The notes under the pieces are model-generated. The model was not told where the DNA came from, made no database searches, and was given only the letters and a program-made list of their open reading frames with translations. 64,000 nt of DNA. Origin: Hymenobacter canadensis (GTDB lineage: Bacteria > Bacteroidota > Bacteroidia > Cytophagales > Hymenobacteraceae). The DNA is taken from NCBI RefSeq assembly GCF_027359925.1, contig NZ_CP114767.1, positions 2,914,001 through 2,978,000 on the forward strand, given 5' to 3'. The position numbers and the translations under genes are program-made. Positions 1 to 64,000 of the stretch are shown in pieces. Position 1 is the stretch's first letter, and every line of letters starts with the position of its first letter.

Positions 1-2
1 GC

Positions 3-1529
3 AAGCTCACCAAAGACCGGTGGGAAGTGCGCGAGGCGGCCGGCCGCACCGTGCGGGTGAGCTACAACTTCTACGCCCATCAGATGGACGCCGGCGGCTC
101 CTGGCTCGACGAAAGCCAGCTGTACATGAACCCCGTGCAGGGCTTTATGTACGTGGAAGGCCGCCAGCACGAGCCCTGTCAGGTGCAGCTGCACCTTCCC
201 GAGGGCTGGCACCTGGCCTGCGGCCTCCCGCAAAGCGGACCCAACGTGCTGCAGGCCCAGAGCTTCGACCACCTCGCCGACTCGCCCTTTATTGCCAGCC
301 CCACGCTGCAGTACCGCAACTACGAGGTGCAGGGTCTCCCCTTCTACATCTGGATTCAGGGCGAGTGCCCCGTGGACTGGCAGCGGCTGGTGGCCGATTT
401 CCGGGCCTTCAGTCAGGAGCAGCTGACGCTGTTCGGCGCGTTTCCGGCCCAGGACTACCACTTCCTCAACCAGATTCTGCCCTACAAGCACTACCACGGC
501 GTCGAGCACCTCAACTCCACCGTCATTACGCTGGGCCCGGCCGAGCTGCTGATGACCGAAGGACTGTACAAGGAGCTGCTGGGCGTGAGCTGCCACGAAC
601 TGTTCCATGCCTGGAACATTAAGAGCATCCGGCCGACTGAGATGCAGCCCTACGACTACAGCAAGGAAAACTACTTCCGCACCTGCTTCATTGCAGAGGG
701 CGTCACGACGTACTACGGCGAGTACCTGCTGGCCCGGGCCCAGGTGCGCACCGCCGAGCAGTATTTCGCGGAGCTGAATACGGTGCTGCGCAAGCATTAC
801 GACGACTACGGCCGCTACCACCTCTCGCTGGCCGACGCCAGCATGGACCTGTGGCTGGACGGCTATAAGCCCGGCATTCCGGACCGCAAGGTGTCGGTGT
901 ACCACAAAGGCGCGCTGGTGGCGCTGCTGCTCGACCTCACGCTACGCCGCCTCTCTCAGCATCAGCGCAGCCTCGACGACGTGATGCGCCGCCTCTACGA
1001 GGAATTCGGCAAAACCGGCATCGGCTACACCGAAGACGACTACGTGCGCATCGTGACGGATGTGGCAGGGCGCGACATGAAGGCCTATTTCGACAAGTTT
1101 ATCTACGGCACGGCCCCGCTGGAAGAGCCGCTCGACAAGGCCTTGGCCTTTGTGGGCTGCACGCTGCGCATCACCGAAAACCTGTCGGCTTCCGAAGGCC
1201 TGTTTGGCTTCCGAACGGTAACTCGCAACGAAAGAACCGAAGTCACGGATATCCTGCCGAACTCACCGGCGGCGGCGGCTTTCACCGTCGATGACGAACT
1301 GGTGGCCGTGAACGGACGCCGCGTGGACATGAACCTGCAGAGCCTGCTTTCCGCCGACAGCGAACATCCGTACGAGGTTAGCGTATTCCGCCAAAACCGC
1401 CTGCTCACGGTGCCGCTGGCGGCCCGTGCCGGTGAGCGGTTCTGGCAGAAGATTACGATTGAAAAGCTTCCGGCAGCCACGGCTGAACAGCAGGCCAGTT
1501 ACCGGAACTGGCTGAAACAGGATTTTTAA
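3..1529 (+). CDS. M61 family metallopeptidase with PDZ domain, 5' truncated
   Basis: The reading frame is already open at base 3, so the gene starts upstream of the window; 508 residues are visible. The zinc motif HELFHAWN lies at visible residues 198-205, and a candidate third ligand, Glu, lies about 30 residues later in IAEGVTTYYGEY (about residue 232). This matches the M61 glycyl-aminopeptidase family (HExxH gluzincins). The last 120 residues look like a PDZ domain (ILPNSPAAAA followed by DELVAVNGRRV), the usual C-terminal partner in M61 enzymes. Members cleave N-terminal Gly or Ala, or act as broad aminopeptidases, often in the periplasm. A signal peptide cannot be judged because the N-terminus is missing. 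A lipoprotein gene follows 24 bp downstream and may be cotranscribed. Confidence 0.9.
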   Translation, partial: KLTKDRWEVREAAGRTVRVSYNFYAHQMDAGGSWLDESQLYMNPVQGFMYVEGRQHEPCQVQLHLPEGWHLACGLPQSGPNVLQAQSFDHLADSPFIASPTLQYRNYEVQGLPFYIWIQGECPVDWQRLVADFRAFSQEQLTLFGAFPAQDYHFLNQILPYKHYHGVEHLNSTVITLGPAELLMTEGLYKELLGVSCHELFHAWNIKSIRPTEMQPYDYSKENYFRTCFIAEGVTTYYGEYLLARAQVRTAEQYFAELNTVLRKHYDDYGRYHLSLADASMDLWLDGYKPGIPDRKVSVYHKGALVALLLDLTLRRLSQHQRSLDDVMRRLYEEFGKTGIGYTEDDYVRIVTDVAGRDMKAYFDKFIYGTAPLEEPLDKALAFVGCTLRITENLSASEGLFGFRTVTRNERTEVTDILPNSPAAAAFTVDDELVAVNGRRVDMNLQSLLSADSEHPYEVSVFRQNRLLTVPLAARAGERFWQKITIEKLPAATAEQQASYRNWLKQDF

Positions 1530-1553
1530 GCGCGGCGTTTTTTCACTATCCCC

Positions 1554-2369
1554 ATGTTTCGGCTTCGTGCACTAATAGTGGTTTTGCCGCTGGCAGTGCT
1601 AGTATTGAGTTGTTCTTTCCGTGGCCCTACGGAGCGCGCCCAGCCCGGCGTGCCGGTGGTGGCACCCGTGGCGCGGCTACCGCGCCCAGTTCCGCCCCGC
1701 ATCTACCGCCTCGGCCACCTCGACACGCTGGTGCAGGTGCCGGGCCGGGTGCTGCCCATTCATCAGGCGTCGCGGGGCACCTATGAGCGGCTACCCCAGC
1801 CGATCTGGCTGCCCGTGCCGCCGGCTTCAGCCGAGGAGGAAGAGGCCTTCGATTTTGAAGCCGAGGAGCGCAACCGCCTGCGCACGGCCGGCAAGAGCGT
1901 CCGGCGCGTCGGCAATACGCTGTGGCTTTACCCCGGCACGGCCAAGCCCCTGCGCCTGCTCAACAATCCCGCCGACAACCCCACTACCAACATCAGCTAC
2001 GAGTACCTGGCCACGCTGCCGGCCATCCGGCAGTGGCTGGTGGCCGTGCACCTCTACGAAGGCGGCTACTCCATGCTGGTCGACCAGCGCACCGGCCGCC
2101 GCACCCGCGTCTGGAGCGCCCCGGCCGTGGCCCCGGACGGCCGCCACTTCGTTTGCGGCAACTCCGACGTGCTGGCTCGCTACGAGCCCAGCGGTTTGCA
2201 GCTGTGGTCGGTAGACGGCAGCACGCTGCGCCTGCTATGGGAGCGCCAAACCGAGTGGGGCTGCACCCAGCCGCGCTGGCTTGACAACAAAACCATCCTC
2301 TTCGAGCAGGATTTTTTCGATAACGGCGACGTGGACACCCGGGTGGTGCGCCTGACCGTCGTGCCTTGA
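1554..2369 (+). CDS. Predicted lipoprotein of unknown function
   Basis: A 271-residue protein that starts with a hydrophobic signal ending in a lipobox (VLVLSC, Cys about residue 20), followed by a Pro-rich linker, so it is probably a lipidated envelope protein. The rest contains repeated short beta-type stretches, such as LWLYPGTAK, WLVAVHLYEGG and LQLWSVDGSTLRLLWE, that would suit a beta-propeller or similar sheet fold. I do not recognise a named family. It lies 24 bp after the M61 peptidase on the same strand and is probably in its operon. A long hairpin repeat begins just after its stop codon. Confidence 0.75.
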   Translation: MFRLRALIVVLPLAVLVLSCSFRGPTERAQPGVPVVAPVARLPRPVPPRIYRLGHLDTLVQVPGRVLPIHQASRGTYERLPQPIWLPVPPASAEEEEAFDFEAEERNRLRTAGKSVRRVGNTLWLYPGTAKPLRLLNNPADNPTTNISYEYLATLPAIRQWLVAVHLYEGGYSMLVDQRTGRRTRVWSAPAVAPDGRHFVCGNSDVLARYEPSGLQLWSVDGSTLRLLWERQTEWGCTQPRWLDNKTILFEQDFFDNGDVDTRVVRLTVVP

Positions 2370-2386
2370 GGTAGAAGTAAGTACAA

Positions 2387-2459
2387 AGAAATGAGAGGTG
2401 AGACTTTCGTTCTGATGGCCCGCTTGGGTTTCAGAACGAAAGTCTCACCTCTCATTTCT
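2387..2459. repeat. Perfect 29-bp inverted repeat
   Basis: Bases 2387-2415 and 2431-2459 are exact reverse complements around a 15-base loop. A third, partial copy of the right arm (TGTCTCACCTCT) follows at about 2462-2473. It sits between the convergent lipoprotein gene and the small minus-strand gene. It could work as a bidirectional terminator, but the size and the extra partial arm look more like a mobile palindromic repeat. Confidence 0.8.
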
Positions 2460-2480
2460 AATGTCTCACCTCTAAAAGAC

Positions 2481-2726
2481 CTAGTCGCCCTGGCGGCCGG
2501 GGCCTTTGCCGCCGCCGTCTACCGACATCGGTTTGTTGCCCTGCGGGTTGCTGCGGATGTTATTGACGCCTTCGCCGGCCGAGTTGCCGTCAGTGGTGTT
2601 GCCGTGGGCCGATACGTCGGTGGTGTTGGGGCTTTGCACCTGCGTGCTTTTCTTCTTGGTATTGGCAGCCGGGTTGACGGACGTTTTATCGTTGGTCAGG
2701 TCGGTTTGCTTCTTGCTCATGCTCAT
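2481..2726 (-). CDS. Small hydrophilic protein of unknown function
   Basis: An 81-residue, low-complexity, polar protein rich in Asn, Lys, Thr, Gly and Asp, with no membrane segment. It starts MSMSKKQ; the internal Met at codon 3 is an equally good start. The C-terminus is Gly-rich (GGGKGPGRQGD). Composition suggests an intrinsically disordered cytosolic protein. I cannot assign a family. The terminator at 2805-2836 separates it from the kinase gene upstream, so it is probably transcribed alone. Confidence 0.5.
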   Translation of the reverse strand: MSMSKKQTDLTNDKTSVNPAANTKKKSTQVQSPNTTDVSAHGNTTDGNSAGEGVNNIRSNPQGNKPMSVDGGGKGPGRQGD

Positions 2727-2804
2727 GGCCGTGTGGTTTACGGGTGGATGAATATTACTTCTACCCTGCCGCTGGCCGTGGGGTTGCGCAAAATTCGGGC
2801 ACGA

Positions 2805-2836
2805 AAAAGCCTCAGCCGGTGTGGGCTGAGGCTTTT
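2805..2836 (-). terminator. Rho-independent terminator after pfkB-type gene
   Basis: A GCCTCAGCC / GGCTGAGGC stem with a 6-base loop, flanked by A and T runs, lies 24 bp past the stop of the minus-strand PfkB kinase gene. Confidence 0.75.
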
Positions 2837-2859
2837 GGAACGTCGAGACGCCAACCAGA

Positions 2860-3792
2860 CTACGAAGCCACCGTGGCGGCCGGGGCTACGGCTACCAGAT
2901 CGGCGAACTGCTGCTCGCGGGCTTCGATTTCTTCCTGCGTGAGGTGTAGCAGCCGCTCGGTGCCGAATTTCTCCACGCAGAACGAAGCCATGGCCGAACC
3001 GTGAATCACGGCGCGCTTCATGTTCTCGAAGCTGATGTCGTCGGTGGCGGCCAGGTGGCCGATGAAGCCGCCCGCGAAGGTGTCGCCGGCGCCGGTCGGG
3101 TCGAATACTTCCTCCAACGGCAGCGCCGGGGCGAAGAAAATCTGCTTCTTATCGAAGAGCAGCGCGCCGTGCTCGCCTTTCTTGATGATGAGGTATTTGG
3201 GGCCCATTTCCAGGATGATCTTGGCGGCCTTCACCAACGAGTGCTGGCCCGAAAGCTGGCGGGCTTCCTCGTCGTTGATGCTGAGCACGTCCACCATTTC
3301 GATGGTCGTTTTCAGCTCGTCCAGCGCAATGTCCATCCAGAAGTTCATCGTGTCCATCACGATGAGCTTGGGCCGGTTGACGAGGCGCTGAATCACGAGG
3401 CGCTGAATCTGGGGCGTGAGGTTGCCCAGCATCAGGTACTTGCAATCCTGGTAGGAATCGGGCAGAATAGGGTCGAAATCGGCCAGCACGTTCAGCTCCG
3501 TCACCAGCGTTTCACGCGAGTTCAGGTCGTTGGCATACTTGCCCGACCAGAAGAACGACTTTTCGCCCTGCTTGATCTGTAGGCCCGTAGTGTCGGCGCC
3601 GTGCTGCTCCAGCAGGTCAATGTCGGATTGCGGGAAGTCGTCGCCGACTACGGCCACTAGCTTCACCGGCTTCACGGAGTAGCTCGCCGACAGCGAAATG
3701 TAGGTGGCCGCGCCACCAATGATTTTGTCGGTTTTGCCAAAAGGCGTTTCCAGGGCGTCGAACGCCACCGTACCGATTACGACCAGACTCAT
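2860..3792 (-). CDS. PfkB family carbohydrate/nucleoside kinase
   Basis: A 310-residue sugar or nucleoside kinase of the ribokinase (PfkB) superfamily. Visible signatures are the N-terminal substrate lid region with IGGAATYIS, and the family's second signature DPTGAGDTFAGGF with the catalytic-base Asp at about residue 237. A stretch ending in LIIKKGEHGALLF precedes it, as in other family members. I start at the ATG at 3792 because MSLVVIGTVAFDA is the typical beginning; the 16 extra codons upstream do not look like this family. The substrate cannot be settled: Bacteroidota members are often annotated as sugar or adenosine kinases. It is transcribed alone, ending in a clear terminator. Confidence 0.88.
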   Translation of the reverse strand: MSLVVIGTVAFDALETPFGKTDKIIGGAATYISLSASYSVKPVKLVAVVGDDFPQSDIDLLEQHGADTTGLQIKQGEKSFFWSGKYANDLNSRETLVTELNVLADFDPILPDSYQDCKYLMLGNLTPQIQRLVIQRLVNRPKLIVMDTMNFWMDIALDELKTTIEMVDVLSINDEEARQLSGQHSLVKAAKIILEMGPKYLIIKKGEHGALLFDKKQIFFAPALPLEEVFDPTGAGDTFAGGFIGHLAATDDISFENMKRAVIHGSAMASFCVEKFGTERLLHLTQEEIEAREQQFADLVAVAPAATVAS

Positions 3793-3931
3793 ATTCAGAG
3801 AGGAAAAAGGTGATTCATAGTAGAGGCTACAGCCTCGCAACGCCGCAAATATCCAAATCCTTCCGCATTAGCGCCGAATTTATTGCACCGATGCCGCCGC
3901 CAAGGCCACCGCAACTGCCTGACGGAAAAAG

Positions 3932-3964
3932 AAAAAGCCTCCGACGCAATGTCAGAGGCTTTTG
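3932..3964 (-). terminator. Terminator after tRNA-His
   Basis: A hairpin AAAAGCCTCCGAC / GTCAGAGGCTTTT with one internal mismatch starts about 6 bases past the 3' end of the minus-strand tRNA-His gene. Confidence 0.7.
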
Positions 3965-3969
3965 CAGTG

Positions 3970-4044
<75 letters not shown>

Positions 4045-4062
4045 GTGTTTGTTTTGGAGCAA

Positions 4063-4093
4063 CAAAAGTAGTGTACGAAAGTGCATTTGCAAA
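4063..4093 (-). promoter_or_regulatory. Bacteroidota-type promoter of tRNA-His
   Basis: On the minus strand, TTTG (4093-4090) is followed by 19 bases and TACTTTTG (4070-4063). This is a full match to the TTTG-N19-TAnnTTTG promoter of the Bacteroidota primary sigma factor, ending 18 bases before the tRNA. Confidence 0.8.
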
Positions 4094-4134
4094 CTTTGCT
4101 GGCAGTTTTTTTCTGGATGGCACGTTAATCTGCT

Positions 4135-4233
4135 GTCATCCTGAGCAGAGCGAAGGACCTTATTACGAATCAGCAAGCGGTTATCAGACCTACTGTTCGG
4201 GCGTGACAAGGTCCTTCGCAGGCTCAGGATGAC
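4135..4233. repeat. Long palindromic intergenic repeat (GTCAT-type)
   Basis: Arms at 4135-4161 and 4208-4233 are near-perfect reverse complements that begin GTCATCCTGAGC and end GCTCAGGATGAC, with a loop of about 46 bases. It belongs to the same family as the repeats at 10278, 17811, 33389 and 42395. It lies between tRNA-His and the helicase promoter. Confidence 0.8.
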
Positions 4234-4276
4234 CGTGGATTATCAGTTCACCGGAAAACGCCGCCTATATTCCCCG

Positions 4277-4284
4277 TACCTTTG
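4277..4284 (+). promoter_or_regulatory. -7 promoter element of DEAD-box helicase
   Basis: TACCTTTG matches TAnnTTTG and is followed by CGGC. It lies 22 bases before the ATG at 4307. No clear TTTG -33 element is visible. Confidence 0.55.
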
Positions 4285-4306
4285 CGGCTTGCAACACCCT
4301 TTTGAC

Positions 4307-5734
4307 ATGTCCGATACGCCGCAGGTGCCCGCCTTTTCCGATTTCAAGCTCAACAAGCAGCTATTCACGGCCGTAGCCGAGGCGGGCTTCACGGAGCCCA
4401 CGCCTGTGCAGGCGCAAACCATTCCGCTGCTGCTCGCCGGCCACGATATTTTGGGCATTGCCCAGACCGGCACCGGCAAAACGGCCGCCTTTGGTTTGCC
4501 GCTGCTGATGAAGGTGAAATACGCCCAGGGCACCAACCCGCGGGCCCTGGTGCTGGCCCCTACCCGCGAGCTGGCCATGCAGCTGGAAAGCCACCTCAAG
4601 AAGCTGGCCGTCTACACCGATCTGCGCATTTTCGCCATCTACGGCGGACTGGGCCCGAAAACGCAGATTGAAACCATTGCCGCCGGCGTCGATATTCTGA
4701 TTGCCACGCCGGGCCGCCTGCTGGAGCTGTACCTGCGCGGCGACCTGGTGCTGAAGGAGCTGAAAACGCTGGTGATGGATGAGGCCGACAAGATGATGGA
4801 CATGGGCTTCATGCCCCAGATCCGGCGCATTCTGGAAGTCATTCCGACCAAGCGCCAGAATGTGCTATTTTCGGCTACGATGCCCGAGAAGGTATCGGTG
4901 CTGAGCGAGGAGTTTCTGGAGTTTCCGGTGCGCGTGGAGGTAACGCCCGCCGCTACCTCGGCCCAGACCGTGACGCAGGAACTGTACGAAGTACCCAACC
5001 TGCTCACCAAAATCAACCTGCTGGAATACCTGTTTCTGGACTGGGACACCTTCAACCGCGTGATGATTTTCACGCGCACCAAAGAGCACGCCGACAATGT
5101 GGCCAGCTTCCTGACGCGCAAAGCCCACGGCGAGGTGCGGGCCATCCACGGCAACAAGGGCCAGAACATGCGCATCAACGCCATGGAGGCCTTCAAGGCG
5201 GGCGAGGTGCGCTTTCTGGTGGCTACCGATGTGGCCGCCCGCGGCATCGATGTGCCGCTGGTAAGCCACGTTATCAACTTCGACGTGCCCCTGATTTACG
5301 ACGACTACGTGCACCGCATCGGGCGCACGGGCCGGGCGCAGCATACGGGCGCGGCCATCACCTTCGCCAACGAGGCAGAAATGCACCACATGCAGAAGAT
5401 TGCCGAGCTGATCCGGCAGGAAATTCCGCTGGTGCCCATACCGCCCGCCGTGACGGTGATGCCCACCATGTTTGAGGAGCAGCAGGAAATGGACCGCGAA
5501 AAGGACGAGCGCCGCAAGCGCGAAGACCCCGAGTTCCAGGGCGCTTTCCACGAGCGCAAGGAATGGATCAAGGCCGGCGTCACGATTGATAAGCGCACCG
5601 GCCGCCCGTTTGTGGCCGGCCCCAACCGCAGCACCAAAGGCAGCAAAGCCAACTCCACCAAAGGCAGCGACTCGCGCCCCGGCAAGAAAGCCGTGAAAGC
5701 CGCCCGCGCCAAAGCCCGCACCAAGCGCAAGTAA
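4307..5734 (+). CDS. DEAD-box ATP-dependent RNA helicase
   Basis: A 475-residue superfamily 2 RNA helicase that unwinds or remodels RNA duplexes, for example in ribosome assembly or mRNA decay. The motifs appear in order: a Q motif (FTEPTPVQAQTIP), Walker A AQTGTGKTA with Lys at 58, PTREL, TPGRL, DEAD at 158-161, SAT, RGIDVP and HRIGRTGR. A strongly basic tail of about 60 residues, rich in Lys, Ser and Arg, follows and probably binds RNA. I start at ATG 4307, which follows a TAccTTTG element; the 26 upstream in-frame codons cover the promoter and repeat. The layout resembles RhlE/CsdA-type helicases, but I would not name a specific one. Confidence 0.95.
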   Translation: MSDTPQVPAFSDFKLNKQLFTAVAEAGFTEPTPVQAQTIPLLLAGHDILGIAQTGTGKTAAFGLPLLMKVKYAQGTNPRALVLAPTRELAMQLESHLKKLAVYTDLRIFAIYGGLGPKTQIETIAAGVDILIATPGRLLELYLRGDLVLKELKTLVMDEADKMMDMGFMPQIRRILEVIPTKRQNVLFSATMPEKVSVLSEEFLEFPVRVEVTPAATSAQTVTQELYEVPNLLTKINLLEYLFLDWDTFNRVMIFTRTKEHADNVASFLTRKAHGEVRAIHGNKGQNMRINAMEAFKAGEVRFLVATDVAARGIDVPLVSHVINFDVPLIYDDYVHRIGRTGRAQHTGAAITFANEAEMHHMQKIAELIRQEIPLVPIPPAVTVMPTMFEEQQEMDREKDERRKREDPEFQGAFHERKEWIKAGVTIDKRTGRPFVAGPNRSTKGSKANSTKGSDSRPGKKAVKAARAKARTKRK

Positions 5735-5823
5735 TCTGCTGTCATTGCGAGGACGAAGGAGATTCCGCGCATCAAGCGGCGTCAATCCTTCCTTTCGATG
5801 CGTTAAGCCTGAATTAAACAGAA

Positions 5824-5866
5824 AGCCCTCCGGCGTTAGGCTAATAACCTACTGCCGGAGGGCTCT
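5824..5866. terminator. Bidirectional terminator
   Basis: AGCCCTCCGGC (5824-5834) pairs with GCCGGAGGGCT (5854-5864) between the convergent helicase and membrane-protein genes. It is flanked by what may be a decayed repeat: GTCATTGC near 5741 and GCAATGAC near 5906. Confidence 0.7.
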
Positions 5867-5916
5867 CTGTTTATGGTCGTGGCGCGCTTAATGCAGGAAA
5901 TGCTGGCAATGACAAC

Positions 5917-6390
5917 CTACCGGTAGTGGTCGAAGATGGGTAAGTGGCTGAATTTCACGGCTAGCAGCGTGAAGGCGGCGCCCCACAGCACGGCGCTCCA
6001 GAGCATGTGCAGCATGATGCGCAGGCGCGGCACGTGCAGCTGCGTGGCAATGACGGTGCCGCCGATGGGGCTGAACAGAATGGGCGTGAGAAAGGCAATC
6101 CCGGCCATGCCGAAGCGCCGGAAGATGCCCACAATGCGGCGGCTCTTGCGGCTAAACAGCGGCTTGCCCTTGGCTTCGCGCCGCTGCCGCTGGTGCAGGG
6201 CCCACATCTTGCCCACGCTGGAAATCAGCACCACCGTCGTCATCATCCCCGCCACCGACAGCAGCCAGATCAGCGGCACCGGCACACCGGCGGCCACCCC
6301 GGCTACCGGGGCCGCCACAAACTTGACCATGCCCAGCAGGAAAACGGAAGCGTATTTAAGCAGTTGAGGCAGCACGGCAGCGAAAAACAC
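5917..6390 (-). CDS. Integral membrane protein, possibly of the small-multidrug-export type
   Basis: The frame is open to 6552, but the first 50 codons run into a palindromic repeat and look non-coding. I start at the GTG at 6390 (157 residues), where a hydrophobic N-terminus begins (VFFAAVLPQLLKYASVFLLG). About four membrane segments are visible, with a basic cytoplasmic loop in the middle (HQRQRREAKGKPLFSRKSRR). A Gly/Pro-containing segment (TPILFSPIGGTVIA) follows RRFGMAGIAFL, similar in layout to COG2426/Sm_multidrug_ex proteins; that assignment is tentative. Function and substrate are unknown. The start codon is uncertain. Confidence 0.6.
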   Translation of the reverse strand: MFFAAVLPQLLKYASVFLLGMVKFVAAPVAGVAAGVPVPLIWLLSVAGMMTTVVLISSVGKMWALHQRQRREAKGKPLFSRKSRRIVGIFRRFGMAGIAFLTPILFSPIGGTVIATQLHVPRLRIMLHMLWSAVLWGAAFTLLAVKFSHLPIFDHYR

Positions 6391-6482
6391 AGACAGAAAG
6401 CGAATCCTAAAAATACGACGAACTCCGGGAAGAGGTGCGTTACCATTCAAGGAAGAAACGCGGAAATCCGTTCCGAACAGGT

Positions 6483-6603
6483 TGTAGCGCGAAGCTCCTG
6501 CCTTCCGTGCACAAGCGAAGCGAGTATCCGGGGCCGCGCCAAATGATGCCACGCCAGATACTCGCTTCGCTCGTACGCGGAAGCAGGAGAGCTTCGCGTT
6601 ACA
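6483..6603. repeat. Long imperfect palindrome overlapping the upp stop codon
   Basis: Arms of about 46 bases (6483-6528 and 6557-6603) are imperfect reverse complements with a few indels and mismatches. They share cores such as GCGAAGCGAGTATC. The right arm includes the TAA stop of upp (6599-6601 on this strand), so the repeat forms the 3' end of the upp transcript. Confidence 0.75.
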
Positions 6604-7294
6604 GCTTGCTACCGTACGACAGGTCGCCGGCGTCGCCGAGGCCGGGCACGATGTAGGCCTGCTCGTTGAGCTTTTCGTCGATGGCGGCTACCCAGAGGGT
6701 GGCTTCCGGGATTTCGCGCGTTACGTGGGCCACGCCATCGGGCGAGGCAATGACGGCGGCAATGTGCACCTGGCGCGGCGTGCCGAAGCGCAGCATGGCC
6801 CGGTAGGTCTGCACCAGGCTCTTGCCCGAGGCCAGCATCGGGTCCACCAGAATCAGCACCCGTTCATCGAGGCTGGGCGCCGACAGGTAATCGACCTGCA
6901 CCTGCACCTGCGAGGTGCCTTCGATGCGGTAGGCGGCCGCAAAGGCGCTCGGCGACTGGTCGAAGTAGTTGAGGAAGCCCTGGTGAAACGGCAGGCCGGC
7001 GCGCAGCACCGTGGCCAGCACCGGAAAGTCGTGCAGCTGCAGGCTTCTGGCCTCGGCCAGCGGCGTCTTCACGCTTTTCTCCACGTAGCTGAGCTGGGAG
7101 CTGATGCGGTAGGCCATGATTTCGCCGAGACGCTGCAGATTGCGGCGGAACCGCAGCGAGTCGCGCTGCACGTCCACGTCGCGCAGTTCGGCCAGGAAGT
7201 GGTTGGCGATGGACGGCTCGGCGCACACTACGTGCACCCGAGTGTTTTCGGCGGCGGCAGAATCGGCCGGGAGAGGAGAGGTCAGCGCATCCAT
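6599..7294 (-). CDS. upp: Uracil phosphoribosyltransferase
   Basis: A 231-residue pyrimidine-salvage enzyme that converts uracil and PRPP to UMP and pyrophosphate. The PRPP-binding loop is at residues 151-159 (DPMLASGKS), and the C-terminal uracil-binding stretch is at 218-228 (GLGDAGDLSYG, preceded by YIVP). VLRAGLPFHQGF at about 96-107 is also typical. It is slightly longer than the common 208-210 residues because of an N-terminal tail of about 20 residues. Its start overlaps the end of the upstream GNAT gene by 13 bp, so translation is probably coupled. Its stop lies inside a palindromic repeat. Confidence 0.95.
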   Translation of the reverse strand: MDALTSPLPADSAAAENTRVHVVCAEPSIANHFLAELRDVDVQRDSLRFRRNLQRLGEIMAYRISSQLSYVEKSVKTPLAEARSLQLHDFPVLATVLRAGLPFHQGFLNYFDQSPSAFAAAYRIEGTSQVQVQVDYLSAPSLDERVLILVDPMLASGKSLVQTYRAMLRFGTPRQVHIAAVIASPDGVAHVTREIPEATLWVAAIDEKLNEQAYIVPGLGDAGDLSYGSKL

Positions 7295-8226
7295 TGCAGG
7301 TACCAGGGGCGTTGGGAGGTGAAGGAAAGGGCCGCGTAGGGAACGGGCGTGGCCCCGAAATTGGCGAAAAAACGGGCAATGGACGGTATCATGCCGCCCT
7401 CAAAGTCGAGCAGCAGCCCAGGCGTGCCGGCGTGCTGCCGAATCACGTAGTCGAGCAGCAGCAGCGGCGCCCCGGCTTTTTTGCCGGCCGGCGAGGCGGC
7501 GGCAAACAGGTACACCAGCTGCTCCCGGTAGCGCACAAACAGCGCCGCTGCCAGCAGTTCGCCGGTTTCGGGGTGGCGCACTTGTAGCGGCAGCGCCTGG
7601 CCGAGTGGCTGCAGACAGGCATACAGGGCCTGCAACTGTTGATAATGCTTCGGCTTGAGGCCAGCCGCTTCACCGCTGTGCTGCCGGAACAGGGCCAGCA
7701 TTTCGGTGATGTCGGGCAGCGGGACTACGCTTAGCGGGCCCGACTGCTGGCCGTTGAGACGCAGGCGGCGGCGGTAGTCGGCGGTATAGCCGGTCAACAG
7801 CGTGGCGTAGTCGGGGGCCAGCGGCAGGTGGTAGGTGCGGCGCTCAGTGAGCTGAAAGCCGGGCGGCTCAGATGCCAGCTCCTGCCCGGTGTGCAGCTGC
7901 AGGTAGCCCTGGGCATAGTGCCCGCGCAGCAGCGGCAGGTAGTCGAGCAGCTCGCGGTGGCGGCTGTCGGCAGTGGTGAGCAAACCCAGCTGCTGGGTGA
8001 AGGCCGGCTGATACAGAACCCGACCCCAGGGACGGCGGAGCGCGGGCAATGGCAACACGCTCACGTAGTGGCCCTGGGGGCTGGTTTCCACCACGGCATC
8101 CCAACGGCCGGCGGTAGCAGCCAGCCAGCCGCTTTGGGCATAGGGCACTTGCTGCGTGGCCCGGGCCACGCAGGCATCCCAGGCAGAGAGGTCGAGTTGA
8201 GGATGGCGGAGCAGCAGCAGGGGCAC
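7282..8226 (-). CDS. GNAT/FemAB-like acyltransferase
   Basis: About 314 residues. The C-terminal half has an N-acyltransferase layout (ELLAAALFVRYREQLVYLFAAASPAGKKAGAPLLLLDYVIR), and the whole protein resembles the duplicated FemAB/GNAT-6 type. The substrate is unknown. The open frame extends to 8352, but I choose the GTG at 8226. A textbook promoter (TTTG-N21-TAccTTTG, 8263-8231) ends four bases before this GTG, so any upstream start would lie inside or before the promoter. The message would then be leaderless. It overlaps upp by 13 bp, and the two form an operon. Confidence 0.7.
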   Translation of the reverse strand: MPLLLLRHPQLDLSAWDACVARATQQVPYAQSGWLAATAGRWDAVVETSPQGHYVSVLPLPALRRPWGRVLYQPAFTQQLGLLTTADSRHRELLDYLPLLRGHYAQGYLQLHTGQELASEPPGFQLTERRTYHLPLAPDYATLLTGYTADYRRRLRLNGQQSGPLSVVPLPDITEMLALFRQHSGEAAGLKPKHYQQLQALYACLQPLGQALPLQVRHPETGELLAAALFVRYREQLVYLFAAASPAGKKAGAPLLLLDYVIRQHAGTPGLLLDFEGGMIPSIARFFANFGATPVPYAALSFTSQRPWYLQWMR

Positions 8227-8230
8227 GCGC

Positions 8231-8263
8231 CAAAGGTACACGCGCCGGGCGTTGAGTGGCAAA
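8231..8263 (-). promoter_or_regulatory. Promoter of the GNAT-upp operon
   Basis: On the minus strand, TTTG (8263-8260), a 21-base spacer, then TACCTTTG (8238-8231). The G is four bases before GTG 8226, placing the transcription start at or almost at the start codon. Confidence 0.7.
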
Positions 8264-8357
8264 GAATCCGGGCAATGCCGGCTGCCGCCGCACGTTAGTA
8301 GTTGGCGCAGACCCTGGCAACCAGCCCTGTCGGCATCCGAGTGTTGTGCCAACTGCG

Positions 8358-8365
8358 TAGTTTTG
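8358..8365 (+). promoter_or_regulatory. -7 promoter element of the wzi-like gene
   Basis: TAGTTTTG matches TAnnTTTG, 40 bases before ATG 8406. It diverges from the GNAT promoter about 100 bp away. The -33 element is not clear. Confidence 0.5.
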
Positions 8366-8405
8366 CGACCAGGCTGCCGGATTTGTGTATGTGGCCTACC
8401 TCTTT

Positions 8406-10259
8406 ATGAAAAAACCTATCCTCCTTCTGGCTTTGAGCGCCTTGCTCCAGCAAGCTGCTTTCAGCCAAAGTATGTCCATGAAGTTCGACGGTCCGATACC
8501 GCCGGAGCCCGTGCCCGACAACCTGGCTATATCCCCCGACTATACGCAGGGCTCCACTACCGTGCCGCTTGATGCCGATGTGTACCGCCTGATTGACCGG
8601 TACGCCATTCTCTACGGCACCGACTCTATCTATCAGCTGCACACCTCCGTGCGGCCCTACCCGCGGGCGGCCGTGGCGCGCCTCGCCGAGCGGATGCTGG
8701 CCGACAGCGCCAACCTCTCGGCCCAGGACCGGTTCAATGCCGAGTACCTGCTGCGCGACAACTGGAACTACACCTCGCGCGCCAATGCCGTAAACCGGCG
8801 CCCGCAGCCGCGGCTGAAGTACTTCTACGAGCGTCATTCCGACCTCTACAGCGTGGCCACGCCCGACTTCACGCTGCGCGTGAATCCGGTGGCGGGCCTG
8901 AGCCTCGGCAATTCGGATGGTTCCAAGAGCTACACCTTCCAGAACACCCGCGGCATCCAGTTGGAAGGGACCATTGACAAGCGCCTGGGCTTCTACACCT
9001 TCCTGGCCGACAACCAGATGGCCGTGCCCGAATACGTGCAGCAGCGCGTGGAGCGCGACCTAGCCGTGCCGCACGAAGGGTTCTGGAAGCCGTTTAAGAC
9101 CACGCCCGGCCAGTACGACTACCTGTCGGCGCGGGGCTACCTCACGTATGCCGCCAGCCGCCACGTCAACATCCAGCTGGGCCACGACCGGAACCAGATC
9201 GGCAACGGCTACCGCAGCCTGATTATGTCGGACTACTCGGCGCCGTATTTCTTTCTGAAGCTGAACACGCGCATCTGGAAGTTCAACTACCAGAACCTGT
9301 TTGCGCAGATGGTGTCCGACGCGCCCAACGTGGATGCTTCCTACGAGCGCAAGTACCTGGCCATGCACCACCTCAGTCTCGATGTGCGGCCCAACCTGAA
9401 CATCGGCGTGTTTGAAAGCGTGGTGTACAGTGGCTACGAAGAAGTCCAGGACTTAATATCCCCACCTGGAGCGCCTAATCCGGTATACCAAACCCGGCAG
9501 CGCCGCCGGGGCTTCGAGCTGCAGTACCTCAACCCCATCATCTTCTACCGCGCCGTGGAGCAGGGCGTGGGCTCCGAAGACAACGCGTTGCTGGGCCTGG
9601 ATTTCAAGTGGAACGTGAAGCAGCAGCTGCAACTCTACGGCCAGGTGGTGCTCGATGAGTTTGTGCTGAGCCAGATCCGGAGCGGCAACGGCTGGTGGGC
9701 CAACAAGCAGGGCATTCAGCTGGGCGCCAAATACGTGAACGTGGCCGGCATCCGCACCCTGGACGTGCAGGGCGAGTTCAACTACATCCGCCCCTACCTC
9801 TACCAGCACGAAGACAAGTACCGCAACTACCAGCACTACCAGCAGCCGCTGGCGCACCCTATGGGCGCCAACCTGTGGGAGCTGATCGGGATTGTGAGCT
9901 ACCAGCCGCTGCCGCGCCTGAACGTGGTGGCCAAGGGCTTCTACGTGAAGCAGGGCCTCGACCCCGTGGGCCAGAACAACGGCGGCAACCCCAACCTGCC
10001 CTACACCAACCGCCCGCTGGACGCCAACGGCAACATCCGGGAGTACGACTTCCGCGTCGGCGACGGGGCCACGTCCTACCTGTTCCACGGCGACCTTACC
10101 GGCACCTGGCAGGCGGCCCACAACCTCTGGCTCGATGGCAAGCTGGTAGTGCGCAACCGCACCCTCGACCAGTCGGTGCCCTATGCCACCGCCGGCACCA
10201 CCGCCCTGGCCTCGCTGGGCTTGCGCTGGAACATCGCCCAGCGCCTGCACGAGTTTTAA
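8406..10259 (+). CDS. Wzi-like capsule assembly outer-membrane protein
   Basis: A 617-residue protein with a signal peptide (MKKPILLLALSALLQQAAFSQ) and a long beta-barrel-like body of alternating aromatic strands. Recognisable Wzi-family (PF14052-type) stretches include GLSLGN, GRGIQLEG-like NTRGIQLEGTID, GHDRNQIGNGYRSLIMSD, and SAPYFFLKLNTRIWKFNY. Wzi proteins sit in the outer membrane and hold or organise surface polysaccharide. I start at ATG 8406 because the signal peptide begins there; the longer frame from 8385 starts inside the leader. It is followed by a perfect 41-bp inverted repeat and probably transcribed alone. Confidence 0.85.
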   Translation: MKKPILLLALSALLQQAAFSQSMSMKFDGPIPPEPVPDNLAISPDYTQGSTTVPLDADVYRLIDRYAILYGTDSIYQLHTSVRPYPRAAVARLAERMLADSANLSAQDRFNAEYLLRDNWNYTSRANAVNRRPQPRLKYFYERHSDLYSVATPDFTLRVNPVAGLSLGNSDGSKSYTFQNTRGIQLEGTIDKRLGFYTFLADNQMAVPEYVQQRVERDLAVPHEGFWKPFKTTPGQYDYLSARGYLTYAASRHVNIQLGHDRNQIGNGYRSLIMSDYSAPYFFLKLNTRIWKFNYQNLFAQMVSDAPNVDASYERKYLAMHHLSLDVRPNLNIGVFESVVYSGYEEVQDLISPPGAPNPVYQTRQRRRGFELQYLNPIIFYRAVEQGVGSEDNALLGLDFKWNVKQQLQLYGQVVLDEFVLSQIRSGNGWWANKQGIQLGAKYVNVAGIRTLDVQGEFNYIRPYLYQHEDKYRNYQHYQQPLAHPMGANLWELIGIVSYQPLPRLNVVAKGFYVKQGLDPVGQNNGGNPNLPYTNRPLDANGNIREYDFRVGDGATSYLFHGDLTGTWQAAHNLWLDGKLVVRNRTLDQSVPYATAGTTALASLGLRWNIAQRLHEF

Positions 10260-10277
10260 GCCGAACGACAACCCAGC

Positions 10278-10393
10278 ACGTCATTCCGAGCGAAGGCGGA
10301 GCCGGAGCCGAGGAATCTCGCTAATGTAGTAAATGATGCTACCACACTGGCAAGATTCCTCGGCTCCGGCTCCGCCTTCGCTCGGAATGACGT
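10278..10393. repeat. Perfect 41-bp inverted repeat (GTCAT-type)
   Basis: Bases 10278-10318 and 10353-10393 are exact reverse complements. The arms begin ACGTCATTCCGAGCG and contain tandem GGAGCC units; the loop is 34 bases. It is the most perfect member of the family seen also at 4135, 17811, 33389 and 42395. Confidence 0.9.
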
Positions 10394-10429
10394 TCTTTTA
10401 CACCACCCACTCATCACCAACTTCCCCAT

Positions 10430-10789
10430 ATGCGCCACGAACCAGAAGCCCTGCTGTTGTACCGCCCCGTCAATCAGCAGGAGCTGGATTTGATTGCGGC
10501 GGCAGGGTGGCTGGAGTTTCCGCCGCGCCTGCCGGAGCAGCCGATTTTCTATCCGGTGCTCAATGAAGAGTACGCCACCCGCATTGCCCGCGACTGGAAC
10601 GTGCCCTATTACGGCGTGGGCTACGTGCTGCGTTTTGCCGTGGATGCCGAATACGCCGCCACCTTCCCGGTGCAGAACGTGGGGCTGCGGGAGCACAACG
10701 AGCTGTGGGTGCCGGCCGAGGAACTGGCTGAGTTCAACCGCCACATTATCGGCCAGATTGAGGTAGTAGCCGTTTTCGGAGTCGAGTAG
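10430..10789 (+). CDS. ADP-ribosylation/crystallin J1-like protein
   Basis: A 119-residue soluble protein that strongly resembles a small conserved bacterial family usually labelled ADP-ribosylation/crystallin J1. Typical stretches are LYRPVNQQELDLI, FPPRLPEQPIFYPVLNEEYA, IARDWNV and ELWVPAEELAEFNRHI. The biochemical role of these short proteins is not established, and the label is inherited from much larger proteins, so it should not be taken as proof of ADP-ribosyl chemistry. It starts 37 bp after the long palindrome and ends 70 bp before the ABC exporter start. Confidence 0.8.
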   Translation: MRHEPEALLLYRPVNQQELDLIAAAGWLEFPPRLPEQPIFYPVLNEEYATRIARDWNVPYYGVGYVLRFAVDAEYAATFPVQNVGLREHNELWVPAEELAEFNRHIIGQIEVVAVFGVE

Positions 10790-10813
10790 GCCCGGGCGCG
10801 CCGTGGGTGGCGG

Positions 10814-10839
10814 GGCACAGGCTAAAGCCTATGCTACAA
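10814..10839. repeat. Short dispersed repeat, copy 1
   Basis: A 26-base sequence containing the palindromic core AGGCTAAAGCCT. It is identical to 24695-24720. It sits directly upstream of the TAccTTTG promoter element of the ABC exporter. Confidence 0.75.
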
Positions 10840-10842
10840 TGC

Positions 10843-10850
10843 TACCTTTG
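10843..10850 (+). promoter_or_regulatory. -7 promoter element of the ABC exporter
   Basis: TACCTTTG followed by CGGC, the same octamer and context as at 4277. It ends nine bases before ATG 10860, implying a 5' leader of only a few bases. Confidence 0.6.
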
Positions 10851-10859
10851 CGGCTACCG

Positions 10860-12701
10860 ATGAAGACCTACCTCCGCATTCTGCAATACGCCCGGCCCTA
10901 CGCCGACTTTCTGCCGCTGTACCTGCTGCTCACGGTGCTGACCATCGTGTTCAGCATCTTCAACTTCACGCTCATCATCCCGCTGCTGGACGTGCTGTTC
11001 GACACCACCGACAAGTCGCCGACGCCGAGCGTGCTGCCCGATTTTGCGATGTCGGCCGACTACTTCAAGAACACTTTCTACTACTATTTTGGGCAGGTGA
11101 TTGCCACGCGCGGCAAGCTGGGCGCGCTGTCGTTTGTGTGCCTGTTTGTGGTGGCTTCGGTGTTTTTCAGCAACGTGTTCCGCTACCTCAGCCTCCGGCT
11201 GATTGCGCGGGTGCGGGCCCGTGTAATCCGCAACCTGCGCCTCGACCTCTACCACCGCATCATTCAGCTGCCGCTGGGCTACTTCAACGGCGAGCGGAAA
11301 GGCGACCTGATGTCTCGCTTCACGTCCGACGTGCAGGAGGTGGAAACGTCGGTGGTGAACACCCTGACCGGCGTGATCCGGGAGCCGCTCACCATCATCT
11401 TCTACTTCACGGTGCTATTCAGCATTTCCACCAAGCTCACGCTGTTCACGCTGGTGCTGCTGCCGATTTCGGGCGGCCTGATTGCGAGTTTATCGAAGCG
11501 CCTGCGCACGCAGGCCAAGCAGAGCCAGAGCACGCTCGGCACCATGCTTTCGGTGATTGACGAGACGCTGGGCGGCATTCGGGTAGTGAAGGCCTTCAAT
11601 GCCCAGGCCTACATTACGGGCAAGTTTGAGGACCAGAACGACCAGTACGCCCGCACTTCCCGCCGCATCGACAATACCCGCGACCTGGCCTCACCTTTTT
11701 CGGAGTTTGCCGGCGTAACGGTGGTGGCGGGGCTGCTATACTTTGGCGGCACGCTGATTCTGGATGGCGAATCCAATCTGGCGGCGGCCACCTTCATCGG
11801 CTACATCGTCATCTTTTCGCAGGTACTTACGCCCGCCAAAGCGCTGTCGTCGTCGTTTGGCAACATCCAGCGCGGGCTGGTGGCCGGCGAGCGGGTGCTG
11901 CACATCATCGACACCGACCCCATCATCCGCGACAAGCCCGACGCGCAGGTGCTGCCCGAATTCCGGCACCACATTGAGCTACGCAACCTGCAGTTCGCCT
12001 ACGCCGACGCGCCGGTGCTGCAGGACATAAATCTCGTGATTGAGAAAGGCAAAACCGTGGCCCTGGTAGGCCCCAGCGGCTCCGGCAAAAGCACCCTCGC
12101 CGACCTGCTGCCCCGCTTCTACGACCCCACCGGCGGCCAGATCCTTATCGACGGCCACGACGTGCGCGACTGCACCATTCACTCCGTACGCGAGCAGATG
12201 GGCATCGTGACTCAAGAAAGCATCCTGTTCAACGACACCATACTCAACAACATCCGCTTCAACACTGAAGCCACCGAGGCCGAGGTGATGGAAGCGGCCC
12301 GCATTGCCAACGCCCACGACTTCATCATGGCCACGCCCGAAGGCTACCACACCCTGATCGGCGACCGGGGCGGGCGGCTTTCCGGCGGGCAGCGGCAGCG
12401 GCTGAGCATTGCGCGGGCCATCCTGCGCAACCCCCCCATCCTCATCCTCGACGAAGCCACCTCGGCGCTCGATACCGAAAGCGAAAAGCTAGTGCAGGAA
12501 GCCCTCACGCGCCTCATGCAGAGCCGCACTTCGCTGGTTATTGCCCACCGCCTGAGCACCGTGCAGCACGCCGACGAAATCATTGTGCTGCACCAGGGCC
12601 GCATTGCCGAGCGCGGCACCCACGACGAGCTGCTGCGCCGGCCCGGTGGCCTCTACCAGCGCCTCAGCCAGATGCAGGCCACCAACGCGGCGCTGGCTTA
12701 G
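10860..12701 (+). CDS. ABC exporter, MsbA-like fused permease/ATPase
   Basis: A 613-residue half-transporter that would act as a dimer. The N-terminal half (about 1-350) has six predicted membrane helices of the ABC exporter fold. The C-terminal half is the nucleotide-binding domain: Walker A GPSGSGKST with Lys at about 410, Q-loop VTQES, signature LSGGQRQR at about 507, Walker B ILILDEATSALD, and switch His in IAHRLST. Family members flip lipid A core, other lipids or drugs; the gmhA and wzi-like genes nearby favour an envelope substrate, but that is inference. ATG 10860 is chosen because TAccTTTG lies just upstream; the 19 extra in-frame codons would cover the promoter. Confidence 0.92.
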   Translation: MKTYLRILQYARPYADFLPLYLLLTVLTIVFSIFNFTLIIPLLDVLFDTTDKSPTPSVLPDFAMSADYFKNTFYYYFGQVIATRGKLGALSFVCLFVVASVFFSNVFRYLSLRLIARVRARVIRNLRLDLYHRIIQLPLGYFNGERKGDLMSRFTSDVQEVETSVVNTLTGVIREPLTIIFYFTVLFSISTKLTLFTLVLLPISGGLIASLSKRLRTQAKQSQSTLGTMLSVIDETLGGIRVVKAFNAQAYITGKFEDQNDQYARTSRRIDNTRDLASPFSEFAGVTVVAGLLYFGGTLILDGESNLAAATFIGYIVIFSQVLTPAKALSSSFGNIQRGLVAGERVLHIIDTDPIIRDKPDAQVLPEFRHHIELRNLQFAYADAPVLQDINLVIEKGKTVALVGPSGSGKSTLADLLPRFYDPTGGQILIDGHDVRDCTIHSVREQMGIVTQESILFNDTILNNIRFNTEATEAEVMEAARIANAHDFIMATPEGYHTLIGDRGGRLSGGQRQRLSIARAILRNPPILILDEATSALDTESEKLVQEALTRLMQSRTSLVIAHRLSTVQHADEIIVLHQGRIAERGTHDELLRRPGGLYQRLSQMQATNAALA

Positions 12702-12796
12702 GGTTGCGTTTCTTGTTGTTCCTGATGCGTTTTTCGTTTCTTGTCAAACAATGCAATAATCCTCAAAAGACGAATTACACACCACGAAAAACGAAA

Positions 12797-13051
12797 ATGG
12801 CTAATCAGCAAGTACCGTGGTTTAAGTCGCAGTGGTTCTGGACGCTGGCGTTGGTGATGATTGGCCTGCGTTTCGCCTATAAATACTGGTACAAAGAGCA
12901 GCAGCCTGATTCGGCCACCCGCATGGAGCAGCTCACCGAGCGTAACGCGGCGCTGGAAGACCGGATCCGGGCCAGCCAAGCCGCCAGCACCGGCCCCGTC
13001 GTCCTCGCCGATTCCACCGTTTTGGCCGATACGGCCACCGTGGCGCGCTAA
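12797..13051 (+). CDS. Small membrane-anchored protein
   Basis: An 84-residue protein with one N-terminal membrane segment (FWTLALVMIGLRFAYKYWY) followed by a charged helical stretch (MEQLTERNAALEDRIRASQA) and an Ala/Thr-rich tail. No family was recognised. It is the first of three consecutive small membrane proteins between the ABC exporter and gmhA, and the next starts 15 bp later. Start ATG 12797 is preceded by an AT-rich leader. A short palindrome (CGTTTTTCG / CGAAAAACG) lies in the leader. Confidence 0.65.
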   Translation: MANQQVPWFKSQWFWTLALVMIGLRFAYKYWYKEQQPDSATRMEQLTERNAALEDRIRASQAASTGPVVLADSTVLADTATVAR

Positions 13052-13066
13052 GGCCCGATCGGCGGT

Positions 13067-13456
13067 ATGGCGACTTCCTCTGACACCACGCGCCGCTGGG
13101 TAGCCACCCTGATTGTGCTGCTGCTGCTGGCCCAGGGCGGCACGTGGCTGTGGCGCAAGTTCCGGCAGGCGCAGCAACAGCCCGCCCGGCAGGTCACCGA
13201 GGCCGCCCTGCAGCGCAAAATAGCCGCCAGCATGGCCTACGACACCGCCCTGCTCCGCGCCGAATCGCTGCTGACCGCCGCCGACACGCTGGCCGCCACC
13301 CAACTGCTGGACTCGCTGCGCCGCCAGCCCACCGACAGCCTCTTCCCGATTGAGCGCCAGAAACTGCGGCAGCTGCAGGCACGGCTTGCCGCGGCCCGGC
13401 CTGCATCGGCCGGTTCGGTACCGCTTCGGCCGGAGGCTGACAGCCTGTTAGAATAA
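13067..13456 (+). CDS. Small membrane-anchored coiled-coil protein
   Basis: A 129-residue protein with an N-terminal membrane anchor (WVATLIVLLLLAQGGTWLW). A mostly helical periplasmic-type domain rich in Ala, Leu, Gln and Arg follows, suggesting a coiled coil. No family was recognised. It begins 15 bp after the preceding small membrane gene and has the same anchor-plus-helix layout, so the two are probably cotranscribed and may act together. Confidence 0.6.
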   Translation: MATSSDTTRRWVATLIVLLLLAQGGTWLWRKFRQAQQQPARQVTEAALQRKIAASMAYDTALLRAESLLTAADTLAATQLLDSLRRQPTDSLFPIERQKLRQLQARLAAARPASAGSVPLRPEADSLLE

Positions 13457-13535
13457 GTGAACCACTATATTTAACCCGCCTGCGGCGTTTTCGCGTACAC
13501 GGGCGCATTGTTCTCTCACCTAGCTCTGCCACCTC

Positions 13536-13946
13536 ATGCTTGCGCTGAAACGTCTGGTCACCATTCTGGTGATGCTTTATGTCCTGCTGGCCCTGTTGCT
13601 CATCCTCAGCCCCGGCTCGCGCGACGGCCTGATGGCCGTGACGGCCGGTAGCAACGCCGCCGGCTTCTACTACGCCCTGTTCGTGACGGGCGCCGTGCTG
13701 CTTGCCCTGCAACTCATCACCGAAAACCTCGACAGCACCCTGCTCCGCCGCAACGTAGCCGCCCACGAAGGCAAGATCAACGAGCTGAAGGCCCGCCTCT
13801 ACGACCAGCAGCTGGAGCAGCGCAGCCCCGGCTTGGGCGCGCCCCGCACCGGTACCACCGTGCACCCCGAAGGCTACGTGGTTCCGGCCCCCGTGCCACC
13901 CGACGCGCACCGCCCCACCACCCGCGACGAGGCGCCGCTGGCGTAG
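13536..13946 (+). CDS. Two-helix membrane protein, LapA-like layout
   Basis: A 136-residue protein with two membrane segments (about residues 5-24 and 43-62), a helical stretch (HEGKINELKARLYDQQLEQ) and a Pro-rich tail. This arrangement is like LapA/YciS-type proteins of envelope biogenesis, but no diagnostic motif is visible and the match is only architectural. It lies 18 bp before gmhA. The short distance and the envelope context suggest a link to surface polysaccharide or lipopolysaccharide functions. Confidence 0.6.
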   Translation: MLALKRLVTILVMLYVLLALLLILSPGSRDGLMAVTAGSNAAGFYYALFVTGAVLLALQLITENLDSTLLRRNVAAHEGKINELKARLYDQQLEQRSPGLGAPRTGTTVHPEGYVVPAPVPPDAHRPTTRDEAPLA

Positions 13947-13964
13947 CCGGCTTATCTTCGTGCC

Positions 13965-14567
13965 GTGAACACCCCCGTTTCCCTCCCCGACCTCATCCGG
14001 GCGGAGCTGACCGAAGCCCGCACCGTGCTGGACCGTTTTCTGGCGGACCCCGCCAACCTCACGGCCATTGAGCAGGCCGCCCGCCTCATGGCCGGCAGCC
14101 TGCGGCAGAAAGGCAAAATCCTGAGCTGCGGCAACGGCGGCAGCCTCTGCGACGCCCAGCACTTTGCCGAGGAGCTCACCGGCCGCTACCGCCAGAACCG
14201 CCCCGCCCTGGGTGCCATTGCCCTCACCGAGGCCTCGCACATGAGCTGCGTGGCCAACGACTTCGGCTACGACCACGTCTTTAGCCGCTACGTGGAGGCC
14301 CTGGGCCGCCCCGGCGACGTACTGCTGGCCATCAGCACCAGCGGCAACTCGCCCAACGTGCTGCGCGCCGCTGAGGCCGCTAAAGCGGCAGGTATGCAGG
14401 TAGTCGGCCTCACCGGCAAAGACGGCGGCCAGCTGGCGGCCCTCTGCGACGTGGAAATCCGGGCCCCGCACCACGGCTATGCCGACCGGGTGCAGGAAAT
14501 CCACATCAAGGCCATTCACATCATGATTATGATCATTGAGCAGCTGGTAGACGAACAGGGCAGCTAG
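13965..14567 (+). CDS. gmhA: Sedoheptulose 7-phosphate isomerase
   Basis: A 200-residue SIS-domain isomerase that makes D-glycero-D-manno-heptose 7-phosphate, the first step towards the ADP-heptose used in lipopolysaccharide core. Diagnostic stretches are [24 protein letters not shown], the sugar-phosphate-binding [10 protein letters not shown], and the C-terminal metal/active-site helix [12 protein letters not shown] with His residues. The start is GTG 13965. A TATCTTCG element (13953-13960) ends four bases before it, which would make the message leaderless, as for the GNAT gene at 8226. It follows three small membrane-protein genes. Confidence 0.93.
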
Positions 14568-14614
14568 CCCGTTCTACTTGCCTGCTTCCGGCGGTTCTGC
14601 CGCTGCCAGGTCGT

Positions 14615-14676
14615 TTCGCCCGTAGCATCTTTTCGGTTCAACCTAATCCGCTGAAACAAGAGAAGCTACGGGCGAA
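14615..14676 (+). terminator. Hairpin after gmhA
   Basis: TTCGCCCGTAGC (14615-14626) pairs with GCTACGGGCGAA (14665-14676), with a long 38-base loop. It may end gmhA transcription or be a palindromic repeat; there is no strong T run. Confidence 0.5.
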
Positions 14677-14745
14677 TTTGTGTGCGCCAGGGTGTAGGAT
14701 TTCGGCTATATTGCTACTCCACTTTATTGTTTACCGACGGATCGT

Positions 14746-16284
14746 ATGCTTACCAAAACCTTCGGCTCGGCCGTGCAGGGAGTAAATGCTTATACCATTA
14801 CCATTGAAGTAGTTGTATCGCAGGGCACCAATTTCTACGTGGTGGGTTTGCCCGATAATGCCATCAAGGAAAGCCAGCAGCGCATTGAGGCCGCCCTCAA
14901 GTTTCGGGGGCTGCGGATGCCGCGCACCAAAGTGGTGGTGAACATGGCCCCGGCCGACATCCGCAAGGAAGGCTCGGCCTACGACCTGCCCATTGCACTG
15001 GGCATTCTGCACGCCTCGCAGCAGCTCAACACCGAGCGGCTGGGCGAGTACATCATCATGGGCGAAATGGCGCTGGATGGCGCGCTACGGCCCATTCGGG
15101 GCGTGCTGCCGATTGCCATTCAGGCCCGCAAGGAAGGCTTCAAAGGCTTCATCCTGCCCCGCGAGAATGCCCGGGAGGCCGCCATCGTCAACAACCTCGA
15201 CATCATTCCGGTGGACACCATGCAGGAGGCCATCGACTTTTTCGAGGGCCGGCTGGCCATTGAGCCGCTGGTGATGGACACGCGCGACGCCTTCCAGCTC
15301 GACGCCAACCAGTACGCGGCCGACTTTGCCGACGTGCAGGGCCAGGAAAACATCAAGCGGGCCCTGGAAATAGCGGCGGCCGGCGGCCACAACGTTATTA
15401 TGATCGGGCCGCCCGGCGCGGGCAAAACCATGCTGGCCAAGCGCCTACCCACCATTTTGCCACCGCTGGCCATTCAGGAAGCCCTCGAAACCACCAAGAT
15501 TCATTCGGTGGCCGGCAAGCTGGGCGCTAACGCCTCGCTGCTGGGCACGCGGCCCTTCCGCGCCCCGCACCACACCATTTCCGACGTGGCGCTGGTGGGC
15601 GGCGGCAGCAACCCGCAGCCGGGTGAAATCTCGCTGGCCCACAACGGCGTGCTGTTTCTGGACGAGCTGCCCGAGTTCAAGCGCACGGTGCTGGAAGTGA
15701 TGCGCCAGCCGCTGGAGGAGCGCCGCGTCACCATCTCGCGCGCCAAAGTCAGCATCGACTTTCCGGCCAACTTCATGCTGATTGCGAGCATGAACCCCTG
15801 CCCCTGCGGCTACTACAACCACCCGGAAAAAGAGTGCGTATGCGGCCCCGGCGTGGTGCAGCGCTACCTCAACAAAGTCAGCGGCCCGCTCCTCGACCGG
15901 ATTGACCTGCACGTGGAAGTCACGCCCGTCACGTTCGACCAGATGACGGAAACGCGCAAAGCCGAGAGCAGCCAGGCCATTCAGCGTCGTGTGGATGCGG
16001 CCCGGCAGGTGCAGACCCGCCGCTTCCTGGACTTCCCCGACATCCACTCCAACGCCATGATGCCACCCCAGATGGTGAAGGACATCTGTGCCACCAACGA
16101 CGCCGGCCGCACGCTGCTCAAAACCGCCATGGAGCGGCTCGGCCTCTCGGCCCGCGCCTACGACCGGATTCTGAAAGTGGCCCGCACCATTGCCGATCTG
16201 GCCGAAGCCGAGGAAATCCAGTTGCCCCACCTGGCCGAAGCCATCCAGTACCGCAGCCTCGACCGGGAAGGCTGGGCCGGCTGA
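14746..16284 (+). CDS. comM: YifB/ComM family Mg-chelatase-like AAA+ ATPase
   Basis: A 512-residue AAA+ protein. The N-terminal domain (FGSAVQGVNAYTITIEV and FYVVGLPDNAIKES) is the ComM/ChlI ribosomal-S5-fold domain. Walker A is GPPGAGKTM with Lys at about 227, Walker B is VLFLDELPEF, and NPCPCGYY plus the Cys-containing ECVCGPG loop are diagnostic for the family. ComM is a helicase that extends branch migration during natural transformation in Proteobacteria; in Bacteroidota the role is presumed similar but is not shown here. No other competence genes are in the window. It starts with ATG 14746 and is monocistronic. Confidence 0.93.
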   Translation: MLTKTFGSAVQGVNAYTITIEVVVSQGTNFYVVGLPDNAIKESQQRIEAALKFRGLRMPRTKVVVNMAPADIRKEGSAYDLPIALGILHASQQLNTERLGEYIIMGEMALDGALRPIRGVLPIAIQARKEGFKGFILPRENAREAAIVNNLDIIPVDTMQEAIDFFEGRLAIEPLVMDTRDAFQLDANQYAADFADVQGQENIKRALEIAAAGGHNVIMIGPPGAGKTMLAKRLPTILPPLAIQEALETTKIHSVAGKLGANASLLGTRPFRAPHHTISDVALVGGGSNPQPGEISLAHNGVLFLDELPEFKRTVLEVMRQPLEERRVTISRAKVSIDFPANFMLIASMNPCPCGYYNHPEKECVCGPGVVQRYLNKVSGPLLDRIDLHVEVTPVTFDQMTETRKAESSQAIQRRVDAARQVQTRRFLDFPDIHSNAMMPPQMVKDICATNDAGRTLLKTAMERLGLSARAYDRILKVARTIADLAEAEEIQLPHLAEAIQYRSLDREGWAG

Positions 16285-16414
16285 ATCACGGATTTAACCG
16301 GATTATTCGGATTTCACGGATTTTGTGGCTCACGCGAGTCCGGAAGCTGTGCCGGTTGGTGGTGGCTGCACCACTTAGGCTTGCAGGGACTTTGGCTTCC
16401 GGTGGGCAACAATA

Positions 16415-16449
16415 AAAAACCCTCACTGCGAAGCGCAGTGAGGGTTTTT
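16415..16449 (-). terminator. Terminator after tRNA-Lys
   Basis: A perfect 16-base inverted repeat (16415-16430 and 16434-16449) of AAAAACCCTCACTGCG and its complement around a 3-base loop, immediately after the 3' end of the minus-strand tRNA-Lys. Confidence 0.85.
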
Positions 16450-16451
16450 GG

Positions 16452-16524
16452 TGATCCCGCTGGGATTCGAACCCAGGACCCATACATTAAAAGTGTATTG
16501 CTCTACCAGCTGAGCTACAGAATC
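16452..16524 (-). tRNA. tRNA-Lys (TTT)
   Basis: The minus strand forms a 73-base cloverleaf. The acceptor GATTCTG pairs with CGGGATC through two G-T wobbles. The D-arm is TAGCTCAGCTGGTAGAGC. The anticodon stem ATACA/TGTAT holds the loop CTTTTAA, giving anticodon TTT. The T-arm is CTGGG TTCGAAT CCCAG, and the discriminator is A. CCA is not encoded. It has its own promoter (16567-16574) and terminator. Confidence 0.97.
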
Positions 16525-16566
16525 AGTTCCCGTTGCATTGGCCTTGGCTTCCTGCTGAAGGGATGG

Positions 16567-16574
16567 CAAAAGTA
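16567..16574 (-). promoter_or_regulatory. -7 promoter element of tRNA-Lys
   Basis: Minus-strand TACTTTTG, the same octamer as in the tRNA-His promoter, about 42 bases upstream of the tRNA. A partial -33 (TTGC) lies about 20 bases further upstream. Confidence 0.6.
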
Positions 16575-16762
16575 CTAGGTCATTTCACTTCCTGCAAGCT
16601 TTTTTCTGCCTTTGCGGTCAGGCAGCCCCCATTGCGCACCCGATCCAACTAGCTTTCAGGCATATATCTTTCAAAATAAATTTTTCGGAAGCTGTTGCCA
16701 GACCGCGTGCCCGCTAACGGAATAAGTGGGAGCTTTGTCTTCCGGAAACGCGCTGGTCAGCC

Positions 16763-17794
16763 ATGTACAAATCCCTACTCAAGCCCCTGCTCTTTCAGCT
16801 CGACGCAGAAAAAGCGCATCATCTGGTGTTCGACAACCTGCGGCGGGCCCATCGGGTGCCGGGCGGGGCTGCGCTGCTGCGCGGGCTCTACGGCTTTCAG
16901 CACCCGGATCTGGAGCGGGAAGTGTTCGGGCTGCGGTTTCGCAACCCGGTGGGGCTGGCCGCCGGCCTCGACAAAAACGCCGAGCTGCTGCCGGAGCTGG
17001 GCGAGCTGGGCTTCGGCTTCGTGGAAATCGGAACGGTGACGCCGCGGCCGCAGCCGGGCAACCCCACGCCGCGCCTGTTTCGGCTGCCGCAGGATGGGGC
17101 CCTGCTCAACCGCATGGGCTTCAACAACCAAGGCGCCGCCGCCGCCGCCGAGCGGCTGCGCGGCCCGCGGCCGGCCGGCCTGATTGTGGGCGGCAACATC
17201 GGCAAGAACAAGGACACGCCCAACGAGCAGGCCGCCAATGATTACGTGGCCTGCGTGGAGGCGCTGCACGCCGTGGTCGACTACTTTGTGGTGAACGTAT
17301 CGTCGCCGAATACGCCGGGGCTGCGGCAGCTGCAGGAGCGCGAGCCGCTGATCCGGTTGCTGCAGCAGGTGCAGGAGCGCAACGCCACGCTGCCCTCGCC
17401 CCGCCCGCTGCTGCTCAAAATAGCTCCCGACCTCACCGACGCCCAGCTCGACGACATCCTGCTGATAGCCCGCGAAACGCAGCTCAGCGGCCTCGTGGCC
17501 ACCAACACCACCATCAGCCGCGACGGACTTCAAACCGACGCCAGCCACGTGCAGAGCCTGGGCGCCGGCGGCCTGAGCGGCCGCCCGCTGCGCCAGCGCG
17601 CCACCGAAGTGGTACGATACCTGCATCAGCACAGCAAGGGCGCGCTGCCCATCATCGGGGTGGGCGGCATTCACTCGCCCGAGGATGCGCAGGAAAAGCT
17701 GGCGGCCGGTGCCTCGCTGGTGCAGCTGTACAGTGGCTTTGTGTACGAAGGCCCCGGCCTGATCAAGCGCATCAATCAGGCGCTGGTGAAGTAG
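16763..17794 (+). CDS. pyrD: Dihydroorotate dehydrogenase (quinone), class 2
   Basis: A 343-residue flavoenzyme that oxidises dihydroorotate to orotate with quinone as acceptor, the fourth step of pyrimidine synthesis, at the inner membrane. The N-terminal amphipathic helices (MYKSLLKPLLFQLDAEKAHHLVF) are the class 2 membrane/quinone domain. The FMN-binding barrel follows: NPVGLAAGLDKNAE, IGTVTPRPQPGNP, RMGFNNQG, VNVSSPNTPGLRQLQ with the catalytic-base Ser, KIAPDLTD, ATNTT, GGLSGRPL, and IGVGGI. ATG 16763 gives the expected length. It lies close to tRNA-Lys but is divergent from it. Confidence 0.95.
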   Translation: MYKSLLKPLLFQLDAEKAHHLVFDNLRRAHRVPGGAALLRGLYGFQHPDLEREVFGLRFRNPVGLAAGLDKNAELLPELGELGFGFVEIGTVTPRPQPGNPTPRLFRLPQDGALLNRMGFNNQGAAAAAERLRGPRPAGLIVGGNIGKNKDTPNEQAANDYVACVEALHAVVDYFVVNVSSPNTPGLRQLQEREPLIRLLQQVQERNATLPSPRPLLLKIAPDLTDAQLDDILLIARETQLSGLVATNTTISRDGLQTDASHVQSLGAGGLSGRPLRQRATEVVRYLHQHSKGALPIIGVGGIHSPEDAQEKLAAGASLVQLYSGFVYEGPGLIKRINQALVK

Positions 17795-17810
17795 CGGAGT
17801 ACTGGAGTAG

Positions 17811-18013
17811 TGGATTGAACGTCATGCTGAGCCTGTCGAAGCATCTCTACCGCTTCGCGGGAACGTCATTCTGCGGGAACGTCATTCCGAGCAGCGCGAG
17901 GAATCTCGCGTGCTGTCGCTAGCCCCGCAACCCATACGAAGCGGTAAAGATGCTTCGACTGCGGCTGCGCACACTGGCTTGATGCGCCACATGCTCAGCA
18001 TGACGTTCAACCC
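17811..18013. repeat. Composite nested palindromic repeat (GTCAT-type)
   Basis: About 200 bases with two or more units of the GTCAT family nested in one another. GAACGTCATGCTGAGC near 17818 pairs with GCTCAGCATGACGTTC near 17993. GAAGCATCTCTACCGCTTCG near 17838 pairs imperfectly with CGAAGCGGTAAAGATGCTTC near 17937. An inner GTCATTCCGAGCAGCG copy sits at about 17881. Confidence 0.75.
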
Positions 18014-18024
18014 ACAAATCCACC

Positions 18025-19110
18025 CTACAGCTTCACGCCCACTTTCCACTCGATTACGTCGGCGGAGCCGCGGTGGACTTTGAGGTCGACGGCGCCGAAT
18101 AGACGGTCGGTGACGTGGTATTTCAGGCCGATCCGCTCGTAATAGAACGTGTTGGACTTGTAGGGATTGTAGAAGTAGATGCCCAGGTGCGTGACGACGG
18201 CCAGGCGGCCGAACAGCAGCTCGTGGCCGATAAGGGCGCCGGCCTTTTTCACGTCGGGCAGATTCTCGCTGGTGCGGGCGGTGTCGCGCAGCTCGGGCAC
18301 CAGGCTTCGGTCGTAGAAGCCTTCGAGGCCCACCAGCAGGTTACTTTTGCGCCCGACGCGGCGTCCGCCCAGCACTGACACGGAGTGCACGAGGTACTTC
18401 TGCCGGTCGGTGGCGCTACGCTGCTTGAAGCCCAGGCTGGTGCTCAGGTTGAGGAAATTCCGGCCCAGGTCGGTGGGCGTGTCGTCGGCGGGCGGCGCTA
18501 GTGGCACGAAGGGGCGCTGCTGGTGGTAGTTGAGCCCCAGAAACACGGTGGGCAGGTTGATGCCGAAGTTAGGCTTGGTGGTCGCGCCGTTGGAATAGTG
18601 GTTGAGCCCCAGCCCTACCAGTAAGCCCAGGTGCTCGGCCACGGCCACATCGTACTCCAGGCGCATCTGAAGCACGGCATTCAGGTGCGAACTGACGATG
18701 GTGTTTTTGTGGTTGGTTTCGAGGTCGAATGGGTTGGTGAAGTAGGCCAGGCCCGTGCCCAGCCGAAAATTCAGCTCGTGCCGGGGCGAGTACAGAAACC
18801 GTTTGTTGAGGTAGATGGTGGAGGCGTAGGAGCGGCCCAGCACGGGGTTGTGGTAGTCGTAGTAGACCAGCGCCAGCCCGATTTTGGGGTAGCGGTACCA
18901 GGCGTGCCAGGGCTCCGAGCCATTCGTCTGGCGCTGCAGGTTCAACTCCAGACCCGTGGGGTGCGACACGGCCAGATGGCTGATGGCCGGGGTGTGGGCC
19001 AGAATAAAACTACCCTGCGCGTAGGCCCCGATTACCAAGGGGCCGGGCGAGGTATACTGCGCCTGCAACGGCCCGGCGAACAGCAGCAGCAGCGCCCCTG
19101 CCAGCTTCAT
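18025..19110 (-). CDS. PagL-like acyloxyacyl hydrolase (lipid A 3-O-deacylase family)
   Basis: A 361-residue protein with a signal peptide (MKLAGALLLLFAGPLQA) and a beta-barrel-like body. The PagL motif is visible as GLNHYSNGATTKPNFGINLP, with the likely catalytic His at 171 and Ser at 173. Family members remove the 3-O acyl chain of lipid A in the outer membrane. It is about twice the size of enterobacterial PagL, as is common for Bacteroidota versions. I choose ATG 19110 because it places the signal peptide at the N-terminus; an alternative ATG lies eight codons upstream at 19134. Confidence 0.8.
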   Translation of the reverse strand: MKLAGALLLLFAGPLQAQYTSPGPLVIGAYAQGSFILAHTPAISHLAVSHPTGLELNLQRQTNGSEPWHAWYRYPKIGLALVYYDYHNPVLGRSYASTIYLNKRFLYSPRHELNFRLGTGLAYFTNPFDLETNHKNTIVSSHLNAVLQMRLEYDVAVAEHLGLLVGLGLNHYSNGATTKPNFGINLPTVFLGLNYHQQRPFVPLAPPADDTPTDLGRNFLNLSTSLGFKQRSATDRQKYLVHSVSVLGGRRVGRKSNLLVGLEGFYDRSLVPELRDTARTSENLPDVKKAGALIGHELLFGRLAVVTHLGIYFYNPYKSNTFYYERIGLKYHVTDRLFGAVDLKVHRGSADVIEWKVGVKL

Positions 19111-19334
19111 TATCAAGCGACTATAAAAGAACATACGACAGCAAAACGAGCACTAAAGTAGGCATCCAAACCGCTGCCGCCCGCACGCCCTGCCCAGATT
19201 AATTTTTCGCTGCAACGCAACATTATAGGTGCTTCTTTCGCTAAGAGCCCCTGAAACGGCCCCACTGGTGGCCCCCAGCCCCGAATTGTGTTGCCGTTCC
19301 GTGTTTGCCACCTCCCCCCCCCTCACCTATCCTC

Positions 19335-20090
19335 ATGAAAAAGTCTCTTGCCCTCACGCTGGCCCTGGTGTCAGCAGCTGCCGTTGCTCACGCCCAGGAC
19401 GCTGGTGGTTTCCGTCTCGGCGTGAAAGTTGGTGGTACCTACTCCAACGTTTCCGGCGACAACGTAAACCTGCTGACCGGCCCCGGCTACAGCACCGACC
19501 TGGGCGACTACAAGCTGGGCTACAATGCAGGTATCAGCACCATCATCCCGCTCAGCAGCGACGGATTCTTCGCGTTTGCGCCTGAGTTGCTCTACAACCG
19601 CAAGGGATACGAAGTTCAGTCAAACCAAACCGGCAACCTGGGCACGGAAAACGGCAAGACCGTAACCAGCCGCGAAGTGGAGCAGCAGCGCGTGCTGCAC
19701 TACCTGGACGTGCCGTTGCTGGCCCGCATCAACGCCGGCGGCCTGTTCTTTGAGTTGGGCCCGCAGGTGAGCTACTTGTTCGGCTCGAAAAACAAGCAGC
19801 AGACTACCACCAAATTCGCCGATGGCACCAAAGTAAAAACCGACAACGACGGCGGTTTCCTGGACTACAGCGGCATCAAGCGCGGCGAGTCGTCGAAGTC
19901 GGATCTAGCGCAATTTGACATCAGCGGCGTGGCTGGTGTTGGCTACATGACCGATGGCGGCATCAGCCTGGGCCTGCGCTATGCGCGCGGCTTCAACTCA
20001 CTGATTGACACCAAAGACACCGACAACGAGCCCAAGGCGTTCAACAATGCCTTCACGCTGCAGTTGGGCTACCTGATTCCTACCAAGTAG
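19335..20090 (+). CDS. PorT-like outer-membrane beta-barrel protein, copy 1
   Basis: A 251-residue protein with signal peptide MKKSLALTLALVSAAAVAHAQ and then an eight-strand-type barrel (FRLGVKVGGTYSNVSGDN, GFFAFAPELLYNRKGYE, YLDVPLLARINAGGLFFELGPQVSYLFG). This is the PF13568-type outer-membrane barrel common in Bacteroidota. Its role is unknown. The C-terminal strand ends FTLQLGYLIPTK. I start at ATG 19335, where the signal begins. It is followed by a terminator and a related gene with the same strand order, so the two are probably tandem duplicates. Confidence 0.85.
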   Translation: MKKSLALTLALVSAAAVAHAQDAGGFRLGVKVGGTYSNVSGDNVNLLTGPGYSTDLGDYKLGYNAGISTIIPLSSDGFFAFAPELLYNRKGYEVQSNQTGNLGTENGKTVTSREVEQQRVLHYLDVPLLARINAGGLFFELGPQVSYLFGSKNKQQTTTKFADGTKVKTDNDGGFLDYSGIKRGESSKSDLAQFDISGVAGVGYMTDGGISLGLRYARGFNSLIDTKDTDNEPKAFNNAFTLQLGYLIPTK

Positions 20091-20112
20091 GTTCTGGCAC
20101 AATACGCTTTGA

Positions 20113-20155
20113 AAACGGCCGTTTCTTCCCGCGAAGAGGCGGCCGTTTATTTTTG
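20113..20155 (+). terminator. Rho-independent terminator
   Basis: AAACGGCCG (20113-20121) pairs with CGGCCGTTT (20140-20148), followed by ATTTTTG, after the first outer-membrane barrel gene. Confidence 0.75.
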
Positions 20156-20224
20156 CCGCCACAACCCGCCTGCCAGCCTGGCTCGTATAGTGGGCACTGT
20201 GGTTCACCTAACCTTTTTTACCCC

Positions 20225-20890
20225 ATGAAAAAGACTTCTGTTGCTCTGTTTGCCCTGCTGCTGCTGGGCGGCGCCTCCGCCCACGCGCAGGGCATCCGGT
20301 TCGGCCTGAAAGGCGGCGCCAACCTGTCCAACATCTCAGGCGACCTGACCGAGGAAGACCGCTACAAAAACAAAGTTGGCTTCCACGGCGGCGTCATGCT
20401 CAACATTGGCCTGCTCGACGACGGCTTCCTGTCGGTGCAGCCGGAAGTGCTGTTCTCGCAGAAGGGCTTCACCTACGCCGACGATGAGTTTAACATTGCC
20501 GGCGCGCGGGTGAAATACGATGGCGACCGGACCTACAACTACATCGACGTACCGGTGCTACTGAAAATACGCGCCGGCGGTGCCTACTTTGAGGCCGGCC
20601 CGCAGTACAGCTACCTGCTGAAAGTGAAGGACGACTCGAAGGTGTCCATCAACGGCAACACGGCCTTCCAGAGCCAAGGCGTAGCCGACCTCGACAACGT
20701 GAACCGCAACGAAATCGGGTACGCTGCCGGCCTGGGCTACCAGGCCGACAACGGCCTGATCCTGGGCCTCCGCTACAACGGCTCGTTCACGGATTTCGGC
20801 AAAGACGGCTACACCGGCGACGCCGACGTGCGCAACGCCCGCAACTCGGTGTTCCAGGCTTCGGTAGGCTTCCTGCTGCCCGGCAAATAA
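20225..20890 (+). CDS. PorT-like outer-membrane beta-barrel protein, copy 2
   Basis: A 221-residue protein, homologous over its length to the preceding gene: signal peptide (MKKTSVALFALLLLGGASAHAQ), then FGLKGGANLSNISGD, GFLSVQPEVLFSQKGFTY, YIDVPVLLKIRAGGAYFEAGPQYSYLL, and LGLRYNGSFTDFG. It is a PF13568-type barrel. It lacks some of the long loops of copy 1. A terminator separates it from copy 1, so it has its own transcript. Its function is unknown. Confidence 0.85.
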   Translation: MKKTSVALFALLLLGGASAHAQGIRFGLKGGANLSNISGDLTEEDRYKNKVGFHGGVMLNIGLLDDGFLSVQPEVLFSQKGFTYADDEFNIAGARVKYDGDRTYNYIDVPVLLKIRAGGAYFEAGPQYSYLLKVKDDSKVSINGNTAFQSQGVADLDNVNRNEIGYAAGLGYQADNGLILGLRYNGSFTDFGKDGYTGDADVRNARNSVFQASVGFLLPGK

Positions 20891-20948
20891 CCGGTAGGCA
20901 GTAGCGCGAATACAAAGTTCGCGCTACTGGCCACCGACCTCAACAAGC

Positions 20949-20985
20949 AAAAAGCCCGGCTCCTTATCAGGAGCCGGGCTTTTTG
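20949..20985. terminator. Bidirectional terminator
   Basis: AAAAAGCCCGGCTCC (20949-20963) pairs with GGAGCCGGGCTTTTT (20970-20984) between the convergent barrel and M20 peptidase genes. Confidence 0.9.
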
Positions 20986-21003
20986 CTTTCAGAAAACCAC
21001 TTC

Positions 21004-22368
21004 TTATGCCTTCATGGCGGCCGCGTAGTTGCGGTAGAAGTGCGGGATGGTTTCGATGCCTTTCAGGAAGTTGAAGACGCCATAGTGCTCGTTGGGCGAG
21101 TGGATGGCGTCGGAGTCGAGGCCGAAGCCCAGCAGCACAGTGTCGAGGCCCAACTCGGTTTTGAACATGGCCACAATCGGGATGGAGCCGCCGCCGCGCG
21201 TGGGGATAGGGCGCTTGCCGAAGGTGGTTTCCATGGCGTCGGCGGCGGCTTTGTAGGCCACTGAGTCGGTCGGCGTCACGACGGGTTCGCCGCCGTGGTG
21301 GGGCTTCACGACTACCGTTACGCCGGCGGGCGCAATGCGAGTGAAATGCTGCTGGAACAGGGCCGTGATTTCGTCGGAAGTCTGGTGAGGCACCAGACGC
21401 ATGGAAATCTTGGCGTAGGCCTTGGAGGCAATGACAGTTTTGGCGCCCTCGCCGGTGTAGCCGCCCCAGATGCCGTTCACGTCGAGCGTGGGCCGGATGC
21501 CGATGCGCTCCACGGTGGAGTAGCCCTTCTCGCCGTACACGTCGTTCAGGCCGATGCTTTGCTTGAACTCGTCGTCGGAGTGCGGCACGCGGTTCAGCTC
21601 GGCGCGCTCTTCGTCCGTCAGCACCGCCACGTTGTTGTAGAACTCGGGGATGGTGATGTGGTTGTTTTCGTCGTGCAGGCTGGCGATCATCTTGCAGAGC
21701 ACGTTGATGGGGTTGGGCACGGCCCCGCCGTAGATGCCGGAGTGCAGGTCGCGGTTGGGGCCGGTCACTTCCACTTCGTGGTAGCTCAGGCCGCGCAGGC
21801 CCACCTCAATGCTGGGCGCGTCGTTGGCGAGCATGCCCGTATCCGAAATCAGGATGACGTCGGCCTTGAGCTTTTCCTTGTTGGCGCGCACGAAGATGCC
21901 GAGGTTGTTGGACCCGATTTCCTCCTCGCCCTCAATCATCACTTTGATGTTGCAGGGCAGGCCGCCTTCCAGGTTCATCATTTCCAGGGCCTTCACGTGC
22001 ATATACACCTGGCCTTTGTCGTCGCAGGCGCCACGGGCGTAGATCTTCTCGTCTTTGATGACGGGCTCGAACGGCGGCGAATCCCAGAGCTCATACGGGT
22101 CGGCGGGCTGCACGTCGTAGTGGCCGTACACGAGCACCGTGGGCAGGCTGGGGTCGATGATTTTCTCGCCGTAGACGATGGGGTTGCCGGCCGTGGGGCA
22201 CAGCTCTACCTTGTCGAGGCCTACTTCCTCGAAGCGGGCTTTGAGGTATTCGGCGGCTTTCAGCACGTCGCCGTGAAACTTGGGGTCGGCCGAAACCGAA
22301 GGGATACGCAGCCAGTCGAGCAATTCGCTCAGAAAACGGTCCTGGTGCTGTTCGAGGATGGAAGCCAT
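21004..22368 (-). CDS. M20 family dipeptidase
   Basis: A 454-residue di-zinc peptidase of the M20 (carnosinase/CNDP-like) family, which cleaves dipeptides. Zinc and catalytic motifs are visible: LVYGHYDVQP with His 83 and Asp 85, ARGACDDKGQ with the bridging Asp near 116, and IEGEEEIGS with the general-base Glu near 149. A dimerisation insert follows, and FSLGLDTVL-like ELGLDTVLLGFGLDSDAIHSPNEH carries the last zinc His. The start at ATG 22368 matches the family; 15 further in-frame codons upstream (to 22413) look like leader. No signal peptide is visible, so it is probably cytosolic. Confidence 0.92.
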   Translation of the reverse strand: MASILEQHQDRFLSELLDWLRIPSVSADPKFHGDVLKAAEYLKARFEEVGLDKVELCPTAGNPIVYGEKIIDPSLPTVLVYGHYDVQPADPYELWDSPPFEPVIKDEKIYARGACDDKGQVYMHVKALEMMNLEGGLPCNIKVMIEGEEEIGSNNLGIFVRANKEKLKADVILISDTGMLANDAPSIEVGLRGLSYHEVEVTGPNRDLHSGIYGGAVPNPINVLCKMIASLHDENNHITIPEFYNNVAVLTDEERAELNRVPHSDDEFKQSIGLNDVYGEKGYSTVERIGIRPTLDVNGIWGGYTGEGAKTVIASKAYAKISMRLVPHQTSDEITALFQQHFTRIAPAGVTVVVKPHHGGEPVVTPTDSVAYKAAADAMETTFGKRPIPTRGGGSIPIVAMFKTELGLDTVLLGFGLDSDAIHSPNEHYGVFNFLKGIETIPHFYRNYAAAMKA

Positions 22369-22434
22369 GCGGGAAGCGGGGTTAGTGGGGAATCCGGGGG
22401 TAAAAGTAGCCAACAGATACGTAGGAGCCGTGTG

Positions 22435-22851
22435 CTACCGCCCCGATGCCAGACTCTGCCGCAGCCACGCCGCGGCGTCTGCTTCGTTGTCGAAAATTCG
22501 GGTTTCGAAGGCCTTGAGCTGGGCGTAGAAGGTGGCAGCCGAGGAATCGGCCATGGAATCGGGCGTGCTGATCATGGCCAGGTAGCGCAGGCCGGCCGCC
22601 GCCGCGTTGGGCGCCCACTCGTTTACCACCCAGTCGATGGAATGGTCCCAGGGGCCGAGCACGTTGCGGGTATCGTTGAGCACGGCCTGGTAGCTGGAGC
22701 GGGCCAGCGCCTCCGTGTAGGCCCGGGCGCCGGCCTTGATGCTGTCGGTGGTGAGGTAGCCCATCCAGTCCACCGCAATCCAGCGGTTTGCGGTATCCTG
22801 CTCCACGCTGATGTAGGTGCGGCCCAGGGCATTCTGTAGGGTCTGTTTCAT
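22435..22851 (-). CDS. STAS/SpoIIAA-like protein, paralogue 1
   Basis: A 138-residue soluble protein with the Hymenobacteraceae STAS-like layout: a YISVEQDTANRWIAVDWMGYLTT beta-strand start, then VLNDTRNVLGPWDHSIDWVVNEWAPNAAAAGLRYLAMI and a C-terminal helix with DNEADAAAWL. Members of this family are found as many paralogues, and their role is unknown; STAS folds often bind regulators or nucleotides. The next gene upstream (22930-23361) and the gene at 35179-35652 are paralogues by layout. No conserved phospho-accepting Ser is evident. Confidence 0.6.
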   Translation of the reverse strand: MKQTLQNALGRTYISVEQDTANRWIAVDWMGYLTTDSIKAGARAYTEALARSSYQAVLNDTRNVLGPWDHSIDWVVNEWAPNAAAAGLRYLAMISTPDSMADSSAATFYAQLKAFETRIFDNEADAAAWLRQSLASGR

Positions 22852-22929
22852 GGGTAGTAGGGGGCAAAAGACAGCAACCGCCTTCCGGCGCTATTGGCCG
22901 ATGGGGAAGAGCGAAAAAAACAGGCTCGG

Positions 22930-23361
22930 CTAGGCGTGCAACGCCTTGTGCAGCCAGCGCTTGGCCTCGGGCAGGGTACGGTGATGGGAGGGCTCAATAG
23001 TGTATGCGGCGGCAGCCTCGGTATTGGCCGTGTAGTTCTGTACCGAAATCTGCCCAAACACGTTTTCAGCCAGCACGAAGCTGACGTGCCGGATGCCGGC
23101 GGCGTAGGCCCGGGGGTTCCAGACGGTATCGAGCCAAGTCTGGTCGGTGGGGGTGATGGCGCTGATCAGGCGCGTATCGGCCAGCCAGCCCAGCGGCTGG
23201 GTGCGGGTGGCTTCCTCGATGTACAGGTCCAGGCCCCGGTCCATGAGCGACTGAAACTGCTGGCGGTTTGCGAAGCCGTGCCACTGCACAATCAGGCAGG
23301 GAACTTCCGGCGCCAGCAGCATAGAGCCATACGATTCCGCAATCAGGACGATATCAGCCAT
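22930..23361 (-). CDS. STAS/SpoIIAA-like protein, paralogue 2
   Basis: A 143-residue soluble protein with the same pattern as its neighbour: CLIVQWHGFANRQQF, a LADTRLISAITPTDQTWLDTVWNPRAYAAGIRHVSFVL core and a C-terminal TLPEAKRWL helix. It lies 78 bp upstream of paralogue 1 on the same strand. The family function is unknown. The pair may have arisen by tandem duplication, although the sequences have diverged. Confidence 0.6.
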   Translation of the reverse strand: MADIVLIAESYGSMLLAPEVPCLIVQWHGFANRQQFQSLMDRGLDLYIEEATRTQPLGWLADTRLISAITPTDQTWLDTVWNPRAYAAGIRHVSFVLAENVFGQISVQNYTANTEAAAAYTIEPSHHRTLPEAKRWLHKALHA

Positions 23362-23594
23362 TGGGAAAAAGCAAATTAAGGGATTCAGGTTCGAGCATTA
23401 TTGCTGCGTTGAACCAATGTACAAACATACCACGCCCCCGCGGTTAGCCCTAGCGTTACAGTAACCGTTTGTAGTGGTCGCGCCAAGTGCTATCAGATAG
23501 CAGCCAACAACTTGGTATTGGCTACTAGGAAGAAAATTCAGGCAGACAGGAACAGATGCTATAGAGCAGATAGATGCTGTTTACCTGGTTGCTA

Positions 23595-23918
23595 CTATTC
23601 GCAGCTTACTTCAAACAACGTACGCCGTCCAGCACGAGTGCGGTAGAACTCCATCGTGCCAGCTTCTTTTCTCAGGCTGTCGCCTACCAGCAGCGAGTCC
23701 CACAAGTGGCTCCTGTCATAGAAATACAAGGTAAACTCACTATCACCCGTTGGCTGCCGGATACCTATCATCGGATAAGTATGATTGAGGCTGTCGTTGT
23801 ATTTTTTAACCACTACCGCTTTAATATCCATCGGCAGAATTTGCTCACGATAATACTCCTGGCAATCTGCACAAGACGCCAGGCTACTCACCAGCAGCAA
23901 TAAGCAGTGTCTTTTCAT
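23595..23918 (-). CDS. Small predicted lipoprotein
   Basis: A 107-residue protein with a lipoprotein signal (MKRHCLLLLVSSLASC, Cys about residue 16). The mature part is short and beta-rich (FTLYFYDRSHLWDSLLVGDSL). I do not recognise a family. It is flanked by 230 bases of gene-free sequence upstream (23362-23594), in which I see nothing definite, and by plsY 20 bp away on the same strand. Confidence 0.6.
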   Translation of the reverse strand: MKRHCLLLLVSSLASCADCQEYYREQILPMDIKAVVVKKYNDSLNHTYPMIGIRQPTGDSEFTLYFYDRSHLWDSLLVGDSLRKEAGTMEFYRTRAGRRTLFEVSCE

Positions 23919-23938
23919 TCTCAGTCCAGTTTCCTACT

Positions 23939-24577
23939 TCACTTCTTCCACGGTAGCGGCACGCGGCTCTCGGTGCCGGCCCGCAGCCGCCCGATGTTGG
24001 CGCGGTGGGTGTAGATGAGCAGCGCCGCCAGAATAAAGCCGAACCACACCAGCAGCGGGTTCTGCGGCCGGAATGCCGGCAACAACTGTAGCAACGCAAA
24101 CGCCACCCCGGCCGACATGCTGCTCAACGACACGTACTGCGTGGTAGCCAGTACCGCCAGAAACACCAGCACGCACACGCCCACCGTGGCGGGCGCAATA
24201 GCCAGCATCATGCCCAGCACCGTGGCCACACCCTTGCCGCCCCGGAAGCCCGCAAACACCGGGTAGATATGCCCCACGATGGCCAGAATTCCGCAGGCCA
24301 GCTGGAAATACAGCAACTGCCCGGGCGTGATGGCGCCCTGATTGAGCATCACTTGGGCCAGCGAGGTGGCGGCCCAGCCTTTCAGCACGTCGATGGCCAT
24401 GACGAACGAGCCCGGCTTCTTGCCCAGCACCCGGAAGGTGTTGGTGGCACCCGCGTTGCCGGAGCCATGCTCCCGGATATCGAGGCCGAAGAAACGCTGC
24501 CCCACCCACAGGGCCGTTGGGATGGAGCCAAGCAGGTAGGCGGCCAGCAGCAGGCCGAGGATGATAGCAAGATTCAT
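23939..24577 (-). CDS. plsY: Acyl-phosphate:glycerol-3-phosphate acyltransferase
   Basis: A 212-residue inner-membrane enzyme that transfers an acyl chain from acyl phosphate to glycerol 3-phosphate, the first committed step in phospholipid synthesis. The three conserved motifs are visible: GSIPTALW early, GSGNAGATN at about 38-46, and FRGGKGVATVLG near 110. About five to seven hydrophobic segments fit. ATG 24577 is chosen as the start; a TAtcTTTG promoter element lies 24 bases upstream at 24601-24608. The partner plsX is not in the window. Confidence 0.95.
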   Translation of the reverse strand: MNLAIILGLLLAAYLLGSIPTALWVGQRFFGLDIREHGSGNAGATNTFRVLGKKPGSFVMAIDVLKGWAATSLAQVMLNQGAITPGQLLYFQLACGILAIVGHIYPVFAGFRGGKGVATVLGMMLAIAPATVGVCVLVFLAVLATTQYVSLSSMSAGVAFALLQLLPAFRPQNPLLVWFGFILAALLIYTHRANIGRLRAGTESRVPLPWKK

Positions 24578-24600
24578 GGATGGGGAAAGAGGGAGATGGC

Positions 24601-24608
24601 CAAAGATA
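24601..24608 (-). promoter_or_regulatory. -7 promoter element of plsY
   Basis: Minus-strand TATCTTTG matches TAnnTTTG, 24 bases upstream of the plsY ATG. No clear -33 element at the usual distance. Confidence 0.55.
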
Positions 24609-24694
24609 GAAAGTGCAGCATACGCTTCTGCGCGCCAGCCGGCCAAAAGCGCATAGTGCGGTAGCAGGCAGGCCAGGCAAAGCCTGCGCTGGAC

Positions 24695-24720
24695 GGCACA
24701 GGCTAAAGCCTATGCTACAA
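24695..24720. repeat. Short dispersed repeat, copy 2
   Basis: Identical over 26 bases to 10814-10839, with core AGGCTAAAGCCT. A related shorter form (AGGCTACAGCCT) lies at about 3826-3837. Confidence 0.75.
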
Positions 24721-24727
24721 CGCAAAA

Positions 24728-24750
24728 CGCCCCGGCTGGGGGCCGGGGCG
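24728..24750 (-). terminator. Terminator after the giant exported protein gene
   Basis: CGCCCCGGC (24728-24736) pairs with GCCGGGGCG (24742-24750) eight bases past the minus-strand stop, with an A run below it that would be a T run on the transcript. Confidence 0.65.
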
Positions 24751-24758
24751 CTGGTTGC

Positions 24759-27700
24759 TTAGGAGTCGCCGAAGGGGTCGTCTTCGTTGTTTTTCTTCTT
24801 TTTGGCGTCCTCCTTGGCTTTCTTCTCTTCTTCCTTCTTCAGTCGCTCGGCTTCCTTCTTGGCCTGCTTGGGGTCTACGGCAGGCTCTTCGTCGGCGGGG
24901 TCGGCGGCTACGGGCTCGGCGGCTTTCTTGGGCTTCTTGCCGGTGTCTTCTACCGGCTTCTTGCCGGTGTCTTCCACCGGCGTTTCGTCGGCCCCGAAGG
25001 CGGCTTCCTCCTTCTTGTTTTTCTTCTTCTTGTCTACCGGGGCTTCCTCAATCGGCATGCCGTCGGCGTCGAAGGCCGGCTCGTTGCCTTTCTTCTTTTT
25101 CTTCTTGCTGGTATCCTGGTCGAAGTCGAAGTTGCCGGTGCTCTGCGCGCCCGACGATACCGGCGCCTTGATCTTCTTGGGGTCTTCGCGCAGGTAGTCT
25201 TTGCGGAAGTGCGTCAGGTACTGCTGCACTTCCTGGTCGTCGCCGAGGAAGAAGCCGTACTGGGTGGCCGTGTTGTAGTCGCCCTTGGCGGCGCGGCCCA
25301 CAATCTCGTCGAAGGAGCCGTGCTGGGCCTTGGCCAGCAGCGCTGTGCCCGAGTACTTGAGGAAGTACCAGGTCTGGGGCTCGGCCTCCAGGTACAGGTT
25401 CACCTCGTCGGTGTTGTTTTCGCCCTTCCGGATTTCAATGTAGCCGTCAATCAGCGCGTTCAAATCCTTCTTGCCGATGCTCACCAGCCCGATCTTGCCG
25501 ACTGAGTGCCAGGCCTTGAACTTCTCGTTCCAGCGCAGATTCACCTTGTTCAGCACCACCGTGTGCAGCATCTTGGCCGAAAGCTTCTGCAGCGGCTCGT
25601 ACTTGCCGCGGCGCTCAGCGTAGGTCTGCACGCCCTTGTTGCCGATAAACTCGGCCAGCTTGTACAGTTCGTCCTGCGAGCCGTCGAGGGCCTCGGGCGC
25701 ACCTTTGGTGTTGGTGGCCATGTCCACGCCCATGGCTTCCACGGCTTTCTCCGGCAGGTTGATGTCGAAGGTCAGGAAGCTGTTGATGGAGTAGCGGTTG
25801 CTGTCGGGGCGGGCGGTGCCCACGCCGGAGGCCGTGAGGCCGTAGTCTTTGCTGGAGTTGATGAAGTTGAACTTGCCCCGGAAGCTCAGCGCCGACGAAG
25901 AGTCAATAAAGCTCATCACCGAGCCCTCGTACTGATTGGGGTCGGCCAAGTCGTGCTTGGCGATGGTGTACACGCCCTTCTTCTGGTCGAAGGCCAACGT
26001 GCCACCTGCCTGGAAGAAGTTCCGGTCGATGATGTCTGGTTTGGGGCCGGCGAAGAGCGGGTACACCTTGCCCGTACCGTCGGACAGGAACAGGCCCGTG
26101 AACAGGTTGTCGTCGGCGGCCTTCACGCCGGGCTCCGGAATGCGCAGCCGGATGGCCTTGGGGTCGATGGAATCCTGCACCGCAAACCACTCGGCGGCGG
26201 CAGGCACCTTGCTGAACTCCAGCCGTGCCTGCCCGTCGAAGATGAAGCCTTTGCGCTTGGAGTTCATATTGACGCCGCCGCGGTAGGCAATGCGCGGCGC
26301 CAGGTGGAACTTGTCTTTGGCGTCGATGGTGGCCACGGCCGTGGTGGGTGGCGAAAGCGGGGCGTTACCGCTGTCGTCGTTGCGCTTGAGCAAGCCGCCT
26401 TTCTTGGCTGCCACCGGCTTGGCGCCTTTCGCCGAGCCCATGCCCACCGCCGCCGAGTCGATCTGGAAGTTGGCGAACTTGATGGCGAAGGAGTCGGCAG
26501 AGGCGTTTTTGTAGCTATACAGGGCGTTACCGGTGAAGGCATTGCGCGACAGCACCTTGATTTCGCCCTGGTACAGCTTGTGGAACTTGGCCAGCGTGTC
26601 CATCACGATACCCGCGTTTTGGAAGGTGCGCATCTGGGCGTTGGCCAGCACATACACCTTGCTGGAGTCCGGCGAAATCCAGGCGTCGGCGGAGGCAATG
26701 TAGGGCACGCCGCCGGCCACGAGGCGGTAGCGGGCCAGGTCGTACTGGCCGGTAGCGGCCCGGAATTTCAGGCCGTTCTGGTCTTTGCGGGTCGAGTAGA
26801 AGTAGGAGCGCGTGGAGTCGGCACCGGGCGCCACCTTCAGCTGCACCAGCTTCTTCTTGAAGTCCCAGACGCCGCCCGACAGCGTGGTTTTGTAGTCGGA
26901 ATACGGCAGGTCGATGCTGGACTTGGCGTCGTCGCTTTCGCGGGCGAAAACGGTGTTGCCGTTCTTCACATCGTAGGCAAATACCACGTTATTGGCCGTC
27001 AGGGCGGGCTTGTTGGGCTCGGCCGACTTGATGCTCAGCGTGGACTGCTTGCCGGAGTAGCTGGTGGGCTTGAAGGCAATCTGGGTGGAGCGGATAAACG
27101 ACTGCGGGCCCTCAATGCGGCCGTCGCCGTAGAGGCCGCCCGGCGTGAGCGTGGCCACGCCCTTAAAGCCGTACTGGTCGCCGTAGAGCAGCATGGGCTT
27201 GCCCGCAGTGCCGGCCTGGGTGCTCAGGTACATAGAGTCCTGCTTCACGGCCCACTTCATCTGGTAGCCCGGCGGCAGGTTCACCTTGCTAAACTCAGTA
27301 CCGTTGAGCGGGCCCGGCAGAATGGTGCCGGCCTTGCCTACGGTCACCACGGAGTCTTTGTAGAAAATAAACTGCTCGGAGCTGAGCGTGCTGGTCAGGT
27401 ACTTGATGTCGCCGATACCCTGGATGCCGCGGTTGCTCATCTTCACCTGGTTGAACAGGCGGCCCTTGCCGCCATACACCGGCACGCCTTCCTTGGGCAG
27501 GGCGTAGGTGAAGCCCAGCGAACCGTCTTCCTGCAGGCTAAGCTTGGTTTTGATGTCAGGCACGATGCCGCCACTCACGAACGTGCCCTTGAAGCCCACC
27601 GCCGAGCGGTTCTTGTTGTTGAGCGAGTCGAGCTTGAAGGGCGGGATGTCGAAATACACGGTCGTGTCGTAGGCGCCGCCCAGCACTTCGGGCTTGTCGA

Positions 27701-30140
27701 AGTACACGTAGGCCCCGGTCGTGGCGTCAAACGACGGGTATGAGCCCAGCTTCTTGCGCCCCGACTTGTTGTTGGGGTGGTTGATGTAGAGCTTGCCGGT
27801 GGAGGTTTTCTTTTTGTTGGTAAGCGTGAAGTCGGTGTCTTTGCGGGCCTTCATCACCGAGCCTTTCGAGTTTTTGCCCTTCACGATGATGGAGTCAATC
27901 TGGGCTAGGTCGATGAAGAAGCCGTCGTAGTCGAACTTGAACTCCTTGCCTTTGAACACAAACGCCGATGCCACCACCGTGCCATTGAACAGAATACCGC
28001 GGTTCTTCTGGATCCGTATGATGCTGGAGTCGGGCTTCACGAACACCGTCACGGAGTCGTCGGAGAAGTTAAATCGGTCCACACCCCGCACAATTAGGTC
28101 GTTGGAGTTCAGGTTGAGCGTGGCGTTCTTGCCCGACGGCGACAGGCTCTTAATGGCAATGTGGTCGTAGTCCTTTTTGCCACGGCTGGAATTCACGTAG
28201 TGCGTGGCCTTAGGCCGCAGCGTAATCTGCTGGGTCAGGGGGTTCCAGTCTACGTAGCCGTCGCGGGCGAGGCCGGCAGCGGCGGAGCGCACGTTTTCGG
28301 GCTTGAGCTTGCGGAAATCGGCTACTTCCTGCACCGTGAAGCGCTTGCGGTTACCGTTTTCGGCGCTGTAGCCCACCACCATCTGCAGCGGGTGCAGCTT
28401 ATTAATGGCCTTGATCTGCTGGTAGCGGGTGTTGGTGTAGAACTCCTTGCTCTCGAAGTTGGCCGTCACCTGGTTTTTGGCCGTCAGGATGGAGAACTGG
28501 ATATCGGGCGTCCGGATGGGCCAGGTCAGCATCTCCGCCGTGATTTCCATCTGGTGGTAGGAGTCGTAGTAGGGCGTGGTTTTGTAGAGGCCAGCCTCGC
28601 GGGCCAACTGCAGCACCTGCGCTTTCTTGTTGTACTTCAGCTTCACGCCGGGGTGCGTGAGCGAGTCAATCTTATCCTCGAAAATCGACACCGAAGCCCG
28701 CTCCGCCGTGATAACCGAATCGCCGAGCACGTAGGCGCGGCTGTCGGCCCGGAACTTGGGCTTGCCGTCCACGTCCACGAAAATGCGCGACAACGAACCG
28801 TCCAGCGACGCCGACAGCGTGCGGCTGCCCGCCAGCGAGAAGCCCCCGTAGTAGCGGATGTTTTCGCCGATGTTCTTGACGCGGGCGTCGTTGGTGAGCG
28901 AGATAAAGCGCGGGTAGCCGGAGTCGGCCGCGCCCGGCTTCTTTTTCACGCTCTTATACGACAGCGCCCCTTTCACCGGCGTTTCCAGCACCGCCGGATA
29001 GGTCAGCGTCACGGGCTCGGCCGTGAATTCAGGCTTGTTGAGGTCGAAGTCGTAGCTGGCGAGGTCGGCCGTGACGGGGTTGCCGTTCACCTGCCAGGCA
29101 TACTGGCCGCCGTAGCCCACAAACTTGCCGGTCAGGGGCAGCACGGCCCCGCTGGTTTTGGTGATGGTAATCGAGTCGGCGCTGGTAGAAAGGAATAGGT
29201 CGGCATCCTTGAGTAGCAGCACCGGGCCACGCGTGGGCGGAGCCATGTAGCTGTCGTAGTACGGGGCCGGCTCGTAGGCAGGCTCCGGGGCCGGTGTGGC
29301 AGTTGGTGCAGCACCCGCTTTGGCAGGCGCCGCTTTGGCCGTGGTTTTCTTAGGCGTGCCCCAGCCGTCGTTGCTGTCGCCCCAGCCGCTGCTGCCACTG
29401 CTGCTCCACAGGTCGGCGGTGTCCCAGCCGTCGGAGCTGCGCTTTTTGGCGGGCTTCTTGGCGGCCGGCTTGGCGCCGGCTTTGGTATTCATCGGCTGCG
29501 TGACTACCGGCGCCGACACGGGCGCGGGCGCCGGAGCCGGTGCAGGCGCCATGCTGGGCATGTCCTGGTCGTTGTAGGCGAAGGAGAAGCTGCCGCCTAC
29601 TACCCGCAACGAACTGTAGCGCGAGCTATACAGCACCTTGGTATCCAGAAACTGCGCCGTGCTGACAATGAACTTAGACGCCTCCGGGCCCGGGTCGCGG
29701 CGCACGGTTTTGGTGAGCACCTCCAGCAACTCGTCGGTCTGGCGGTCGGTGAAGTTCTGCACGGTAGCGCCCGCCACAATGGCCCCGAACAACGCCTCCA
29801 GGTGCGGGCGGGGCTTGTAGCCCAGCGTCTGCATCTGTTGTGCCAGCGCCACAATGGACGCTTGCTGACTGGCCGTGAGCTTGTTGCTGGCCCAAAGCTG
29901 CTGCAGCTTGGCGGCGGTATTTTTGGCCGCCGCGTTGTTGGTGGCCGCCATCATCAGCTGCACATCCTGCATAAACTGCGTGGGGTCGGCGGAGAGCTTG
30001 CCATTAAAGCGCGGCACCGCCGCCGGGGCGGCGGCAGGCTGCTGGCGGGCAGGCGTTTGCGGCTTGGGTTGCTGGGCCAGGGCGGGCATACTCAGTGCCA
30101 GCAGCAGGGCGCTAAGCCACCCGAAAGCGAATTGCTTCAT
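24759..30140 (-). CDS. Giant exported protein of unknown function (1793 residues)
   Basis: It has a signal peptide (MKQFAFGWLSALLLALSMPALAQ), a Pro/Ala/Gln-rich linker, and an N-terminal helical region of about 150 residues. A second low-complexity linker follows (Ala/Pro/Lys, about 190-290), then more than 1200 residues of beta-rich sequence with repeated strand-turn units (for example GSLSRIFVDVDGKPKFRADSRAYVLGDS). The last 170 residues are highly charged, rich in Lys, Glu and Asp, with runs such as KKKKK. The beta region recalls OstA/LptA-like stacked-strand proteins, but I see no diagnostic motif. Similar large proteins of unknown function occur in Cytophagales. No T9SS sorting domain is visible at the C-terminus. 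Probably periplasmic or cell-surface. Confidence 0.85.
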   Translation of the reverse strand: MKQFAFGWLSALLLALSMPALAQQPKPQTPARQQPAAAPAAVPRFNGKLSADPTQFMQDVQLMMAATNNAAAKNTAAKLQQLWASNKLTASQQASIVALAQQMQTLGYKPRPHLEALFGAIVAGATVQNFTDRQTDELLEVLTKTVRRDPGPEASKFIVSTAQFLDTKVLYSSRYSSLRVVGGSFSFAYNDQDMPSMAPAPAPAPAPVSAPVVTQPMNTKAGAKPAAKKPAKKRSSDGWDTADLWSSSGSSGWGDSNDGWGTPKKTTAKAAPAKAGAAPTATPAPEPAYEPAPYYDSYMAPPTRGPVLLLKDADLFLSTSADSITITKTSGAVLPLTGKFVGYGGQYAWQVNGNPVTADLASYDFDLNKPEFTAEPVTLTYPAVLETPVKGALSYKSVKKKPGAADSGYPRFISLTNDARVKNIGENIRYYGGFSLAGSRTLSASLDGSLSRIFVDVDGKPKFRADSRAYVLGDSVITAERASVSIFEDKIDSLTHPGVKLKYNKKAQVLQLAREAGLYKTTPYYDSYHQMEITAEMLTWPIRTPDIQFSILTAKNQVTANFESKEFYTNTRYQQIKAINKLHPLQMVVGYSAENGNRKRFTVQEVADFRKLKPENVRSAAAGLARDGYVDWNPLTQQITLRPKATHYVNSSRGKKDYDHIAIKSLSPSGKNATLNLNSNDLIVRGVDRFNFSDDSVTVFVKPDSSIIRIQKNRGILFNGTVVASAFVFKGKEFKFDYDGFFIDLAQIDSIIVKGKNSKGSVMKARKDTDFTLTNKKKTSTGKLYINHPNNKSGRKKLGSYPSFDATTGAYVYFDKPEVLGGAYDTTVYFDIPPFKLDSLNNKNRSAVGFKGTFVSGGIVPDIKTKLSLQEDGSLGFTYALPKEGVPVYGGKGRLFNQVKMSNRGIQGIGDIKYLTSTLSSEQFIFYKDSVVTVGKAGTILPGPLNGTEFSKVNLPPGYQMKWAVKQDSMYLSTQAGTAGKPMLLYGDQYGFKGVATLTPGGLYGDGRIEGPQSFIRSTQIAFKPTSYSGKQSTLSIKSAEPNKPALTANNVVFAYDVKNGNTVFARESDDAKSSIDLPYSDYKTTLSGGVWDFKKKLVQLKVAPGADSTRSYFYSTRKDQNGLKFRAATGQYDLARYRLVAGGVPYIASADAWISPDSSKVYVLANAQMRTFQNAGIVMDTLAKFHKLYQGEIKVLSRNAFTGNALYSYKNASADSFAIKFANFQIDSAAVGMGSAKGAKPVAAKKGGLLKRNDDSGNAPLSPPTTAVATIDAKDKFHLAPRIAYRGGVNMNSKRKGFIFDGQARLEFSKVPAAAEWFAVQDSIDPKAIRLRIPEPGVKAADDNLFTGLFLSDGTGKVYPLFAGPKPDIIDRNFFQAGGTLAFDQKKGVYTIAKHDLADPNQYEGSVMSFIDSSSALSFRGKFNFINSSKDYGLTASGVGTARPDSNRYSINSFLTFDINLPEKAVEAMGVDMATNTKGAPEALDGSQDELYKLAEFIGNKGVQTYAERRGKYEPLQKLSAKMLHTVVLNKVNLRWNEKFKAWHSVGKIGLVSIGKKDLNALIDGYIEIRKGENNTDEVNLYLEAEPQTWYFLKYSGTALLAKAQHGSFDEIVGRAAKGDYNTATQYGFFLGDDQEVQQYLTHFRKDYLREDPKKIKAPVSSGAQSTGNFDFDQDTSKKKKKKGNEPAFDADGMPIEEAPVDKKKKNKKEEAAFGADETPVEDTGKKPVEDTGKKPKKAAEPVAADPADEEPAVDPKQAKKEAERLKKEEEKKAKEDAKKKKNNEDDPFGDS

Positions 30141-30433
30141 AGGAAAATTCGTCGGAACCTGATAAGTCGCCTACAATTTCGTTAATAGTCGGCATACTCA
30201 GCGGCCTGATAGTACCCGCTCCGCTATTTTGCTGGTTTCAGACTATTTACCTCGCCTACCGTCCTACAATCAGCGTCGCCGCCGGATGGGTTTGGGGAGC
30301 AGAAGACGGTAATAAATAATACAACAGACACACAAATTTCTTGCAAAGTTTACCGGCCAGCTCAGCTAAAACGGTATCTTTCGGAATGCATCTGCGTATC
30401 TTATAAGCAGAACTTTCTCATTTGCCTTGTCTT

Positions 30434-30775
30434 ATGCTAAACGCTGCTTCCCGGCTTTCAGCCCTCGCCCCGAACGCGCTGCTACGCGCCGTCCAGACGC
30501 TGCGCGACGACATCACGCAACGCCTGGGCAAGTCTTCCGCCACTGTATCGGAGTGGAAGGAAATGCTGCTGCTCGTAGACCCTGAAGTACAGGTGCGGCC
30601 GGAGTGCGGCACCATCATCGTGCGCCGGGGCAAAGCCGCCCTCGACCGGCTGGCCCGTCATTTCCTGGTGTCGCCGCAGGACGTGCTGCCCGCACTCAAC
30701 TGTAAGGCCCTGGTCCACGAAAACCCTGTGGACTACGGCCTCTCCGACGAGGAATGGCTGGCGCTCTGCCTGTAG
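30434..30775 (+). CDS. Small conserved-looking protein of unknown function
   Basis: A 113-residue soluble protein starting MLNAASRLSALAPNALLRAVQTL, with mostly alpha-helical sequence (LLRAVQTLRDDITQRLG, KAALDRLARHFLVSPQDVL), which could form a small helical or winged-helix domain. I recognise no family. A TATCTTTC element at 30375-30382, one mismatch from TAnnTTTG, lies about 50 bases upstream. It ends in a clear terminator and is monocistronic. Bases 30141-30433, upstream, contain no other feature that I can identify. Confidence 0.55.
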   Translation: MLNAASRLSALAPNALLRAVQTLRDDITQRLGKSSATVSEWKEMLLLVDPEVQVRPECGTIIVRRGKAALDRLARHFLVSPQDVLPALNCKALVHENPVDYGLSDEEWLALCL

Positions 30776-30798
30776 AATTCGTCTGACTCCTAACGCAG

Positions 30799-30837
30799 GA
30801 AGGCCCGCACTACCAGGTAGTGCGGGCCTTCTTTTTT
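30799..30837. terminator. Bidirectional terminator
   Basis: GAAGGCCCGCACTA (30799-30812) pairs with TAGTGCGGGCCTTC (30818-30831), then TTTTTT. It separates the small gene from convergent prmA. Confidence 0.9.
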
Positions 30838-30854
30838 GCTGTTGGCGAAACCTA

Positions 30855-31688
30855 TTACGCCTGATAGAAAATGGCCGATACCCAATGGTTCTGGGTGCGG
30901 TGGCTGCCGTAGCGCAGGCCGTTCTGTTCGGCCGCCGCCCGGATCAGGGCCAGGTCTTCCTCGTAGAATCCCGAGAACAGAATGGGGCAGCCGGACTTCA
31001 GGTACTGGCCGTAGGCGCCCATGTCATCGAGGAGCACGTTGCGGTTGATGTTGGCCAAGATGATGTCGAACGGAGCCTCCCCTTCCAGGGCGGTGATGTC
31101 GCCGAGGCGGGCCTCCACCTTGTCCTGCACGTTGTTTTCGAGGGCGTTGTCGGCGGCGTTTTCGGCGGTCCAGGGCTCCACGTCCACGGCCAGCACGTAG
31201 CTCGCACCTAAGTGCACGGCCATAATGGCCAGGATGCCGGTGCCGCAGCCCATGTCCAGCACGCGCTTGCCCTGGTGGTCTACATCCAGCTGATTGGCAA
31301 TCATCAGGGCCGTGGTATCGTGGTGGCCGGTGCCGAACGACATGCGCGGCATAATCACGATTTCGTACTGCAGGTCGGGCCGGGCCTCGTGGAACGGCGC
31401 CCGCACTGACACCTTCTCGGCGATTACCAACGGCTCGAAGTTCTTCTCCCACTCGGCGTTCCAGTTCTGGCGCGTAATCACGCGGTGCTCGTAGCCCAGC
31501 TCACCCTGGCCCTCGTAGCGGCTCATGATTTCGGTTACGGCATCGGCCGCAAACTGGTCTTCGTCGATGTAGGCGCAGAAGCCCTCGTCGTTGTCTTCGA
31601 AGGTACTGTAGCCTACTTCGGCCAGCTCGGCCACCAGGATGTCGGCCAGCTCCCGGGGGGCCAGCACGCGCACTTCAACAAAATCCAT
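30855..31688 (-). CDS. prmA: Ribosomal protein L11 methyltransferase
   Basis: A 277-residue SAM-dependent enzyme that trimethylates ribosomal protein L11. The N-terminal substrate-recognition domain (about 1-100) is followed by the Rossmann methyltransferase domain. PRMSFGTGHHDTT is at about 114-126, and the SAM-binding LDMGCGTGILAI motif at about 144-155. IILANINRNVL is the characteristic catalytic NxN-type stretch. I start at ATG 31688 because the 25 codons upstream (Pro/Ala-rich) do not look like the family. A GAccTTTG sequence about 45 bases upstream is a weak promoter candidate. Confidence 0.93.
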   Translation of the reverse strand: MDFVEVRVLAPRELADILVAELAEVGYSTFEDNDEGFCAYIDEDQFAADAVTEIMSRYEGQGELGYEHRVITRQNWNAEWEKNFEPLVIAEKVSVRAPFHEARPDLQYEIVIMPRMSFGTGHHDTTALMIANQLDVDHQGKRVLDMGCGTGILAIMAVHLGASYVLAVDVEPWTAENAADNALENNVQDKVEARLGDITALEGEAPFDIILANINRNVLLDDMGAYGQYLKSGCPILFSGFYEEDLALIRAAAEQNGLRYGSHRTQNHWVSAIFYQA

Positions 31689-31862
31689 AGTCAGGGAGGA
31701 AAAATTCAGGTTAGCCGGCCGGGCCGGGGCCGCAAAGGTCGCAGGAAAATCGGGCTGGGCCAACGCAGGCCCTTAAACAGCAGCCGGTTTTATGCATCTA
31801 CCATTTTATATAAATATTACTTCCTTTGAACCACCAACCTCACTCCTATCAACCACCGTTCC

Positions 31863-32567
31863 ATGAAAACGACGATCCGACTCGTAGCCTCCTGCGCCTT
31901 GCTGAGCCTGCTGGCCTCCTGCGGCGCTAAAGACAACGCCGAAGAAACCACCGCCGCCGAAACCACCACGGCCACTACCACCACCGAAACCGCCGCGGCC
32001 CCCGAAGCAGCCCCCGAAACTGCTGCGCCTACCGCACCGGCCGCAACGTTCGACATCAGTACGGTGCCGGTGAGCAGTGCCAACCTGGGGCAGTATCCGT
32101 ACCTGAGCGGCCTGAAAGACTACAAAGTAAACACCAGCAACAGCGAAGCCTACGAGTTCGAGCTCGCCTACATCTTCGACGGCCAGAACCTGGTGCCCGT
32201 AGAGGGGAAGGTGTCACAGCGCCTCTTCGACCCTAATGACAGCGACCAGAAGGCCTCGGAGCTGATGATTTCCCGCAACTACGCGGCCCTGCTGCAAGAC
32301 CTGAGTGCCACCAAAGTATCCTCGGCCAAAGTCCCGCGGGAAATCATTGATAAAGTGGGTAGCGAAGAAGCGTACAAGCACGGCAAGTGGAGCCTAAGCA
32401 CCGACCACGTAACCGATACCTACCTGATCCGGCAAAAAGACAAGGAAGTTTGGGTGCAGGTGACTCCCCTGGGCAGCGACGGCAGCTACAACATCACGGT
32501 AGCTGAGCGGGCAGCCATGCCCCAGCAAGCCACCGTCATTCCGGCCGCCGACATAAAAAAAAACTAG
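31863..32567 (+). CDS. Lipoprotein, N-terminal part of an OmpA-type protein split by a frameshift
   Basis: A 234-residue product: lipoprotein signal (MKTTIRLVASCALLSLLASC), a long Glu/Thr/Ala-rich linker (EETTAAETTT and so on), then a beta-rich domain ending in AADIKKN and TAG. The last codons are ATA AAA AAA AAC TAG, in a run of nine A's (32555-32563). The next open segment, in the -1 frame from 32561, encodes a C-terminal OmpA domain. So the intact protein would be a lipoprotein with an OmpA (peptidoglycan-binding) tail. The heptamer A AAA AAC (32558-32564) is a classic -1 slippery sequence. The cause could be programmed slippage, phase variation, a fixed mutation or a sequencing indel. Confidence 0.8.
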   Translation: MKTTIRLVASCALLSLLASCGAKDNAEETTAAETTTATTTTETAAAPEAAPETAAPTAPAATFDISTVPVSSANLGQYPYLSGLKDYKVNTSNSEAYEFELAYIFDGQNLVPVEGKVSQRLFDPNDSDQKASELMISRNYAALLQDLSATKVSSAKVPREIIDKVGSEEAYKHGKWSLSTDHVTDTYLIRQKDKEVWVQVTPLGSDGSYNITVAERAAMPQQATVIPAADIKKN

Positions 32568-32908
32568 ATGCGGAAGGCCACATAGCGCTCTACCTCAACT
32601 TCGACACGGATAAGGCCACCCTCCGGCCCGAGTCGGCGGCTGGCGTGGCGGAAGTTCTGGCGCTGCTCCGCCAGAATCCGGCGCTGCGCCTAGCCGTACA
32701 GGGCTACACGGATAACGCAGGCACCCCAGCCTACAACCAGCAGCTTTCCGAAGCCCGGGCCGGCACCGTAGTGGCGGAGCTGGCGAAAGCCGGCATTGCG
32801 GCCAGCCGGCTACAGGCCACCGGGCTCGGCCAGAGCCAGCCCTTGGCTGACAATGCCACCGAAACCGGCAAGGCCCGCAACCGACGCGTAGAACTGGTGA
32901 AGCTGTAG
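32561..32908 (+). CDS. OmpA C-terminal domain, -1 frame continuation
   Basis: Read from 32561, the frame gives KLDAEGHIALYLNFDTDKAT and continues to LPLADNATETGKARNRRVELVKL-type sequence: 115 residues with the OmpA-like fold. Signatures are LNFDTDKATLRPES, VQGYTDNAGTPAYNQQLSEARA and the terminal NRRVEL with the diaminopimelate-binding Asp and Arg pattern (TDxxG and R near NRR). It has no own promoter, signal or plausible start before the domain begins, so it is only expressed by frameshifting from the upstream frame or from a repaired allele. Confidence 0.8.
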   Translation, partial: KLDAEGHIALYLNFDTDKATLRPESAAGVAEVLALLRQNPALRLAVQGYTDNAGTPAYNQQLSEARAGTVVAELAKAGIAASRLQATGLGQSQPLADNATETGKARNRRVELVKL

Positions 32909-32918
32909 ACCATACCCA

Positions 32919-32960
32919 AAAAAAGAAGCCCTTCCTCAACTGAGGAAGGGCTTCTTTTTT
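32919..32960. terminator. Strong bidirectional terminator
   Basis: A 20-base inverted repeat (32919-32938 and 32941-32960) of AAGCCCTTCCTCA and its complement with flanking A and T runs, between the OmpA gene and a convergent gene. Confidence 0.9.
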
Positions 32961-32975
32961 ACTTGGCCGGAACGG

Positions 32976-33359
32976 TTACTGCTTACGGCACCCTGCAAAG
33001 GAGCGCACCTTGGTGTAACTGATGCTGAAGTCGGCCAGGGCGCGGTTCGGGGACACGAACAGCACGTAGTCGGCGAAGTCGCGGGTTTCGGTGAGGTACC
33101 ACAGGCCGGGCTTGTCGGCGAAGAGCTTGTTGCTTTCCGGGAACACCAGCACGTCGGCAAACGCCTCTTCAGGCTCCTCATACACCGCCCCGAAGCAGAA
33201 GCCGCGGCGGTTGGGGTCGCGCTCTAGGTACACCGAGCCGTAGAGGCGGCACGGCTCCAGCGAAGCTGCCGGTGCCGGCGCCACAAAAGGTATCCGGGGT
33301 TGCGGGGCCGCAAACGGGTTCAGAGCCAGCAGGCCGGAGAGTAGCAGGGTAGAAAGCAT
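32976..33359 (-). CDS. Exported DUF6150-like repeat protein
   Basis: A 127-residue protein with an N-terminal signal (MLSTLLLSGLLALNPFAA) and a mature part built of short repeats of the type (F/A)AD followed by V/I-F-x-E-x-N (FADVLVFPESNKLFAD, FADYVLFVSPNRALAD, FSISYTKVRSFAG). The pattern resembles the DUF6150 (Septknot) family of Bacteroidota. The role is unknown. The paired Cys residues (CRLYG, GFCFGA, GCRKQ) may form disulfides. The family assignment is from memory of the repeat pattern, so moderate. Confidence 0.6.
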   Translation of the reverse strand: MLSTLLLSGLLALNPFAAPQPRIPFVAPAPAASLEPCRLYGSVYLERDPNRRGFCFGAVYEEPEEAFADVLVFPESNKLFADKPGLWYLTETRDFADYVLFVSPNRALADFSISYTKVRSFAGCRKQ

Positions 33360-33388
33360 ACAAAGAAGCTAGGGCAACCTAAAAAAGC

Positions 33389-33486
33389 TGTCATCCTGAG
33401 GCGGTAGCCGAAGGACCTTATCACGCGGAAACGGCAATTTTCGTTCCAGCGTGGCAAGGTCCTTCGGCTACCGCCTCAGGATGACA
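33389..33486. repeat. Perfect 31-bp inverted repeat (GTCAT-type)
   Basis: Bases 33389-33419 and 33456-33486 are exact reverse complements, beginning TGTCATCCTGAGGC and containing GAAGGACCTT, the same arms seen at 4135. The loop is 36 bases. Confidence 0.9.
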
Positions 33487-33504
33487 TACGCTACGTGTGG
33501 TAAC

Positions 33505-34269
33505 CTAGAACGACTTGATGATTTCGGTGAAGTCGCGCGACTTGAGGGCGGCACCGCCGATGAGGCCGCCGTCTACGTCGGGCTGGCTGAACAGCTCGCG
33601 GGCGTTCTGGGCGTTGGCCGAGCCGCCGTACAGGATGCTGGTGTTCAGGGCCGCCTCGGCGTCGTAGGCGCGGGCAATCTGCTCGCGGATGAAGGCGTGC
33701 ACCTCCTGCGCCTGGGCGCTGGTGGCCGTTTTGCCGGTCCCGATGGCCCAGATAGGCTCATAGGCAATAACTACTTGGTCGAACTCCTCATTCGAGAGGT
33801 GAAACAGGCCGTCTTTCAGCTGCTTGCTGATGTAGTTGAAAGTCTCGTCGGCTTCGCGGGTTTCCAGGGTTTCGCCCACGCAGAAGATGGGCTTGAGGCC
33901 GGCGGCTAGGGCAGCCTTCAGCTTCTCACTCAGCAGCTGGTCGTCTTCGCGGAAATACTGGCGGCGCTCCGAGTGGCCCAGAATCACGTACTCAGCCCCC
34001 ACCGACTGCAGCATCTTGGCCGATACCTCGCCAGTAAACGCGCCGCTTTCTTTCTGGTGGCAGTTCTGCGCGCCGAGGTGGAACCGGCTGCCAGCAGGCA
34101 GCTGCTTGCCGATGGAAGCCAGGAACGGAAACGGCGGGCAGATAACCACCTCCACCGCGGAGCCGGTCACTTCATCCTGCACCATGTTGGTGATTTCAGA
34201 CACCAGCGCCAGGCCATCCTGGAGGGTCATGTTCATTTTCCAGTTGCCGGCAACGAGGTTCTTGCGCAT
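33505..34269 (-). CDS. tpiA: Triosephosphate isomerase
   Basis: A 254-residue glycolytic and gluconeogenic enzyme that interconverts dihydroxyacetone phosphate and glyceraldehyde 3-phosphate. The catalytic residues are all visible: Lys 11 in AGNWKMN, His 99 in ILGHSERR and Glu 171 in AYEPIWAIGTG, and the C-terminal phosphate-binding stretch YGGSAN and GGALKS. Length is standard. A TAaTTTG promoter-like element on the minus strand lies at 34305-34311. It precedes the convergent palindrome at 33389 and ends before it. Confidence 0.96.
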   Translation of the reverse strand: MRKNLVAGNWKMNMTLQDGLALVSEITNMVQDEVTGSAVEVVICPPFPFLASIGKQLPAGSRFHLGAQNCHQKESGAFTGEVSAKMLQSVGAEYVILGHSERRQYFREDDQLLSEKLKAALAAGLKPIFCVGETLETREADETFNYISKQLKDGLFHLSNEEFDQVVIAYEPIWAIGTGKTATSAQAQEVHAFIREQIARAYDAEAALNTSILYGGSANAQNARELFSQPDVDGGLIGGAALKSRDFTEIIKSF

Positions 34270-34319
34270 AAGAAGAAGAGTAGAGAGAAAAGTTGTTGAG
34301 GGGCCAAATTACGGACAAT

Positions 34320-35105
34320 TCATACGCCCAGCGCCCGGCGCCGGCGGCGCGAGGCCAGCACGAAGCTACCCGCTGCCACCACCACAGCGCCTACCAGCGC
34401 CGCCCAGGCCAGCTCAGGGTACTCGGGGCGACGCGCCACCCAGATGGCCAGCAGCGCCCACGCCCCTACCAGCGCCGGGGCCTCGTCGCGGAACTCGCGG
34501 GCCAGCAGCAGGCCCAGGCCCACCACCACAGCCAGCAGCAGCAGCGTCAGGAGCACCGTGAAGTTTTCGGCGGCCTGCCAGCCCAGCTGCCGCAGCCCGA
34601 TGGTGATGTTGATGGTGGCGGCCACCGAAATCCAGCCCAGGTACAGCGCAAACGGCACGCTGGCCCAGCGCGGGGCGCTGTGGTCCAGCACCCGCCGCCG
34701 GGCCCGGCCATACACCACAATCAGCGCGCCCAGAATCACGAGCATGGTGGCTACGCTGGGCAGAATATGCTCGAAGGCAAACAGCACCACCCAGCCGGCC
34801 GTGGCCACGCTGGCCAGCGTGAGCGGCCGGGCCACGGCATCGGGCAGGGAAAGTTGGCGCTGGGCCGGCAGCAGCTGCCAGATGGCGTAGACCGTCAGGG
34901 CCAGGAAAATCAGGCCCCAGATGCTGAACGCGTAGCCGGCCGGCGTGAGCAGCGTCGGGTATTTGGCCGACACCTCGCCCATATTCTGCCCGTTGAAGGG
35001 AAAGGCGTTGGAGTAGTAGTTCAGGAAGATGTTGCCGAAGATAGTGGCAGCGGCCAGCCAGCGCCAGAGGCGGCTGGTGGCGGAGGATTGCGAGTGAGCA
35101 GACAT
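34320..35105 (-). CDS. TspO/MBR-type tryptophan-rich membrane protein
   Basis: A 261-residue membrane protein with seven or so hydrophobic segments. The N-terminal half shows the family pattern: TPAGYAFSIWGLIFLALTVYAIW, then HILPSVAT and PFALYLGWISVAATINI. TspO proteins bind porphyrins and regulate or transport tetrapyrroles; this version is longer than canonical TspO (about 160 residues) and lacks some of the classical Trp-rich motifs. Annotation as a TspO-like long variant is likely, the function is not established. It lies 50 bp upstream of tpiA on the same strand and may be cotranscribed. Confidence 0.75.
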   Translation of the reverse strand: MSAHSQSSATSRLWRWLAAATIFGNIFLNYYSNAFPFNGQNMGEVSAKYPTLLTPAGYAFSIWGLIFLALTVYAIWQLLPAQRQLSLPDAVARPLTLASVATAGWVVLFAFEHILPSVATMLVILGALIVVYGRARRRVLDHSAPRWASVPFALYLGWISVAATINITIGLRQLGWQAAENFTVLLTLLLLAVVVGLGLLLAREFRDEAPALVGAWALLAIWVARRPEYPELAWAALVGAVVVAAGSFVLASRRRRRALGV

Positions 35106-35178
35106 AGCAGCAAAGAAAGCAGGCTTCCGTCTACGGCCGGGCTACCGCAATGTTGACGCTCCCCCGGCGCCCGGCACT

Positions 35179-35652
35179 TCAGAGCACGCGCAGAACGCTG
35201 GCGGCGAAGCGGGCGGGCTGCTGCTGCCACTCCTGCCACAGCTGCTGCCGGTGCGGGGTCTCGCCCAGCAGCCAGTTGAAGGCCGACTCAGCATCCAGGA
35301 AAAAGTGCAGCGCAAACGGGGGTTTCAGGGCCTGCTCGTGCACGGGCGCGGTAGCCACCAGGTAGTTGTGCAGGTCCGTCGGGAGCACTAGGGCCAGGTG
35401 CTGCACGGGGGTGGTGGCCATGGCCGCAAACCACTCCTGCGCAATCCAGGTTTGTTCGGGGTAGCCCAGCGGGGGCACGCCCAGCATGTCCACCAGCCAG
35501 TTGGTGACGTGCTTGCGGCGGCTAAACGCCATGAGCCACTCCAGCGCCGGCCGGAAGCCCTGCACCTGCTGGCCGGCCCGCCATGCCACGCGCAGCAGGC
35601 CGGTAGGCGCGTCGTGCTGCACCCGCAGCATCGGATTTTCCATAATCATCAT
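35179..35652 (-). CDS. STAS/SpoIIAA-like protein, paralogue 3
   Basis: A 157-residue soluble protein resembling the pair at 22435-23361: a beta-strand start (LLRVAWRAGQQVQGF), NWLVDMLGVPPLGYPEQTWIAQEWFAAMATTPVQHLALVLP core and a C-terminal AFNWLL helix. Several start codons are close together (35652, 35649, 35643), and I give the longest. Function unknown. It stands alone, between the TspO-like gene and a hairpin. Confidence 0.55.
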   Translation of the reverse strand: MMIMENPMLRVQHDAPTGLLRVAWRAGQQVQGFRPALEWLMAFSRRKHVTNWLVDMLGVPPLGYPEQTWIAQEWFAAMATTPVQHLALVLPTDLHNYLVATAPVHEQALKPPFALHFFLDAESAFNWLLGETPHRQQLWQEWQQQPARFAASVLRVL

Positions 35653-35748
35653 AGCCCGCTACGCATCTGGTTATCTCTATATAAGTTACTTTATTTGACG
35701 CATTTATCAAGCAGCCAACACCCGAAATGCATTTGCCAACAAACAACA

Positions 35749-35783
35749 CCGCCCCCAACCGGCACGAAGCTGATTGGGGGCGG
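35749..35783. terminator. GC-rich hairpin
   Basis: CCGCCCCCAA (35749-35758) pairs with TTGGGGGCGG (35774-35783). It may be a terminator, though the T run is missing. Confidence 0.5.
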
Positions 35784-35809
35784 AAGGTATTGGGGACTGA
35801 CCGATGTAA

Positions 35810-35886
35810 AGACGCAATACTTTGCGTCTCGTCGTTGCTGACTTCAGTACAGATTGTTCAGCGACGAGACGCAAAGTATTGCGTCT
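35810..35886. repeat. Perfect 25-bp inverted repeat (GACGC/GTCTCGTCG type)
   Basis: Bases 35810-35834 and 35862-35886 are exact reverse complements. The arms carry two cores, AGACGC and GCGTCTCGTCG. It is the same family as 48283-48380 by the shared GCGTCTCGTCGTTG, but with different inner sequence. It lies 22 bp from the uvrA stop. Confidence 0.85.
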
Positions 35887-35907
35887 CTACACTGTTCAAC
35901 CAACTTT

Positions 35908-38760
35908 CTACAGCTTGTCTACCAGGAAGCGGGCGGTGTGGTTGGTGTCTTTGTGCTTCACCATTTCCTCGGGTGTGCCTTCGAAGAGCAGGTGGCCGCC
36001 GTTGGTGCCGCCTTCGGGGCCGAGGTCAATCACCCAGTCGGCACACTTGATGATGTCCATGTTGTGCTCGATGATGAGCACCGAGTTGCCCTGCTCCACC
36101 AGCGCGTTGAGGGCCGTCATCAGCTTGTTGATGTCGTGGAAGTGCAGGCCGGTGCTGGGCTCATCGAAGATGAACAGGATTTTATCGTTCTGCAGCGTGT
36201 TGCCCTTGGTCAGGAACGAGGCCAGCTTCACGCGCTGGGCCTCGCCGCCGCTGAGCGTGTTGGCCGACTGCCCCAGACGAATGTAGCCCAGGCCCACGTC
36301 GTGGAGCGGCTTGAGGCGCTCCACGATTTTGGTCTGCTCTTTAAAGAAGGTAAGGCTATCCTCGATGGTCATTTCCAAAACATCGTTGATGGCCTTGTCC
36401 TGGTACTTCACGTCCAGCACGTCCTGCTTGAACTTGCGGCCCTCGCAGGCTTCGCAGGTCAGGTAGATGTCGGCCATGAACTGCATTTCAATCTTCACCT
36501 GACCCTCGCCCTGGCACACCTCGCAGCGGCCCCCGTCGATGTTGAAGGAGAAGTGCGAGGGTTTGAAGCCCCGCGCTTTGGCCAGCGGCTGATCAGAGAA
36601 CAGCGTCCGGATGGCGTCGTAGGCCTTCACGTAGGTGACGGGGTTCGAGCGGCTGCTCTTGCCGATGGGGTTCTGGTCCACGAACTCCACGTGCGTTACC
36701 TGGCCATTTACGCCGGTGAGGCGGTCGAACTTGCCGGTGGCTTCGCCCGCGCCGCCACCCAGCTGCTTGAGCAGGGCCGGGGCCAGAATCCGCTTCACAA
36801 GCGTGCTTTTGCCGGAGCCCGATACGCCCGTCACGACTGTCATGACGTTCAGCGGAAACTTCACCGACACGTTTTTAAGGTTGTTTTCGCGGGCGCCGGT
36901 CAGTTCCAGCGCGTTGCGCCAGGGGCGGCGGGTTTTGGGCACTTCCACTGCCATGCGCCCGCTCAGATACTGGCCGGTGTAGGTGTCGGAGGTCAGCACC
37001 TCGGCGTAGGTACCCTGGAACTGCAGGATGCCGCCGCCCGAGCCGGCCTCGGGCCCGATGTCGATGATCTGGTCGGCCTGCTCCATCATTTTGTCCTCGT
37101 GCTCCACCACAATTACGGTGTTGCCGAGCTGCTGCAAGGAGCGCAGCACGCCAATCAGCTGCTCGGCGTCCTTGGGGTGCAGGCCAATGCTGGGCTCATC
37201 CAAGATGTACATGGAGCCCACCAGCGCCGAACCCAGCGAGGTAGCCAACGAAATCCGCTGGCTTTCCCCTCCTGAAAGTGTGCTGCTGAGGCGGTTGAGG
37301 GTGAGGTAGCCCAAACCCACGCGGTTCAGGTACTCCAGCCGGTTGGTGACTTCCGTCACGAGACGCTCGGCTACTTTGGCTTCGTGCTCGGGCAGGTCGA
37401 GGGACTGGAAGAACTCCAGCGCCCGGCTCACCGGCAGCAGCACGATATCGGTGATGCTATGCTCCTGAATCTTGACGTACTGGGCGTCTTTGCGCAGGCG
37501 CGTGCCCCGGCAGTCGGGGCAGGTGGTGCGGCCCCGGTAGCGGCTTTGCAGCACGCGGTATTGAATTTTGTGGGTCTGCTCGCTCACCCACTTAAAGTAG
37601 GTATCGAGGCCCTCAAAGTACTTATTACCCTTCCAGAGCAGGGTGCGTTCGGCGTCGCTCAACTCGTTGTAGGGCCGGTGAATCGGGAAGTCGAAGCGGA
37701 TGCCGTTTTTCAGCAGCGGCTTCAGCCACTCACTTTGCTTGTCGGTGCGCCAGGGAGCAATGGCGCCCTCGTACACCGTCATGCTCTTGTCCGGAATTAC
37801 CAGGTCCTCATCAATGCCCAGCACCGAGCCGAAACCCTCACAGGTCTGGCAGGCACCGTAGGGGTTGTTGAAGGAGAAGAAGTTGACGCTAGGCTCCTCA
37901 AACACTACCCCATCCAGCTCAAACCGGTCGGAGAATTGCTTGGTGGTGGGCTCCGTGGCGGTGCTGGTCTGCTCGCTGACCAGTAAGCTGCCGTGGCCCT
38001 CGAAGAAGGCGGTTTGCACCGAGTCAGCGAGGCGGAAGGTCAGGTCTTCGTCGCCGGGGATGATGACGGCGCGGTCAATCATGATGAAGACTTCGCCCGT
38101 TACTTCAGGCTGGCCTTCGGCAATGAGTTCTTCGATAAAGGCAGTTTCTCCGTTCACTACCACCCGGCTGTAGCCTTTCTGGAGCAGCAAATCCAGCTCC
38201 TTGCTCATGGGGCGGCCGTCCTGGGCGGGCTGCAGGGGGGCCAGCAGCATCACGCGGGTATCGGCGGGCAGGCGCATGAGGTAGTCCACCACGTCGGCCA
38301 CGTTGTCCTTTTTCACCTGCTCGCCGCTCACGGGCGAGTAGGTGCGGCCCACCCGCGCAAACAGCAGCTTCAGGTAGTCGTAGATTTCGGTGCTGGTGCC
38401 CACGGTGGAGCGGTTGTTCTTGATGCTGACCTTCTGCTCGATGGCAATGGCCGGCGAAATGCCCCGGATGTAGTCCACGTCGGGCTTGTCCATACGGCCC
38501 AGGAACTGGCGGGCGTAGCTGCTGAGGCTCTCCACGTACATGCGCTGGCCCTCGGCGTACAGCGTATCAAAGGCCAGACTCGACTTGCCCGAGCCCGACA
38601 GGCCCGTCACGACAATAAACTTGTTGCGCGGAAGCGCCACGCTCAGGTTTTTGAGGTTGTGGACGCGGGCGTTTTTGATGAGGATAAACTCGCGCGGGTC
38701 GAGCTGGTCAATGGGGTCGGCCGCGGGGGCGGCTACTTGCAGAGCGGAGTTGTCAGCCAT
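35908..38760 (-). CDS. uvrA: Excinuclease ABC subunit A
   Basis: A 950-residue damage-recognition ATPase of nucleotide excision repair that forms a dimer with UvrB. It carries two ABC ATPase modules: Walker [10 protein letters not shown] in the N-terminal half and GVSGSGKST in the C-terminal half, each with LSGGE signatures. The zinc-binding Cys pairs are visible (TCPDC-RGTR and [17 protein letters not shown]). Length and start at ATG 38760 fit the family. A TAccTTCG element (minus strand, 38827-38820) is one mismatch from a -7 box, about 60 bases upstream. It is monocistronic here; uvrB is elsewhere. Confidence 0.96.
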
Positions 38761-39007
38761 AGAACGGGTAAACAGCCGCCGCCCGGGGTTTGGTTTCCCT
38801 GGGTGCGGTTTAGGTCAGGCGAAGGTACGGCGGGGGCGGCTGGATTTACTTTAGATCTAGCAGACATGTACTACTTTTGACTAAACACATTGTGGTAAAT
38901 AGCTACCTGCTGTCGGCTTGGTTTTCGTCGTTACTTTGCACACCAAAAGCATACTGTTTTACACTATACTACGAAAGAACAGACACTCAACAACATACTA
39001 AACAGCA

Positions 39008-39598
39008 ATGATCAGATTGATGCTCATTAGTTCTTTCAGCTTCATTTCATTTATCTGCAACGGGCAGGTAAAAAGCACTGAAAAATATGTAAATATTCAT
39101 GAAAAATCAAATAACTCAGCATTATTTAAAATGGGCAATGGCACATATTTGGACTTTTATTTAGACAGTAAATTTAAATTTGGCACACATGAATATTATG
39201 TAAAAATTAGAAATTATTCTTGGGGAAAAATCGACACTTCATATATTAGAGAAGACAATAACAACTATTATCATTTCAATCGTAAACTTAAAAACGAGTC
39301 AATATTATTGCCTAAAAATGTTAAATTAGGTCAAACTTGGTTTGAGGCAGACAATAGCTGGTCGTATAAGATAATCGGGATTGACGAAAAGCTCACGACT
39401 CCGGCAAAAAGATACAAAAAATTAGTTGTCGTTGAATGCATCCAGCTCCTTAATAGAGATAAGGAGAAGTTCAAAATGTATCATATGTATTACGCTGAGG
39501 GCGTGGGGCTAATTGCAAGTGTTAACAATGGAAATTTAACAAGCTATTTAGTAGAATTGAAAGAAAATGCCAAAATAGGAGATGTAATAGGAAAATAA
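39008..39598 (+). CDS. Exported protein of unknown function, low G+C
   Basis: A 196-residue protein with a signal peptide (MIRLMLISSFSFISFICNG). No family was recognised. The DNA is very A+T-rich (about 32% G+C over 39061-39120, by hand count) in a genome of roughly 60% G+C, and codons are A/T-ending, so recent horizontal acquisition is likely. The upstream 38761-39007 has a TAcTTTG-like promoter sequence near 38934. The gene lies between uvrA and a palindromic repeat at 39659. Confidence 0.75.
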   Translation: MIRLMLISSFSFISFICNGQVKSTEKYVNIHEKSNNSALFKMGNGTYLDFYLDSKFKFGTHEYYVKIRNYSWGKIDTSYIREDNNNYYHFNRKLKNESILLPKNVKLGQTWFEADNSWSYKIIGIDEKLTTPAKRYKKLVVVECIQLLNRDKEKFKMYHMYYAEGVGLIASVNNGNLTSYLVELKENAKIGDVIGK

Positions 39599-39658
39599 AT
39601 CAATGTTACTTGCAGCTTTCTTTTATCTATTTATCTAGACATTTCATGATTAAGCTCC

Positions 39659-39797
39659 CCGCACTCGCTCGGCTGCGCCGAGTGAGCCCTACGCCTGAGG
39701 GGCTATGCCCCGAATCCGGCCGCGCCACCCGCGCAGGTGCACGCAGCACAGCTGCTGAAGCATACATGCCTCACTCGGCACAGCCGAGCGAGTGCGG
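39659..39797. repeat. Long palindrome with a GAG/CTC-rich arm
   Basis: Arms 39659-39686 and 39770-39797 (28 bp, one mismatch) begin CCGCACTCGCTCGGCTG and end CAGCCGAGCGAGTGCGG, around an 83-base loop. It follows the low-G+C gene and precedes another A+T-rich small membrane gene, so it lies at a junction of foreign-looking DNA. Confidence 0.8.
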
Positions 39798-39881
39798 AAA
39801 CGGTTGCTCTCTAATCTTGTAAAACACTGCTTTCTGGAATAAACCCCAACTTTTACGCTATTCCTAGAATAATCAATACTC

Positions 39882-40271
39882 ATGGATAACTTCATGCTTG
39901 CCTTCATTTTACTAATCGGCTCAGTCTTTCTGTCAAGGACAATCAATGAAAAAGCTACTCAACATCTCAACCAAAATCAGAAGGCTGACTTAGTAGACCT
40001 ATTCTCGGGTTCTAGGCCCTATACTTTTGGCGCGCTTATCCTTATTCTGCTAGGCTACTTTGCCGGTATAAAATTCAACTTGCTTGATCCATTTCTACTA
40101 TCAGTGCTTTACTGCATTGCTATGCTGGTATTCATCATCAGCGTTAGCATATCAGCCTACAAGAAACTGGTAGCCAATGATTTTCCCAGCCAGTATATCA
40201 AGTCGTACATAACATCCACAGCCGTACGATTCATTGGCATGCTGCTGTTTTTTGTTTTACTGTGGCGTTAG
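39882..40271 (+). CDS. Small integral membrane protein
   Basis: A 129-residue protein with four hydrophobic segments (about 5-19, 49-66, 68-90 and 108-127) and short polar loops. No family was recognised. Its coding sequence is A+T-rich compared with its neighbours. It lies between a palindrome and the minus-strand SGNH hydrolase. Confidence 0.6.
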   Translation: MDNFMLAFILLIGSVFLSRTINEKATQHLNQNQKADLVDLFSGSRPYTFGALILILLGYFAGIKFNLLDPFLLSVLYCIAMLVFIISVSISAYKKLVANDFPSQYIKSYITSTAVRFIGMLLFFVLLWR

Positions 40272-40308
40272 AAATACGCTAGACGGGGCAATTACAGCAC
40301 CAGCGCGC

Positions 40309-41007
40309 CTACTTCTTCAGCCCCTTCCCTACCACCCGCTGCCACACCGCATAGCCGGCGGGCGTCATGTGCAGGCTGTCGGATACGTAGAACTGCGGCT
40401 GCGGCCGGCCGTTGGGGCCCAGTAGCGGCGTGGCGGTGTCCACGTAGCGCAGGCGCTTCGGGTGAGCGGCCACGTACTCGCGGATGAGGCAGTTGGCTTC
40501 CTGCATCTGGGGGTAGAGCGCCCAGCGCGAGGGGCTGGGCTTGATGGCCAGAAACACCAGCGGCACCCTGGGCAGCCGCTGCTGCATCAGTTGCTCAAAC
40601 GCCAGAAACGACTGAAACACCTCCTGCGGCGTGGCCCCAGCACTGATGTCGTTATCGCCTTCGTAGAGCACCACCTGCCGGGGTTGGTAGGGCACCACCA
40701 GCTTCTCGAAGAAGTACAGCGCATCGGGGAAGCGGGAGCCGCCGAAGCCGCGGTTGAGCACCGGGCGGCCGGGGAAATCCTGGCGCAGCGTTTCCCACTT
40801 GCGGATGGAGGAGCTGCCGTAGAACAGGATAGGGCGGGCAGGCGGCGGCGTGAGGCTGTCCTGGCGGGCAAAGGCGCGCAGCTCCGGGACCCACTGGGCG
40901 GGGTTGAGGGGCGGCACGGCTGCCGACTGGGCCAAGCCACGGCCGGGAGCAGCCAGCAGCAGGCCGGCGGCCACGGCCAGCCAGCGCATCGAATTCAGCA
41001 TAGACAT
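40309..41007 (-). CDS. Exported SGNH/GDSL hydrolase
   Basis: A 232-residue esterase/lipase-type enzyme with a signal peptide (MSMLNSMRWLAVAAGLLLAAPGRGLAQ). Family blocks: FYGSSSIRKW with the nucleophile Ser near 66, RGFGGSRFPD (Gly block), LYEGDNDISAG (Asn block), and SDSLHMTPAGY with the Asp/His pair near the C-terminus. The natural substrate is unknown; related proteins deacetylate sugars or cleave acyl esters. ATG 41007 is chosen because it leads straight into a signal peptide; a 25-codon extension to 41082 looks like leader. It is divergent from the YdeI-type gene downstream. Confidence 0.85.
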   Translation of the reverse strand: MSMLNSMRWLAVAAGLLLAAPGRGLAQSAAVPPLNPAQWVPELRAFARQDSLTPPPARPILFYGSSSIRKWETLRQDFPGRPVLNRGFGGSRFPDALYFFEKLVVPYQPRQVVLYEGDNDISAGATPQEVFQSFLAFEQLMQQRLPRVPLVFLAIKPSPSRWALYPQMQEANCLIREYVAAHPKRLRYVDTATPLLGPNGRPQPQFYVSDSLHMTPAGYAVWQRVVGKGLKK

Positions 41008-41119
41008 ACAAGAAAGAGGAAGCCGCGTGGTAACTATGTATCCAGTAGTCGGCCCGCACGTACCAAAGGCTGCATCCTCCACTTTCTGCGCTGGCCCGGT
41101 ACGGCTGGCCGCTTACCCT

Positions 41120-41620
41120 ATGCTCATCGAACTCTTCAACGGCGACGTGACGCTGGAACGGTTTCCCGGCAAGGGCGGCTGGACTTATGCGCCGCTGCCG
41201 GCCACGGTGACGGCTCCCAGGTCGTGGTTCAACCAGCTGCGGGTGAGCGGGCAGATTGACGACTTCGCACTCGAAAACGCCAGCCTAATGTCGCTGGGAA
41301 AGGGCCGGCTGTTTCTGCCAGTGCGGGCCGAAATCCGCAAGCAGATCGGCAAGCAGGCCGGCGACGTGGTGCGCCTGGTGCTGCTTCAGTCCGAGGGAGA
41401 CGCGCCCCTGGCGGTATCAGCAGAAGACTTCAGGGAGTGCTTGGCGGAGGTGCCGGGGGCGCTGGCCCGCTATGAGCAGCTGCCCGCCGCCGACCAACAG
41501 GCGTGGGTGGCGTGGGTGGCCGCCGCCCCCACCGACGAGCAGAAAGTAGCCCGCGTGGAAACTGCCTGCCAGCGCCTGGCCGCCCACGCCGGCCCGGAAC
41601 CCTGCCTGCCCCCCGCCTGA
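41120..41620 (+). CDS. DUF1905/YdeI-like protein
   Basis: A 166-residue protein with an N-terminal DUF1905 domain (LERFPGKGGWTYAPLP, then FALENASLMSLGKGRLFLPVRAEIRKQIGKQAGDVVRLVL) and a C-terminal YdeI/OmpD-associated-like helical domain (LSEVPGALARYEQLPAADQQAWVAWV). YdeI proteins have been linked to antimicrobial-peptide resistance or acid response in other bacteria. ATG 41120 is chosen because it starts the DUF1905 domain. The preceding open frame is a shadow of the antisense gene. Confidence 0.8.
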   Translation: MLIELFNGDVTLERFPGKGGWTYAPLPATVTAPRSWFNQLRVSGQIDDFALENASLMSLGKGRLFLPVRAEIRKQIGKQAGDVVRLVLLQSEGDAPLAVSAEDFRECLAEVPGALARYEQLPAADQQAWVAWVAAAPTDEQKVARVETACQRLAAHAGPEPCLPPA

Positions 41621-41708
41621 TGCCGCCACGCACCGGCGCAACTTCCGGGTAGCCGACCGGGTATAGCCAAAGGTATTTAGCACGTTTTCAACCTGTTTTC
41701 CTTTCGCC

Positions 41709-42311
41709 ATGCAACGCACCACCCATATTTTTCTTTTCCTGCTTACAGTCCTGCTCAGCAGCTGCGCGCCCTCGGTGGCCGTGCAGCAGCGCCCCGGCAC
41801 CGACTTCTCGCAGTATAAAACCTACGACTGGGCCACCACCGAGGTGAAATCGGCGGACTCAGCCAACCCAATTTATAAGAGTAGCCTCAACGACCAGCAG
41901 ATTCAGGGCGCCATCAGCTCGGAGCTGGCCAAGCGCGGCATCCGGCAGGCCCAGGGCTCGGCCAAGCCCGATTTCTACCTGACCTATCACCTCTACATCG
42001 AGGAGGCTGAACGCACCGTGACCAACCCGCAGCCAGCCGGTTTTGCCTATCCCTACGCCTTTGCGTACCGGGGCCGGTTCATGCCCATCAACTACGGCTA
42101 CTTCTACTCGTCGCCGTACTACAACACCGGCACCCGCACCGAAACCTTCACCGAAGGCACCATGATTCTGGACTTTGTGGATGCGCGCAGCAACAATCTG
42201 GTCTGGCGCGGCTCAGTAGCCGACGCCGTGGGCAGCCCCGGCCGCGTGGGCGAGAAGTTCTCGGAATCCGCCAAAGACATTCTCGACAAGTTCCCGGTGG
42301 AGAAGCTGTAA
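41709..42311 (+). CDS. DUF4136 lipoprotein
   Basis: A 200-residue lipoprotein with signal MQRTTHIFLFLLTVLLSSC (Cys 19). The body is the DUF4136 pattern: DFSQYKTYDWATTEVKSADS, a Tyr-rich turn (YPYAFAYRGRFMPINYGYFYSSPYY), TEGTMILDFVDARSNNLVWRGS and a terminal KDILDKFP. DUF4136 proteins of Bacteroidota are outer-membrane lipoproteins of unknown function. It starts 88 bp after the DUF1905 gene and ends with a terminator. Confidence 0.8.
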   Translation: MQRTTHIFLFLLTVLLSSCAPSVAVQQRPGTDFSQYKTYDWATTEVKSADSANPIYKSSLNDQQIQGAISSELAKRGIRQAQGSAKPDFYLTYHLYIEEAERTVTNPQPAGFAYPYAFAYRGRFMPINYGYFYSSPYYNTGTRTETFTEGTMILDFVDARSNNLVWRGSVADAVGSPGRVGEKFSESAKDILDKFPVEKL

Positions 42312-42334
42312 GAAGCTGTTTGCCGTTGGATAGT

Positions 42335-42372
42335 AAAACCGAGCCGCGATTTTTCGCGGCTCGGTTTCGTTT
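42335..42372 (+). terminator. Rho-independent terminator
   Basis: AAACCGAGCCGCG (42336-42348) pairs with CGCGGCTCGGTTT (42355-42367) after the DUF4136 gene, followed by a TTTT stretch. Confidence 0.85.
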
Positions 42373-42394
42373 TGGCCGGGCCGGAATGTACGCA

Positions 42395-42430
42395 GGCCGT
42401 CATGCTGAGCGAAGCCGAAGCATGACGGCC
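42395..42430. repeat. Short palindromic repeat (GTCAT-type)
   Basis: GGCCGTCATGCT (42395-42406) pairs with AGCATGACGGCC (42419-42430), with inner GAGCGAAGCCGA. It is a compact form of the repeats at 4135, 10278, 17811 and 33389. Confidence 0.75.
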
Positions 42431-42484
42431 CTTCACAGGCTTTACTGCACTTGCTCCCCCCGCCCGCGCCGAGGCCGAACGGCG

Positions 42485-42492
42485 TAGCTTTG
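42485..42492 (+). promoter_or_regulatory. -7 promoter element of the ABC ATPase gene
   Basis: TAGCTTTG matches TAnnTTTG, 43 bases upstream of ATG 42536. Confidence 0.55.
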
Positions 42493-42535
42493 CAGAGCGG
42501 GCGGAGGTTGCCCGCACACAAGCGGGCGGGTACTT

Positions 42536-43513
42536 ATGAGCTTATTGCAGGTTGCGGGAATATCGGTGCAGGAAACCAGCCACACGGCGCTGCAGGACAT
42601 CAGCTTTACGCTGCCGGAGGGGCGGCGGCTGGCCATTGCGGGCGAAACCGGAGCCGGCAAAAGCACCTTGCTGCAGGTGATTGCCGGACTGGTGCAGCCC
42701 ACGGCCGGCACCGTCACGTTCGACGGCCGCCGCGTGCGTGGCCCCCACGACGTGCTGATTCCGGGCCATCCGGGGGTGGCGTATCTGTCGCAGCACTCGG
42801 AGTTGCCCCACTCGCTGCGGGTGGAGCAGGTGCTGCGCTACGCCAGCCAGCGGCCGGCCGCAGAGGCCGAGGCCCTGTACGAGCTGTGCCGCATCGGGCA
42901 CTTGCTGGCGCGCCGCACCGACCAGCTTTCCGGCGGCGAGCGGCAGCGTATTGCGCTGGCCCGGCTGCTACTGGGCGCCCCCCGCCTGCTGCTGCTGGAT
43001 GAGCCGTTTTCCAACCTCGACCGCGCCCACAAGCAGCAGCTCAAGGCCGTGGTTGAGGACATCGGGGCCGAGCTGGACATCACCTGCATTCTCGTCTCGC
43101 ACGACCCCACCGACACGCTGGCCTGGGCCGAGGAACTGCTGGTGCTGCAGGCGGGCCGGCTGGTGCAGCAGGGTGCCCCCCGACAGGTGTATCAGCAGCC
43201 CGCCAACGAGTACACGGCCGGCCTGTTCGGCGACTACAACCTGCTGACCGGGGCGCTGGCCACGGCGCTGGCGCAGCAGGCGGGCCTGAAACCCCGCCGC
43301 AAGCCGCTGCTGGTGCGGCCCGAGGCCCTGCAGCTGCTCCCCTCCGGGCCAGGGCTGGCCGGCACCGTGCGGGCCGTGCGCTTCGTGGGCAGCTACTCGG
43401 AGGTGGAAGTGGCCCTGAAAGGCGGCCGCCTGACCGTGAAAACCGCCGCGCCCACCGTAGCGCCCGGCGAGGCAGTGACGGTGGTGGCTTCGGCGGCGTG
43501 GTATCTGGGGTAG
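42536..43513 (+). CDS. ABC transporter ATP-binding protein
   Basis: A 325-residue ATPase subunit of an importer-type ABC transporter. N-terminal nucleotide-binding domain with Walker A GETGAGKST, Q-loop YLSQHS, signature LSGGERQR, Walker B LLLLDEPFSNLD and switch His in LVSHDPTDT. The C-terminal region (about 250-325) has a TOBE-like domain (LVRPEALQLLP... GTVRAVRFVGSYSEVEVAL), typical of iron, spermidine or molybdate ATPases (PotA/FbpC). No permease or binding protein gene is in the neighbourhood, so it is an orphan subunit. The substrate is unknown. Confidence 0.88.
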   Translation: MSLLQVAGISVQETSHTALQDISFTLPEGRRLAIAGETGAGKSTLLQVIAGLVQPTAGTVTFDGRRVRGPHDVLIPGHPGVAYLSQHSELPHSLRVEQVLRYASQRPAAEAEALYELCRIGHLLARRTDQLSGGERQRIALARLLLGAPRLLLLDEPFSNLDRAHKQQLKAVVEDIGAELDITCILVSHDPTDTLAWAEELLVLQAGRLVQQGAPRQVYQQPANEYTAGLFGDYNLLTGALATALAQQAGLKPRRKPLLVRPEALQLLPSGPGLAGTVRAVRFVGSYSEVEVALKGGRLTVKTAAPTVAPGEAVTVVASAAWYLG

Positions 43514-43604
43514 CGGGCTAGGAAACCCAGGTACTTATTTGGCAGGCAGGCCATACTTTTGGCGGGCACTGCATTTTTAGCCAAGCTATTCCATTCTGTT
43601 TTCC

Positions 43605-44348
43605 ATGCTTCTTTCTACCCGATTCCTGCTGCCACTGCTGCTGGCCATGCCGTTGGCCACGTTGGCCCAAACAACCCAAAAAGTAACGGTACCGCTGCCC
43701 ACAGCCCCTGGCCGTGAAGAGTATGAGGTATTGCCGGGCCCGCCACCCGTGCGGCAAGGCACTTACCGCTACTATGCCGGCCGCAAAGGCAACACGCTCA
43801 TCCGGCAGGGCTACTATACTGCCAACCAGCCAGACAGCCTCTGGACGGAGTATTATGAGAGCGGCAAACGGCTGATGTCGCAGGGCATCTACCGCCAGGG
43901 CCGGAAATTTGGGGAATGGAAATACTACAGCGCCGATGGTACCCCCACGCTACGCTACGACTACAGTGCCGGCCGGATACTGTTTAAGGCGCCTAGCACC
44001 ATGCGCCACCAACTGGCTTTTCAGCCGGTGGCACAGGGCGCGCCGTTCAGCACCGAGCCACTCTACACGGAAGGCACCGATGCCCTGCTAATTTTTGTGG
44101 GCAGGACCCTCCGCTACCCAGCAATGGCGCTACGCAACCGGTTGATGGGTACGGTAACAATCGGCTTCACGATAGACACTGCCGGCAAAACCTCAGGATA
44201 CCGTGTCGTGAAAGGTCTGGGCATGGGCGCCGACGAAGAGGCTATGCGCGTGGTACAGCTGTTGCCCGGCACCTGGATTCCGGCCTCCGCCAACGGCCAG
44301 CCAGTACCGGCCGAATGTCTGGTGCCCGTCACCTTCGCTATTCGCTAG
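43605..44348 (+). CDS. TonB C-terminal/MORN-repeat exported protein
   Basis: A 247-residue protein with signal peptide (MLLSTRFLLPLLLAMPLATLAQ). Middle region has MORN-like repeats (WTEYYESGKRLMSQGIYRQGRKFGEWKYYSADGTPTLRYDYSAGR). The last 80 residues are a TonB C-terminal-type domain (RYPAMALRNRLMGTVTIGFTIDTAGKTSGYRVVKGLGMGADEEAMRVVQLLPGTWIPA). In Bacteroidota many such proteins are outer-membrane or periplasmic and are not the energy-transducing TonB. No ExbB/ExbD genes are nearby. It lies 91 bp after the orphan ABC ATPase. Confidence 0.8.
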   Translation: MLLSTRFLLPLLLAMPLATLAQTTQKVTVPLPTAPGREEYEVLPGPPPVRQGTYRYYAGRKGNTLIRQGYYTANQPDSLWTEYYESGKRLMSQGIYRQGRKFGEWKYYSADGTPTLRYDYSAGRILFKAPSTMRHQLAFQPVAQGAPFSTEPLYTEGTDALLIFVGRTLRYPAMALRNRLMGTVTIGFTIDTAGKTSGYRVVKGLGMGADEEAMRVVQLLPGTWIPASANGQPVPAECLVPVTFAIR

Positions 44349-44357
44349 CGCCGCCCC

Positions 44358-44459
44358 CTAAATGGCACTGGCTGGCGCGGAACGGGCCGGGTTGCGGCTC
44401 TGTTTACGACGTTCTTGTTCCGGCGTGCGAGGAGTGTCGGGTTTTGAGAAGTCGAGCAT
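44358..44459 (-). CDS. Possible 33-residue small protein
   Basis: A small frame (ATG 44459 to TAG 44360) gives MLDFSKPDTPRTPEQERRKQ, then a short Ser/Arg/Ala tail. It is polar and charged, with no signal or membrane segment. The rest of the 372-base gap 44349-44720 shows no other clear gene. Coding is plausible from composition but not established. Confidence 0.3.
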   Translation of the reverse strand: MLDFSKPDTPRTPEQERRKQSRNPARSAPASAI

Positions 44460-44720
44460 AGTTCAATAGAAATATATAGCAAAGACATAAACTGCCGGCA
44501 ATAAAAATAGCCGCTATTTCTGATGAAACAGCGGTTATATATCCTTGGCTTGCCTGGGTAAGGCGGGGGCCGCCGTTGGGGCCGGTCTGGCAGCTGGCAC
44601 GGCCGGGGCAGGCGTACGGGTTCATTTACAAGATTTTGGCAATGCCGGACAATTCTGGCGGACGGCTGTTGAAACTGGATGGGTGCTGCCGCACCTAGTG
44701 TCTCACCAATCCCAACTGCT

Positions 44721-45266
44721 ATGAAAAAGCAACCCTTGTTCTCCCTCCTGCTTGCCGGCTTACTGTATATGGGCGGAGCCGGAGCGGCCTCGGCCCAAAC
44801 TATGGCTTCTCCTGCCGCCCCGGCAACGGCCTCTACCGGCAAGGACCTGGCCGCCAGTGCGGCGCTTTCCCCTGACCACACTACCCTGCTCAAGGCGCTG
44901 GGTGCCGCCGGCCTCGCCGACAAGGCCAAGGGTGCTGGGCCATACACGGTGTTTGCCCCCGACAACGCGGCATTCGACAAGCTGCCCGCCGGCACGGTGA
45001 CCACGCTGCTGCAGCCCACCAACAAAAAGAAGCTGGCCAACCTGCTGTCTTACCACGTGGTATCCGGCAACGTCATGGCTGCCGACCTCAAGGATGGCCA
45101 GGTAGTGAAGACGGTGCAGGGCGAGTCGCTGACCGTGGGCGTGCAGGGCGGCACCGTGACCCTCACGGATGCCAAAGGCGGCAAAGCCACCGTCACGAAA
45201 GCCGATATCAAGACCACCAACGGCGTGGTGCATTCCATCGATACCGTACTGATGCCCGCCAAGTAA
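44721..45266 (+). CDS. Fasciclin-domain exported protein
   Basis: A 181-residue protein with signal peptide (MKKQPLFSLLLAGLLYMGGAGAASA) and one fasciclin (FAS1) domain: DHTTLLKALGAAGLADKAKG, GPYTVFAPDNAAFDKLPAGTV, YHVVSGNVMAADLKDGQ, and a terminal TTNGVVHSIDTVLMP. FAS1 domains mediate adhesion; the protein may be secreted or surface-attached. I start at ATG 44721, where the signal begins; the open frame continues 14 codons upstream. A clear terminator follows. Confidence 0.92.
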   Translation: MKKQPLFSLLLAGLLYMGGAGAASAQTMASPAAPATASTGKDLAASAALSPDHTTLLKALGAAGLADKAKGAGPYTVFAPDNAAFDKLPAGTVTTLLQPTNKKKLANLLSYHVVSGNVMAADLKDGQVVKTVQGESLTVGVQGGTVTLTDAKGGKATVTKADIKTTNGVVHSIDTVLMPAK

Positions 45267-45283
45267 GCGCCGGTAGTCAGGGT

Positions 45284-45317
45284 AAAAAAGGCCGCCCGAT
45301 CTGGGCGGCCTTTTTTT
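45284..45317. terminator. Rho-independent terminator
   Basis: AAAAAAGGCCGCCC pairs with GGGCGGCCTTTTTT (45303-45316) after the fasciclin gene, also close to the end of the convergent GAF gene. Confidence 0.9.
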
Positions 45318-45456
45318 GTGGCAAACTCCGCGCAGCATGCGGCGGGGCAGAACTCACAGAAACTGCTGCCGGGGTGGCAGGGAGGTTCGGTAGCGGGACA
45401 ACCCGCAGCGGCTCGGCCTACAAAGTCATGACCGTGGCGGTGCAACTGACCCGGGC

Positions 45457-46110
45457 TTAAATAAACTCGATATAGTCGTTCAGCTGCTGCACCAGCCGCT
45501 CCCGCTCGGCCTGCTGGGCCGGGTCGGGCAGGGCCAGCAGCGCCTCCCCAGTCGTGGTGAGGCGCGCCTCAATTTCGGGCCAGCAGGGAACGAGCGCACT
45601 GGGTTGCTCAAGGCCCAGGAGTTGCAGATCCAGCAGGCGCATAGCCAGGCGGGCCAGAACCCGCAGCAGGTTCCGGTCGGCAGACGGGAACAGACGGTAT
45701 TCCCGGTCGAGGATGCAGAGGGTGCCGATGGCGAAATCGTGCTCGGTGAGCAGGGGCGTACCGGCGTAGAAACTGAAATCGGTCTGGGCCTGGGCGGCGG
45801 GGCTAACCCACGGGCAGGGCTGCTGCTGCAGGTCGCGAAAAATGGTAGTGTCGTGGGTGTACACGGCCGCCGAGCAGATGCAGTCGACGCGGGCCATGCG
45901 CTCGGGCAGGGCCAGGCCCACGCTGCCCAGGTACTGCACCTGGGTTTCTTCCACGATGGACATGATGGACATGGGCGCTACAAACGCCCGGGCCGTGAGC
46001 ACCACCACCGCCTGAAAAATCTGGTGGCGCAACGGCAGGTCCAGGTAGGGCTGAATGGCTTTCAGGCGTTCAGCTTCGTTCGGCGGCAAGGAGGCGGAAG
46101 GGTAATTCAT
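45457..46110 (-). CDS. GAF-domain protein
   Basis: A 217-residue cytosolic protein. The central part is a GAF domain, with strand/loop pattern MSIMSIVEETQVQYLGSVGLALPERMARVDCICSAAVYTHDTTIFRDLQQ, FYAGTPLLTEHDFAIGTLCILDREYRLF. GAF domains bind small molecules or sense redox/light and are often coupled to kinases; this one is stand-alone, with a C-terminal helix rich in Leu. ATG 46110 is chosen; the frame is open another 86 codons upstream in Pro/Ala/Gly-rich sequence that looks non-coding. Bases 46111-46414 hold no other definite feature. Confidence 0.8.
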   Translation of the reverse strand: MNYPSASLPPNEAERLKAIQPYLDLPLRHQIFQAVVVLTARAFVAPMSIMSIVEETQVQYLGSVGLALPERMARVDCICSAAVYTHDTTIFRDLQQQPCPWVSPAAQAQTDFSFYAGTPLLTEHDFAIGTLCILDREYRLFPSADRNLLRVLARLAMRLLDLQLLGLEQPSALVPCWPEIEARLTTTGEALLALPDPAQQAERERLVQQLNDYIEFI

Positions 46111-46414
46111 GGCGGTGGGAGCAGCAGCGCAATGGTAACGAAACTGCGTAAGTTCAGCTAAGTTAAGCAGTCCTGAGCGGGGCAGGCCACCCAGACCGAC
46201 GTAATTTCTGTCAACCAACCCAAATCCTGGACGAGAAACATGTGCGGCAGGACGGCCAACCGGTGGCGGCGGCGAGGAAGACGCTACGGCCGGCAGCGCG
46301 CCCCCGCTGGCGGAACCTGACAGGGTGCCAGCTACCGGCCCGGGCAAGCGGAAAGCACATCCGCCCACATTAGGCGAAACCCGCGTACTTTGTAGCTACT
46401 GCCTTTGCTGCCCT

Positions 46415-47683
46415 ATGCCTGACCTTCCCGCCGCTGCCGGCTTTCCGCGCCTCACCTACCTGCGCATCAAAAACTACCGCGCCCTGCGCGACGTGGAGCT
46501 GCGCGACCTGACGCCGCTGACGGTGCTCATCGGCCCCAACGGCAGCGGCAAATCCACGGTGCTCGACGCGCTGGCATTTCTGGCCGAAGCGGTGAGCGGC
46601 AACCTGCAACAAGCCTGGGAAAAGCGCAACCGGTTTGCCGGGATGCGTACGCGCGGGCAGGACGGGCCGATTGAGTTTGAGGTGGAGATAGATGCTGCCC
46701 CACCATTACAAAGCTTGCGATACAATTTAGCTATTAATGAAGTGGATGGAGAGTGGATACGCGAGGAAGAGTGGTTGAGTCAACGGAAGCTAAACGGCGA
46801 CAACTATCCTCTATTCAACATCATAAAAAAGGCGGTAGGTAACTTCGTCTCTATAGTTACATATGAAAAATTCACTCCTGATGAGGTAGATAGAGAAAAT
46901 CAAACTCGAACAGTAGAAGCTATAAATGAGGGTTTCTTTCAAGCCCATAATAATCTTGCACTGCCTGTATTTGCATCCTTCCAAGGTGTGATTCAGCAGC
47001 AAGCTGTTCGGGTAATAAATCTTCTCACCTCCTACCGTTACATCCACCTCACCGACGACCACCTGAAAGGCTACTCCGATGCGGGGCCGCGGGAGAAGCT
47101 GTCGGCGAATGGGGACAACCTGCCCAACGTGCTGTACTACCTGCACACCAAGCACCCGGAGGCGCTGGCGCACATCAGCGAGAAGCTGCGGCGCTGGGTG
47201 CCGGGGTTGGCGGAGGTGGTGCCGGAAATAACCTCGGATGAGCGGCTGCTGCTGCGCTTCCGGGATGCGCCGTTTGAGAAGCCGCTGCCGGCCCAGTACA
47301 TGTCGGATGGGACGATGCGGCTGGCGGCGCTGCTGACGCTGCTCTATGAGCCTAACGCCACCGGTCTGCTGGGGATTGAGGAGCCGGAAAACGAGCTGCA
47401 CCCACGCCTGCTGCCGCGCCTGGCCGAGGAGCTCAGCAAAGCCACCGAGACACGGCAGCTGCTGGTGGCTACTCATTCGCCCTTCCTGCTGGATGCGCTG
47501 GAACCGGAGCAGGTCTGGATTCTGCACCGGGGCGCTGATGGCTACACCCAGGCCACGCGCACGGCGGATATTCCGCAGGTGAAGGAGCTGGTGGAAGATG
47601 GCTCGCCGCTGGGTTACCTCTGGACCAGCAACTTCTTCCGCCTCGGCGACCCGCTGGCTCCCCGCACCTCAGCCGCGCAGTAG
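46415..47683 (+). CDS. AAA/ABC-type ATPase (OLD/RecF-like), defence-type pair partner
   Basis: A 422-residue ATPase of the AAA_15/AAA_21 (RecF/SMC-like) type. Walker A is IGPNGSGKST (about 39-48), the signature-like stretch is YMSDGTMRLAALL (about 295-307), Walker B is LLGIEEPENELHP (about 318-330), and the His switch is ATHSPFLLDALE (about 352-363). Residues 93-208 are encoded by low-G+C DNA (see findings), while both flanks have ordinary G+C. The stop is one base before the start of the DUF4276 gene, an operon-type junction. Such ATPases act as regulators or motors for the nuclease partner in OLD-like, PARIS-like and Septu-like anti-phage systems. The name of this system is not established. 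Confidence 0.88.
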   Translation: MPDLPAAAGFPRLTYLRIKNYRALRDVELRDLTPLTVLIGPNGSGKSTVLDALAFLAEAVSGNLQQAWEKRNRFAGMRTRGQDGPIEFEVEIDAAPPLQSLRYNLAINEVDGEWIREEEWLSQRKLNGDNYPLFNIIKKAVGNFVSIVTYEKFTPDEVDRENQTRTVEAINEGFFQAHNNLALPVFASFQGVIQQQAVRVINLLTSYRYIHLTDDHLKGYSDAGPREKLSANGDNLPNVLYYLHTKHPEALAHISEKLRRWVPGLAEVVPEITSDERLLLRFRDAPFEKPLPAQYMSDGTMRLAALLTLLYEPNATGLLGIEEPENELHPRLLPRLAEELSKATETRQLLVATHSPFLLDALEPEQVWILHRGADGYTQATRTADIPQVKELVEDGSPLGYLWTSNFFRLGDPLAPRTSAAQ

Positions 47684-47684
47684 T

Positions 47685-48287
47685 ATGCACCTAGAGTTTC
47701 TGCTGGAAGAACCTTCCTCGGAGGCGGCGCTGGATATCCTGCTGCCCAAACTGCTGCCACCCGATACCACCTGGCGCTGCTACCCGCACCGCGGCAAAAC
47801 CGATTTGTTCCAGCGCCTGCCCGGCCGGCTGAAAACCTACGCCCGCCAGCTACCCCACCAGCCGGAGCTGCGGGTCGTCATTCTGATGGATGCCGACACC
47901 GATTGCCGACGGCGGAAAGCGGAGCTGGAACAGGTGGTGGCCGACGCGGGCCTGCTGACCAAAACCAGCGCCGCCCCCCACGAGCCGTTTCGCATCATCA
48001 CGCGGCTGGCCGTGCAGGAGCTGGAAGCGTGGTTTCTCGGCGACCGGGAGGCCATTCAGGCGGCGTATCCGCGCGTCCGGCACCAGCATTTCAGTGGCTT
48101 GCCGCACGACCCCGATACTATTGCGGACACCTGGGAAACGCTGTGGCGCGTGTTGCGGGAAGGCAAGTACTACCTGACGGGCAAAGCCAAGGTGGAATGG
48201 GCCGAAACCATTGCCCCGCACCTCGACCCGGCCCGCAATACCTCGGCCAGCTTTCAGTATTTCCGCCAAGGGCTGGCGCGGCTGTAG
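47685..48287 (+). CDS. DUF4276 family (TOPRIM-like) protein
   Basis: A 200-residue protein of the DUF4276 family, typically next to an AAA ATPase gene. The TOPRIM-like pattern is visible: an N-terminal FLLEEPSSEAALDILLPKLL with Glu 8/9, then VVILMDADTD with Asp 69, 71 and 73 near the DxD motif. In OLD, PARIS and related systems the TOPRIM partner is the effector nuclease. Whether DUF4276 cleaves DNA or RNA here is an inference. The start, ATG 47685, is one base after the ATPase stop. The stop is inside the left arm of a long palindrome (48283-48380). Confidence 0.82.
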   Translation: MHLEFLLEEPSSEAALDILLPKLLPPDTTWRCYPHRGKTDLFQRLPGRLKTYARQLPHQPELRVVILMDADTDCRRRKAELEQVVADAGLLTKTSAAPHEPFRIITRLAVQELEAWFLGDREAIQAAYPRVRHQHFSGLPHDPDTIADTWETLWRVLREGKYYLTGKAKVEWAETIAPHLDPARNTSASFQYFRQGLARL

Positions 48288-48380
48288 CGGCGCGTATTCG
48301 CGTCTCGTCGTTGAACGGCCGGCGCGGCGCCTTACTGCTTGGTCGGCGCGAACGACGCGACGCGAATACGCGCCGCTACA
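48283..48380. repeat. Long palindrome (GACGC/GTCTCGTCG type) overlapping the DUF4276 stop
   Basis: The left arm from 48283 (TGTAGCGGCGCGTATTCGCG) pairs with the right arm ending 48380 (CGCGAATACGCGCCGCTACA) with one or two mismatches further in. The inner GCGTCTCGTCGTTG is shared with 35810-35886. The TAG stop of the DUF4276 gene (48285-48287) is in the left arm. Confidence 0.85.
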
Positions 48381-48401
48381 CCGGGCGGCAGAACAAACAA
48401 A

Positions 48402-48433
48402 CAACGGCCGCCCCTGACAGGAGCGGCCGTTGT
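48402..48433. terminator. Hairpin terminator
   Basis: CAACGGCCGC (48402-48411) pairs with GCGGCCGTTG (48423-48432) after the palindrome and before the end of the convergent helical protein gene. Confidence 0.65.
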
Positions 48434-48454
48434 TGCACTGCGGGAGAAGCAGGC

Positions 48455-49141
48455 TTAGAAGGCGGGCACGGCCGGTTTCTCGCTGCGGTGGGCGGTGTCA
48501 ATCACCTGGCGGGCCGACTGGTAGGCGGTGTAGAAGCGGGGCTCGGGGCGCTGGTAGCGCACCAGGTACTTATCGAGGCGGTTGCGGAGCAGGGCCACGG
48601 CGGCGCTCAGGTCGGCGGCAAGAGCCTGAGTGTTGGCTTTGCCGTCGGCGGTGGCGAGGCGGGGGGCCGACTGGCCGGCCTGGAAGGCGGTGAGGGCGGC
48701 GGCCAGCTCGGTGAGCTCCTGCTGCGTGACGCCCTGGTCCTGGAGGGCCGTGAGATGGGCGGTGGCCTGGTCGTGGATGTTTTTGGCGATGCGGGCCAGG
48801 TCGTTGTCGGGGGCGCGGCGGAGCTGGCGCTCGGTGTAGTCGGCGTCGGTGTGGAGTCGGATGTCCTGTTGCTCGTCGGCGTAGGCGAGCAGGGCGGCGG
48901 CTACTTCGGCGGCGCGCTGGGCCAGGTGCAGCTTGGTGGCCTTTTTCACGGCCCCGGCGCTGCGGGGAGCGGCGGCGCTTTGCTGGGTTTCGGCGGTGGG
49001 GTCCAGGTCCTGGACCAGGACGGCCAGCTCGGCGCGGGCGGTGCCCAGGGCTTTGTTGGCGGCATAGACCTCGGCGTACTGGTCGAGGACGGCGAGGGTG
49101 GCCTGCATCATGGTGAGGCGGGCGCGTTGCTTATCGGTCAT
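48455..49141 (-). CDS. Helical protein of unknown function
   Basis: A 228-residue protein, Ala/Gln/Leu/Glu-rich, almost all predicted alpha helix (RLTMMQATLAVLDQYAEVYAANKALGTARAELAVLVQDLD, AEVAAALLAYADEQQDIRL and so on), which suggests a helical bundle. No family was recognised. I start at ATG 49141 (MTDKQRARLTMMQ). The frame is open further to 49462, through the 21-bp tandem repeat array, giving Pro/Gly/Arg-rich sequence that I do not consider coding with confidence. It stands between the two ATPase-nuclease pairs; whether it belongs to either is unknown. Confidence 0.65.
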   Translation of the reverse strand: MTDKQRARLTMMQATLAVLDQYAEVYAANKALGTARAELAVLVQDLDPTAETQQSAAAPRSAGAVKKATKLHLAQRAAEVAAALLAYADEQQDIRLHTDADYTERQLRRAPDNDLARIAKNIHDQATAHLTALQDQGVTQQELTELAAALTAFQAGQSAPRLATADGKANTQALAADLSAAVALLRNRLDKYLVRYQRPEPRFYTAYQSARQVIDTAHRSEKPAVPAF

Positions 49142-49227
49142 AATAAGGTAAGGGTTAAAGTACCTCCAAAAGATAGGCGGTGGCGCGGAGCATCTGCTAC
49201 GCCGGGCGGCAACTTTTTTCTGCCGGG

Positions 49228-49478
49228 GTGGCAACGGCCGCTGACCCACTGACAACGCCCGCCGCCCCGGTGGCAACGCCCGCTGCCCGCGTGACAACGG
49301 GCGCTGACCAAGTGGCAAGGCCCTCGCCCCCGTGACAATGTCCCCTGACCCGGTGGCACTGCCTGCTGCCCCCGTGACAAGGGCCGCTGCCCAGGTGACA
49401 ACGCCCAGTGGCGGGCTGACAAGCCGTGCTAACCGGGTGGCATCCGCTGCTAACGGGGGCACAACGCCCTCAGCCCGC
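49228..49478. repeat. Tandem array of about 12 units of 21 bp
   Basis: Imperfect units with the consensus GTGRCAACGCCCGCTGMCCCG. Start positions: 49228, 49249, 49270, 49291, 49312, 49332, 49353, 49374, 49395, 49416, 49437 and 49458. All are 21 bp except the fifth (49312-49331), which is 20 bp. Most begin GTGGCA or GTGACA. Units are diverged but keep the period. There is no spacer between units, so it is not CRISPR. It lies just upstream of the helical protein gene (minus strand) in the otherwise gene-free 49142-49572. Confidence 0.85.
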
Positions 49479-49572
49479 CGCCGCAGAGGCTGTAGCAGCG
49501 GCGCGGATATGGTCTCCGCATTATGACAGATTTGTATTGTACCTCATCTGCCATACACTAGCGTAAGCAGCC

Positions 49573-50058
49573 TCAACCTTTGCTCTTTTCCATCTCACTC
49601 ATACATAAGAACTCTACTGATATACCACACCGTTCTAAAGCTTCAATGTGAATATACCAATCTGTATCTGTTGCATTAACAATAGGTGGGTTTCCTGCGT
49701 GAGCAATTGCTAACGCAACGAATTTCCTATCCGACAAATCAAATTTATCTAAGCCTTCATCATCGGGAAAATCACTATAACTTCCATCTTCATTACAGTT
49801 CAAGGCAATCGTTTCACAGCGAAGAGGATTTGCGCGGTTTTGCAATACCCATTTCAAAAAAGCATCACCTGGGCCAGGTTGGCCACTGCTACTGAGCTTA
49901 TTCTGATATTCGCTAATTATATTGAATTCATCATCTAATACTATTATTTGGTTTTGTGTAGCGAGTATCCGTTCAGATGCAGCTAAAACACAAGCTGGTC
50001 CAGCTGATGAAACACCATTTGCTGTTAGAGGAACATTTGTATCTATTATATATTTCAT
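49573..50058 (-). CDS. PIN-domain protein, nuclease partner of the second ATPase
   Basis: A 161-residue PIN-type protein. Likely acidic residues: Asp 6 in YIIDTNVPL, an acidic residue around 44-50 (DDEFNIISE), Asp 110 in DLSDRKFVALA and Asp 131/133 in NATDTDW. These fit the metal-binding set of PIN nucleases, which cleave RNA. It starts four bases after the stop of the upstream ATPase gene, so they form one operon. The DNA is A+T-rich compared with the surrounding genome. PIN proteins are common toxins and effector nucleases; here an ATPase partner, not a small antitoxin, is adjacent. There is no other antitoxin gene in sight. Confidence 0.82.
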   Translation of the reverse strand: MKYIIDTNVPLTANGVSSAGPACVLAASERILATQNQIIVLDDEFNIISEYQNKLSSSGQPGPGDAFLKWVLQNRANPLRCETIALNCNEDGSYSDFPDDEGLDKFDLSDRKFVALAIAHAGNPPIVNATDTDWYIHIEALERCGISVEFLCMSEMEKSKG

Positions 50059-50062
50059 TTTT

Positions 50063-51430
50063 TTAATTTATTTTTTTCGCTTTCTTTCTTTTTGACTCGG
50101 CTTGAACCATTGCTGTTGCATCACCCATTACATCACCAAAAAAACCTAAGGGCCAATTCTTTATATTTCCATATTCATCCAATTGCAATGCTGTTAAGCT
50201 CGAGCTAGACTCGGTGAACGAAGAAAAATTCAATTTAATTTTACTAGGATCTATTGCTTCTTCGGCAATTCTTCTTTGTAATCTTTGCAATAGATGCTCA
50301 CTATGACTTTCTAATATAATTTGCAAATTTCTATACTTAATTACATCTATAAATACATCGGCTAACCCAGCCTGTACAGCAGGATGCAAGTGAATTTCTG
50401 GCTGCTCTAATATGATTGTTGAGTTAATTGGAACATAGTAGCAAAGCACTAGAACAGGAAGTATCTGAGAAACCCCGAATCCTACATCAGTGATAAAAAC
50501 ATCATGTGCTTCTGGTGTTCTTTGTACTCTAACTTCGTATTCCTTTCGATTTGGAGCGATAGGTTGAACTTTAAAGCTGTGGATTAGCCCTAGTTCTTTC
50601 AACCAAAATGCAACACTTTGCTCTACTGTGTAAGTTATGTTTTCGCGTTTGATTTTAGTATCACTACCCCCTTGCCTAGAAGCCAGTAAAGCAGCTACGG
50701 CTTTTTCACCTCTTGTTCCAACGTCAGCTGGTTGCTCTCCGGCCCAAACATACAATCTGCTTGGATATTCACGCAATGGTCCTAAATAATAAATACTCTT
50801 AAACAACCTTTCAAAAGAGTATATAAGATCCATTGTTCTAAATCCACCAAATTTAGTTGCTTGTGAACTAGAAAAAGGGAAACCATAAAATTTTTCAGGT
50901 TCAATAGATTCGATTTTTGAAGATTTATTTTTTCCCTTCTCTAACTCCTTTGATTCAATATAATATTGCAATTTATTGCTTTTAGCTACTCTTGATTTTC
51001 TCTTCATTCCAACCTGCCATGATTCTCCCTTAAAAGAAAAGCAGTCGACAAATATCCTGTCTTTTTTTCTTTGTATAGTAGCACTAAAAGTAACATCCTC
51101 GAGAGTTACTTTAATATTTTTGCCGTCAAATCTTCCATAATCAACCCTTTGAAAGGGCCACTGCATACTAAACTCAATTATCCCTGGGTCAGCATGTGCA
51201 TGTATAACATCATATAGTGTTCCCAAGTCAATATAAGAATTGTCTCCTCCTAAATTAAGTATCCTAGAACGATCTGACGACTCTATAGTCTGTTTTAACA
51301 TTAGTATAAATTGCAATATACTGGTTTTGCCTGATGAATTTGTGCCAAAAAAGCCAGTTAGCGAACCTAACTCTATCGTGCCAGTGTCCTGCCAAGACTT
51401 GAAATGCTGGATTCTGATGTTATTGATCAT
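50063..51430 (-). CDS. AAA ATPase, DUF3696/OLD-like, low G+C
   Basis: A 455-residue ATPase. Walker A GTNSSGKTS at about 29-37, a VGFGVSQILPVLVL signature-like stretch, Walker B STIILEQPEIHLHP and the distal SHSEHLLQRL. This is the AAA_15/DUF3696 type, related to OLD and RecF-like ATPases. The insert between the Walker motifs contains a long Lys/Ser-rich variable region. I start at ATG 51430 (MINNIRIQHFKSWQDTG); the longer frame to 51484 overlaps the mfd stop. G+C is very low in places (15/60 at 50881-50940, hand count). It lies 28 bp after mfd, on the same strand, and 4 bp before the PIN gene. Confidence 0.85.
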   Translation of the reverse strand: MINNIRIQHFKSWQDTGTIELGSLTGFFGTNSSGKTSILQFILMLKQTIESSDRSRILNLGGDNSYIDLGTLYDVIHAHADPGIIEFSMQWPFQRVDYGRFDGKNIKVTLEDVTFSATIQRKKDRIFVDCFSFKGESWQVGMKRKSRVAKSNKLQYYIESKELEKGKNKSSKIESIEPEKFYGFPFSSSQATKFGGFRTMDLIYSFERLFKSIYYLGPLREYPSRLYVWAGEQPADVGTRGEKAVAALLASRQGGSDTKIKRENITYTVEQSVAFWLKELGLIHSFKVQPIAPNRKEYEVRVQRTPEAHDVFITDVGFGVSQILPVLVLCYYVPINSTIILEQPEIHLHPAVQAGLADVFIDVIKYRNLQIILESHSEHLLQRLQRRIAEEAIDPSKIKLNFSSFTESSSSLTALQLDEYGNIKNWPLGFFGDVMGDATAMVQAESKRKKAKKIN

Positions 51431-51458
51431 CAATTGAGTATTTGAAGTTTTGGTAAAA

Positions 51459-54400
51459 TTAGATAACTCCCACCGTTTCCTCACTCACCAGCTCGTTCAG
51501 GATGCGCTTGGCGGCCTGGACGCTTTTCACGTCCTCGAAGGAGATGATGAGCTGTTCTTTGCGCTCCTTCATGGAGGCGGAGCGCGGGTGGGTCTGCACG
51601 TAGCTGAGGATGTTGCCGAAGGTAGCGCCCTGGAAGTAGGGCTCGTTGTTGGTGGCCGGGATGAAGCCTTTGAGCAGGTTCTTCTTGAGCGTGAGCTTCT
51701 CGAACCCGGTCTGGCAGGCCAGCCAGCGCAGGCGCACGATGTCGGCGAGCTGCTCCACCTCCTCGGGCAGCGGCCCGAAACGGTCCACGATGCCGGTAAG
51801 CAGCTTGCGCAGCTCCTCGGCGTTTTTGGCCCGATCGAGCTTGCTGTAGAGCTGCAGGCGCTCCGAGACGCTGCTCACGTAGCGGTCCGGAATGAGCACC
51901 TGCAGGTCGGTTTCGATGTTGCACTCCTTGGGGCCGCTGGTGCCGGCGGCCTGCTGGAGGCGCTGGGTGGGGTCGCCGAGGAACAGGTCGCGGAACTCGG
52001 TTTCCTTGAGCTCCTGCACGGCCTCGTCGAGAATCTGGTGGTAGGTTTCAAAGCCCAGGTCGTTGATGAAGCCCGACTGCTCGCCGCCCAGCAGGTTGCC
52101 CGCGCCCCGGATGTCCAGGTCGCGCATGGCCACGTTGAAGCCCGCGCCCAGGTCCGAGAATTCTTCGAGGGTACTCAGGCGCTTGCGGGCATCGGAGGGC
52201 AGGCCGGCCACTGGGGGCGTGAGCAGGTAGCAGTAGGCCTTTTTGTTGGAGCGGCCCACGCGGCCCCGCATCTGGTGCAGGTCGGAGAGGCCGTGCATGT
52301 GGGCCCGGTTGATGAGGATGGTGTTGGCGTTGGCAATGTCGAGGCCCGACTCGATGAGGGTGGTGGCCACCAGCACGTCGTAGTCGCCGTCCACGAACTT
52401 CATCATGCGCTTTTCCAGCAGGTCGCCGTCCATCTGGCCGTGCACGTAGGTCACGCGGGCATCGGGCACGAGGCGCAGAATCATGCTGGCCTGCTCCTCA
52501 ATGTCCTTCACGCGGTTGTGCACGAAAAACACCTGCCCGCCCCGCTTCAGCTCCCGCGAAATGGTGTCGCGAATCAGCAGCTCATCGAATACGTGTAACT
52601 CGGTCTGCACCGGCTGGCGGTTGGGCGGGGGCGTAGCAATCACGCTCAGGTCGCGGGCCCCCATCAGCGAGAAGTGCAGGGTACGCGGAATGGGCGTGGC
52701 CGACAGCGTGAGCGTGTCCACGTTCACCTTGATTTCCTTGAGCTTGTCCTTGGTTTTCACCCCGAACTTCTGCTCCTCGTCAATCACCAGCAAACCCAGG
52801 TCCTTGAACTGCACGTCCTTGTTGGTGAGGCGGTGGGTGCCGATGAGGATGTCGGTTTTGCCCTCTGCCACGCGGCCCAGGGTTTCCTTGATTTGCTTGG
52901 TGCTCTTGAAGCGGTTGACGTACTCCACCGTCACGGGCAGGTTGCCGAGCCGCTCGCGGAACGTTTTGTAGTGCTGCATGGCCAGAATGGTGGTGGGCAC
53001 CAGAATGGCCACCTGCTTGCCATCGGCCACCGACTTGAAGGCGGCCCGGATGGCAATTTCCGTCTTGCCGAAGCCCACGTCGCCGCAGATCAGGCGGTCC
53101 ATGGGGTGGGGCAGCTCCATGTCGCGCTTCACGTCCTCGGTGGCCTTGGCCTGGTCGGGCGTGTCCTCGTAGAGGAAGCTCGATTCCAGCTCGGCCTGCA
53201 TGAAGGAGTCGTGGGCAAAGGCGTGGCCGGGCGCGGTTTTGCGCTTGGCGTACAGCCGGATCAGCTCGGCCGCAATGTCCTTCACTTTCTTCTTAACCGA
53301 CTTTTTCTTGTTTTCCCACTCCGGCGAGCCCAGCTTGCTCATGGTGGGCGGCGTGCCCTCGGCCCCGCTGTACTTGGCAATCTTGTGCAGGGCGTGGATG
53401 CTGACGGTCAGCACGTCGTCGTCGCGGTACACCAGCCGGATGGCTTCCTGCAGCCGGTCGTTGATTTCCACCTGGGTGAGGCCGGCAAAGCGGGCAATGC
53501 CGTAGTCCTGGTGCACCACGTAGTCGCCGGGCACGAGGGTGCGCAGCTCTTTCAGCGTGAGGGCCTTTTTCTTGCTGAACTTCCGCGCCTCCTGGGCCCG
53601 GTAGAACCGCTCGAACAGCTGGTGGTCGGTGTAGACGATGAGCCGCAGCGTCTCGTCGATGAAGCCTTCGCGCAAACCCAGCAGCAGGTGCTGAAACTGC
53701 ACGTTGTTGTCCAGCTCGTCGAAGATGGTGCGCAGACGGTCGGCCTGGCGCACCTGCTCGGCGGCAATGATGTTGGTGTAGCCCTTGGCCTGGTTGTCGT
53801 GCAGATTCTTCACGATGCGGTTGAAGTCCTTGCCGAAGCTGGGCTGGGGCTTGGCGCTGAACTGGAACTCCTCGGCGCCGGTCTTGAAGTGAAACCGTTT
53901 GCCGAACTCCACCACCGCAAACCCTTCCAGCAGCTTGCGCAGCGTCTTGGCCGACTCAAACAAATCGGCCGGCTTGCTCACTACCTGGGTACCGCCCGCC
54001 ACCGCCAGCAGCTCCTGGAAGCCCGCCTCGGCCTTGTCGAAATACTCGTCCACCACGTCGAGGGTCTGGCGCACGTCCTTGGCCCACACGGCGGTGTTCT
54101 TCGGAATGAACTCCAGAAACGCCTCCCGCGTCTCCTGCAGTAGCTTGGTCTGCACGTTCGGGATGATGCTCACCTGCTGCCGCTTCTCCACCGACAGCTG
54201 CGTCTCAGGGTCAAACGTCCGAATCGTCTCCACCTCATCCCCGAACAGCTCGATGCGGTACGGCAGCTCGTTGGCGTACGAGAAAATATCCACGATGCCG
54301 CCGCGCACGGCAAACTGGCCGGCCTCGTACACAAAGTCGCTCCGCTCGAAGTCGTACTCCGCCAGCATCTCACTCACGAAGTTCACGTCCAGCTTGTCGC

Positions 54401-54992
54401 CCACCTTGATGACGAAGGTATTGGCGACCAGGCTTTTCTTGTTGATAACCTTTTCGAACAGGGCTTCGGGATAGGTGACGATGAGCACGCCAGCCGTTTC
54501 CTTGGCGCTGGCCTTGCCGCGCTTCTTGCCTTTGGGCTGGCCGTCGGTTTCCACTGCGTCGGCTGCGTCGTCGGCTTCCTGCTCGGCAGTAGTTTTCGGC
54601 CCGCGGTGGCTATTGAGCTTGTTCAGCACCTCGGCCCGCATCAGCACGTTAGCATTTTCCGTCTCGTCGAAGCTGTAGGGGCGCTTGTAGGAGGTCGGAA
54701 ACAGCAAAGGCTCTTCCTCGGGGACTAGGTGCTGGAGGTCGGCCAGGAAGTAGGCGGCCTCGTCCCGGTCGTGCAGAATGAACAGGTGGTGCTGGTCGGG
54801 ATACTCCTGGTGCACGGCGGCGGCCAGCACGGCATCCTGGGAGCCCACCAGCCCGCGCAGATGCAGGCGCACGGGCGCTTCAGCCTTGTCGGCGGGCCGC
54901 AGCGAGTGGCGGGTGGCCGGATTCAGGCGCGCGCCCAGCGTCATGCCGGTGGGGTCGAGGGCGTAGAGCTTCAGTAAATCGGTAACCTTCAA
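51459..54992 (-). CDS. mfd: Transcription-repair coupling factor
   Basis: A 1177-residue DNA translocase that removes stalled RNA polymerase at lesions and recruits UvrA. The UvrB-homology region is N-terminal, followed by the RNA polymerase-binding domain (around KALTLKELRTLVPGDYVVHQDYGIARFAGL), then the RecG-like helicase domain: Walker A GDVGFGKTE, DEEQ box (VIDEEQKFGV), SATPIPRTL, and MRGRVGRSNKKAYCYLL, and a C-terminal TRCF domain (LLKGFIPATNNEPYFQ). A TAccTTTG promoter element is at 55024-55017 (minus). An insert with a low-complexity stretch (QEADDAADAVETDGQPKGKKR) occurs near residue 140. Confidence 0.96.
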   Translation of the reverse strand: MKVTDLLKLYALDPTGMTLGARLNPATRHSLRPADKAEAPVRLHLRGLVGSQDAVLAAAVHQEYPDQHHLFILHDRDEAAYFLADLQHLVPEEEPLLFPTSYKRPYSFDETENANVLMRAEVLNKLNSHRGPKTTAEQEADDAADAVETDGQPKGKKRGKASAKETAGVLIVTYPEALFEKVINKKSLVANTFVIKVGDKLDVNFVSEMLAEYDFERSDFVYEAGQFAVRGGIVDIFSYANELPYRIELFGDEVETIRTFDPETQLSVEKRQQVSIIPNVQTKLLQETREAFLEFIPKNTAVWAKDVRQTLDVVDEYFDKAEAGFQELLAVAGGTQVVSKPADLFESAKTLRKLLEGFAVVEFGKRFHFKTGAEEFQFSAKPQPSFGKDFNRIVKNLHDNQAKGYTNIIAAEQVRQADRLRTIFDELDNNVQFQHLLLGLREGFIDETLRLIVYTDHQLFERFYRAQEARKFSKKKALTLKELRTLVPGDYVVHQDYGIARFAGLTQVEINDRLQEAIRLVYRDDDVLTVSIHALHKIAKYSGAEGTPPTMSKLGSPEWENKKKSVKKKVKDIAAELIRLYAKRKTAPGHAFAHDSFMQAELESSFLYEDTPDQAKATEDVKRDMELPHPMDRLICGDVGFGKTEIAIRAAFKSVADGKQVAILVPTTILAMQHYKTFRERLGNLPVTVEYVNRFKSTKQIKETLGRVAEGKTDILIGTHRLTNKDVQFKDLGLLVIDEEQKFGVKTKDKLKEIKVNVDTLTLSATPIPRTLHFSLMGARDLSVIATPPPNRQPVQTELHVFDELLIRDTISRELKRGGQVFFVHNRVKDIEEQASMILRLVPDARVTYVHGQMDGDLLEKRMMKFVDGDYDVLVATTLIESGLDIANANTILINRAHMHGLSDLHQMRGRVGRSNKKAYCYLLTPPVAGLPSDARKRLSTLEEFSDLGAGFNVAMRDLDIRGAGNLLGGEQSGFINDLGFETYHQILDEAVQELKETEFRDLFLGDPTQRLQQAAGTSGPKECNIETDLQVLIPDRYVSSVSERLQLYSKLDRAKNAEELRKLLTGIVDRFGPLPEEVEQLADIVRLRWLACQTGFEKLTLKKNLLKGFIPATNNEPYFQGATFGNILSYVQTHPRSASMKERKEQLIISFEDVKSVQAAKRILNELVSEETVGVI

Positions 54993-55016
54993 AACGGAGT
55001 TCGGCTAGGGAGGAGG

Positions 55017-55024
55017 CAAAGGTA
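55017..55024 (-). promoter_or_regulatory. -7 promoter element of mfd
   Basis: Minus-strand TACCTTTG, 24 bases upstream of the mfd ATG at 54992. No clear -33 element. Confidence 0.6.
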
Positions 55025-55191
55025 GAAGCCCGGCCGAATGAGAATCCGGTCGGGCGAAGCAGGCTGACAGGCGCCCGCGGGGCGCGCTATCCAATACCGC
55101 CGCGCGGCCCCGAAAGTTTCCGCCGGACTTGCTCCCCGGTGCCGTATCTTCCGGGTTCATGCAGTTAAGCAGCCCGGGGGGGCAGAGGGCA

Positions 55192-55404
55192 ATGGCAGAT
55201 ACGCATAACCAACCAGGCAGCGACGAGTGGGACAACCTGCTGCACCACCTTCGTCAGGTGCGCCAGCAGGTGCAGGAGCAGGGCCCTTTGCCCGAGCAGG
55301 CCAAGGCCGAAGTCACCGATGCCTTCCGGCGCGGCCTGGCCCTGCTGGAAACGCAGGTGCAGGATATCCGCGGCAACTTGAAGGGCAGTGCCGGCAAGTG
55401 GTAA
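55192..55404 (+). CDS. Small helical protein of unknown function
   Basis: A 70-residue protein (MADTHNQPGSDEWDNLLHHLRQVRQQVQEQGPLP... then an Ala/Leu-rich helix), probably a helical coiled-coil protein. A TATCTTCC element near 55145 is one or two mismatches from a -7 box. An alternative start is ATG 55159 (MQLSSPGG). The start is therefore uncertain. No family was recognised. It is divergent from mfd and 117 bp before the YdjM-like gene. Confidence 0.5.
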   Translation: MADTHNQPGSDEWDNLLHHLRQVRQQVQEQGPLPEQAKAEVTDAFRRGLALLETQVQDIRGNLKGSAGKW

Positions 55405-55480
55405 GCTGAAAGTATATAGCCTACCCTGCTTGCAGCCGCTTTCCTGGCACACTGGCGGTGAGCAGCCGCGGCTATTGTTG

Positions 55481-55488
55481 CACCTTTG
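55481..55488 (+). promoter_or_regulatory. Possible -7 element of the YdjM-like gene
   Basis: CACCTTTG followed by CGGG; one mismatch (C for T) from TAnnTTTG but the same local context as at 4277 and 10843. It would put the transcription start near 55493. Confidence 0.45.
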
Positions 55489-55521
55489 CGGGCAGTTTTC
55501 GCCCTTTATAGTTTATTTTCT

Positions 55522-56262
55522 TTGCGCGGTTCTTCTCACCTGGCTATTGGCCTCATCACCGGCGTTGCCGTTGCGGGGCTGGTGCCCGGCATCCCCTTCT
55601 CCCCTGCCGGTATTGCGCTGGCGGGCTTCTCGGCCCTCGCCCCCGACCTCGACCATCCCAGCTCCCGCCTGAGCAAGCGGCTGGGCTTCGCGCAGGCCTA
55701 TGTGCGCTGGGCCTTTGTGGCGGTGGCGCTGCTACTGGCCGCCTACACCCACTTCCAGCTCCCCATCGGCCCCGACCGGCGCATGGGCTTCACGGCGGCG
55801 CTGGCCTTCGGCCTTATCGGGGCGGCCATGCAGGGCGACTCCACCCGACGGCTGGCGCTGCTGTTCACGGGCCTGTGCACGGTGGTGGCGGGCCTGTATA
55901 CCGAATTTCTGTGGCTGAGTATGCTGGGCTGCTTCGTAGCCATTGCGCCGTTCACCAGCCACCGGTCTTGGACGCATACGCTCTGGGCCGCCGGCCTCTG
56001 GACCTACATCGGGCACTTGGCCAACCAGAGCCTGGGCTGGCACGGCGTGGCGCTGTTTGCCGGCGGCGGCTACGTGTCGCACCTGCTGGCCGACAGCCTC
56101 ACCAAGGCCGGCGTAAAGTGGCTGATGCCGCTGCTGGACGTGTCGTTTAAAATTCCCCTGATCCGCACCGGCTCCCCCAGCGGCAATATGCTGGAAGTAG
56201 CAATCTGCGTGGGGTATGCCATGCTGATTCTGGGTCTGGTAGCGGGCCGAATTGAATTTTAA
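55522..56262 (+). CDS. YdjM-like membrane-bound metal-dependent hydrolase
   Basis: A 246-residue polytopic membrane protein of the YdjM (DUF457/LexA-regulated, membrane-bound metal hydrolase) type. Family features: SSHLAIGLITG at the start, DLDHPSSRLSKR, and SHRSWTHTLW with conserved His residues and SHLLADSLTKAGVKWLMP. I choose TTG 55522 so that the family-typical RGSSHLAIG follows; the longer TTG frame at 55486 lies inside the promoter-like element. The start codon is uncertain. Function of the family is not known in detail. Confidence 0.75.
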   Translation: MRGSSHLAIGLITGVAVAGLVPGIPFSPAGIALAGFSALAPDLDHPSSRLSKRLGFAQAYVRWAFVAVALLLAAYTHFQLPIGPDRRMGFTAALAFGLIGAAMQGDSTRRLALLFTGLCTVVAGLYTEFLWLSMLGCFVAIAPFTSHRSWTHTLWAAGLWTYIGHLANQSLGWHGVALFAGGGYVSHLLADSLTKAGVKWLMPLLDVSFKIPLIRTGSPSGNMLEVAICVGYAMLILGLVAGRIEF

Positions 56263-56311
56263 GCATAAAACTCTGCCCTTACCCGCATCCCCATAGTTTC
56301 ACTGCCTGCTA

Positions 56312-56340
56312 CAGGCTGCCTGATGGGTATGGGCAGCCTG
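56312..56340. terminator. Hairpin after the YdjM-like gene
   Basis: CAGGCTGCC (56312-56320) pairs with GGCAGCCTG (56332-56340), 50 bases after the stop. It lacks a strong T run. The rest of 56341-56868 shows no gene or clear element. Confidence 0.4.
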
Positions 56341-56868
56341 CGTGCAATCAGGGCCTTTGAGCCCACCGATTTTTGGCTTGCGCAACTCGCTTGTAAGCAC
56401 AACAGTAGCCGCGGCGGCGGCACACCCCGCGCTGCCTGGTTCATGCAAACTTCACTTAAAAGTCAATAATCTGCAGCCTATTGGCGCAGTAAGCGTACTT
56501 AGCAATGAGCGTGCAGGCGGATTGTTCGATTACGTAATATAATTCCGACGGGTAATATTCGCTTTTACTAGATTAGCGCTGAAATGCACTTTGCACATAT
56601 GATCATTTGTTCAGAAACAGACTTATGTAAAATATATTTTATTTAATATTACAGTCGCTTTTCTTGTAGGCATCGACGGTAGCCAGCACCTGCTGCTACC
56701 CGACATATATGGCACGGAGTAGCGGGGAGTTGCGGAGCGGGACAGTAAATCGGTGTCAGAAAAAAAGATTCGCTTTGGTTGAACTGGCATTTCCTCCTGT
56801 TTGGCTTGTAATCCTGAGCAGGCACCGAATATAGTCTATCACGCAGGCAGCTAAAACGATGGGTGTTG

Positions 56869-56876
56869 TATATTTG
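56869..56876 (+). promoter_or_regulatory. -7 promoter element of the NYN-CSD gene
   Basis: TATATTTG matches TAnnTTTG, 99 bases upstream of ATG 56976. It lies in a 713-base gap with A+T-rich sequence. Confidence 0.45.
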
Positions 56877-56975
56877 GCATCAGACTATACCAGCAATGGT
56901 CATGGCTGAAACAGAATAACCGCCCCCATACCCCCTACACACACCTTTTTAACTTACCCTTCAACACTTTTTTGT

Positions 56976-57986
56976 ATGAACCAGATTAATAGCCCTCTGA
57001 TTAGGGTCGGCGTCTTTTATGACGGCAATTATTTCCTGAAGATTAGCGACTACTACTACTTCCAGCATGAGCGCAAGGCCCGGATTAGCCTGGAAGGCTT
57101 GCATGAGTTTATCCGCCATCAAGTAGCAGAAGAGGAAGATGTAGACGTGCGCCTGAGCCGCATCATTGACGCTCACTTCTTCCGCGGCCGGCTATCGGCG
57201 ACGGAAGCACGCGACAAGGACCGCCTGTTCCATGACCGGCTGCTCGACGATATCCTGATGAACATGAGCATCGCCACCCACTACATGCCCCTGAAAACGC
57301 GCGACGGCCGTCTGCAGGAAAAAGGCATTGATGTGTGGCTGAGCCTGGAAGCGCTGGAGCTGGCGCTGCACAAGAGCTACGACGTAGTGGTGCTGATTGC
57401 CGGCGACTCGGACTACGTGCCGCTCATCAAGAAGCTCAACACTATTGGCACGCGGGTGATGCTGCTCAACTGGGACTTCAAGTACGTGGATTTCAAGGGT
57501 GAAGCCCGCGTTACGCGCGCATCGCAGCACTTGCTGGAGCAGGCCACCTACCCGGTACAGATGCACGAAATCATCGACCAGGGCCTGGTAGATGCCGACG
57601 AGCTGATTGAAACCATGTTTGTGAACACCCCGGAGCCTACGCCATATCCGGCCACCGCCAAGCCAGTGCGTCCCACAGGCCCCACGGCTGCTGGTCCGGT
57701 AGGCACCATTGGCATCAGCACCATCAAGAACCTGAAAAACGGATTCGGTTTCGTGGTGATGCCGCCGAACAACCTGTTCTTCAGCTACGCCGATATGGCC
57801 GAAGGCGACTTCAACGAGCTGCGCGAAGGCGACTGGGTGGAGTTCACGGTGGGCCGCAACCACCGCGACGAGGACTGCGCCCGCAACGTGCGTAAAGTAG
57901 CCGCTCCGGCCATGGAGGAAGGCGACGAGTACGACGACGAGGAGCAGCCCGAGCACGAGTCGGCCGATTCGTCGGAGCACCTGTAA
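56976..57986 (+). CDS. NYN-domain RNase fused to a cold-shock-like domain
   Basis: A 336-residue protein with two domains. Residues 1-200 are a NYN (LabA/DUF88) PIN-like nuclease domain: VFYDGNYF with Asp 16, KGIDVWLSLEALELAL, and VVLIAGDSDYVPLIKKLNTIG with the conserved acidic residues. A Thr/Pro linker follows. Residues 240-310 look like a cold-shock-type OB domain (GTISTIKNLKNGFGFVVMPPNNLFFSYADMAEGDF... GDWVEFTVGRNHRDEDCARNVRK). The last 25 residues are Asp/Glu-rich. NYN domains are RNases or RNA-binding; the fused domain may supply RNA affinity. Confidence 0.85.
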   Translation: MNQINSPLIRVGVFYDGNYFLKISDYYYFQHERKARISLEGLHEFIRHQVAEEEDVDVRLSRIIDAHFFRGRLSATEARDKDRLFHDRLLDDILMNMSIATHYMPLKTRDGRLQEKGIDVWLSLEALELALHKSYDVVVLIAGDSDYVPLIKKLNTIGTRVMLLNWDFKYVDFKGEARVTRASQHLLEQATYPVQMHEIIDQGLVDADELIETMFVNTPEPTPYPATAKPVRPTGPTAAGPVGTIGISTIKNLKNGFGFVVMPPNNLFFSYADMAEGDFNELREGDWVEFTVGRNHRDEDCARNVRKVAAPAMEEGDEYDDEEQPEHESADSSEHL

Positions 57987-58021
57987 GCCCTCCGACAGTC
58001 TTTAGTATCTGTCAGCTACTT

Positions 58022-58066
58022 AAAAGCCGCCAGCCGCTCCATCGAGCAGCTGGCGGCTTTTTTTTC
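58022..58066. terminator. Rho-independent terminator
   Basis: AAAAGCCGCCAGC (58022-58034) pairs with GCTGGCGGCTTTT (58049-58061), followed by TTTT, between the NYN-CSD and the convergent thioesterase genes. Confidence 0.9.
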
Positions 58067-58126
58067 GGTATTAAGCACTGAGTATTGAGTGCCGGATAGC
58101 TGGTACTCAATACTCCCGTGGCTCAT

Positions 58127-58609
58127 CTATTCCTGCGGTTCAGCATCGGGGAAGAGCAGGCGGTGGAAGTCGCGCTTGTCGGCGGGGTAGCGGTTGAAGG
58201 TGCCCATGCCGCGCGCTACCACCAGGCCGCCGTCGCGGCCGGGGCACTCGATGGTGGCACTACTGACGAGCAGGGTTTTGCCGGCGTGCTCCACCCGGGC
58301 CCGGGCTACCAGCGCATCGTGCAGGCGCACCGGGTGCAGGTAGTTGATCTTGAACTCCACCGTCGACACCAGCTCGCCGGCCGTGAAAGCCAGCGACAGG
58401 GCTGCGGCGCCCAAGGCCGCATCCATCAGCCCGGCCAGCACGCCCCCGTGGCAGGTGCCCGGCGACGACAGATGCTCCTCGCGGATGGTCATGCGGTACT
58501 CCGCGTCGCCGGGGCTGTGCACGGTCAGGGTCATGCCGTTTGTAAGGCCGTAGGTGTTTATCTGGTTGTAGATGGCCACGAGCGTGGCCACATTGGGGAG
58601 CTGTTCCAT
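58127..58609 (-). CDS. PaaI-like hotdog thioesterase
   Basis: A 160-residue acyl-CoA thioesterase-type protein with the hotdog motif CHGGVLAGLMDAALGAAALS, followed by STVEFKINYLHPVRLHDALVARARVEHAGKTLLV. Members hydrolyse acyl-CoA thioesters, such as phenylacetyl-CoA or aromatic derivatives; the substrate here is unknown. ATG 58609 is chosen (MEQLPNVATLVAIYNQIN); the frame runs another 18 codons upstream in Pro/Leu-rich sequence. It is downstream of and on the same strand as the GNAT gene. Confidence 0.85.
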   Translation of the reverse strand: MEQLPNVATLVAIYNQINTYGLTNGMTLTVHSPGDAEYRMTIREEHLSSPGTCHGGVLAGLMDAALGAAALSLAFTAGELVSTVEFKINYLHPVRLHDALVARARVEHAGKTLLVSSATIECPGRDGGLVVARGMGTFNRYPADKRDFHRLLFPDAEPQE

Positions 58610-58711
58610 GGAGAGAAGCGGGGCGGGTAGAAGGGCGGGCAGTACAGGCAGCCTGCCGGGCAATATACGCCGCTGCCCTTTTCTGCCCGCCCGCCGCGCT
58701 GCGCTGCTTGC

Positions 58712-59164
58712 TCAGGCAGCCGGCGGGGCCAAGTCTTTGTGCATCAGAAAGTGCGCCACGGTACCGAACAGCGTGTGCGACGGCGCCTGCACTGTGTAGC
58801 CGAGCCGGGTGTAGAAGGGCACGGCTGCCTCGCGGGCGTGCAGCACCATGCGGCAGTAGTGGTGCTGCCGGGCGGCAGCCTCTAAGTGGTGCAGCAGCTG
58901 CCGGCCCACGCCCTGGCCCTGCTGCCCCGGCGCCACGGCCATAAAGCGCACCTGCCCCGTGGCCGGGCCGGCAGCCTGCAGCATGGCCACCCCGGCCGCC
59001 TGGCCGCTGTCGTCCAGGGCCAGGGCGTGCACGGTGGTGGGCAGGGTATCTTCCGGCACGCGCTCCGAGCCTTCGGGCTGCTGCCAGGGCTGGCGCAGCA
59101 CCGCGTAGCGGAGGCGGTAGTAGGCGGCCCAGTGGGCGGGGGTTTGGGGTGTCAGCAGGAGCAT
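58712..59164 (-). CDS. GNAT family N-acetyltransferase
   Basis: A 150-residue acetyl-CoA-dependent transferase. The GNAT core is evident: VRFMAVAPGQQGQGVGRQLLHHLEAAARQ is the acetyl-CoA-binding loop (V/I-x-x-x-Q/R-x-x-G-x-G/A pattern), then MVLHAREAAVPFYTRLGY and a final FLMHKDL. The substrate is unknown. ATG 59164 is chosen because MLLLTPQTPAHWAAYYRLRY is a natural GNAT N-terminus. It is 102 bp upstream of the thioesterase on the same strand and may be cotranscribed. Confidence 0.88.
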   Translation of the reverse strand: MLLLTPQTPAHWAAYYRLRYAVLRQPWQQPEGSERVPEDTLPTTVHALALDDSGQAAGVAMLQAAGPATGQVRFMAVAPGQQGQGVGRQLLHHLEAAARQHHYCRMVLHAREAAVPFYTRLGYTVQAPSHTLFGTVAHFLMHKDLAPPAA

Positions 59165-59311
59165 GTTGGCGGGGTGGCGGGCAGGAGCTGGCGCAAGGAT
59201 ACTCAAAAACGGGAGCCCGCCAATCAGCCCTCCCTTCTTACCTTTACGGCCCGCGCCAACCACCGCGCCGGTTTGGCGTACTGCCTTTCACTTCCTTCTT
59301 TTCTTCTCCCC

Positions 59312-59809
59312 ATGGCATCCTTCGATATCGTCAGCAAAGTAGACCCGCAAACCCTGGAAAACGCCGTGAATACGGCGCAGAAAGAACTGCAGACCCGGTA
59401 CGACCTCCGCGACACCAAAGGCGGTATTGAGCTCAACAAGAAAGAAAACACCATCCTGCTCAGTTCCGAAAACTCCATGCGTGTGAAAGCACTGGAAGAT
59501 ATTCTGCTGGGCCGCGTGGTGAAGCAGGGCATCGACGGCACGGCCCTCGACTTTTCGGCTGAGGAGCAAGCCAGCGGCCAGCTCATCAAGAAAACCATCA
59601 AGGTGCGCGCCGGCCTCGACAAAGAAGTGGGCCGCAAAATCAGCAAGGCCATCAAGGATGCCAAGCTGAAAGTGGATGTGCAGATGCAGGACGACCAGAT
59701 GCGCGTAACAGCCAAGAAAATCGACGACCTGCAGGGCGTAATTGCGCTGCTGCGCCAGAGCTCCGCCGACATCGGCCAGCCGCTCCAATTCGTGAACATG
59801 AAAAGCTAA
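59312..59809 (+). CDS. YajQ family nucleotide-binding protein
   Basis: A 165-residue cytosolic protein of the YajQ family (DUF520), with the characteristic SFDIVSKVD start, ENAVNTAQKELQTRYDLRDTKGGIEL, and a C-terminal KIKDAKLKVDVQMQDDQMRVTAKKIDDLQGVI. Members bind nucleotides, and in other bacteria have been reported as cyclic-di-GMP effectors or RNA-binding factors. It starts at ATG 59312, and a TAccTTTA sequence (59237 region) is one mismatch from a -7 box. Confidence 0.93.
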   Translation: MASFDIVSKVDPQTLENAVNTAQKELQTRYDLRDTKGGIELNKKENTILLSSENSMRVKALEDILLGRVVKQGIDGTALDFSAEEQASGQLIKKTIKVRAGLDKEVGRKISKAIKDAKLKVDVQMQDDQMRVTAKKIDDLQGVIALLRQSSADIGQPLQFVNMKS

Positions 59810-59825
59810 CTGATGCGCTGATTTT

Positions 59826-59918
59826 TGATGTGTTGATGTGCTGCACCGGCACATCAATACATCGAAAATCCGCACATCAGCCATCAACATATCGGCACAT
59901 CACCCAATCAGCACATCA
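59826..59918 (+). repeat. GCACATCA direct repeats with a hairpin in the TerC leader
   Basis: Four GCACATCA copies start at 59849, 59872, 59895 and 59911 (spacing 23, 23 and 16). Inverted copies (TGATGTG) lie at 59826-59841. Bases 59826-59841 and 59849-59864 form a 16-bp near-perfect stem. They fill most of the 113-base gap between yajQ and the TerC gene, and may form a 5' leader structure. Confidence 0.7.
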
Positions 59919-59922
59919 CCTG

Positions 59923-60693
59923 ATGCATTTCGACTTCTCGGTTTTCTCCAACCCACAAACCTGGGTCAGCTTGCTTACGCTGACGTTTATGGAAATTGTG
60001 TTGGGCATTGACAACATCATCTTCATCTCCATCATTGTCAACCGGCTGCCGCGCGAGCAACAGAAGCGGGGCCGCAGCATCGGGCTGCTGCTGGCGCTGC
60101 TGTGCCGCATTGGGCTGCTGCTAAGCATCAGCTGGATTGTGGGGCTGAAAGCCTCCCTGTTTACCGTCAATCTGCCCTGGATGACGGAGCCGTTCGGCGT
60201 GACCGGGCGCGACCTGATTCTGCTGGCCGGCGGCCTGTTCCTGATCGGGAAGAGTACCACCGAAATCCACACCAAGCTGCAGGGCGAGGAAGAGGAAACC
60301 GAAGCCGGCAAGGCAGGCGTCTCATTCGGCAGCGTGATTTTCCAAATCATCCTCATCGACATCGTGTTCAGCTTCGACTCCATCCTGACAGCCGTGGGCC
60401 TCGTGGATAACGTGCTGATCATGATTCTGGCCGTGATTCTGTCGATGGCAGTGATGCTGGTTTTCTCGGGTGTGGTGGCCGATTTCGTGAACCGTAACCC
60501 TACCATCAAGATGCTGGCCCTTTCCTTCCTGATTATGATTGGGGTGATGCTGGTGATGGAAGCATTCCACAAGGAAATCGAGAAAGGCTACGTGTACTTC
60601 GCCATGTTCTTCTCGCTGATTGTAGAGGTGCTCAACATGCGCCTGCGCAAGAAAACCGAGCCGGTCCACCTGCGCGACTCGCAGTACGACTAA
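59923..60693 (+). CDS. TerC family integral membrane protein
   Basis: A 256-residue polytopic membrane protein of the TerC family. Family patterns: LTLTFMEIVLGIDNIIFISIIVNRLP, GRDLILLAGGLFLIGKSTTEIH, IILIDIVFSFDSILTAVGLVDN and a long hydrophobic C-terminal part. The Asp-rich motifs in membrane segments are typical. TerC proteins are linked to tellurite resistance and to manganese export or metalation of exported proteins. I start at ATG 59923 (MHFDFSVFSNPQTW); the frame is open 31 codons upstream through the GCACATCA repeats. Confidence 0.92.
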   Translation: MHFDFSVFSNPQTWVSLLTLTFMEIVLGIDNIIFISIIVNRLPREQQKRGRSIGLLLALLCRIGLLLSISWIVGLKASLFTVNLPWMTEPFGVTGRDLILLAGGLFLIGKSTTEIHTKLQGEEEETEAGKAGVSFGSVIFQIILIDIVFSFDSILTAVGLVDNVLIMILAVILSMAVMLVFSGVVADFVNRNPTIKMLALSFLIMIGVMLVMEAFHKEIEKGYVYFAMFFSLIVEVLNMRLRKKTEPVHLRDSQYD

Positions 60694-60712
60694 CGCCAGA
60701 ACCACCCAGCGC

Positions 60713-60749
60713 AAAAGCGCCCGCAACTGTAGTTGCGGGCGCTTTTTTT
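60713..60749. terminator. Rho-independent terminator
   Basis: AAAAGCGCCCGCAACT (60713-60728) pairs with AGTTGCGGGCGCTTTT (60731-60746), followed by TTT, between TerC and the convergent DnaJ-domain gene. Confidence 0.92.
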
Positions 60750-60758
60750 GTGGATTAC

Positions 60759-61574
60759 TCAGCTACGAAGCAGTAGGTAGAGGTGAATGACACCCAGTGT
60801 TATGGCCATAGCCGCTGTATCAACAATGCGGCGATTTCCGGGAGGTGGCCAGCAGCCTATTGCCGCAACTACAGCCATAGTTGCCGGAAGAAAAAGCAAA
60901 TCATAAAACGTGTCGATAAAGATCCGACGGTCGGGGTCGGCGTTACCGGCCGGCCAAATAATGCGCGCCTGCTTAAATAGCGCGCTACATTCTACATCAA
61001 TCATTTCCCCTTCACGCAGCATATTCTGATCGAGGCGGAAATTCAGATCGGGAGTTTCGATGCGTACATATGAATCCAGGGTACCTCCTTTGCCCCGAAC
61101 AACGTGCTCTGTTACACGCCGCACCTCTTGATCTACATACTTGGTATTCCACTGCGAATCCAGCAGTAGCAACAGCGCACACAGTAACAGAGCCCAATTT
61201 ACACGCCGGGCCCAAGGCATATAGCGCGCATATTGTGCCGGATACGATGCCTGCACACGTGCGGCGGCTTCTGCTTTGCTAAGAGGCCTGCGTCGAAATC
61301 CGCGCCGACGCATGGCTGGGTCGGGGTGAGACTCAAAGGCAGCTTCCGGCGCTGGGTCTGGCTGTTGCAGGCGGGCCAGGGCCGCGTCATACGCCGCGCG
61401 GCGGGCAGGGTCGCTGAGCGTTTCGTACGCCTCGTTGATGGCCAGATAACGGCGGTGCTGCGCGGGGTCGGGGGTACGGTCGGGGTGGGTGCTCAGCACA
61501 AGGCGGCGGTAGGCCCGCCGAATGTCTTCGGGCGACGCCTGCGTACTCAGCTCCAATACGGCGTAGTAGCTCAC
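60759..61574 (-). CDS. DnaJ-domain membrane protein
   Basis: A 271-residue protein. Residues 1-65 are a J domain with the diagnostic HPD (STHPDRTPDP) between helices II and III, which stimulates DnaK ATPase. A Pro/Arg-rich linker follows, then a membrane segment (VNWALLLCALLLLLDS), a beta-rich region (about 140-220) and two C-terminal hydrophobic segments. It lacks the DnaJ Gly/Phe and zinc regions, so it is a specialised J-protein that may recruit DnaK to the membrane. Its start overlaps the stop of the upstream gene by 4 bases (ATGA), so translation is coupled. Confidence 0.87.
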   Translation of the reverse strand: MSYYAVLELSTQASPEDIRRAYRRLVLSTHPDRTPDPAQHRRYLAINEAYETLSDPARRAAYDAALARLQQPDPAPEAAFESHPDPAMRRRGFRRRPLSKAEAAARVQASYPAQYARYMPWARRVNWALLLCALLLLLDSQWNTKYVDQEVRRVTEHVVRGKGGTLDSYVRIETPDLNFRLDQNMLREGEMIDVECSALFKQARIIWPAGNADPDRRIFIDTFYDLLFLPATMAVVAAIGCWPPPGNRRIVDTAAMAITLGVIHLYLLLRS

Positions 61575-62002
61575 TGGCTGGCGCTCAGTTCAGCCACAGC
61601 GGCGGCCTGGTCCTGCACCCGGCGGGTAGCCAGCTCCAGCAGGCGGCGGTTCAGCTCGGGGCGTTGCGGGCGGTAGTAGCTCAGCTCGGCCGCCGTAAAC
61701 AGGCCGCACACCAGCCCGATGACGGTGTAGCGCAGTTTGGTATTGCGGGAAAGCAGCTCGGCCAATAGCCGCTCCTGCTCTGTAGCAGACGCCGCGGCCA
61801 ACGCTATGTGATGGTCGCGCACAAAATCGGCGACTACGGCCAGCAGCACGTCGTTCTGCAGTTTCAGCAGCGGGCGCAGGGTGTGGTGCAGAAAGTCGGC
61901 AACAGTGGCGTCGCCGGAGGCGGGCAGCAGCTGCGGCAACTGGGGGCGCAGGGCCAACAGCGCGGCATCGGGCCGGGCCGGGGAAGCAGAATCAGGTAGC
62001 AT
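61571..62002 (-). CDS. Protein of unknown function cotranscribed with the J protein
   Basis: A 143-residue mostly helical protein (LRPLLKLQNDVLLAVVADFVRDHH, AASATEQERLLAELLSRNTKLRYTVIGLVCGLFTAAELSYY). It may have one weak membrane-associated segment near IGLVCGLFTAAELS. No family was recognised. I choose ATG 62002 because upstream codons look like leader; the frame runs to 62095. The ATGA overlap with the J-protein gene suggests that the two products work together. Confidence 0.6.
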   Translation of the reverse strand: MLPDSASPARPDAALLALRPQLPQLLPASGDATVADFLHHTLRPLLKLQNDVLLAVVADFVRDHHIALAAASATEQERLLAELLSRNTKLRYTVIGLVCGLFTAAELSYYRPQRPELNRRLLELATRRVQDQAAAVAELSASQ

Positions 62003-62041
62003 CAGGGCGAGAGGAAAAGGAGGTAGAAAGCAGCAACAAAA

Positions 62042-62074
62042 AACCCGCCCGACTAGCTGCCGGGCGGGTTCTTT
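62042..62074 (-). terminator. Terminator after the M36 peptidase
   Basis: AACCCGCCCG (62042-62051) pairs with CGGGCGGGTT (62061-62070), with an A run below it (T run on the transcript), between the M36 gene and the 143-residue gene. Confidence 0.8.
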
Positions 62075-62128
62075 ATTTGGGGCATCCGGCAACACAAACT
62101 ACCGCAGAGGCGGCGTTTGTGCGTGCCA

Positions 62129-64000
62129 TTAGTGCTGCACCGATACTTTCTTGGTGATGGTGCCTTCGGAAGTCGTGACGCGTACTACATAGACGCCATT
62201 GGCCAGCTCGGCCGTGTTCACCTGCACACCGTTCTGCTGCAGCGAGGCGGCCGAAACCGACTGCGTGCGTACCACCTGGCCCATCAGGGTCAGCAGCTGC
62301 ACCGACACGGCGGTTTTGCTGCTCACCTGCGTGCGTACCAATACCTGGTCGCGGGCGGGGTTTGGATATACTTCCAGCATCTGCTCGCTCAAACGCTTGC
62401 TGGTGCTCAAAGCAGGTGGGGTAGCAAAACCAGCCGTGTTGTCGGTGGTGCTGGTAGATAGACCCTGGATGGCGTTGAAACCCATGCCGCGGCGGGCAAA
62501 TACCTGCCAGATCAGGGCAGAGTTGGCGGCACCGTTCAGTACGGAGTCAGCTTTCAGAATGGCATTGCGGCCGTCGAGGAAGCCCGGGCCGCAAGGCTGC
62601 AGCTTGAGGCCTTCCACCACGAGGCGCATGGCGATGTTGTTGCCCCCGGTGCTGGCTGTCAGGTCGGCATTGTAGCCATGTCGGCCGATCAAAGCCCAGT
62701 TCAGGTCCCATAGTGCGGTGCACCACACGTAGCCGATTGCGTGCTGCTGGCCAGTCGTGGCGCCATAGCCCGTCGTACCAATCAGCGCGTACGTCGACGG
62801 ATTGATGCTCATGTCGGTGCTATAGCGAGTGGGGCGAATGCCAGCGCCCGTGGTTGGCTCCGATGAAGCATAGGTACCAATACCGCGTCCTGTGGTGCCT
62901 ACGTCGCCCACCTTGGTGGTCAGCCAAAGACCGAAGAAGTCGCTCCAGCCTTCACCCATTTGCTCAGCATTGCCGAGGCAGCTGGAGTTGAGGCGGCCGC
63001 CGGTGAGGCGGTTGGAGATGCCGTGGCCGTATTCGTGGGCAATGATGCCGTTGTCGAAGTCACCGTCGCGGCGGGCCGAGGAGCCGGCCGTGATGGTCAC
63101 TGTCTGGCCGGCGTCAAGAGCCGCTTTCAGGCGGGTGCCTTCGTTGAAGCTGATGAACACCGAAGGAATACGTACCCCAACGGTATCCGGCGCCGCACCG
63201 CCCATGCTTATCAGGTTGGGTGCATTTGGAATGCTGTCCATCATGATAACCATGCGGGCGCCGGCATCCTGGGCATTTTTGATCTTGATACCGAAGCTGC
63301 ACTTGCCCCGACGGATCAAAGCAATGTTGCCGCTCACTGCGGCGGCGTTCACAAACGTAGTGTTGCAGCCACGCGTTGGCTGAGCAGAACCGTCGTTCAC
63401 CGCAACCAGGTTGCCGGTAACGGGGCCTACCCGATCCAACTTCCGGCCGAAAGTACCTTCGAGGGCAGTTAGCGGGCCAGCCAGCGTAGCGGGGGCCGTC
63501 ACGCGAACCTGCGTCTCACCCGTCCATTCGTACATCTGCATCCGGGGAGCAAATCCATCGTTGGGCGTCGAGAAGTTGGCATTGTTGCGGTTAGGCGTGG
63601 GCAGGCCCGCACCGTCCTGGGCCTGGGCCTGTACGGGGTCATTGCCGCCTGGCGTAACCACGCCGCCGGTGCTGGTGTAGTTCTTAAACTGGAAGTTACC
63701 GGCAACCTCCGTGAAGCCTTTGGTGGCCAGCACATCGTGCACGATGTTGCTCCAGTAAAATAGGTTGGTTACTGCGGCCTCTTTGTAGGCATCTGGCTGC
63801 AGCGTCTGGTCGAAGGGGAAGTCGAAAATCTGAGTGGCGCCGCCTTCCGGGCTGGTGCCCTTCTTGTAAACATTGGTGTTGTCGCGGTCCAGGTAGGCAT
63901 ACACGTTGTTGCCTTTGGCGTTGGTGGAGTCAGCGCCGGCCACGCCATTCACGTCGTGCCAGCCAAACGGCGAAAACGCCGCGTCGGCGGGATTTACCAC
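62129..64000 (-). CDS. M36 fungalysin-type metallopeptidase with PA and T9SS sorting domains, 5' truncated
   Basis: The frame runs off the end of the window, so the N-terminus (signal and propeptide) is missing; 623 residues are visible. A PA-type insert (IALIRRGKCSFGIKIKNAQDAGARMVIMM) precedes the zinc motif HEYGHGISNRL, with a downstream EQMGEGWSDFFGLW carrying the third ligand Glu, as in fungalysins (M36). The C-terminal 80 residues are a T9SS type A sorting domain (LEVYPNPARDQVLVRTQ, then GQVVRTQSVSA, and VNTAELANGVYVVRVTTSEGTITKKVSV). The protein is exported across the outer membrane by type IX secretion and likely degrades extracellular proteins. Confidence 0.93.
   Translation of the reverse strand: MVNPADAAFSPFGWHDVNGVAGADSTNAKGNNVYAYLDRDNTNVYKKGTSPEGGATQIFDFPFDQTLQPDAYKEAAVTNLFYWSNIVHDVLATKGFTEVAGNFQFKNYTSTGGVVTPGGNDPVQAQAQDGAGLPTPNRNNANFSTPNDGFAPRMQMYEWTGETQVRVTAPATLAGPLTALEGTFGRKLDRVGPVTGNLVAVNDGSAQPTRGCNTTFVNAAAVSGNIALIRRGKCSFGIKIKNAQDAGARMVIMMDSIPNAPNLISMGGAAPDTVGVRIPSVFISFNEGTRLKAALDAGQTVTITAGSSARRDGDFDNGIIAHEYGHGISNRLTGGRLNSSCLGNAEQMGEGWSDFFGLWLTTKVGDVGTTGRGIGTYASSEPTTGAGIRPTRYSTDMSINPSTYALIGTTGYGATTGQQHAIGYVWCTALWDLNWALIGRHGYNADLTASTGGNNIAMRLVVEGLKLQPCGPGFLDGRNAILKADSVLNGAANSALIWQVFARRGMGFNAIQGLSTSTTDNTAGFATPPALSTSKRLSEQMLEVYPNPARDQVLVRTQVSSKTAVSVQLLTLMGQVVRTQSVSAASLQQNGVQVNTAELANGVYVVRVTTSEGTITKKVSVQH

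Follow-up and report, generated by a model that had tools for sequence, protein, structure and literature searches.

A HEC-03 ATPase–PIN gene pair behind mfd in Hymenobacter canadensis and an exchangeable, putatively phage-sensing segment in its ATPase

To our knowledge, PARIS is the nearest worked-out case to the gene pair described here. PMC12409363 describes an ATPase, AriA, that holds AriB; a phage protein binds AriA, and AriB cuts tRNA. The pair studied here likewise consists of an ABC-type ATPase gene and a nuclease gene, but the PARIS effector AriB is a Toprim protein while the partner here is a PIN protein, and our ATPase matches the AriA models (4.8e-25 and 9.2e-17) far more weakly than that of HEC-03B. 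The best reading of this likeness is a PARIS-like logic in which PIN replaces Toprim, and not PARIS itself. Systems of the OLD/Gabija type have the AAA_15/AAA_21 ATPase class in common with our locus, where, however, the nuclease is a separate PIN protein and the ATPase has no TOPRIM domain (Pfam, E <= 0.1). VapBC modules have the VapC-type PIN nuclease fold and its conserved acids, but their partner is a small DNA-binding VapB-like antitoxin and ours is a large ATPase of 455 aa. No small DNA-binding antitoxin gene adjoins the PIN gene, as its upstream neighbour is the ATPase gene and the insert holds no third gene. Putative sensors diversified by DGRs and tied to NACHT defences, described in PMC10907252, are a parallel, although in the HEC-03 ATPases whole segments are exchanged.

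The window, a stretch of 64,000 nucleotides of Hymenobacter canadensis, comes from a genome of 5.09 Mb in four contigs, and its genes have their closest named relatives in Hymenobacter. On the minus strand, mfd ends at 51459 and is followed after 28 bp by the ATPase gene and after a further 4 bp by the PIN gene (Table 1). A preliminary description made from the letters alone had pointed out this tight, AT-rich arrangement, and it is confirmed: GC is 0.360 in the ATPase gene and 0.383 in the PIN gene against 0.606 for the window (36-38% vs 60.6%). The 28 bp gap is too short for a terminator, and the pair may be co-transcribed with mfd by read-through. The ATPase matches the PADLOC model HEC-03B at 6.5e-135 (residues 1-451 on profile positions 1-454 of 458) and the PIN protein matches HEC-03A at 2.9e-28 (residues 1-155 on positions 1-154 of 159); Pfam finds AAA_15, AAA_21 and, at the ATPase C-terminus, DUF3696. 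Judged by both models, matched over nearly the full length, and by the adjacency of the genes, the pair is a member of HEC-03, a candidate defence family of PADLOC, differing in that it sits behind mfd, alone in its insert.

Table 1. Features of the window and cargo found behind mfd in other genomes
Feature	Position or locus	Strand	Basis or context
mfd, 3' end = insertion address	51459..54992	-	present in 70/71 genus genomes
Whole insert, mfd stop to flank common to relatives	49506..51458	.	homology breakpoints
ATPase gene, HEC-03B, AAA_15/AAA_21 + DUF3696, 455 aa	50063..51430	-	PADLOC, Pfam
Hypervariable cassette, ATPase residues ~76-214, putative sensor	50789..51205	-	low identity, swaps between near-identical ATPases
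PIN-domain nuclease gene, HEC-03A, 161 aa, putative RNase effector	49573..50058	-	PADLOC, invariant acids, VapC-like fold
Gene X, far side of insert	48455..49462	-	in 13/69 mfd flanks incl. window
HEC-01B-type DUF4276 protein, start by eye	47685..48287	+	PADLOC 1.2e-82, Pfam DUF4276 2.4e-20
HEC-01A-type ATPase, AAA_21, start by eye	46415..47683	+	PADLOC 2.8e-142
HEC-01A variable AT-rich cassette	about 46679-47035	+	sequence comparison
Remnant of ancestral mfd-downstream junction (terminator + MLDFSKPD gene start), now about 7 kb from mfd	44431..44536	-	same terminator and gene start in G014, G007, G054, G002
NACHT cargo	L041, L043, L150		behind mfd
OLD/AriA-like ATPase cargo	L039, L048, L049, L152		behind mfd
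ATPase + DUF4276 cargo	L147		behind mfd
HEPN + GmrSD cargo	L146		behind mfd
Clp_N + KAP cargo	L052		behind mfd
PIN + M78 peptidase cargo	L045		behind mfd

The catalytic acids of the PIN protein, on which the preliminary description had staked its reading, are kept: D6, D42, E50, D107, D110 and D131 are invariant in 30 homologues, and in a structure model the fold is closest to VapC. Among 23 homologues of the ATPase, the regions that we take to be Walker A and Walker B (LEQPE), together with an ESHSEH region, are invariant or nearly so. Among solved structures the ATPase has a single sequence relative at E <= 0.001, an OLD protein that aligns over residues 1-42. The structure model of the ATPase itself is poor (pLDDT 58.8), so no fold is assignable to the cassette.

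The two genes travel together. A profile search of GTDB contigs with PIN gave 276 relatives, and in 78 of the 80 genome loci taken as the best of these 276 an ATPase gene lies at most 400 bp upstream of PIN, which bears out the neighbour pair that the preliminary description had expected across genomes. A wider set, which includes overlapping genomes, has the ATPase beside PIN in 89 of 92 cases (of the remaining three, two show odd spacing and the third is a fragment of PIN), with an estimated spacing of -3 to +39 bp in 86 of the 89 pairs. By record titles, the hosts include Cyanobacteria, Chloroflexi, Myxococcota, Planctomycetes, Acidobacteria and Proteobacteria. The pair was found on 12 of 72,556 plasmids, six of them typed conjugative and others mobilizable, and in none of 50,697 phage records. 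An Aeromonas conjugative plasmid carries an AbiEii pair slightly upstream of the ATPase–PIN pair. On an Acinetobacter soli plasmid (L239:1811-10516) helicase and N-6 methylase genes precede the pair, and the ATPase is annotated in two pieces. Some loci have a protein of ~1,100 aa after PIN (L107:6529-9837, L090:1228-4566); the one scanned, from L107, has a Swt1-like HEPN domain and DUF499.

Horizontal insertion, the central claim of the preliminary description, is supported by comparison within the genus. Homology with G006, G012, G005 and G054, whose mfd genes are 96-98% identical, stops at 51459-51466 and resumes at ~49161-49505; between mfd and the same gene X these four genomes carry different cargo. 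We read 69 mfd flanks, those of the window and of 68 relatives, while one further flank ends at a contig end. Searched by tblastn with both proteins, these 69 flanks have the pair behind mfd in none of the 68 same-genus relatives, and the only other match is a weak one to a 68-residue ATPase stretch in L048; the pair is thus not a conserved neighbour of mfd. Of 70 other genomes of the genus, 10 have the PIN gene (a fragment in one case), and each time it lies away from mfd. There is no integrase or transposase in the window insert, which has room for the two genes alone. Probably the module entered at the mfd 3' end as AT-rich DNA. Gene X has no Pfam match, and its true start, which follows a GC-rich repeat tract, probably lies near 49161. 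This tract, between gene X and the insert, consists of degenerate short repeats at 49160-49500 (TTGTCACC..GGGCAG.., about 24 bp by eye) and is present also in G012 and G054.

Behind mfd, 23 of the 69 flanks, including the window, have, no more than 3 kb from the mfd stop, a 1-kb stretch of at most 36% GC, and among the other flanks the minimum is 43%; this cut-off was picked after the gap was seen. An upstream control covered 12 of the 68 relatives: no AT-rich stretch lies upstream of mfd in any of the 12 (lowest 43%), against eight of the same genomes downstream (Fisher 0.0013). A protein with a conflict-type domain is found in 12 of the 23 AT-rich flanks (Table 1). The remaining 11 have no clear defence domain; among them, L145 matches PADLOC CARF_2OG, and a GHKL-type ATPase domain together with a weak HSDR_N match is present in L148. 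The cargo is mostly unrelated between genomes: a comparison of 31 main proteins gave four matches across genomes at 1e-5, including the short one to the window ATPase. No integrase was found among the scanned cargo proteins. Outside the AT-rich group, an AlbA_2 protein (L044) and HEC-01 pairs lie within a few kb of mfd. Compact modules have landed repeatedly at the mfd 3' end, and about half of these modules carry defence-type domains. In L041, L045, L051 and L053 the cargo converges on mfd, and a long, nearly perfect hairpin can often be seen by eye in the gap, with arms of up to about 40 bp in L041; such hairpins are probably two-way terminators.

In six of the 69 flanks the mfd 3' end recurs past the cargo as a second copy, truncated at the 5' side; in L043 and L154 this displaced copy comes before the AT-rich part. 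The best match of the second copy is the mfd of the same genome in four cases (93.6-96.6%) and that of another genome in two, in one of them by a narrow margin. A terminator and a gene beginning MLDFSKPD... come after the displaced copy in G054 and G002, and in G014 and G007 the same terminator and gene come directly after the intact mfd, so the displaced copy marks the old junction. At the junction remnant of the window, tblastn found no mfd tail. Modules would arrive by recombination on the mfd 3' end; the displaced copies differ in length, and a fixed integrase site is therefore not suggested.

The least conserved part of the ATPase is its middle; the preliminary description had noted neither this exchangeable segment nor the hotspot behind mfd. 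Among 14 Hymenobacter ATPases (91 pairs), mean pairwise identity is 0.19 in residues 76-214, against 0.84 before and 0.76 after this segment. For a wider set, 120 ATPases were listed out of 8,000 scored database proteins and seven without the N-terminal FKSW motif were dropped, leaving 113. Among the matches listed, 687 pairs have a C-part identity of at least 0.85, and of these 598 fall below 0.30 in the middle and 45 share the cassette (middle at least 0.5). The clearest pair, P0159 and P0168, has identities of 1.00 (N), 0.13 (M) and 0.98 (C), with sharp borders in the alignment. P0148 and P0159 have a cassette in common at 68%, and their chassis twins P0138 and P0168 (C 0.98 each) have unrelated ones. 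Six of 54 cassette-sharing pairs have, among the matches listed, a third protein with a closer chassis and an unrelated cassette, and of 41 chassis twins (C at least 0.93; same listing) 24 are without detectable cassette similarity and five share at least half. As read from these alignments, the middle segment is swapped between near-identical relatives. The cassette seems to have changed in place, since several genus ATPase genes occupy one chromosomal address: L021, L023, L059 and L063 have one upstream flank, and L024, L065 and L067 share flanks. The segment is likely a sensor, probably for different viruses.

The composition of the cassette also differs from that of its gene. In 13 other Hymenobacter genes its GC at fourfold sites is 0.17-0.36, the difference of flank minus middle averages 0.42, and the cassette is AT-rich within a GC-richer gene in 12 of the 13; the exception, L026, is AT-rich as a whole gene, and the window ATPase gene is AT-rich throughout, chassis included. 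For other phyla 72 loci were tried, and in the 67 ATPases that passed a length filter the middle is again the least conserved part (0.26 vs 0.58 and 0.56). Their fourfold GC difference averages 0.04 and exceeds 0.1 in 19%; because this step is weak, import of AT-rich cassettes is argued for Hymenobacter only. No close donor of the window cassette was found in 395 sampled Bacteroidia genomes, which gave one weak match (E 6e-4, 25% identity).

A second pair, HEC-01, lies near mfd in the window and within a few kb of mfd in several relatives. It resembles HEC-03 in that its ATPase has the same kind of variable AT-rich middle as HEC-03B, but its effector belongs to another family (DUF4276) and it is convergent with mfd. 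In 29 HEC-01A genes (30 loci, one dropped) identity follows the cassette pattern, 0.82 / 0.18 / 0.81, and the fourfold GC difference has a mean of 0.52 and a minimum of 0.14. HEC-01A is present at 1e-60 in 32 of 120 genus genomes, and the HEC-01B protein was matched in 6 of 68 relative flanks, once in part. Another AT-rich stretch of the window, 38860-40300 (38% GC at 39001-40000), adjoins a gene resembling uvrA by eye and holds ORFs of 196 and 129 aa of unknown kind.

A clue to the substrate of the PIN enzyme comes from a variant of the locus. On the Aeromonas plasmid an RNA ligase gene follows PIN, and in 12 of 82 loci (10 of the 80 from genomes, both of two viral contigs) a gene for a relative of this ligase overlaps the stop of PIN by 4-11 bp; three of the 82 have less than 500 bp of sequence 3' of PIN. 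All five proteins scanned, four of the twelve and that of the Aeromonas plasmid, match PF09414 at 2.1e-30 or better. The clue comes from other phyla, as no PF09414 ligase was found in the window, elsewhere in its genome or at ten genus PIN loci. An RNA ligase beside PIN hints that PIN cuts RNA. Among the open-access papers listed, no account of the cassette exchange, the mfd hotspot or the RNA-ligase variant was found.

We consider it rather likely that HEC-03 is an anti-phage alarm in which the ATPase restrains a PIN RNase and the exchangeable segment senses the phage. By analogy with AriA and AriB of PARIS, the ABC-type ATPase would hold the PIN nuclease inactive; recognition of a phage product by the middle segment would release PIN, which, to go by its fold and by the RNA ligase overlapping its stop in some loci, would cut RNA, and the outcome would be growth arrest or abortive infection of the infected cell. 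The VapC-like fold, the close coupling of the genes and their presence on conjugative and mobilizable plasmids would also suit a toxin-antitoxin module kept by addiction, not by phage sensing, with PIN as a VapC-type toxin and the ATPase as the antitoxin or regulator of PIN. This is doubtful, as the partner is a 455-aa ATPase with conserved motifs and not a small VapB-like DNA-binding protein, the ATPase gene precedes the PIN gene, and the exchangeable segment would be left without a reason. VapC-type PIN proteins are RNases. This fact and the overlapping ligase genes make it quite unlikely that PIN cuts invader DNA after the ATPase has loaded on it, as in RecF/Rad50-like or Septu-type systems. 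A housekeeping or repair role linked to mfd, for example in the response to stalled transcription, would agree with the same strand and the 28 bp distance, but it is highly improbable given that none of the 68 relatives has the pair behind mfd and that the nearest ones have unrelated cargo at the site.

A broader reading, on which we are evenly divided, is that the ATPases of HEC-03 and HEC-01 serve as bacterial immune receptors with an architecture like that of antigen receptors, in which a conserved chassis bears a sensor cassette of about 110-150 residues swapped by recombination from an AT-rich pool; the module itself would reach a fixed site behind mfd, and be replaced there, through recombination on the mfd 3' end that needs no integrase and leaves displaced mfd tails as scars. 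The variable middle may instead reflect local mutation or relaxed selection, drifting fast and becoming AT-rich, for example if a non-homologous middle escapes GC-biased gene conversion, and the lack of a close donor in the 395 sampled genomes and a GC step that is strong only in the high-GC genus Hymenobacter would agree with this. We regard such drift as unlikely: it does not suit the sharp borders of pairs such as P0159 and P0168 or a window ATPase gene that is AT-rich in its chassis as well, and it cannot readily give cassette-sharing pairs in which a third protein has the closer chassis.

Phage recognition by bacterial sensor ATPases is understood in few systems. A natural series of ATPases with 98-100% identity everywhere but in a single stretch of ~135 residues, where they are unrelated, amounts to a swap experiment; it names the likely sensor and allows the trigger to be mapped. 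Through the mfd address, one genus can be searched for compact defence modules, and the displaced mfd tails may help to explain the movement of such modules in which no integrase takes part.
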